From a virus, in IMG/VR virus record IMGVR_UViG_3300013131_000227, positions 1 through 25,445 of that record: DNA of 25,445 nt; one strand, 5' to 3'. Below, one piece after another: positions 1-25,445 of the stretch. Under the pieces are notes generated by a model that was given only the letters and a program-made list of their open reading frames with translations, was not told the origin of the DNA and did no database searches. Each line of letters begins with the position of its first letter. Within the stretch, counting starts at the first letter, position 1. A program made the position numbers and the translations under genes.

Positions 1-122
1 ATACCGATTATATCTTGTCTTGTTTCTAATATTAATGAGTCTCTATTTTTATCGTATTCGATATTATGCCAATAAATTCCGTCAAATTCTAGTAATATAA
101 TACCGTTAGATTTTTTTATATA
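1..122 (-). pseudogene. homing-endonuclease-like fragment (Vsr-like/EDxHD type), cut by window edge
   Basis: Directly after the TAG that ends the UvsX/intein fragment, the same minus-strand frame stays open for 40 codons to the window edge. It reads like the core of a Vsr-like nuclease: IILLEFDGIYWHN followed by DKNRD, giving the D, WH and D positions expected of the EDxHD homing endonucleases associated with fractured genes and split inteins. No ATG lies between the TAG and this core. The other two frames just upstream are closed by stops, so the N-terminal strand and first acidic residue of the fold are not visible. It may be a decayed nuclease, or a nuclease domain once continuous with the intein and now behind a nonsense codon. 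The C-terminal end is outside the window. Confidence 0.55.
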
Positions 123-125
123 CTA
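109..125 (-). repeat. 17-base sequence repeated exactly at 9855-9871
   Basis: On the minus strand this reads TAGTATATAAAAAAATC and includes the TAG stop of the UvsX fragment. The identical 17-mer occurs upstream of the gene at 9140-9847. It contains TATATAA, seen in several other leaders, so it may be a promoter-like element. Composition is mostly A/T, so chance is not excluded. Confidence 0.4.
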
Positions 126-1097
126 AATAGTTAATACTATGTCATCTTTAGCTAAGTTTTTGGCTTTTATCCATGAATTATCATCATGTATGTCACCTCC
201 AATATAAAATCTGTGTTCTTCAGAGCATTTTAGAATACTACCATCTTCAAATTCAACTTCAATTATTTTTTTATTAAATTCAAAAGTATCTTTGACTTCC
301 TTTTTACCACTTAATGTTTCTACAAAATCACCTATTTTTAAATCTTCTATATTAACGTATGACATTGAATCTTTATCTACAAGTACTTTATGACCAGGCG
401 TTAAACATCCTCCTGAACCAACCCAGGCTGCCATAAAATCTGTTGTTTTATATACGTGATTAGAATATACAAATGGTATTTTAACTTCAGCCATTCTTGT
501 CATTAAGATACGGAAAAGAGACTTAATTCTTTTCGCTCTTGTCATATCTTCTTTTTGGTTACCTTCTTCAGCATCAGTTAATTCTTTAATCGTACCTAAG
601 TTACCAATTGAATCTAAGAATACCATTACTTTAGGAATTTCCATTCCATTTCTCTGTGCATCAATAAGTTTACCAGTAAGATTTGTAGTAGAAGTTCTAA
701 AAGACTCAACTGTATTACATGGTTCGTACCATACTCTTGTTGTATCTAAACCAAACTGCTCCATTAATTTTTTATCTACTGCGTTTTCAGAGTCATACCA
801 GTAAATATAGTAACCCATTTTCTGTGCGTTTCTTGCAGCACACAGCATCACGAATGTTTTACCTACACCTGAAGGCCCCATTAATTCAACTGCTCTATTA
901 TTAGGTATACCACCGAAAACATTACCAGTCATTGCTAAGTTTAGTATATAACTACCGATATCAATATATTCTGTAATTTCACTAAATGTACTTACATCCA
1001 TTGTTGAACCAAGAGGTGCAACTTTTGATAGTTCTTGATTTAAATCTTCAAATGTAAAGACTTTTGTTGCCTTTGTTCTTTCAGCTCTTTTACTCAT
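123..1097 (-). CDS. uvsX: UvsX recombinase N-terminal part fused to intein N-terminal half
   Basis: UvsX is the RecA-like recombinase of T4-type phages; it forms filaments on single-stranded DNA for strand exchange and recombination-dependent replication. Residues 1-230 are UvsX: Walker A GPSGVGKT (74-81), Walker B MVFLDS (158-163), and MTRAKRIKSLFR, nearly identical to T4 UvsX. The extein stops at GSGG (227-230), just before the conserved (T/S)GP-Y segment of the DNA-binding loop region. Residue 231 is Cys and begins an intein N-terminal domain (CLTPGHKVLV, block A; CSEEH at 291-295, block B) that ends at residue 324. The stop is TAG. The remaining UvsX, about 120-150 residues, and an intein C-half must lie elsewhere if the protein is functional. 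The gene follows the polymerase C-half by 19 bases. Confidence 0.9.
   Translation of the reverse strand: MSKRAERTKATKVFTFEDLNQELSKVAPLGSTMDVSTFSEITEYIDIGSYILNLAMTGNVFGGIPNNRAVELMGPSGVGKTFVMLCAARNAQKMGYYIYWYDSENAVDKKLMEQFGLDTTRVWYEPCNTVESFRTSTTNLTGKLIDAQRNGMEIPKVMVFLDSIGNLGTIKELTDAEEGNQKEDMTRAKRIKSLFRILMTRMAEVKIPFVYSNHVYKTTDFMAAWVGSGGCLTPGHKVLVDKDSMSYVNIEDLKIGDFVETLSGKKEVKDTFEFNKKIIEVEFEDGSILKCSEEHRFYIGGDIHDDNSWIKAKNLAKDDIVLTI
126..407 (-). other. intein N-terminal splicing domain (94 residues) within UvsX
   Basis: The segment starts with the nucleophilic Cys (residue 231 of the ORF) and has the normal order of N-terminal Hint elements: block A (CLTPGHKVLV), a strand region around YVNIEDLKIGDFVETLSG, and block B (FEDGSILKCSEEHRFYI). 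Block B has CSEEH where the classical form is TxxH; I recall the phage split intein gp41-1 also having CSEEH there. It ends with DDIVLTI, a usual end of split-intein N-halves. No C-terminal splicing motifs (HN followed by Cys/Ser/Thr) follow before the window edge. Length and ending favour a trans-splicing N-half over a truncated cis intein, but the partner is not in view. Confidence 0.85.
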
Positions 1098-1116
1098 TGC
1101 CTTGTTCTTTTTTTAG

Positions 1117-2268
1117 TTAAAATAATGATTTTGCATATAATAAATTTCTATTAAGAGTTTGCATACCCATTGATGCTAGAACTCTATTCAATGGGTCTAT
1201 TACAGTCTTTTCAAATTGTGTTTCATAATCAATTTCAGGAGCAAACTCGTATGGAAATTCACCTGCAGAGTATGCAAATACTTCACATCTTCTATCAGAA
1301 GTATGATATACTTTTAATCTTTCACCGCTTGAAAGTAACTGATATTTATTTTTGTATTGAGAATTATTTAATAGGTAATTATAAAAGCCTGCACTTTTTA
1401 CACCAGGTCCGGCACCTTTAGCTAATTCTAATTGATTCACATCATCTAATACATATTTCTCGTAATTATTCATTCTTAAATTGACACAAATATCTTCAGT
1501 ATTTTCTAATTTAAACTGTGATTTTTTATCTTTTAAGAATTTAACGATATTATCGATTGTCCATGACTCCTTACTAAAAATTATCTTTAAAGCGTCTTGT
1601 AATATTTTACGTGAAGCAGTCGGAGTGGAAGCTTGTACTGTCTCCCAGCCCTTTGTTTTAATCTTCGTTAAGTCTTCGAAATTAATATCAGGGTCAGTCC
1701 ATGCTATATTTTGTATGTATTTCTTTTTAGCTAACCATATTGCATTTCTAGCAATAGATTCCATTTCAAATGAAAGGAAGTTCTCTGTACCGTACTTATC
1801 TGCATACTTCTGTAATACTTTTTCTAAATATACTTTAAGCCTTGTATTATAAAGATTCATAATGAAGTCTTTTTCTGTTCCAGACCAATCACATTTATCT
1901 AATACTTCTTCGAATGAAATATAACAAGAATCTGTATCAATATAAATTACTACAGGTTTTAAAACTTCACCTCTTACTTTTATACCTAGTGCCTCATGCG
2001 CTTCAGTGTCTTTGTGCCAGAATTTATTAAAATATACATTTAACATCTCTTCTGTATACAAAATAGCATTCTGACCTTGTAGTGTAATAGATTCTGCAAT
2101 ATTAATATTGAAGAAATAGAAATGCTCATTACCGAAGGCACCATATATAGAGTTAAGAATTCGCTTAATAGATTGCTCATAATTAAAATATCTGTTTGCT
2201 AAATTTTCATATTCAGCTAACTTTAATTCTAATTCTTCCTTTGTTAGTCCGTCTAATTCTACACTCAT
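1117..2268 (-). CDS. 43: family B DNA polymerase gp43, C-terminal half (palm/thumb)
   Basis: This is the second half of a T4 gp43-type replicative polymerase. It begins in the fingers with a charged helix (about residues 9-30), followed by motif B KRILNSIYG (Lys35, Asn39, Tyr42, Gly43) and motif C YIDTDS (Asp111, Asp113), the metal-binding pair of the palm. The rest matches palm and thumb in length. There is no exonuclease domain and no motif A; those are in the gene at 6806-8218. The two products sum to 853 residues, close to T4 gp43 (898) and RB69 (903). No intein-like sequence is present at the start, so the halves probably associate non-covalently. The C-terminus ends KSLF, as expected of a clamp-binding tail. 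The start follows the clamp gene by 13 bases with an A-rich leader. Confidence 0.9.
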   Translation of the reverse strand: MSVELDGLTKEELELKLAEYENLANRYFNYEQSIKRILNSIYGAFGNEHFYFFNINIAESITLQGQNAILYTEEMLNVYFNKFWHKDTEAHEALGIKVRGEVLKPVVIYIDTDSCYISFEEVLDKCDWSGTEKDFIMNLYNTRLKVYLEKVLQKYADKYGTENFLSFEMESIARNAIWLAKKKYIQNIAWTDPDINFEDLTKIKTKGWETVQASTPTASRKILQDALKIIFSKESWTIDNIVKFLKDKKSQFKLENTEDICVNLRMNNYEKYVLDDVNQLELAKGAGPGVKSAGFYNYLLNNSQYKNKYQLLSSGERLKVYHTSDRRCEVFAYSAGEFPYEFAPEIDYETQFEKTVIDPLNRVLASMGMQTLNRNLLYAKSLF

Positions 2269-2281
2269 TTTTTATATTTTT

Positions 2282-3034
2282 TTAGGCATTAATGCAAGTT
2301 GCAATAGTTAATAAAGTGTTACTGTCAAGTGAACGCCATACAACTTTTTCTTCACATACTGTTACTGTATAACTTTCTTTATCTAATAAGTTTAAGTATT
2401 TTTTATACACAGTAACCTCACCTGACTTAGAATCAGCTTTAGTGTCTTGTACTACAGTATCATATGTACTACCTTTGAAAGTTATTCTAGACTTATTATT
2501 AGATGCAATCTTAAATGTTTCTTGTTCTTTTTCAAGATTAAATAATGAATTCAATTTATCAACATGGAAGGGTTGTACTTCAAATGCAAATATAGAAGAA
2601 TCTGTACTGAATACTCTTTTAATTTGCTCAGAAGTCATATCTTGGAATCCTAGACTAGGGTCAGCACATGGTAAATCAATTGAAAGCTCGTCTGATATTA
2701 ATTTAATATTTGTTGCAACAAGTTCATCACCATAATCTTTAAAAGAAATTTCTGCAGAAACTTGTAGACCAGTAAAGTGTTTAAGAGCTTCACTTGTATG
2801 AGAACCATTTAAGAAAGACATTTTTAAATGTTTTTCTGGGAATTCTGAGATTTCAAATATCTCATCAGTAGGTACGCTTTGTACTTTAACTGCATCTCTT
2901 TCTGGCAAATAACAATTAGATGTTATTGTTTCAGGAGTTATCTTTAAATAGATAAACTTGTCAATTGACAGAAGTTTTTTAATGAACATAGTAAACTCTG
3001 TTACTAATACTCTTTGTACTTTTATATTATTCAT
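2282..3034 (-). CDS. 45: probable DNA sliding clamp (gp45-like)
   Basis: This 250-residue protein has the size and strand-rich character of a T4 gp45 clamp (228 residues). The segment LPCADPSLGF near the middle resembles the interdomain part of gp45 (AADPST), and the C-terminal SYTVTVCEEKVVW followed by alternating strands resembles the last gp45 strands. Family identity is weak by eye. Its position directly before the polymerase C-half and after the ribonucleotide reductase genes supports a replication role, since gp45 tethers polymerase and activates late transcription in T4. Clamp-loader genes are not in the window. An A-rich leader precedes the ATG, and an intrinsic terminator lies 45 bases upstream, so some transcription may start between the terminator and this gene. 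Confidence 0.55.
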   Translation of the reverse strand: MNNIKVQRVLVTEFTMFIKKLLSIDKFIYLKITPETITSNCYLPERDAVKVQSVPTDEIFEISEFPEKHLKMSFLNGSHTSEALKHFTGLQVSAEISFKDYGDELVATNIKLISDELSIDLPCADPSLGFQDMTSEQIKRVFSTDSSIFAFEVQPFHVDKLNSLFNLEKEQETFKIASNNKSRITFKGSTYDTVVQDTKADSKSGEVTVYKKYLNLLDKESYTVTVCEEKVVWRSLDSNTLLTIATCINA

Positions 3035-3078
3035 ATTTTTTTATTTTTATACGTAAAATTATTAAATAGTTTCAACAC

Positions 3079-3103
3079 TAAAAAAGCCGCATTAAGCGGC
3101 TTT
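3079..3103 (-). terminator. intrinsic terminator after the histone-like gene
   Basis: On the minus strand an 8-bp perfect stem (AAAGCCGC/GCGGCTTT) with a 5-base loop is followed by a run of T residues (TTTTTTA). It lies 22 bases after the stop of the histone H1-like gene. This is the clearest Rho-independent terminator in the window and separates nrd/histone transcription from the clamp-polymerase-UvsX genes. Confidence 0.85.
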
Positions 3104-3124
3104 AATTTAAGCTAATAGGTTCTA

Positions 3125-3298
3125 TTAAGCACTTTTCTTTTCAGAAACTTCTTTTCTACCTGCCTTACAAAGGTCAGCGATTTCTTTATACGCTTTTCTT
3201 AATCTTGAACCTGCTGCTTTATTTCCTTTTTCAAAGAATTTTACAGCATCTTCTTGTGCAGCATCATAGATTTCCTGAATTTTTGTCCAATTTTCCAT
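3125..3298 (-). CDS. histone H1-like DNA-binding protein (Hc1 type of Bacteroidetes)
   Basis: The 57-residue product starts MENWTKIQEIYDAAQEDA, continues KFFEKGNKAAGSRLRKAYKE and ends KKSA. This matches small histone H1-like (Hc1 family) proteins common in Bacteroidetes, where the pattern KFYEKGNKAAGTRVRK is characteristic. It is predicted to be a basic helical DNA-binding protein acting on host or phage chromatin. The ATG start is preceded by an A/T-rich leader, and the next gene upstream (nrdA) stops 25 bases before it. A strong terminator follows. Such proteins are best known from the bacterial chromosome, so acquisition from a host is likely. It might compact or protect phage DNA or alter host nucleoid structure; the sequence cannot tell which. 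Confidence 0.85.
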   Translation of the reverse strand: MENWTKIQEIYDAAQEDAVKFFEKGNKAAGSRLRKAYKEIADLCKAGRKEVSEKKSA

Positions 3299-3323
3299 AA
3301 TTTACTTTTTTATTTATTTTTAA

Positions 3324-5117
3324 TTAACCGTCACAGCTTAAGCAATTTTCATCCATTGCTTTAGCAGCTATGTCTCCTCTAAGAACAGATTCTGTTCTCA
3401 TATAATACAGAGTTTTTATACCTTGTTTCCATGCCTCAAGGTGAACTAAGTTAATCCATTTAGGGTCAGCCTGTGCCGGAAAGGCTAAATTTAAAGAAAC
3501 AGACTGGTCGATGTACTGTTGTCTTATACCTGCTTGTTTAACTAATTCAAGTTGATTTATTTCTTTAAATGTTTTAAAAACATCTTTGAAAGGTACAAAT
3601 TCATCTGCAAAACCTTTAAAATCTTCTCTTTTTGTTAATTTACCATCATGGAAGCCCCATTCATCAAGCTCTTGTATGTCTTGAACTGAACCTCCATCTT
3701 CAAGTATTTTATCCCATACGACTTTATTATTAAGCTTCATTGTTGAGAAATATTGTTCTAATACAGGATTTTTTCTAATAAATGTTCCTTTAAGAGACTG
3801 TTCAGTCCATACATTAGCAGGAACAGGTTCAATACCAGCACTATAACCTCCTCCTAATTTAGAATTAGATACAGTAGGTGCAATTGCTCTTAAATGTGTA
3901 TTTCTCATTCCTGTACCAACACACCATAATGGTTCACCATATTCTTCAGCCATGTCTCGGCTAGCTTTTTCACTTTCAACTTGTAGCTTATTGAAAATCT
4001 CTCTTGTTTTGAACTGAGCCTGTAATCCTTCAAATGGTATACCTTTCATTTGTAAATATGTATGCCATCCTAATACACCTAAACCTAAAGCTCTTCCTTT
4101 TTCAGCAGAACGTACAGAGTTCTCAAATCCTCTCATGTATTTAGCTTTACTAATAAATTCTTCTAATACACCGTCTAAGAACCATGTTGCAGTATAAATA
4201 AGGTCAGTGTCTTTCCATTCATCGTATTTAGCTAAATTAAGAGAACTTAAACAACAAACAAATGAATGAGATTCATCAGTATGTAAAACGATTTCAGAAC
4301 ATATATTTGTCATGAAAACCTTTAAACCGTTATTTTTATATGCAGCAGGATTGTTTTTATTAACATTACCTCTGAACATAATATATGGTTCACCTGTTTT
4401 CTTTCTTTTCTTAAGAACTGCAGACCATCTTTTTCTAGCTTCAGCGTCTCCGGATTCAACCTTTCTCATGAATTTATCACTAACAATAACAGACTGGTGT
4501 AAATTTGGACATTGTCTTGAAACATCTCCTTTAGGTTCTCTAATTTCTAACCAATCCCAGAAATCATTATGTTCTATATTAATATTTACAGATGCTGCAC
4601 CTCTTCTTACTGCGCCTTGATTAGTTGCAAGAATAGTAGAATCATACATTTTACAGAATGGTACTACACCGTCTGAAGTACCGTTATTTTTAATCGGTGC
4701 ACCTGCTGGTCTAATTTGATTTATACCGATACCTACTCCTCCCCCGTGTTTTGCTAACAACATCATTTCTAAGTTTTTAGCACCAATATCTGCAATAGAA
4801 TCTGCAACATCAATTCCAAAACATGAAATTGGTAAACCTCTTTCTGTTCCAGTATTTGATAATACCGGGCTAGCTAAATTTAACCAACCTTTCCAGATAT
4901 AATCAAAGAACTTAGAAGCCATTGAAGGTTTATCTAGTCTTTTGGCAACACTTGTGGCAACTCTCCAATACGCATCTTTAGGTGTTTCACCTGCTAATAA
5001 ATATCCTCTAGATATTGTCTTTATATAAACATCCGTTAAAGCCCATTCAGGTAAGTCTACGCCTGCTTCCCATCCAAGTTCATCTAATTCGGCTTGAATT
5101 GTTTTATTTACTTTCAT
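3324..5117 (-). CDS. nrdA: ribonucleoside-diphosphate reductase class I, large subunit
   Basis: NrdA reduces ribonucleotides to deoxyribonucleotides for phage DNA synthesis. Visible active-site elements: Cys99 in LPISCFGI (first redox Cys), Asn271-Cys273-Glu275 in MTNICSEI (catalytic triad), the Cys288/289 region in FVCCLSSLNL (redox partner), Tyr571-Tyr572 in LYYMRT (radical transfer pair) and a C-terminal CLSC pair (592-595) that receives electrons from a thioredoxin or glutaredoxin. At 597 residues it is much shorter than the E. coli and T4 enzymes (about 755-760) because it lacks the N-terminal ATP-cone, so dATP feedback inhibition through that domain is not expected. It lies 14 bases after nrdB, in the same transcription unit. 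Confidence 0.95.
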   Translation of the reverse strand: MKVNKTIQAELDELGWEAGVDLPEWALTDVYIKTISRGYLLAGETPKDAYWRVATSVAKRLDKPSMASKFFDYIWKGWLNLASPVLSNTGTERGLPISCFGIDVADSIADIGAKNLEMMLLAKHGGGVGIGINQIRPAGAPIKNNGTSDGVVPFCKMYDSTILATNQGAVRRGAASVNINIEHNDFWDWLEIREPKGDVSRQCPNLHQSVIVSDKFMRKVESGDAEARKRWSAVLKKRKKTGEPYIMFRGNVNKNNPAAYKNNGLKVFMTNICSEIVLHTDESHSFVCCLSSLNLAKYDEWKDTDLIYTATWFLDGVLEEFISKAKYMRGFENSVRSAEKGRALGLGVLGWHTYLQMKGIPFEGLQAQFKTREIFNKLQVESEKASRDMAEEYGEPLWCVGTGMRNTHLRAIAPTVSNSKLGGGYSAGIEPVPANVWTEQSLKGTFIRKNPVLEQYFSTMKLNNKVVWDKILEDGGSVQDIQELDEWGFHDGKLTKREDFKGFADEFVPFKDVFKTFKEINQLELVKQAGIRQQYIDQSVSLNLAFPAQADPKWINLVHLEAWKQGIKTLYYMRTESVLRGDIAAKAMDENCLSCDG

Positions 5118-5131
5118 CTTTCTTTATTTTA

Positions 5132-6127
5132 TTAAAATATATCTTCCCAATCTTCTTCAACACCTTGTTTAGCATAATCAGTAGGTCTAACACTGAAAAA
5201 ATCGGTATGTGTTACACCTCCAGTCAAATGATAAAACCAGTCTAATTTATCAGCTAACTCTTTAGAATAGTCAAATATTCCTTCATATCCTAATTCGTTT
5301 AATTTTTCATTTGCTCTTCTTTTAATAAATGCTTTAAGTTCATCAGCTTTTAAATTTTCTAAATCACCCATTTCAAACATTTTATCAATAAAGTTAAGCT
5401 CCATTTCTACCATTAATCTTGCAGCTTCTTCTACATCATTTTGTACTTGGTCTTTAAGTTCAGGGTATTCCTCACACATATGTCTAAACAATCTACAACC
5501 CATTTTAGTATGAAGAGATTCGTCTCTAACAGACCATTTCATCTGTTGACCAATTCCTTTAAGTAAGTTTCTTAATTGAAAAGAATATAATACTGCAAAT
5601 GAACTGTATAAACTAACACCTTCTGCAAAAGCACTAAATATTGCTAAGCTTCTAGCAACATCTCTTCTTGCATGAGCAGATTTTCGTAAGTCTTTATGTG
5701 TATATTCATTTTTAGTTTCAGTTAATAACTCAAATTTACTAGCAATAGTAGGCTCATGAAGAAAGGCTTCAAAATCAGTAAGACCTAATGTTTCGTTTAA
5801 ATATGAATATGCTTTAGAGTGTATTGTTTCGAAATAACCAAAAGCTATAGCCATTTCTTTAATTTCATGTTTAGGGAACCACTTAGTAACAGAAGTAGTC
5901 CAATAATCACTTACAGCACATTCTGTTTGTGCAAAACCTAATAATATATTACCTACTAAATTTCTCTCATGTGGTAATAAATTTTCATTCCAGTCCTTTA
6001 CGTCTGAACCCATTGGAATCTCAGTATGTAACCAATGTGCTTGTGATTGAGGCAACCAAGCATTCAGGTCATATTCAGGGTATTCAAATGGTTTGTATGC
6101 AATTCTTTCTTCAAAAAGTCCCGCCAT
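5132..6127 (-). CDS. nrdB: ribonucleoside-diphosphate reductase class I, small subunit
   Basis: NrdB carries the dimetal cofactor and radical used by NrdA. Metal ligands visible: Glu100 and His103 in FETIHSKAYSY, Glu169 in FAEGVSLY, Glu203 and His206 in RDESLH. Tyr107, four residues after His103, fits the radical tyrosine (E. coli Tyr122). Counting back by the E. coli spacing (Asp84 to Glu115, 31 residues), the first ligand position is Glu69 in QTECAVSD, a Glu in place of the usual Asp. Length (331) is normal. The C-terminal tail (EEDWEDIF) would dock on NrdA. The ATG is preceded by AAGGAA, one of the few Shine-Dalgarno-like sequences here. The dUTPase-like gene lies 30 bases upstream. Confidence 0.95.
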   Translation of the reverse strand: MAGLFEERIAYKPFEYPEYDLNAWLPQSQAHWLHTEIPMGSDVKDWNENLLPHERNLVGNILLGFAQTECAVSDYWTTSVTKWFPKHEIKEMAIAFGYFETIHSKAYSYLNETLGLTDFEAFLHEPTIASKFELLTETKNEYTHKDLRKSAHARRDVARSLAIFSAFAEGVSLYSSFAVLYSFQLRNLLKGIGQQMKWSVRDESLHTKMGCRLFRHMCEEYPELKDQVQNDVEEAARLMVEMELNFIDKMFEMGDLENLKADELKAFIKRRANEKLNELGYEGIFDYSKELADKLDWFYHLTGGVTHTDFFSVRPTDYAKQGVEEDWEDIF

Positions 6128-6157
6128 TTCCTTGTTATTTTTTTTGTTTAACGGTTA

Positions 6158-6637
6158 TTAATAACCTCGTTTCTGTCTATCCTTGTTTTCTGCTGCCTTT
6201 GCAAAATAGTAATTAAATACTGTCTTTGAATCTAAACCTATAGATGCTGCAAAGTTAATAAAAAAGTGAAGACCGTCAATCCATTCCATAAATAATTCCT
6301 TTTTATCATTTTCAGAAAGGTCAGAAATCTTCATATTTTCAAATTTCTTGTGGTCTTTTTTCCAGTATTTCCATACTGCATTACCACTACCATCTTTGAT
6401 TCCGCCTAAAGCGTCAATCATTTCATGCAATTCATCTTGTAATGCATGTTTATTAACTAACCAAAAATCTTTAATTTCAGAAATAGTCATATCTTCGAAT
6501 TTAATTCCATATGTCTTTTCTTGCATTTCTTTTTGGTGTTCCATAATTTGACCAAGTGTATCTTCACCTGATTCAATTGAAGATTTATGATAATCTACGA
6601 TTTCTAAATCTTTACATTCATTGTCTATATTTGCCAT
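6158..6637 (-). CDS. all-alpha NTP pyrophosphatase, dimeric dUTPase-like
   Basis: The product (159 residues from the ATG at 6637) has the helical signature of the dimeric dUTPase/MazG-like superfamily: DELHEMIDALGG (acidic Glu69/Glu72), a second acidic helix FMEWIDGLHFF (Glu118, Asp121) and a C-terminal NKDRQKRGY, typical of the nucleotide-binding end of dimeric dUTPases. It would hydrolyse dUTP (or dCTP) to the monophosphate, supplying dTMP precursors and keeping uracil out of DNA. It precedes nrdB and nrdA, forming a nucleotide-metabolism group. An upstream in-frame ATG at 6679 would add 14 hydrophobic residues lying over the leader hairpin; I prefer the internal start because the extension does not resemble the family. 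Confidence 0.72.
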   Translation of the reverse strand: MANIDNECKDLEIVDYHKSSIESGEDTLGQIMEHQKEMQEKTYGIKFEDMTISEIKDFWLVNKHALQDELHEMIDALGGIKDGSGNAVWKYWKKDHKKFENMKISDLSENDKKELFMEWIDGLHFFINFAASIGLDSKTVFNYYFAKAAENKDRQKRGY

Positions 6638-6805
6638 ATTTATTAAAATTAGTGCCTTAAATAATTTGCCGGTAAACATAGCCCGGCTTATATAGTGTGT
6701 TTGCCTTTTACTTGATTTTTGTTCTTAGATTCATTTATATATTAAGAATCTGTAATGTATAGTATATATTTCCACTGAACATAAAACCAGAAAGATTTAC
6801 TTGTT
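6638..6805 (-). promoter_or_regulatory. leader between polymerase N-half and dUTPase gene with promoter-like motifs and hairpins
   Basis: This 168-base stretch holds two TATATAA-type motifs on the minus strand (TATATAAATG around 6732-6741 and TATATAAGCC around 6685-6694). One 6-bp inverted repeat (6727-6732 with 6746-6751) encloses the first motif. A GC-rich 5-bp hairpin (GCCGG/CCGGC, 6668-6672 with 6683-6687) lies just after the second. It is the largest gap in the pol-nrd region and a plausible start of the dUTPase-nrd transcript. Promoter assignment is inference; no clear -35 box is seen. Confidence 0.45.
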
Positions 6806-8218
6806 TTACATTGTTTTCAATTTTTGTTTAACAGCATCTGCTAACATTTTATAATTAAAACTTTCCTTTTTATACTTTCTTCGTTCAGAGTATAAATCAG
6901 TTAATACTTTCTTAAGTATAGAAGGTTCATTTTCATACATTCCACCGTAAGATGTAACAATTTTGCTTCCTTTAAATTGTTCACGTTTTTCGTCTTTTAC
7001 ATTATCTGGTAGTTTTTCTATATATGAATCTGGACTAATATTGAATTGTCTCATAATAGAAGGATATAGTGAAGCATAGTCAAAACATGCTACACCTCTA
7101 TGCATTCCTATAACAGGGTCTTTTACAAATGCACCTGTATATTGACCTGTCTTTTTGTTTTCGTCACTTTCATTAAAGTTTCTTGCCATTACCTTATTCT
7201 CCTTTAAAAGGTTTCTACATATAATAGATTCTGTAATAGCAACAGGTGAGCCAGCTTTATAAATACTCATCTTACATATATTAGAAAGTGTAAGAACTAC
7301 CTGCATTGTTTTTAATTTCTGGTCAATGTAATAAACAAGAGCTGAATCGACTGCGTTATAGTAAACGTATGTTTCAAAATCCTTTTCATATAAATCTTGT
7401 AAACCACCGTCGTATTGAATTTTACCCATACCGAGTACTTGCTTTGCAGCAGTTTCTAATTTACCATTTTCTTTTGGAGAAATAGACCTATCCCAGTTAA
7501 CATATAACTCTTTATAGTCAATTAAACCTACATGATATGGGAGTTTAGTCTTATCAGTAAGAGACCTTGTAGGTGAAGAGATAGAAGGGTCGATTTGGAG
7601 ACGTCTACATCTGTTAATTAAGTATTGCCAGTCAAACCCAATACAGTGCCAACCTGACAGCATAGGAAGCTTAGAAACAGTCTGCATGAAAGTATAAACC
7701 ATATCATATTCGCTGTTGAATTTCTTATAGATAAATTCCCAGTTAGAATTAAATGCTTTAAAATGGTCGTTTGTTCTTTTTGCAATAGAAGCTTGTTCAT
7801 TAGGAGTCAAATCCTTTAAACCCATTACAATGATTTTTTGTTCAGGTGTTACAAGTGAAATTGTAAGAACTTGATTTTCAGCTTTACTAGGTTCAGGAAA
7901 ACCTTCAGTAACCTCAGTTTCAATATCGAAGAAATATATCTTAGGAAAATTATAGCCAAATATCTTATTTGAATCTTCTTCAGGTAAGGACTCTAAAAAA
8001 GAGGTTAAAGTATGTTTACCTAAACTTTTACCTTTATATTTTTTAACAGGCTTACCATCCCAGTTTATAAATTCTTTGCTTTTATATTTATCATTTTGTT
8101 CACATACTTGCCAATTATATACATTAGAGACATCATATGTTTTAAAATCGACTTTACCTTCTTCATTAAAGAAGCTTATAATAAGAGATTGTTCTTCTTG
8201 CTGTAAATCTAATAACAT
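6806..8218 (-). CDS. 43: family B DNA polymerase gp43, N-terminal half (exonuclease domain and motif A)
   Basis: This is the first half of the replicative polymerase. Residues 1-90 match the gp43 N-terminal domain. Exonuclease motifs follow: Exo I FFDIETE (Asp98, Glu100), Exo II GFDWQYL (Asp196) and Exo III YYNAVD (Asp291), so proofreading looks intact. Polymerase motif A is FDYASLYPSIMRQ (Asp380, SLYPS 383-387), followed by NISPDSY as in T4. The product ends after the first fingers helix (residue 470). Motifs B and C are encoded separately at 1117-2268, with five genes between, so an active polymerase needs assembly of two polypeptides. Exonuclease and motif A on one chain and motifs B and C on the other also means both chains contribute to the catalytic centre. 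Confidence 0.92.
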   Translation of the reverse strand: MLLDLQQEEQSLIISFFNEEGKVDFKTYDVSNVYNWQVCEQNDKYKSKEFINWDGKPVKKYKGKSLGKHTLTSFLESLPEEDSNKIFGYNFPKIYFFDIETEVTEGFPEPSKAENQVLTISLVTPEQKIIVMGLKDLTPNEQASIAKRTNDHFKAFNSNWEFIYKKFNSEYDMVYTFMQTVSKLPMLSGWHCIGFDWQYLINRCRRLQIDPSISSPTRSLTDKTKLPYHVGLIDYKELYVNWDRSISPKENGKLETAAKQVLGMGKIQYDGGLQDLYEKDFETYVYYNAVDSALVYYIDQKLKTMQVVLTLSNICKMSIYKAGSPVAITESIICRNLLKENKVMARNFNESDENKKTGQYTGAFVKDPVIGMHRGVACFDYASLYPSIMRQFNISPDSYIEKLPDNVKDEKREQFKGSKIVTSYGGMYENEPSILKKVLTDLYSERRKYKKESFNYKMLADAVKQKLKTM

Positions 8219-8236
8219 ATTTTTTATGAATTATAC

Positions 8237-8258
8237 GAAACTAAATGATATTAGTTTC
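8237..8258 (-). promoter_or_regulatory. perfect inverted repeat in the polymerase leader, possible translational operator
   Basis: GAAACTAA and TTAGTTTC form a perfect 8-bp stem around a 6-base loop. It ends 18 bases before the ATG of the polymerase N-half and begins 7 bases after the preceding stop codon. T4 and RB69 gp43 repress their own translation by binding an RNA hairpin just before gene 43, so an equivalent role is possible. The sequence after the stem on the minus strand is GTATAATTC, not T-rich, so it is a poor terminator. Confidence 0.5.
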
Positions 8259-8265
8259 AGATAAA

Positions 8266-9129
8266 TTATTCGTTATCAGAGGAAAGAAGTTTTTTTATCT
8301 TTTCAGACTCTTCTTCTTCGTCATCATCATCCTTTCTTTTAGTAAAAGATACACCATCTCCACTTCCAGCTGTTTGATTATGGAAATCTGAATTGCCGCC
8401 AGGGTTACCAGGTAAAGCAACAGGTCCCATACCGGTAAGATTCATACCAGGATTTAATTGTACGTTTTCTTTCATTTCCATAAATTCTTCAAAAGTAGGA
8501 TAGAAAACACCATTATTAAATAAGATTCTACTTTTCATAACCTGTTGATTTGTAAGAGCTTCTTCGTCTTCAATTTTAGTTTCAACGTCAGGATTGATAG
8601 TCTCAGGTTGTGTAACATTCTTATAATTTTTAACTGCTTTTACACCAGAATAATTTTGACCCATAGGTTTTCCAAACGGAAGCATGTTCGCTAAAATCAT
8701 TTCTGACAATTCTTCTATAGTAGGTAAATCATTTTCACCCATTATTGAAAAAGCTTCACATACACCTTCATAAAATAATTCATAATCTTTTTCGAGATTA
8801 TTATATTTTTCATTTAAAAATTCAGATAATGATAATACAGTATGTTCATTTGCCTTCTTTTTATATGGCCTTCTTTTCTTTTCAGGGTCTTCAGGTGTAC
8901 CTTTACCTATTAAATATGGTCTAAGCTTACCCGTTTTTTCATCTCTATATTTAGTAGAAGCCATTTTATGTAAAGTCTCGTCAGAAAAATTTTTAGATTT
9001 TGCAATCTTTTCTACTTTTTTTCTCCACTCTTCATCTTTTATCTTAGAAGTATCTAGCCTATTTGTTCTTGCGGCCCAAGCCATTCCTAATAAACGTTGT
9101 TGTGCGATTGATGCTGATTTTTCTGGCAT
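8266..9129 (-). CDS. hypothetical protein with AQQR-LGMA N-terminal motif and acidic C-terminus
   Basis: The ATG at 9129 (10 bases after the previous stop) gives a 287-residue protein starting MPEKSASIAQQRLLGMAWAA. This recalls the SKAQQRLMGMAY start of a small phage/bacterial family of unknown function (DUF3008-like), including the later KMASTKY element that family has near its end. The middle is charged and predicted helical, with SLSEFLNE, which resembles the capsid-targeting/protease-site motif of neighbouring proteins but is internal. The C-terminal part is Gly/Asn/Pro-rich and ends in a strongly acidic stretch (DDDDEEEESE). A longer ORF start at 9207 overlaps the upstream gene and adds an unrelated hydrophobic extension, so I reject it. 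Function unknown. Confidence 0.7.
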   Translation of the reverse strand: MPEKSASIAQQRLLGMAWAARTNRLDTSKIKDEEWRKKVEKIAKSKNFSDETLHKMASTKYRDEKTGKLRPYLIGKGTPEDPEKKRRPYKKKANEHTVLSLSEFLNEKYNNLEKDYELFYEGVCEAFSIMGENDLPTIEELSEMILANMLPFGKPMGQNYSGVKAVKNYKNVTQPETINPDVETKIEDEEALTNQQVMKSRILFNNGVFYPTFEEFMEMKENVQLNPGMNLTGMGPVALPGNPGGNSDFHNQTAGSGDGVSFTKRKDDDDEEEESEKIKKLLSSDNE

Positions 9130-9139
9130 AATAATATTA

Positions 9140-9847
9140 TTATTTAACGTATGATAAGAATTTCTTATGATACTTTTTAGGTATATGGTCTGAAAGTAAA
9201 TAATCAATTAAATCATCTTTATCTTGCCACACCTGGTCTGCTGCTTCATGTGCAGTACTAGTAAACATTGCAGCTGCATCTAATATTTTAAAAACTTCAG
9301 AATAATCTAGAGACTCATTTACTGTTTTTGCTACAGTAATATATCTAGACATTCTTTTACCTTCTTTACTAAGAGTATATCCGTTCTCAGTAATTTTTAA
9401 AAGATGTGAATTTCTTCTTACCCATCTAGGATGAGCATTGAGTTCTTTTAAAATATTATTTAATTCATCTTCAGTAATTACACCGTCACCGATTGCAGAT
9501 AAAATTTTACCTCTAACCTTTGTATTAGAGTTCATAGTCCTAGCAGGATGGTTTTCTGTATATTGTCTTTTATACTGAATTCTACCTTCATTTAACTCAG
9601 ACTCCGTTAAAATTTCTTTAACCTTATTTACTATTTCTTGTTTGTCTGACTTATTTGTAATATATTTACTGTCAGGCACATATTTAATAGCTTTAAGTAT
9701 TTGTTCGTCAGTATATTTACCTTTATCATCTGGAATTGTATGATTAGCCATTGAATGTGCTAACCAATTTGAAACAGATTCAATTTGGTCTGGTCGAAGC
9801 CTTGCTTCATTAATAAAGTCATCAAATGATTCAAATAGATATTTCAC
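9140..9847 (-). CDS. hypothetical protein with capsid-targeting-like N-terminus (GTG start)
   Basis: The 235-residue product begins at a GTG (9847-9845); there is no in-frame ATG nearby. Its N-terminus, MKYLFESFDDFINEARLR, closely follows the pattern of the T4 internal-protein capsid-targeting peptide (MKTYQEFIAEA), including an acidic residue before F-I and a Glu-Ala junction where a gp21-type protease would cut after FINE. Further hydrophobic-x-E sites (ELNE, TVNE) lie inside. The rest is mixed helical with no recognised catalytic motif; the C-terminal 60 residues (from SLDYSEVFKILDAAAMF) look like a separate small helical domain. I infer a virion-internal protein. The leader contains the 17-mer shared with 109-125. 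Confidence 0.75.
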   Translation of the reverse strand: MKYLFESFDDFINEARLRPDQIESVSNWLAHSMANHTIPDDKGKYTDEQILKAIKYVPDSKYITNKSDKQEIVNKVKEILTESELNEGRIQYKRQYTENHPARTMNSNTKVRGKILSAIGDGVITEDELNNILKELNAHPRWVRRNSHLLKITENGYTLSKEGKRMSRYITVAKTVNESLDYSEVFKILDAAAMFTSTAHEAADQVWQDKDDLIDYLLSDHIPKKYHKKFLSYVK

Positions 9848-9854
9848 GCTATAT

Positions 9855-9871
9855 GATTTTTTTATATACTA
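9855..9871 (-). promoter_or_regulatory. promoter-like motif, exact repeat of 109-125
   Basis: The minus-strand sequence TAGTATATAAAAAAATC lies 7 bases before the GTG start at 9847, in the short gap after the nuclease-like gene. TATATAA also occurs before the genes at 15458, 21788 and 6637. It could be the -10 region of a phage promoter or a leader element; the short distance to the GTG fits better if transcription starts very close to the codon, or if it is not a promoter for this gene. Confidence 0.35.
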
Positions 9872-9880
9872 TATATTGTC

Positions 9881-10969
9881 TTATAAGTTTCTTTCTAGAA
9901 ATTTAAGACTTGATATACTAACCGCATCTGGCACAAAATCCTTTGTTATATTAATTCTATTATTTCTAAATACTATATAAGTAATACCATTAACTATTTC
10001 GTTTACAGCTACTTGCATATCATTTTGAAAATCATCTGGGTTTCTAACATATTTTATTCTTCTGAGTTCAGTTAACATATACAAATGGTCTTTGTCATAT
10101 GCTTTTTCAATATGTATAGTATTTCCAGAAATATCGAGTATTGGTTTAATACTTAGTTCTATAGGCTCCATATTCGGACCTCTTAGAATTATATTTGTAT
10201 AACCTTCGATGTCAATATTTTGTTCACACATTTCTCTGTAAAAACTATCAAATAATATTAAATCAGATTTACACATTTCACCTGACATTATTTTAGGCCT
10301 AAGCGTTAATATCTCATCTACTTTATCTGCAACGCTTTGATTAAATTCTGAGTGAAAATCAAATTTGTTTTTTCTTCTGCGTCCTGTAAGTTTATATAGA
10401 ACATTCATAGTATCTGATACTATTTCCCAGAATTCGAAGTTTGATACCTTTGATTTTACACCTGTTAATATACTTGCGTTACCTTGTCTACTCCAGTCTT
10501 TTACTTCATAAAAAGTGCCATTAATATTAACGTCATAACTATCTTTTCCGCCTTGTATATTTGCATTCTCAATTAACCATGCAATAAATATTTCAGCTTT
10601 ACCTGTACCTCTTGATTGAATATCATACATTTTACCAATAGCTGTCGACCTGTCATGATACAGTTCAGGTATTAAATCATAAGGTGTTTTATAAGTATAC
10701 AGATAACTAACAATGTCTCTACATTCTTCTTTTGTTAGTTTTGAAAAGTAAAGTATTACTTCATCTGCTAATAAACCATTAGGTATGTTTTTAGCAAAAG
10801 ACTTATATTTTTCTAATTTGTTCTGAATTTCAAGTTCATCGATTAAATTTGAATTACCATGTAATATACCAGGGCATTCAGATTCTATTGAAAAGTTTGT
10901 AATTTTCTTTTTTATTGGCCCCTTCTTTTTAATAGGGGTTATGACCCTACTCTTTTCTTTTGTTAGCAT
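9881..10969 (-). CDS. putative PD-(D/E)XK-fold nuclease-like protein
   Basis: The 362-residue protein has a lysine-rich N-terminus (residues 3-22) and, in the first half, the arrangement of a PD-(D/E)XK nuclease core: Glu126 in a helix (GKAEIFIAWL), Asp146 on a strand (SYDVNI), and Glu155-Val-Lys157 on the next strand (GTFYEVKDW). The last two form a plausible D...ExK metal site. The second half has no motif I recognise. It lies between the nucleotidyltransferase fusion and a capsid-targeting-like protein, so a role in DNA processing or packaging-associated nucleic-acid repair is possible. The call rests on motif spacing alone; it could be a non-enzymatic protein with a similar strand pattern. 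Confidence 0.45.
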   Translation of the reverse strand: MLTKEKSRVITPIKKKGPIKKKITNFSIESECPGILHGNSNLIDELEIQNKLEKYKSFAKNIPNGLLADEVILYFSKLTKEECRDIVSYLYTYKTPYDLIPELYHDRSTAIGKMYDIQSRGTGKAEIFIAWLIENANIQGGKDSYDVNINGTFYEVKDWSRQGNASILTGVKSKVSNFEFWEIVSDTMNVLYKLTGRRRKNKFDFHSEFNQSVADKVDEILTLRPKIMSGEMCKSDLILFDSFYREMCEQNIDIEGYTNIILRGPNMEPIELSIKPILDISGNTIHIEKAYDKDHLYMLTELRRIKYVRNPDDFQNDMQVAVNEIVNGITYIVFRNNRINITKDFVPDAVSISSLKFLERNL

Positions 10970-10985
10970 TTAATTTAATTTAAAA

Positions 10986-12926
10986 TTATTGATTATTCTC
11001 TTGGTTTTCTGGATTCTCAATTTCCTCAGATTGGATGTCTTCTTGTGTACTATCAGATTCTGATATTAAAATTGTTTTAGGTTCAACATTTCTTTCAGTA
11101 ACTTTTAAGTCTACTGTCTCAGAAATAGGATTAATTAAAACTTTTAATTCATCAAAAAATGAATGTATTGAATTAGGAGTCATTGATTTATACGTGTCAT
11201 AGTCTTCAATTGCTAAAGCATTTCTAACTTTAGTTGCACTAATATCTTCGTCATCTCTTTCTATTTCATACATACCGAAGTCTTCTAAGCAATTTAACTC
11301 TTCGGAATATTTGTCAACTTGATATTGATAACTTTTTAATCTGTCAGTACCTGAGCCCCATAAAACAGGTTCATATGCAGGTCTAAGAGAATTAAATATT
11401 GTATCAATTGCAGCAGTCGGTATAATTCTCATTGCTTCTAAGAACTGGAATTCTTTTTTAAGTTCACCAAACATTCTTATCTGCGTATCTGCATCTATCG
11501 GATTTTTTGTAAGATTAGTCTTTTTACCTCTAACTACAAACAATACTATAGGATGCCCATTTTTCTCATGTATTTGTTGTAAAACTTTAATATGACCTAA
11601 AGTGAAAGGCTGGAACCTTCCTACTATAATATTTACCTTTTTTAAACCTTGTTCACGAGTTTCTAAATTTAAACCACTAAAAATTTCTTGTTCAAACATT
11701 GATTTTTCACCTTTATAAACATTAGACTTAAGGAAAGTTTCGAAATCTAGCGCCATATCATTCTTAACTTCCTCTCTTATTGTTTTCTCTATTCTATCAA
11801 CGATATCATTAATTGAATTAATAATAACGTCTGTTAATATATCAGTTGACGCTTTTCTGTATTTTCTAAAAGAACTTAGCATTATTTTAAATAAATTTGA
11901 CATATATTCATTTTTTATAATGTCTTTCGTTCTTGCATTTCTGATAAATTTAGTATTTACTTCGAATTCTGGTTTTTTAGCAAAATCAGGAGTATCAAAG
12001 TTGATTCCTATATATTTATGACCATTTCTTTCTACATAATCGTTAAATATTATTGATATTAACTCAACGTATCTTGCTTCTTGGTCATCTTCACTCAAAT
12101 ATACTTTACTTAAATTATATTCTTCCATGAATTCTACAATGTCTAGCATTGCAATTTGATACATGTCATTAGACTTTCTTTCAGGTTTGCTCTTAAGTTC
12201 TCTTCTTGTGTATTGGAATACTGGGTCGACAACTTTAGCAGAGAATGTTTCTGATTCACCGTCTTTTATAAATTTAAAGATAATTCCTTCTATGTCTTTA
12301 TCTAAACTATTAGATAAGGCTGTTTTAGTAAGTGATGGATTCAAAATTGATATAATATATCTTGTAAATGAGTTAGACTTAAATAGAGATACTAAATCCG
12401 TCTCATTTGTTTCTAAAAAATCTTTAATTTTACCCTTTTGTTCAGATGTAAGATAACCTGAAAAAATTATAGGTGGATTTTCTACGCTTAATATTTCAGC
12501 CCATTTTTTAAGTATTTTAGGGTCATTAATAACTTTAATGACTCTTCCTGACTCATTTCTAATTGAAATATCAGTAAGAATTAAATGATTCTTAGGAAGT
12601 CTATCATATACTATTTTAATAGGAGAAAGCGAAGGAAAATATTGGAAACCAAATGTCCAATTATCTGGTATCATATCAATTACCTCGGGATGTAAATTTT
12701 CAATATGGTCAATTGCTTTCTCATAAAATTTCATCAGAGCTCTATCGATAAAACTAATAGGATTTCCGACACCTTTATAATAAACGATATCGTCACTGAA
12801 CTGCTTTTGAAAAAGAAATCTAGAACCGTCTATCTGTTCAGCTACTATCACATAATCATTAAAAAGGCCATCTATGAATTCTCTTCCTTTTTCTTTATAA
12901 ATACTATTTAATGTAAGTAATCCCAT
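10986..12926 (-). CDS. degenerate ligase-type nucleotidyltransferase fused to NMN adenylyltransferase-like domain
   Basis: Residues 1-240 resemble a ligase-superfamily nucleotidyltransferase: motif I position VAEQIDGSR (29-36), motif III position TFGFQYF (91-97), motif IV IEGIIFKF (212-219) and motif V FSAKVVDP (228-235). The motif I lysine that would carry AMP is Gln31, and the motif III acidic residue is Gln95, so covalent adenylylation is unlikely. A helical linker leads to residues 430-600, a nucleotidylyltransferase fold of the NadM/NMNAT kind with VGRFQPFTLGH (435-445) and C-terminal ISATKVR (562-568), both intact. That half would transfer AMP or CMP, for example in NAD synthesis. The last 45 residues are acidic and probably disordered. 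It starts 9 bases after the next nucleotidyltransferase gene. RNA repair or NAD salvage are the likely contexts. Confidence 0.75.
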   Translation of the reverse strand: MGLLTLNSIYKEKGREFIDGLFNDYVIVAEQIDGSRFLFQKQFSDDIVYYKGVGNPISFIDRALMKFYEKAIDHIENLHPEVIDMIPDNWTFGFQYFPSLSPIKIVYDRLPKNHLILTDISIRNESGRVIKVINDPKILKKWAEILSVENPPIIFSGYLTSEQKGKIKDFLETNETDLVSLFKSNSFTRYIISILNPSLTKTALSNSLDKDIEGIIFKFIKDGESETFSAKVVDPVFQYTRRELKSKPERKSNDMYQIAMLDIVEFMEEYNLSKVYLSEDDQEARYVELISIIFNDYVERNGHKYIGINFDTPDFAKKPEFEVNTKFIRNARTKDIIKNEYMSNLFKIMLSSFRKYRKASTDILTDVIINSINDIVDRIEKTIREEVKNDMALDFETFLKSNVYKGEKSMFEQEIFSGLNLETREQGLKKVNIIVGRFQPFTLGHIKVLQQIHEKNGHPIVLFVVRGKKTNLTKNPIDADTQIRMFGELKKEFQFLEAMRIIPTAAIDTIFNSLRPAYEPVLWGSGTDRLKSYQYQVDKYSEELNCLEDFGMYEIERDDEDISATKVRNALAIEDYDTYKSMTPNSIHSFFDELKVLINPISETVDLKVTERNVEPKTILISESDSTQEDIQSEEIENPENQENNQ

Positions 12927-12935
12927 TTTATATTA

Positions 12936-14210
12936 TTATCTACCGTATTTTATTATTCCCATTAATTGATTAATTGCAGCAAAGGTTCCTGTTAATTTAT
13001 AAGTCTTTCCTTTATACTTGAATACTAAACCCTCTGTTGGTATAATAGATTCTATTCCACCTATACCTTGAAGTCTATTTAATTCTTTTTCTACTTTCGA
13101 AATTTGAGTAAGGTCACCGTTTTGCTTTATCTTTTCAGCTTCCGTCCTGATTTGTGAATGTAATCTCTGTTTCTCTTTTTCAGGATTAGCTGCTATAAAA
13201 TTGGAAACGTTTTTTAAAACATCTGCACCTAGTTGTAAAAATAAATTTTCAAATGGTAATATATTCTCTTTCCATTTTTTAGTAGAATTTTTGTCAAATT
13301 CTTTTATTTTTACTTCTTGTTCTTTACTTACAGAAGATGATAATGCTCTCATATTAAGAGTCTTTTTATCATTATATGCCCATCTTAAAAGTAAACCGTT
13401 TTTTAAAGTATCATTAAGTTCAGAAAAATTAGATTCAATTTGTTCTTTCCACCATGCTTCATGATACATTATAACCTCATCTGAATCTCTTAAATTAAAC
13501 CTATCTCTAAGAGAATTAATTTTATCGTAATAGTATTTTACTCTTTCGTTAAAGTTAATGTCTTTTGCAATTTTTAAGACTTGCGGAGGTATAATTGAAA
13601 ATGTTTTCTGAACGTCTGCTTCTACCTTCTTAAGGGCATACGCTAATTCCTTTGCTAATCTATTGTCAGTTGAGATTACATTGCCTTTGCCGTCCGTATG
13701 TATCATCCCATGGAATTGAATGACATCTCTGTCATAATTTATAACATTTGCATTAGATGAATATATTAATTCCATGTTCATAAACGATTTTCCATTGTTA
13801 AACACAGACTTGTCGGAAAGTTTCTTAAAAGCTTCATCTAAATCTGCTGCCGCGAATGAAAATGTATCTCTAACAGATGTTGAAACATGGTCTCTGAACA
13901 TATCAATGATACCATTTAAATCTATAGGTTCAGCCATTTGACCTTTATTTCTTGCAAATACTGTATTACCGTCTTTAAAAGAAACGAAAAGATTCTGACC
14001 ATCTGTTTTTTCAGTAGGCTGTTCTTCAAAATCTAAACCGCCTTGTAGAGCACTGTCTACAAGTATTTTAAAATCTTGGAATGTGAGTGAATGGTCATCA
14101 AATGGATGCATCATATGTCCCGCTGCACCGCCTTCTACAATTAAATCATAGAAGGACAGCGGCGAATATTGTTCACTTATAAAATCCTTTAAGCCTAAAA
14201 GCTTTTTCAT
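12936..14210 (-). CDS. ligase-superfamily nucleotidyltransferase with capsid-targeting-like N-terminus
   Basis: The 424-residue protein has an intact covalent nucleotidyltransferase signature: motif I EKTDGQN (Lys68, Asp70, Gly71), motif Ia-like ARNKGQ (86-91), motif III FMNMELIY (Glu147), motif IV EGLVFKY (393-399) and motif V YKLTG (404-408). A long helical insert of about 200 residues separates motifs III and IV, unlike standard RNA or DNA ligases. The N-terminus MKKLLGLKDFISEQ resembles the T4 capsid-targeting peptide, with a potential protease cut after FISE; a second possible site, LIVE, precedes the conserved-looking GGAAGHMMHPFDD. Inference: an RNA/DNA ligase-like enzyme carried in the virion and injected with the DNA. 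Substrate unknown. The neighbouring fusion gene carries a degenerate copy of the same fold. Confidence 0.78.
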   Translation of the reverse strand: MKKLLGLKDFISEQYSPLSFYDLIVEGGAAGHMMHPFDDHSLTFQDFKILVDSALQGGLDFEEQPTEKTDGQNLFVSFKDGNTVFARNKGQMAEPIDLNGIIDMFRDHVSTSVRDTFSFAAADLDEAFKKLSDKSVFNNGKSFMNMELIYSSNANVINYDRDVIQFHGMIHTDGKGNVISTDNRLAKELAYALKKVEADVQKTFSIIPPQVLKIAKDINFNERVKYYYDKINSLRDRFNLRDSDEVIMYHEAWWKEQIESNFSELNDTLKNGLLLRWAYNDKKTLNMRALSSSVSKEQEVKIKEFDKNSTKKWKENILPFENLFLQLGADVLKNVSNFIAANPEKEKQRLHSQIRTEAEKIKQNGDLTQISKVEKELNRLQGIGGIESIIPTEGLVFKYKGKTYKLTGTFAAINQLMGIIKYGR

Positions 14211-14211
14211 A

Positions 14212-14979
14212 TTAACCTTTGTTTAACATACCGATTAAAGCACCGTAATCATTACCATTCTTTTTAGAAAGTAAACCATCAATTACCTCTTTTGCTTTAA
14301 CAGGGTCATAGTCTGAACCATGTTTCTTCTTTAAGATTGTCTCTGCATATGATTTGAATTCTTCATCATTATTGATGACCTCTTCTGTTATAGCTGATTC
14401 GAATACCTCTGTCTTAAAGTTTGTATCAATATAATTTTCAACTTCTCCTAGTGTTTTAATTTCACCAGAATCGATTAATGATTCTACCTTTTTCTGCCAA
14501 GCATTTACTGCTGCAGCATCTTTAGAATTTAAACCATTTGAAAGTGCTTCTGCAGCCATTTCTTTTACAAGCTCTTTTAATCTAGCAGGCTCTATTTCAG
14601 AATTTTTACCAATTCCTACAAGAATTCTTTTTACTATAGAACGAAGTGCATTTAAACCGATTACAGCTAATATAATACCTCCTGCAATTGCTAAAGCGCT
14701 TTCATTTAATTCACCTGTACTTTCATTCATTACAGTTTGACCTTTAGGTGTAGGTTTACTTTTTTCTTCGTCCCAACCTGCAGATACTTCATTAAAGAAT
14801 TTTTTCTTTTCTTCTTCATCTTTAAGATCAGCAGGACTAGAAATATCATATTTCTGCAACATCTTTTTAAAGAACTGTGTATATTGTTCTTGTGTTGAAG
14901 ATTTTTTTTCTTGTTCTTGTATAGCTTTAGATGCCTTTATTCTTTCAGTAAAGCTAGCGAAGTTTTGAATCTTTCCCAT
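14212..14979 (-). CDS. putative virion-internal protein with one membrane segment
   Basis: The start at 14979 overlaps the previous stop as TAATG; an upstream in-frame ATG at 15012 would extend into that gene and is rejected. The 255-residue product begins MGKIQNFASFTERIKAS, a looser version of the capsid-targeting-like N-terminus seen in neighbours. Residues 20-80 are highly charged. ELNE (90-93), a hydrophobic-x-E site of the type cut by T4 gp21, sits immediately before a strongly hydrophobic segment (SALAIAGGIILAVIGLNAL, about 94-112), which is followed by basic residues. The C-terminal half is acidic and helical. Processing at ELNE would release a membrane-active C-terminal part. Function unknown; head-internal or ejection-related is inference. 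Confidence 0.7.
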   Translation of the reverse strand: MGKIQNFASFTERIKASKAIQEQEKKSSTQEQYTQFFKKMLQKYDISSPADLKDEEEKKKFFNEVSAGWDEEKSKPTPKGQTVMNESTGELNESALAIAGGIILAVIGLNALRSIVKRILVGIGKNSEIEPARLKELVKEMAAEALSNGLNSKDAAAVNAWQKKVESLIDSGEIKTLGEVENYIDTNFKTEVFESAITEEVINNDEEFKSYAETILKKKHGSDYDPVKAKEVIDGLLSKKNGNDYGALIGMLNKG

Positions 14980-15458
14980 TATATTTTGCTTGATTTTATT
15001 TTGTCTATCCATAATCTTTTTATTTCAGACCATGCTGAATTCCAATCTGCTCTAGGAACATCTTTTTTAACATATTCTTTATGTTCTTCAATTAGATTAT
15101 CAATATCCATTTCTTGTGTCATACCATTGACATCAGTATTATCATAGTCTTCAAAATCAAAGCTTTCATATACAGTATATGTTTCACCTTCATATTCAAA
15201 AACAGATCCTTCAAAAACTTCAGAAGCATGTACTAATTTAAGTTTTGTGTACTTCTTAAGTTTATCTGACATTTTAGACATTTGTATTTCAAAGTTTTGT
15301 AAAAATCTTACAGCTTCTTTTCTGATTAAAGGTATTGATAGAATTTCGGCTTCCTTTGTTTTAGAATCAAATCCTATAACTAACCAACCTTCATGGTCAG
15401 AAGATTCATTCATCTTTGATTCATTTACGAAATCATTATAAGTTTTAATGTATGACAT
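14979..15458 (-). CDS. hypothetical protein with capsid-targeting-like N-terminus
   Basis: The 159-residue product starts MSYIKTYNDFVNESKMNES, the best match in the window to the T4 internal-protein leader MKTYQEFIAE, with potential cleavage after FVNE and KMNE. After the leader comes a small globular region (WLVIGFDSKTKEAEILSIPL) with alternating strands, a basic helix (about residues 50-72), a short strand pair (VFEYEGETYTVYE), and an acidic segment ending in a Trp-containing helix. No catalytic motif is recognised. It follows UvsW across a short leader carrying a TATATAA-type motif, and overlaps the next gene by TAATG, so it probably heads the transcript of the accessory block. Confidence 0.72.
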   Translation of the reverse strand: MSYIKTYNDFVNESKMNESSDHEGWLVIGFDSKTKEAEILSIPLIRKEAVRFLQNFEIQMSKMSDKLKKYTKLKLVHASEVFEGSVFEYEGETYTVYESFDFEDYDNTDVNGMTQEMDIDNLIEEHKEYVKKDVPRADWNSAWSEIKRLWIDKIKSSKI

Positions 15459-15472
15459 TTTTAAGCTTATTT

Positions 15473-15487
15473 TTTAGTTATATATCA
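15473..15487 (-). promoter_or_regulatory. 15-base leader motif TGATATATAACTAAA, copy 1
   Basis: This minus-strand 15-mer lies between uvsW and the 159-residue protein gene, ending 14 bases before the ATG at 15458. An identical copy is at 21802-21816, ending 13 bases before the ATG of another capsid-targeting-like gene. Same sequence, nearly same spacing and same class of downstream gene suggest a shared regulatory site, perhaps a late promoter (T4 late promoters are TATAAATA). Confidence 0.5.
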
Positions 15488-15495
15488 AAAAACAC

Positions 15496-17010
15496 TTAGA
15501 ACTTCAGCTTCTTTATCTCGTATGGGAATTTCTGGTCAAGGTATATCTCTTGTCTTACAAGGCCATGTTTCATGTGATAGCATTTCCAACCCTCATAATT
15601 AAAATCATCTACGAAATCTACTATTGTTAAAATATCTTTTGATTTATGCTTACGTAGACCCCTACCTATACTTTGACGAATAATAACCTCACTTTTAAAT
15701 GACTCAGTGAAGAAAATATTATGTATATTTTTAACGCTAATACCTGTACTGAAAGTACCGTAACTTGCTATTAAAATAACATTATCATTGTTTTCCATTT
15801 TCTTTTTATAGATTTCTCTAATATCACTGTCAGTTTTACCATCTACATAATAAACTAATTTACCATTTGAAGTCTCTCTTAATCTATCATACATTGCTTG
15901 ACCGTATTCTCTATGGAAAAATAATACAAGACTATTTTTAGTAGACGCTTTAATTATATTAGTAACCATTGTTAATCTGGTCCTGTTTTCTATAATATAG
16001 TTTTGCTCTAAATTGAATAGGTTTTTTCTATCAAAAGGATTTCTAGAAAGCTCATAAAAAGATTGTTTAGTACTATCCTGTGCATAGTCAAGTTGAATTA
16101 TTTTCACTTGACATTTCGTGATATGGCCTTGGCTTTGAAGGAAACTTGCGTTTACTTCATTAACAAGAGGACCGGTGTAACACATTAATGATAATCTATC
16201 TAAAGTATCAGGTTTAGGAAAAGTACCAGTTAAACCATATCTGTATACTGCGTTTTCACATTTTTCTAAAATATCTTTAATTGAATGTGCTTTAACTTTA
16301 TGAGTTTCATCTACAGCAACTGCATCAAATTCATTAAAATAATCTTTGTTCTTTTTAACTAAACTTTGATACGTACCTATTACGATATTTGAATTGCTAA
16401 TTTCTTCCTGACCTGAGTAAATCATTTGCATTTTTAATTTAACACGGTTTCTAAAATTATATTCTAAAAAATCGTTATATGCTTGCACTACTAAACTAAC
16501 GTTTGGGACAATAAAAAGAATTCTATTAGCTAGACCTTTTTCTACCATATATGCTACAACCATAAAACTAATTAATGTTTTACCGGCTGATGTTGCTAAT
16601 TCTGCAGCACACTTTTTAAATTTAAGAATTCTAAATGCTGTTTCTATTTGATAATCTCTTGGTCTAACGTCTTCACCTTTAACTTTAAATCCATCAAAGA
16701 AATCCATAGCCCATTCAGTGAAATCGTCTAGGTCGATTTCATCATCAAATAGATTTCTAATATTTTCTAGCTTAAGAGGGAAATCGTATTTCTTGCACAT
16801 GTCAATTACAATTTTCCATAAACCTGAAGGTACATACTTATTTTTATATAAGTAACAATAGTAACCATCCCAATAACCATTCTGTACTCTAGGATTAAAC
16901 TTCCAGTTATGAATTCTTTTTGTTAAAGTTATTCGAAGTTGTTCTAATTCTAGTTCAGTAGCATTGGTTAATTCTAAAAATCTACAATCTTCTGTTAGTT
17001 TAAATTCCAT
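15496..17010 (-). CDS. uvsW: UvsW-type ATP-dependent helicase
   Basis: UvsW is a superfamily 2 helicase that unwinds R-loops and remodels stalled forks and Holliday junctions, switching T4 from origin-dependent to recombination-dependent replication. Visible: an N-terminal domain with WKFNPRVQNGYWDGYYCYLY, Q motif and Walker A in RPRDYQIETA and ELATSAGKTLIS (Lys144), Walker B VAVDETHKV (Asp234 to His237), motif III YGLTGTFP, and motif VI RQSIGRGLRK near the C-terminus. The length of 504 residues matches the T4 protein. It overlaps the preceding uvsY by TAATG, so the two are probably translationally coupled; they are also close neighbours in T4. Confidence 0.93.
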   Translation of the reverse strand: MEFKLTEDCRFLELTNATELELEQLRITLTKRIHNWKFNPRVQNGYWDGYYCYLYKNKYVPSGLWKIVIDMCKKYDFPLKLENIRNLFDDEIDLDDFTEWAMDFFDGFKVKGEDVRPRDYQIETAFRILKFKKCAAELATSAGKTLISFMVVAYMVEKGLANRILFIVPNVSLVVQAYNDFLEYNFRNRVKLKMQMIYSGQEEISNSNIVIGTYQSLVKKNKDYFNEFDAVAVDETHKVKAHSIKDILEKCENAVYRYGLTGTFPKPDTLDRLSLMCYTGPLVNEVNASFLQSQGHITKCQVKIIQLDYAQDSTKQSFYELSRNPFDRKNLFNLEQNYIIENRTRLTMVTNIIKASTKNSLVLFFHREYGQAMYDRLRETSNGKLVYYVDGKTDSDIREIYKKKMENNDNVILIASYGTFSTGISVKNIHNIFFTESFKSEVIIRQSIGRGLRKHKSKDILTIVDFVDDFNYEGWKCYHMKHGLVRQEIYLDQKFPYEIKKLKF

Positions 17011-17519
17011 TAGATTTCTTCAAAATTAACTCTATTTTTTATAGCGAAGCCCATTTTATCTAAAGTTGAAATACTTTCTTTAAAAAATTCAATTTGGGCT
17101 TCAAGTAGACCTAACTGTCTTCTGTAAAAGAATAAGTCAGCGTTTACCATATCTACTTTTTGCTTATCATTTATCTTATAATCATAATTGAAGTAACTTA
17201 TAAATCTTGTTTTAAATTGCTTCTCATATGTGGTTTCAGTCTTTCTTGCTCTAATTCTAAATTTAGTAAGCTGTTCAACTAAGATTTGTCTATATGATAA
17301 CATGTCAACCTGTGCATCAGCTAGTGACTCGACATTTTTAATTCTATGTATTAAATCGACTAACTTATTACCCCATTCATCTCTTTGTTTTTGTAAAACA
17401 TTTTCAATCTCATTTAACTTATCGTCACTTGATTTATTTTTACTAGATTCTACTTCAAGAGCAGACTCAGTCTGAGGCATCAAATCGTTATTTCCGTATA
17501 TGTCTATATCTTCTACCAT
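17010..17519 (-). CDS. uvsY: UvsY-like recombination mediator
   Basis: UvsY loads UvsX onto gp32-covered single-stranded DNA. The C-terminal part, ESISTLDKMGFAIKNRVNFEE, aligns well by eye with the end of T4 UvsY (ALDAIKSRGFAIKHIQDMRAFE), and the middle has the same long helices with a YRQ-L stretch. The product is 169 residues against 137 in T4; the extra 40 or so residues at the N-terminus are acidic and Ser-rich, probably disordered. The start and stop overlap the neighbours (TAATG at 17519 and 17010), placing it in one operon with primase, the 75-residue protein and uvsW. The order with uvsW also fits T4. Confidence 0.75.
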   Translation of the reverse strand: MVEDIDIYGNNDLMPQTESALEVESSKNKSSDDKLNEIENVLQKQRDEWGNKLVDLIHRIKNVESLADAQVDMLSYRQILVEQLTKFRIRARKTETTYEKQFKTRFISYFNYDYKINDKQKVDMVNADLFFYRRQLGLLEAQIEFFKESISTLDKMGFAIKNRVNFEEI

Positions 17520-17746
17520 TAGAAAAGAGTTTTATTGTTATTATTCTTTTTAGTGTCTCTTATATTTGTTATTATAACACTTTCAGATTTAGATAATACA
17601 GGTTTAATGTCAAATGTTTCAAGGCCATTATACGTTAAATTATCAAATGGGAATTCTTCGATGAGCATTTTTAATCTCTTTTTTTCAGATTCATTGTAAT
17701 CATCAAAGAAGTTATTTATTTCATCTTGTTTGCTCAAATCCAACAT
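17519..17746 (-). CDS. small protein of unknown function, clamp-binding-like C-terminus
   Basis: The 75-residue product lies between primase and uvsY and overlaps uvsY by TAATG. It begins MLDLSKQDEINNFFDDYNE, with a predicted acidic then basic amphipathic helix (about residues 6-28), followed by an extended region and an Asn/Lys-rich tail. It ends NNKTLF, very like the end of the polymerase C-half (YAKSLF). In T4, the polymerase, the late sigma factor gp55 and the co-activator gp33 bind the gp45 clamp through short hydrophobic C-terminal peptides, so this could be a clamp-binding factor. No other homology is seen. Confidence 0.6.
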   Translation of the reverse strand: MLDLSKQDEINNFFDDYNESEKKRLKMLIEEFPFDNLTYNGLETFDIKPVLSKSESVIITNIRDTKKNNNNKTLF

Positions 17747-17752
17747 CTTTTT

Positions 17753-18865
17753 TTAAATATAAAATGAGTCTAATCTTACATTTGTAAAATAATCATCAAT
17801 GTATTTGTATATATCAAGTTTGCTTAAATAGCAAATTTTAATAATATCATTCATGTCTTTTATGTATTCCATGTCATTGGGTTTATACATATTCAAGTTA
17901 AAGTCTTTTATAAATTTAGACCACATGAATACATATTTACCTTCTTTTATAAGGTCTCTCATTATATCTTTACCTGTAGTATCATTATCAAATAAATATC
18001 TTATGTCTGGCATTTCATCAAACATAGATAAATCCCGACCTGCAGTCGCAAGTGCAATACTATTTCTAATAAATTTTGCATCAATAGGACCTTCGAATAC
18101 AGTAACAGTTCTTGTGAAATCTACACTTAATATATTAAATATAGTAGAAAGCTTATTTAATTTATCAGCCTCTTGGTCAGTAATATTTAAAGCAAATTTA
18201 GGAGACTTCAACCCGGCTTGTGTTCTTAATTTTTCTATATTAAAAGAAAGATACTTATTACCTGTATTGTTATTTAAAAGTCTTATCTGATAACCTATTA
18301 CTTTCTTCTTATCAGGTGTAAGATTTAATATGATAAGTTTGTTTCTTGCAATTGCAAACTCATCTGAACGGTGAATCAGTAATCTTTTCTTTAGAATATC
18401 CCAGCCATATCCTTCTCTTTTAATTGGATAAGTTTTAGTTGCTTTATAGAAATCAGAAAGAGGTATACCTAAATTATATAACTTTTTAAATAAATCATAT
18501 TCAAGTTCAGTAGATTTTGAACTATGTGATGTACTTGTGTTTTTTATATAATTTATAACAGCTATACGTTCGTCTGTTGATAAAGAGTCTTTATATCCAA
18601 AATCCTGTAATAGATTATTAAGAGAACGGTGTTTATTGCAACCCGCATTATAGCAATGATATTGTAAAGAGTCCCAAAATAGGTTACCTCTTTTTTTATG
18701 TTCATCAGTCGAACTATCTCCACAATACGGACATGCGAAGGTTAATCGCCCTCGCATGTCTTTTAATTGTGTTCTAGAACCAGATACAAACGAATCTCTT
18801 AAAATCGTTTGGATAGTATCTGTTATCCTGGTTCTAAATTCAGAATCTATTTTTAGATTTTCCAT
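17753..18865 (-). CDS. 61: DNA primase (gp61-like)
   Basis: The 370-residue protein has an N-terminal zinc-binding motif, Cys45-Pro-Tyr-Cys48 (FACPYCGDSS) and Cys71/Cys76 (YHCYNAGC), as in DnaG-type primases. A TOPRIM catalytic centre follows: VFEGPIDAKF (Glu258) and LFDNDTTGKD (Asp293, Asp295), the metal-binding residues for primer synthesis. Length is close to T4 gp61 (342). It makes RNA primers for lagging-strand synthesis with a gp41 helicase, which is not in this window. The start is 3 bases after the gp32-like gene stop; the two were probably transcribed together. No odd residues were noted. Confidence 0.9.
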   Translation of the reverse strand: MENLKIDSEFRTRITDTIQTILRDSFVSGSRTQLKDMRGRLTFACPYCGDSSTDEHKKRGNLFWDSLQYHCYNAGCNKHRSLNNLLQDFGYKDSLSTDERIAVINYIKNTSTSHSSKSTELEYDLFKKLYNLGIPLSDFYKATKTYPIKREGYGWDILKKRLLIHRSDEFAIARNKLIILNLTPDKKKVIGYQIRLLNNNTGNKYLSFNIEKLRTQAGLKSPKFALNITDQEADKLNKLSTIFNILSVDFTRTVTVFEGPIDAKFIRNSIALATAGRDLSMFDEMPDIRYLFDNDTTGKDIMRDLIKEGKYVFMWSKFIKDFNLNMYKPNDMEYIKDMNDIIKICYLSKLDIYKYIDDYFTNVRLDSFYI

Positions 18866-18868
18866 GTA

Positions 18869-19822
18869 TTAGATACCTAAACCGTCAAGGAAACCATCTA
18901 AATCATCGTCTGCTGATACCTCGTTTACAGTAGGTTGTACTGTTTCGGCAACAGGTGCTTGAACAGGTGCAGGATTTGATGAAGTCATTTGTGCTTTAGG
19001 TTGAACTACAGTAGCAGTAGGAGTTTCAACATTTCCTTTATCGTTAACTATAGAACTTACTCTTTGACCAGGTGAACGAAATTGATTTAAGATACTTTCA
19101 AGCTTAGCTCTTTCTGCATCATCCCATGCTTTGTATCTATATTCGTCTAAGTTAGGTGCACCTTCCATGAATTTTTGAAGTACAGTACGGTCACCTTCAC
19201 CTCCTGTTAAACCTGCTAAAGGAATTTGTGTAGGTTGGATTTCAAATCCAGCTTGGTCATAGTCATTAAAGTTACCTTGACGTGTGATATGTAAGTCAAA
19301 ATTATAACCCGTGTAGAAATTAAAGATATCTACTTTAGGACCACTCGTTGGCTCTAAATACCTGTCAAGTTTAGCTTTTAATTTCTTACCATACTTGAAA
19401 ACTTTGATTTTACCATTGAAAGATGGGTTAACACTATCACTTATAACATAAACAAGCGAGTAGAATACCTCTCTTCTGTTAAGATTTTTAGCGTTATTAC
19501 GGTCAACTGCAGAATCACTACCATCTAATTGCTTCCATAATTTACCAATTGGACAACCATTCCAATCACCTACACTTTGTGGGCTATCGAAATAATGACC
19601 TTTATCTTCTTGGTCTTTAAGGTAATAAACAATTTTCTTGATAATTGAACCGTTTACTGGGTCGTTGGGATTATACAAAAATCTAATTTTTGCATTATAA
19701 ACACCGTCTGCAGCATCTTTAGCTTTTGGTGAATAAATTACTGATTCTTTAGTAGCTTGAGGTTTGTGAGAATTTACATCGATTGATGTGCTACCAAAAA
19801 TGTCGAAACTTTGATTTTCCAT
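18869..19822 (-). CDS. 32: single-stranded DNA-binding protein (gp32-like)
   Basis: gp32 coats single-stranded DNA during replication, recombination and repair. Core features match T4 gp32: REVFYSLVYVISDSVNPSFNGKIKVFKYGKK (residues about 122-152, typical of the gp32 OB-fold core), FNFYTGYNFDLHI and NYDQAGF-like NDYDQAGFE. The C-terminus is an acidic tail ending DDDLDGFLDGLGI after a Gln/Pro/Val-rich linker, as in gp32, where the tail binds partner proteins. Only one Cys is seen in the region where T4 has its zinc ligands (NGCPIGKLW against T4 CPVC), so the zinc site appears absent. Long 5' leader, discussed separately. Confidence 0.88.
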   Translation of the reverse strand: MENQSFDIFGSTSIDVNSHKPQATKESVIYSPKAKDAADGVYNAKIRFLYNPNDPVNGSIIKKIVYYLKDQEDKGHYFDSPQSVGDWNGCPIGKLWKQLDGSDSAVDRNNAKNLNRREVFYSLVYVISDSVNPSFNGKIKVFKYGKKLKAKLDRYLEPTSGPKVDIFNFYTGYNFDLHITRQGNFNDYDQAGFEIQPTQIPLAGLTGGEGDRTVLQKFMEGAPNLDEYRYKAWDDAERAKLESILNQFRSPGQRVSSIVNDKGNVETPTATVVQPKAQMTSSNPAPVQAPVAETVQPTVNEVSADDDLDGFLDGLGI

Positions 19823-20092
19823 TTTACTTTGCCTTTTTATTTAATTATTAATACTTATTACCCGTTAGCAACTTTCAGCTTCACTTGCCGGCCTGTTTCT
19901 GCCTAATTATTACCTGTTACGAGACTTGTTAAATGTGCTATTAATTAAGCACAAGCTATATATCGTTAGTTTAAGATATGTTTCAATAAAAATTAAAGGA
20001 AAAAACTTTGAGAAAAAAATCTAGGGATTTGAAACAATTTTAACCGGGTAGGCTTACAAATATACTCTCTCTTCCCCAGAAGTAGGATGGTA
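19823..20092 (-). promoter_or_regulatory. 270-base leader of the gp32-like gene with promoter-like box, hairpin and near-repeat
   Basis: No gene is visible here. On the minus strand TATATTTG (20064-20057) matches the Bacteroidetes -7 consensus TAnnTTTG, though no good TTTG box lies 19-21 bases upstream. A 6-bp stem (TGTGCT/AGCACA, 19934-19953, 8-base loop) follows. Two 16-base near-repeats (19904-19919 and 19852-19867, 14 of 16 identical, TAAC-GGTAATAA core) lie closer to the ATG. T4 gp32 regulates its own translation through a structured leader and cooperative binding, so a similar role is likely. Confidence 0.5.
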
Positions 20093-20887
20093 TTAGAGAG
20101 CTCTGGCTTTAAAGCTTTTATCCATAAATTTTTCCCTTAGCCAGCAGCAGACAAAATATGCATCTATCATATCATCGATTGGCTTAGGAACTTTCGGCTT
20201 TTTAACGGAACGATTTATTTCTAAATCTAAACAATATTTATGGAATTGCCCAGAAAGGCTACTGTCATGATAATTTAAAGAGAATACTGACTTTTTGCCT
20301 TTTGTTACTTTCTTTTCATAATCTACCTGGATGGCTGCAACCCACTTAGTCTCAATATTTGAATATCGACCTGTAAAAACATCGAACATATCTATTTTAT
20401 CGAATTTACCGTAACCTGCAAATTGTTTTAAAGTAGTCGGTGACACAATGTCAATGGTAAAATTTTTAAACATATATTTAGATATGATTCTGTCCTTCAT
20501 TAAAGTAGTTGCAGCAACTATATCTATAATATTATCAGACCTAGTGAATGAATTAAAAGAATAACCTTCGAAAGCAAAATGGAATAATGTATTTTCAAAA
20601 TCTATATTACCTATATTCTCTAAAATCATTTCAAGAATCTTGTCAGCATGTCTAATATAATTTAATATATCAGCATTATCATTTGATGAATAGTCAGTAC
20701 CTCTCAATAAGGTACCCTGGAATTCCATAGCAACATCATTTAATGATGCTACTTCTTCTTGTATTTTAACCTCTTTTTTAGGTGATTTTACTTTTGTACA
20801 ATGTGATATCCAGTTATATCTTGTATTATAAATACATATTGCTGGGCTATTAAGAGAGAAATCTAATCCTATAAATATTTCATTCAT
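20093..20887 (-). CDS. RuvC-like RNase H-fold nuclease, probable Holliday junction resolvase
   Basis: The 264-residue product has the acidic residues of a RuvC-type RNase H fold: Asp9 in FIGLDFSLN, Glu107 in FAFEGYSF, and Asp238/Asp239/Asp242 in PIDDMIDAYFVCCWL near the C-terminus. SPTTLKQFAGYGKFDKIDM resembles the RuvC segment that contacts the junction (P-x-x-VK...GxGrAxK). At 264 residues it is longer than bacterial RuvC (about 170-180), mostly through an insertion around residues 30-75. T4 itself uses endonuclease VII for debranching, so this phage appears to use a different resolvase family. It lies just upstream of the gp32 leader. A terminase or other RNase H role cannot be excluded. 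Confidence 0.68.
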   Translation of the reverse strand: MNEIFIGLDFSLNSPAICIYNTRYNWISHCTKVKSPKKEVKIQEEVASLNDVAMEFQGTLLRGTDYSSNDNADILNYIRHADKILEMILENIGNIDFENTLFHFAFEGYSFNSFTRSDNIIDIVAATTLMKDRIISKYMFKNFTIDIVSPTTLKQFAGYGKFDKIDMFDVFTGRYSNIETKWVAAIQVDYEKKVTKGKKSVFSLNYHDSSLSGQFHKYCLDLEINRSVKKPKVPKPIDDMIDAYFVCCWLREKFMDKSFKARAL

Positions 20888-20890
20888 ATA

Positions 20891-21271
20891 TTATATGCGT
20901 TTACCTAGAGAAGCTCCAAGTGCAGCACCTACTAAACGACTTGTTAATAATTCATAAAAAACTCCTTTTTCTACGCCGAGTACTTTTGCGATAATTTTAC
21001 CAATAGATTTACCTAATGCAAAACCTGTTAATCCTCCTAGAATAGAACCTATTAAACCTTCATTCATGATTTCAGACTGTAAATCTTCAAGTGTTTTGCC
21101 TGAGTTTAAATACTCATCTACAAATTTATCGATTGCAATGTCGATTCTAGCTTCTTCTTCTTCAGTTAGTTCATGAGCATAACTTTCATTTAGAGCTTTT
21201 ATTAATTCACTATCATTTAATGAAGAAACCGACTCCTTTAAAATATCTTCGAATGTTTTAACTTTACTCAT
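20891..21271 (-). CDS. small glycine-zipper protein with capsid-targeting-like N-terminus
   Basis: The 126-residue product starts MSKVKTFEDILKESVSS, matching the capsid-targeting-like N-termini nearby (KTF-ED pattern, then KES). The middle is acidic (TEEEEARIDIAIDKFVDE). IMNE (68-71) then immediately precedes a glycine-rich hydrophobic region (GLIGSILGGLTGFALGKSIG, with small-xxx-small spacing typical of glycine zippers), and a second such stretch closes the protein (LVGAALGASLGKRI). Glycine-zipper segments often insert in or cross membranes. I infer a head-internal protein released during ejection, possibly acting on the host envelope. It is separated by 1 base from the preceding gene and by 3 bases from the next one, the resolvase gene. 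Confidence 0.7.
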   Translation of the reverse strand: MSKVKTFEDILKESVSSLNDSELIKALNESYAHELTEEEEARIDIAIDKFVDEYLNSGKTLEDLQSEIMNEGLIGSILGGLTGFALGKSIGKIIAKVLGVEKGVFYELLTSRLVGAALGASLGKRI

Positions 21272-21272
21272 A

Positions 21273-21788
21273 TTACTTTTTATCTTTCATCATTTGTGAA
21301 GCAACCATTGCAGCAATTGCCGCATTTTCATTCATTGCTTTATCTATTTTTCTTGTAAATGAATCTTTCATCATTTCACATGTTCTATCTAGTCTTTCCT
21401 TAACTGCTTTACGAATCTCGTTCTTTGCCTCTTCTTCGCTATACTCTTCGAGTAATTCTTTCTTCTTGGATTCGTTTTTTGCAACTTGTTCTGCAGCCAT
21501 TGTTGTTAATGCAATATTACTTTTAAGAGCTTTTGTCATTTTTTCTGCAACAACATTAATAGCTTCTGACATATATCTTTCTATAATATGTTTTTCATCT
21601 GCATCGTTTTCATACTTAACTGCAGACTCTATACATTCATGAACGTATTCCCATATCTTTCTTTGAGCAGAATCCGATATTAAATCACTATTTTTATCTA
21701 ATTCGATACCTCTATCAAATTCAAATTCTTCATTCTTTGTAGAATAAAGTGATTGCGTATATTCTTCAAATGTTTTGATTTTTTCCAT
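21273..21788 (-). CDS. helical protein with capsid-targeting-like N-terminus
   Basis: The 171-residue protein begins MEKIKTFEEYTQSLYSTKNEE, related to the N-terminal peptide shared by six or more genes here (KTFEE-Y). It is almost all predicted helix, highly charged, with heptad-like stretches (residues 100-150) and Ala/Met-rich segments (ALTTMAAEQVAKN; AMNENAAIAAMVASQM) near the end. AMNE before the last Ala-rich segment could be a head-protease site. No enzyme motif is seen. The gene opens the pair of internal-protein genes behind the 15-base leader motif at 21802-21816. The T4 comparison is prohead core and internal proteins; identity with any is not established. Confidence 0.68.
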   Translation of the reverse strand: MEKIKTFEEYTQSLYSTKNEEFEFDRGIELDKNSDLISDSAQRKIWEYVHECIESAVKYENDADEKHIIERYMSEAINVVAEKMTKALKSNIALTTMAAEQVAKNESKKKELLEEYSEEEAKNEIRKAVKERLDRTCEMMKDSFTRKIDKAMNENAAIAAMVASQMMKDKK

Positions 21789-21801
21789 CTGTGAATTTTA
21801 A

Positions 21802-21816
21802 TTTAGTTATATATCA
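21802..21816 (-). promoter_or_regulatory. 15-base leader motif TGATATATAACTAAA, copy 2
   Basis: Identical to 15473-15487 on the same strand, and again just ahead (13 bases) of the ATG of a capsid-targeting-like gene. It overlaps the stop region of the tail-tube-like gene. A phage promoter or translational element common to both transcripts is the simplest explanation. Confidence 0.5.
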
Positions 21817-22365
21817 GTCCAATTCTATCTTAATATCTAACTCATTATAACCAAATGTAACATCGAATGTAGTAAATTCGGCTACGTTACTTGCAAAGCT
21901 TAAAGAAAGGTCTCCCATATTTTTCATAATAGGTCTAATTAATCTTGCAGTAACAATTGAATTACCTTCACTGTCTAACATTCTTACATTTAAGTCTTCT
22001 AAGAAAGGTTGCCTATTTTCAAATGCATAATAATGCTTTAATATATCTTGCATCATCCAATAATTTATGTAACCATCTACTAATTGGAAAGTAACAGTAA
22101 GTTCTTTTTGATATAACTCCTGAATAGGTCTTGCATCTCTAAATTGTATGTTTCGACCCGGTTTCTGAAGCTGTTCAACAGGGTCATAACCTATACCAGG
22201 AATGTTAATACTTTGAATTGTATAATTTATAAAGTCAATAGGTTCTTCAATTATATTGCCCGGGATTCTGTTTAAATAACCCTTGTATTTATTTGATATA
22301 TCCGTAGGCATAAATGTTTTTGGAAAATTAAATTCAAATAAATTATTTCTAGCATTTAACAACAT
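21814..22365 (-). CDS. tail-tube-like structural protein (gp19 superfamily)
   Basis: The 183-residue protein has the length and motif order of T4 gp19 (163 residues): an N-terminal strand (FEFNFPK), IQSINIPGIGYDPV near the first third, FRDARPIQELYQKELTVTFQL (the tube-fold strand pair, matching gp19 INVAGDRTFDDWTVTV), and a C-terminal TFDVTFGYNELDI that fits gp19 TFEVTLALDY. It may form the tail tube or a closely related tube-like baseplate-junction protein. It is the only gene in the window ending in TGA. The start overlaps the stop of the upstream 756-residue gene (TAATG), so the two are likely co-translated. Confidence 0.6.
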   Translation of the reverse strand: MLLNARNNLFEFNFPKTFMPTDISNKYKGYLNRIPGNIIEEPIDFINYTIQSINIPGIGYDPVEQLQKPGRNIQFRDARPIQELYQKELTVTFQLVDGYINYWMMQDILKHYYAFENRQPFLEDLNVRMLDSEGNSIVTARLIRPIMKNMGDLSLSFASNVAEFTTFDVTFGYNELDIKIELD

Positions 22366-24635
22366 TATGGGTTAAGCTTTATTTTCTTTACGTTGATACC
22401 TTTCATTTTTTCGTATTCTTTATCTGAAGTAAATTGACCTTTACCTTTTCTTATTTTCTGAAACAGGTTCTCTTTTATCTTTCCGTCATTATTACTAGTA
22501 CTTGTTGTGCTATTACTAGTACTTGTTGTGCTATTACTAGTACTTGTTGTGCTATTACTAGTACTTACCGTATTATCTGTAACTGCCTGAACGCTCGCTG
22601 CAGTACTCATAGACTCTGCTATGTTCTGCTGAAGGGTAGAATTTTCTCTTGTTAAATTATCAATATCTATTTGTTGATTTGTAATTATTTGATTAGTTGC
22701 TCCCTTTTCTGCGTTTAGCTGGAGATTAAGATTCTTAATTGTATTCTTTAATTCTTCAATGACTTCAGATGCAGTTTGTTGAAATAGGTCTTGTGGTTTA
22801 AACCACTTACCTGTATATAATAGTGTTTCGTCACTCTTGTTTTGACCTACTTCAAGTCTAGAAGAAACGTAAAATATATTACTTGTAAATCCTAATATTT
22901 TCTTACCTTCCTCCTTTGAAATTTTAAAGACGACTTCACCTTGTGCAGGACTTATCCCACTTATATTAGTGTAATTTGAGACACGTACTTCGTCATTTGT
23001 CTCTGTATTAAAGAAGCTCAGGTATAATGTACCTACTGAAGATAAGTCAAGTAATTGAGGATTTGTAGCACCTGTAGCCTCTTGTAAACTATTATCATAG
23101 AAGATAAACTTTATAAAATCATCAAATGGTGAAACTTTAATTCTAGCCTCATTTTGAGGATAAATTTTATTAGTAGGTGTAGTACTTACTATTTCTAAAG
23201 GAACATCACCTACCATTACAGTACTACCTTGTGCTGTAGCGGCAATATCACCTTCTTGTAAAACAGCAGGTGTAGTTTTTACGCTACTAGTAGAAGCACT
23301 TACTTTAACAGATTCTCTAAACCCAAGTACGAATTCTGTTTGTTTTACGATTGTACTACCTTCGCTACTAACATTAAATGTTACATCATTATTAAGTACA
23401 ATATTCTGAGTCTCACCTGGTAAAGTGTTGTAAACTTTAGTTACACTTGGTACTGTACCTAAATTTAATTTTCTAAATTTTCTACCGTATTTCTTAACAT
23501 CAAATGAAGTATATTGTACAGTTCTTATTATTTGACTATTATCAACTTTATTTAAAATTCTAAGAGTATAAATTATTCTGTATGAAGTTGCAATATGAGA
23601 GTTAAATATAATAGGTCTAAATCTATATGGGATTCCGAAATCATCTGACTGTACAAATGATTGTTCAGCAGTCTTTGTAAATGTAGTACCTATTTGTTCT
23701 AAAACCTGAATATCATGTAGAACAGTAATATCAGTGTCAGGTTCATTATTAAGTTGTAATATGAAATCTTCATAAATATCACCTGCATATTCACCATAAA
23801 GTTCGAAATAATCGCCTACAGTAGATTCTTGTATTACTGCATAAAGATTACTGTATTCATCTCTTATATTTAAGGATGCTTTACTTGTCTCGCCTGGGTA
23901 GAAATAGGTTTGACCATTTAATTTCTCTGAAGTTACAATATATTTTAAAGAAACTTCGATTGTATTTTGTACCTTTAACCCATTCCCTGAAGTAAATATC
24001 CAGCTTAAATTAGTCGAATCCGTTTTGTCAGCTAAATATTCATCTGTCATCCAAGACGAAGCAGGAACTTTAACTTCAATATACTTCGTATATAATTTCT
24101 CACCTAGAATAAATGGTGTAGGATTTAATATTTCATAACTATCAACTGGTCTATAGACAATTGAAGCTAAACTGTGTTTATTTTCATTTCTGTCTTTAAT
24201 TGTTGCCTCAAATATAAATCCTTCACCTAGCCCCTCGAATGAATAACCTGATACCAAATGTATTCTTATTGTGTCATAATGAGGTGTCTTAGTCGGAATA
24301 TTCGGTAATGTAGATATTTGCGAATTAAGTGTATTTACACTATCAAGATTAGTGTCATAATCTAAATAATTAACAACATTAGAAGTTGTTAAATAAGCAT
24401 ATTTACTTTTTAAATTATTAAGAGGAATTACGCTTCTGCTTCTTAAATTACCTGTAGTAACAAATGGGTTATCCTCATTGAAAATATGATTAGCTCCTAT
24501 ATAACTATTCTCTAAAACTAATAATCTAGCACCATTAGTGTCAGTTTCTATAATTTCAGGGCTCAACGGGTCAGTATAGATATATTCTACAAGGACCTGT
24601 GGGTCAAGCTGTAAAAATTTAGACGTAGATGCCAT
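22365..24635 (-). CDS. large virion structural protein, C-terminal coiled coil and Ser/Thr/Asn repeat
   Basis: The 756-residue product begins MASTSKFLQLDPQVLVEYIY and is strand-rich for most of its length, as expected of a tail or baseplate protein; I do not recognise a specific T4 counterpart. Residues about 610-680 form a coiled coil (EELKNTIKNLNLQLNAEKG and following, with further heptads). A low-complexity segment of STSNSTT units (691-714) follows, then a short basic tail (KIKENLFQKIRKGKG). The repeat-and-coiled-coil C-terminus suggests a trimeric or extended attachment element. The upstream neighbour is a small coiled-coil protein and the downstream one a tail-tube-like protein, supporting a tail location. 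Confidence 0.7.
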   Translation of the reverse strand: MASTSKFLQLDPQVLVEYIYTDPLSPEIIETDTNGARLLVLENSYIGANHIFNEDNPFVTTGNLRSRSVIPLNNLKSKYAYLTTSNVVNYLDYDTNLDSVNTLNSQISTLPNIPTKTPHYDTIRIHLVSGYSFEGLGEGFIFEATIKDRNENKHSLASIVYRPVDSYEILNPTPFILGEKLYTKYIEVKVPASSWMTDEYLADKTDSTNLSWIFTSGNGLKVQNTIEVSLKYIVTSEKLNGQTYFYPGETSKASLNIRDEYSNLYAVIQESTVGDYFELYGEYAGDIYEDFILQLNNEPDTDITVLHDIQVLEQIGTTFTKTAEQSFVQSDDFGIPYRFRPIIFNSHIATSYRIIYTLRILNKVDNSQIIRTVQYTSFDVKKYGRKFRKLNLGTVPSVTKVYNTLPGETQNIVLNNDVTFNVSSEGSTIVKQTEFVLGFRESVKVSASTSSVKTTPAVLQEGDIAATAQGSTVMVGDVPLEIVSTTPTNKIYPQNEARIKVSPFDDFIKFIFYDNSLQEATGATNPQLLDLSSVGTLYLSFFNTETNDEVRVSNYTNISGISPAQGEVVFKISKEEGKKILGFTSNIFYVSSRLEVGQNKSDETLLYTGKWFKPQDLFQQTASEVIEELKNTIKNLNLQLNAEKGATNQIITNQQIDIDNLTRENSTLQQNIAESMSTAASVQAVTDNTVSTSNSTTSTSNSTTSTSNSTTSTSNNDGKIKENLFQKIRKGKGQFTSDKEYEKMKGINVKKIKLNP
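22491..22566 (-). repeat. in-frame tandem repeat, 21-base unit, 3 full copies and 13 bases
   Basis: Three exact 21-base units (22491-22511, 22512-22532, 22533-22553) and a 13-base partial copy encode the heptapeptide repeat STSNSTT in the 756-residue structural protein. Units are identical, indicating recent slippage or selection for sameness. Being a multiple of 3, changes in copy number would keep the frame. Confidence 0.95.
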
Positions 24636-24641
24636 TTATTG

Positions 24642-24881
24642 TTATTTTATTTTATATTCAAAGCTTTCAACATCTAATACTCCTTCTCCGTATTTTTCAA
24701 TTAAGCTTTGTTTAAATTCTTCTTCTTCTTTTCTAGTATTTATCAGTTCTTCTAGAAGACTGTCTTTTTCTAGTAAAAGAATGTCGACTTTTTTAAGTGT
24801 GATATCTAGTTGACTATGAATATCTCTATATTTACTTAAAAAAGTATTTATTTTTACTTTTTCTGTATCTGTTATTTTCAT
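24642..24881 (-). CDS. small coiled-coil protein
   Basis: From the ATG at 24881 the product is 79 residues (MKITDTEKVKINTFLSKYRD...). An upstream in-frame ATG at 24920 would overlap the previous gene's coding end and give an unrelated extension, so I reject it. The protein is almost all charged helix with regular heptads (LDITLKKVDILLLEKDSLLE), i.e. a coiled coil, ending VESFEYKIK. It sits between a fibre-like protein and the large structural protein, so a virion or assembly role is likely, but nothing specific can be named. Confidence 0.7.
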   Translation of the reverse strand: MKITDTEKVKINTFLSKYRDIHSQLDITLKKVDILLLEKDSLLEELINTRKEEEEFKQSLIEKYGEGVLDVESFEYKIK

Positions 24882-24882
24882 A

Positions 24883-25445
24883 TTATAAACCCATTTTATA
24901 AATGATTGTTGAAACAACACCTCCTGAACCAGCTGCTACTATATACCTTATTCTGAAACCACAGTTTGCCGGTACAATTGCTGAACATGAACCGTACGGC
25001 TGAGCTCTTGACACAAGATTATAAATACCCGAACCAGGCGTCTGTTCAACATAAATCAATAATTCTACACTAGCTGAAGTACCATGTGTTACTGATAACC
25101 ATTGGTCCCATTTCGAACCAGGGTATGAAAAAACACTAGCAGATGTTGAACCTGAGTAATCGCTTAAATATCTGTCAGGTGCACCAGTGCTTACTGATGT
25201 TACATCCCATTTTTGTACATACTTCCATGTCTGAACATGTGTCTTAAGTTGAATTACACCTGAAGCTGCTAATCCTGCACCTAAACCATCTGGTTGAAGT
25301 ATTATATTACCACCTGTTTCTTCATTGTAAATTTCAATGTCTTTGTTTCCATTATAAGGTTTACCTATGTAAGCAGTTCTAGTTGAATTAATTAATCCAC
25401 CATTTCTCCATTCAATATAACCATGTGTACCTGTAGGATATGACA
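24883..25445 (-). CDS. C-terminal part of a fibre-like virion protein (partial, starts beyond the window)
   Basis: An open frame runs from the window edge to a TAA at 24883, 187 codons. It is rich in Gly, Ser, Thr and Asn with many short strands: for example GTHGYIEWRNGG, GGNIILQPDGLG, LKTHVQTWKYVQKWDV and RAQPYGSCSAIVPANCGFRIRY. The final stretch, RIRYIVAAGSGGVVSTIIYK, resembles the last strands of tail-fibre or collar knob domains. Two Cys lie about 10 residues apart near the end. Start and full length are outside the window. Function beyond a fibre or other surface structural protein is not supported by anything I recognise. Confidence 0.65.
   Translation of the reverse strand, partial: SYPTGTHGYIEWRNGGLINSTRTAYIGKPYNGNKDIEIYNEETGGNIILQPDGLGAGLAASGVIQLKTHVQTWKYVQKWDVTSVSTGAPDRYLSDYSGSTSASVFSYPGSKWDQWLSVTHGTSASVELLIYVEQTPGSGIYNLVSRAQPYGSCSAIVPANCGFRIRYIVAAGSGGVVSTIIYKMGL

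What the first reader, a model, noticed from the sequence alone, without database searches (positions are those of the whole stretch)
1..407. UvsX split by an intein N-half: a possible fractured gene with a trans-splicing intein
Seen: UvsX coding runs to GSGG in the DNA-binding loop region, then Cys starts a canonical intein N-terminal domain of 94 residues that ends at a stop. Known: fractured genes with split inteins and an adjacent Vsr-like nuclease have been described from phage metagenomes for gp41, Nrd and IMPDH genes. A UvsX example in a Bacteroidetes phage, inserted in a recombinase active region, would be an addition. Inference: the rest of UvsX with an intein C-half lies elsewhere, probably close beyond position 1.
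Basis: partly seen in the sequence, partly recalled or inferred. Interest (0 to 1): 0.85.

Follow-up and report, generated by a model that had tools for sequence, protein, structure and literature searches.

The report
UvsX recombinase split by an intein
A phage recombinase gene stops halfway and carries the front half of a self-splicing protein element; relatives that carry both halves show that the recombinase is probably made as two proteins and stitched together afterwards, a real and widespread arrangement that is a new example of a known type, with this copy's second half lying just off the end of the sequenced fragment.

Summary
On the minus strand, 1097-408 encodes UvsX residues 1-230 (..WVGSGG). 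407-126 is a 94-aa intein N-half, closed by TAG at 125-123. An intein-free relative, 90% identical in DNA next to the site, reads WVGSGG|SGREYGA, so the insertion point is exact. IMG/VR and GenBank phages hold over 40 distinct uvsX loci with an intein split at this same codon. The first ORF ends in a 91-115 aa IntN (mostly 91-98), and a later ORF starts with IntC ending HN|(T/S)G. The spacer holds a GIY-YIG nuclease (T4-like phages), an EDxHD-like nuclease (this lineage) or a decayed or missing one. New here: the 120 nt after the TAG are the truncated tail of that nuclease. In all nine relatives with this nuclease the IntC ORF starts inside the nuclease tail, in the +1 frame. The missing IntC should therefore begin about 64 nt past position 1, and a TAG sequencing error would not restore a cis intein. 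The partner half and splicing were not observed; the fragment ends first. Verdict: new member of a known kind (fractured gene). A relative with uvsX in three pieces is the more unusual by-product.

The parts
408..1097 (-). N-extein: UvsX residues 1-230 with Walker A (GPSGVGKT) and Walker B (VMVFLDS), ending ..WVGSGG
   Evidence: phrog_97 E 1.9e-46; Pfam RecA 41 bits over cut-off; 50-57% identical to many intact phage UvsX
126..407 (-). Intein N-half (IntN), 94 aa, Cys1, block-B-like CSEEH
   Evidence: TIGR01445 1-83/83, 24.0 bits; 6qaz gp41-1 intein 1.5e-13 by profile; 49% to L042 IntN; Cys1 and His invariant in 30 relatives
123..125 (-). TAG stop ending the N-half at the same place as in split relatives (91-115 aa, mostly 91-98; here 94)
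3..122 (-). Remnant of the EDxHD-like nuclease gene: in frame after the stop, no ATG/GTG/TTG, equals residues 257-296 of the 334-aa L042 nuclease; upstream part deleted
   Evidence: 55% identity, E 4e-15; alignment A6; the other two frames are interrupted by several stops each
407..408 (-). Intein insertion point, GG|C; the empty allele in L003 reads GG|SGREYGA
   Evidence: L003:119-121 junction, about 90% DNA identity over the flanking 120 nt

Best explanation
The uvsX gene is a fractured gene carrying a naturally split intein at GG|(S/T)G, the end of the RecA/UvsX loop-2 region. ORF 1 makes UvsX(1-230)-IntN. A second ORF, whose ATG is predicted about 64 nt beyond window position 1 in the +1 frame of the nuclease remnant, makes IntC(..HN)-UvsX(C). 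The halves associate and splice in trans (Cys1 of IntN, block-B His, terminal Asn of IntC, Ser/Thr +1), giving an uninterrupted UvsX. The element once carried a free-standing EDxHD-like homing endonuclease between the halves. In this phage most of that gene is deleted and only its 3' part remains, the part in which the IntC gene starts in relatives. Shown: N-half, stop, nuclease remnant, exact site, complete two-piece loci in relatives. Inferred: position of IntC here, splicing, homing.
For: IntN homology. Empty site in a close relative. Complete fractured loci at the identical site: L042 = UvsX-IntN 318 aa, nuclease 334 aa, IntC-UvsX 219 aa; Prevotella phage Lak-B5; Yersinia TG1, Proteus Pm5461, Salmonella CF-SP2 and Escherichia HY03, with a GIY-YIG-type or unclassified ORF between the halves. 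Survey of 44 split site-B loci with IntN 91-115 aa, nearly all 91-98. The window IntN falls with the EDxHD-bearing inteins (15-row set, SH-aLRT 98), consistent with its nuclease remnant. IntC is +1 to the nuclease frame and overlaps it by 53-62 nt in 9 of 9 loci. TAG is not recoded: no other gene uses in-frame TAG, and there are no tRNAs in the window. The same kind of nuclease loss is seen independently in L057, where residues 73-128 are left.
Against: The IntC half of this phage has not been seen: the record ends first, and a scan of viral contigs for the end sequence found nothing. IntN scores just miss the single-sequence curated cut-offs. Splicing is untested. The TAG/nuclease junction lies 122 nt from a contig end, where assembly is least reliable.
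Confidence: 0.88

Rival explanations
1. Ordinary cis-splicing intein whose reading frame is broken by a sequencing or assembly error at the TAG, or read through because TAG is recoded.
For: The frame is open after the TAG; TAG is otherwise unused as a stop here; cis forms exist at this site (L100, L106, L158); Lak phages that carry the intein recode TAG.
Against: What follows the TAG is nuclease tail, not IntC, and in 9 of 9 relatives IntC is +1 to that frame, so read-through would run into the nuclease stop. No other gene has an in-frame TAG and no suppressor tRNA is present. IntN length at the stop equals that of split relatives.
Confidence: 0.05
2. Dead element: the deletion that removed the nuclease also removed or damaged IntC, leaving a non-functional truncated uvsX in this phage.
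For: The nuclease is truncated and has lost two putative catalytic residues; the C-half is not in the record.
Against: IntN is intact, with all family-invariant residues. The retained tail is exactly the part next to the IntC start in relatives. The upstream genes of the cluster are open. uvsX is expected to be needed by such phages (general knowledge of recombination-dependent replication).
Confidence: 0.05
3. Assembly chimera: IntN is real, but the last 122 nt were mis-joined from another part of the same locus, so the nuclease is in fact complete.
For: The junction is within 122 nt of the contig end; related phages with and without the element exist in the collections.
Against: Reading frame, composition and motif are continuous. 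A natural nuclease deletion at the same locus is seen in L057. Even if true, the split-intein reading is unchanged.
Confidence: 0.1

Closest known systems
Fractured genes with split inteins and a free-standing homing endonuclease (Dassa et al. 2009, doi 10.1093/nar/gkp095; paper not held, content from memory and citing papers)
   Same: Enzyme gene interrupted by IntN-stop / nuclease / IntC-gene; essential phage replication gene; canonical split position
   Different: Host gene is uvsX; the nuclease between the halves is largely deleted; in relatives IntC starts inside the nuclease gene
gp41-1 split intein (PDB 6qaz, 6riz)
   Same: Closest solved structure to the IntN (profile E 1.5e-13); same kind of phage split intein
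   Different: Inserted in helicase gp41, not UvsX; low sequence identity
Split uvsX of T4-like phages (e.g. Escherichia phage HY03, Proteus Pm5461, Yersinia TG1, Salmonella CF-SP2), deposited as two recombinase or hypothetical genes
   Same: Same insertion codon GG|C..HN|TG, IntN of 96 aa in the four read here, ORF between the halves, IntC ORF downstream
   Different: The ORF between the halves, where recognised, is GIY-YIG-type; different intein clade; matches to the window protein are only 31-35% identical; records do not name the intein
VidaL UvsX-2 split intein (from memory, Lake Vida metagenome, Neugebauer et al. 2017; not verifiable here)
   Same: Split intein in a phage UvsX
   Different: Remembered as atypically split with a very short IntN, probably at another site

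Membership tests
Intein | Nucleophile at position 1 and block-B His in a Hint-type N-terminal domain | tested here: met
   C231 and H295 invariant in 30 relatives; TIGR01445 covers 1-83/83 at 24.0 bits, 0.5 below cut-off; 6qaz 1.5e-13
Intein | C-terminal block ending His-Asn followed by Cys/Ser/Thr +1 | not testable with these tools
   Beyond the record in this phage. Met in relatives (..VINHN|TG; TIGR01443 above cut-off in L042); the empty-site allele gives Ser +1
Fractured gene with split intein | N-extein + IntN ORF closed by a stop at the canonical split position | tested here: met
   324-aa ORF, IntN 94 aa, TAG
Fractured gene with split intein | Free-standing nuclease gene between the halves | tested here: inconclusive
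   Only a 40-codon remnant, in frame after the stop, without start codon; intact in L042, L089, L094-L096, L099, L101
Fractured gene with split intein | IntC + C-extein as a separate ORF | not testable with these tools
   Record ends at position 1; present in all complete split relatives
EDxHD / Vsr-like homing endonuclease | Conserved acidic catalytic set with DG.YWH motif and a Vsr-type (PD-(D/E)XK) fold | tested here: inconclusive
   Invariant E218, D255, E268, D270, W274, H275 in 8 relatives; the window keeps E268-H275 only. Foldseek gave only weak hits, mostly to PD-(D/E)XK-type and other nucleases, E >= 0.11, none to Vsr in the list shown; no PDB sequence hit
UvsX recombinase | RecA-core with Walker A/B and UvsX-specific sequence | tested here: met
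   phrog_97 1.9e-46; UvsX structures 7z3m, 9gbg and 3io5 among the top by profile and fold

The most novel reading that the evidence does not exclude
The split intein in uvsX has outlived its nuclease and is kept as a stable two-gene assembly step for the phage's own recombinase. The IntC gene is nested out of frame inside the nuclease tail, so loss of the nuclease cannot restore a cis form and the split becomes irreversible. In one related phage the process has gone further, so that UvsX is assembled from three polypeptides by two split inteins.
Probability: 0.25. Interest if true: 0.75.

Novelty: new member of a known kind. Interest (0 to 1): 0.55.

Why it matters
UvsX is the strand-exchange enzyme that phages use for double-strand-break repair, the same step by which homing elements copy themselves. 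A split intein that sits in uvsX, at its DNA-binding region, must be spliced before its own homing route works. The survey shows one insertion codon occupied across T4-like and Bacteroidetes-type phages by cis inteins, split inteins with different nuclease families, and split inteins whose nuclease has decayed: a ready series for studying how inteins become split and then fixed. It also means that 25 deposited phage records matched by the Proteus-phage IntN, among them E. coli phages of laboratory-friendly genera, carry a split recombinase whose annotations, where read, do not name an intein, and it offers a source of new split inteins for protein ligation.

Tried and rejected
TAG reassignment (code 15): rejected, only one in-frame TAG in the genes of the record, no tRNA. 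Finding the continuation: an exact 30-mer of the window end in IMG/VR gave no match, the UvsX query in GTDB genomes gave none, and the C-half query found only the intein-free relative above 42% identity. Using the window's tblastn coverage of T4-like phages as it stood: a hit without an intein (Vibrio phage henriette, L180) also aligned past residue 230, so IntN was searched alone, giving 25 and 30 GenBank records. Fold search of the window model: RecA structures fill the list, so it adds nothing on the intein. Fold search of the nuclease: weak hits only, Vsr membership left open. Rfam on the window end: nothing above a gathering threshold. Literature: no held paper that I found describes an intein in uvsX; Dassa 2009 is not held.

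Full report
What is there. The window is the entire 25,445-base viral record. All main genes run on the minus strand. ORF 1097..123 encodes 324 aa. Residues 1-230 are UvsX by PHROG and Pfam. From Cys231 the protein is an intein N-terminal region of 94 aa that ends at TAG (125-123). Single-sequence intein model scores fall just below the curated cut-offs (TIGR01445 24.0 vs 24.5; Pfam 29.3 vs 35.8). A 30-sequence profile reaches the solved gp41-1 intein at 1.5e-13, starting exactly at Cys1. AlphaFold gives the 324-aa chain a mean pLDDT of 85, with pLDDT under 50 in a segment only at 229-231, the junction.

The insertion point. L003 (IMGVR_UViG_3300033571_026470) is about 90% identical in DNA over the 120 nt next to the site and reads WVGSGG|SGREYGASIILM without an intein, followed by the rest of UvsX, a 99-aa protein and a DnaB-like helicase. 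So the intein lies between Gly230 and a residue that is Ser in the relative and would be the +1 nucleophile. Aligned to solved UvsX proteins, this is the GG(S/T)G at the end of the loop-2 region (loop assignment from general RecA knowledge).

Complete relatives. L042 (IMGVR_UViG_3300009149_000300) has three ORFs: UvsX-IntN (3929-4885), a 334-aa nuclease (4929-5933) and IntC-UvsX(C) (5881-6540, MELKK..VINHN|TGPEYAAS). Prevotella phage Lak-B5 has the same order in its own code 15. Scans with IntN and IntC alignments and a frame-by-frame check gave 44 split loci at this codon after removing obvious duplicates: 20 with a GIY-YIG-type spacer, 8 with the EDxHD-like nuclease, 10 with no nuclease, and the rest with other or degraded spacers. 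Five loci have a cis intein. Counts are lower bounds set by the search patterns, and the spacer labels rest on similarity to four reference nucleases. Cultured T4-like phages belong here too: Yersinia TG1, Proteus Pm5461, Salmonella CF-SP2 and Escherichia HY03 each have UvsX-IntN, another ORF, and IntC-UvsX(C). Their records call the pieces recombinase, uvsX_1/uvsX_2 or hypothetical. 25 GenBank records match the Proteus IntN.

What follows the stop. The frame after the TAG is open to the contig end and encodes 40 residues that match nuclease residues 257-296 of L042 at 55%, E 4e-15. The two other frames are interrupted by several stops. In the nuclease family the invariant residues include E218, H234, D255, E268, D270, W274 and H275. 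The window keeps only those from E268 on, so the nuclease as sequenced lacks E218 and D255 and has no start codon. I read this as a deletion of the nuclease's first ~256 codons. A parallel case is L057, where only residues 73-128 remain between the same two intein halves.

Why it should work in trans. In all nine loci with this nuclease, IntC begins inside the nuclease gene, in the +1 frame, overlapping its end by 53-62 nt. In the window the nuclease tail is in the same frame as IntN. Unless an indel lies in the missing 64 nt, IntC is therefore out of frame with IntN, and reading through or correcting the TAG would give a truncated dead end, not a cis intein. TAG is not recoded: 24 of 26 genes end in TAA, no other gene contains an in-frame TAG, and no tRNA is present. 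IntN length at the stop (94) is that of split relatives. The window's IntN falls with the inteins that carry the EDxHD-like nuclease (SH-aLRT 98), as its remnant predicts; its exact place within that set is unsure.

Mechanism. Two polypeptides, UvsX(1-230)-IntN and IntC-UvsX(C), associate and splice to full UvsX. The N-half alone has both Walker motifs but lacks everything after loop 2, so an unspliced half should be inactive (inference). The nuclease once made the element mobile; here it is decayed, and the 3' tail is probably kept because the IntC start lies in it (inference). None of the splicing or homing steps was tested.

Novelty. Fractured genes with split inteins and a free-standing nuclease are known. 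I could not read the founding paper (not held), and no held paper that I found describes an intein in uvsX. From memory a metagenomic UvsX split intein (VidaL UvsX-2) has been used as a tool, so UvsX as a host is probably not wholly new. I call this a new member of a known kind. The by-product that goes further is L057: UvsX in three ORFs, the middle one an IntC, 13 extein residues and an IntN, together with split inteins in its helicase and gp46-like genes.

Noticed in passing
L057:4092-6543 (IMGVR_UViG_3300036670_000250): UvsX encoded in three ORFs with two different split inteins: UvsX(1-208)-IntN-a; IntC-a + 13 extein residues TQDLFSKQVGGGG + IntN-b; IntC-b-UvsX(C). A natural three-piece trans-spliced protein if both inteins work.
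   Followed up: partly
L057:6862-8804 and 10335-12478: Same phage: the DnaB-like helicase and the gp46/SbcC-like gene are also split, both at Walker A (GEQNVGK|C..SHN|SIWLAN and GGNGAGK|C..SHN|STLAKV), with short IntN pieces (about 35 and 29 aa) and long IntC pieces. Four split inteins in one gene cluster.
   Followed up: partly
L102:5543-6411 and L115:4706-6396: Two inteins in one uvsX: the upstream site (after NHTY) split, the GG|(T/S)G site in cis form. The upstream-site inteins group together (SH-aLRT 93).
   Followed up: partly
L135:7418-7622: A group I intron (RF00028, 103.8 bits) lies in uvsX directly after the IntC junction (HN|TGK), so this gene carries a split intein, a nuclease and an intron.
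   Followed up: partly
L042, L089, L094-L096, L099, L101, L088, L005: The IntC ORF always starts inside the 3' end of the nuclease gene in the +1 frame (53-62 nt overlap), a nested-gene arrangement that links the two.
   Followed up: yes
window 8218-6806 and 2268-1117 (minus): Family B DNA polymerase in two ORFs separated by about 4.5 kb of other genes (ribonucleotide-reductase-like genes among them); no intein halves at the break, so it resembles a split polymerase of the gp43A/gp43B kind.
   Followed up: partly
L003:1-679: Closest relative lacks the intein, so presence is variable between phages about 90% identical at this locus; that contig also begins 120 nt before the insertion site.
   Followed up: yes
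L057:5698-5865: Fragment of the EDxHD-like nuclease (residues 73-128) left between IntN-b and IntC-b, an independent case of nuclease loss at the same site.
   Followed up: yes
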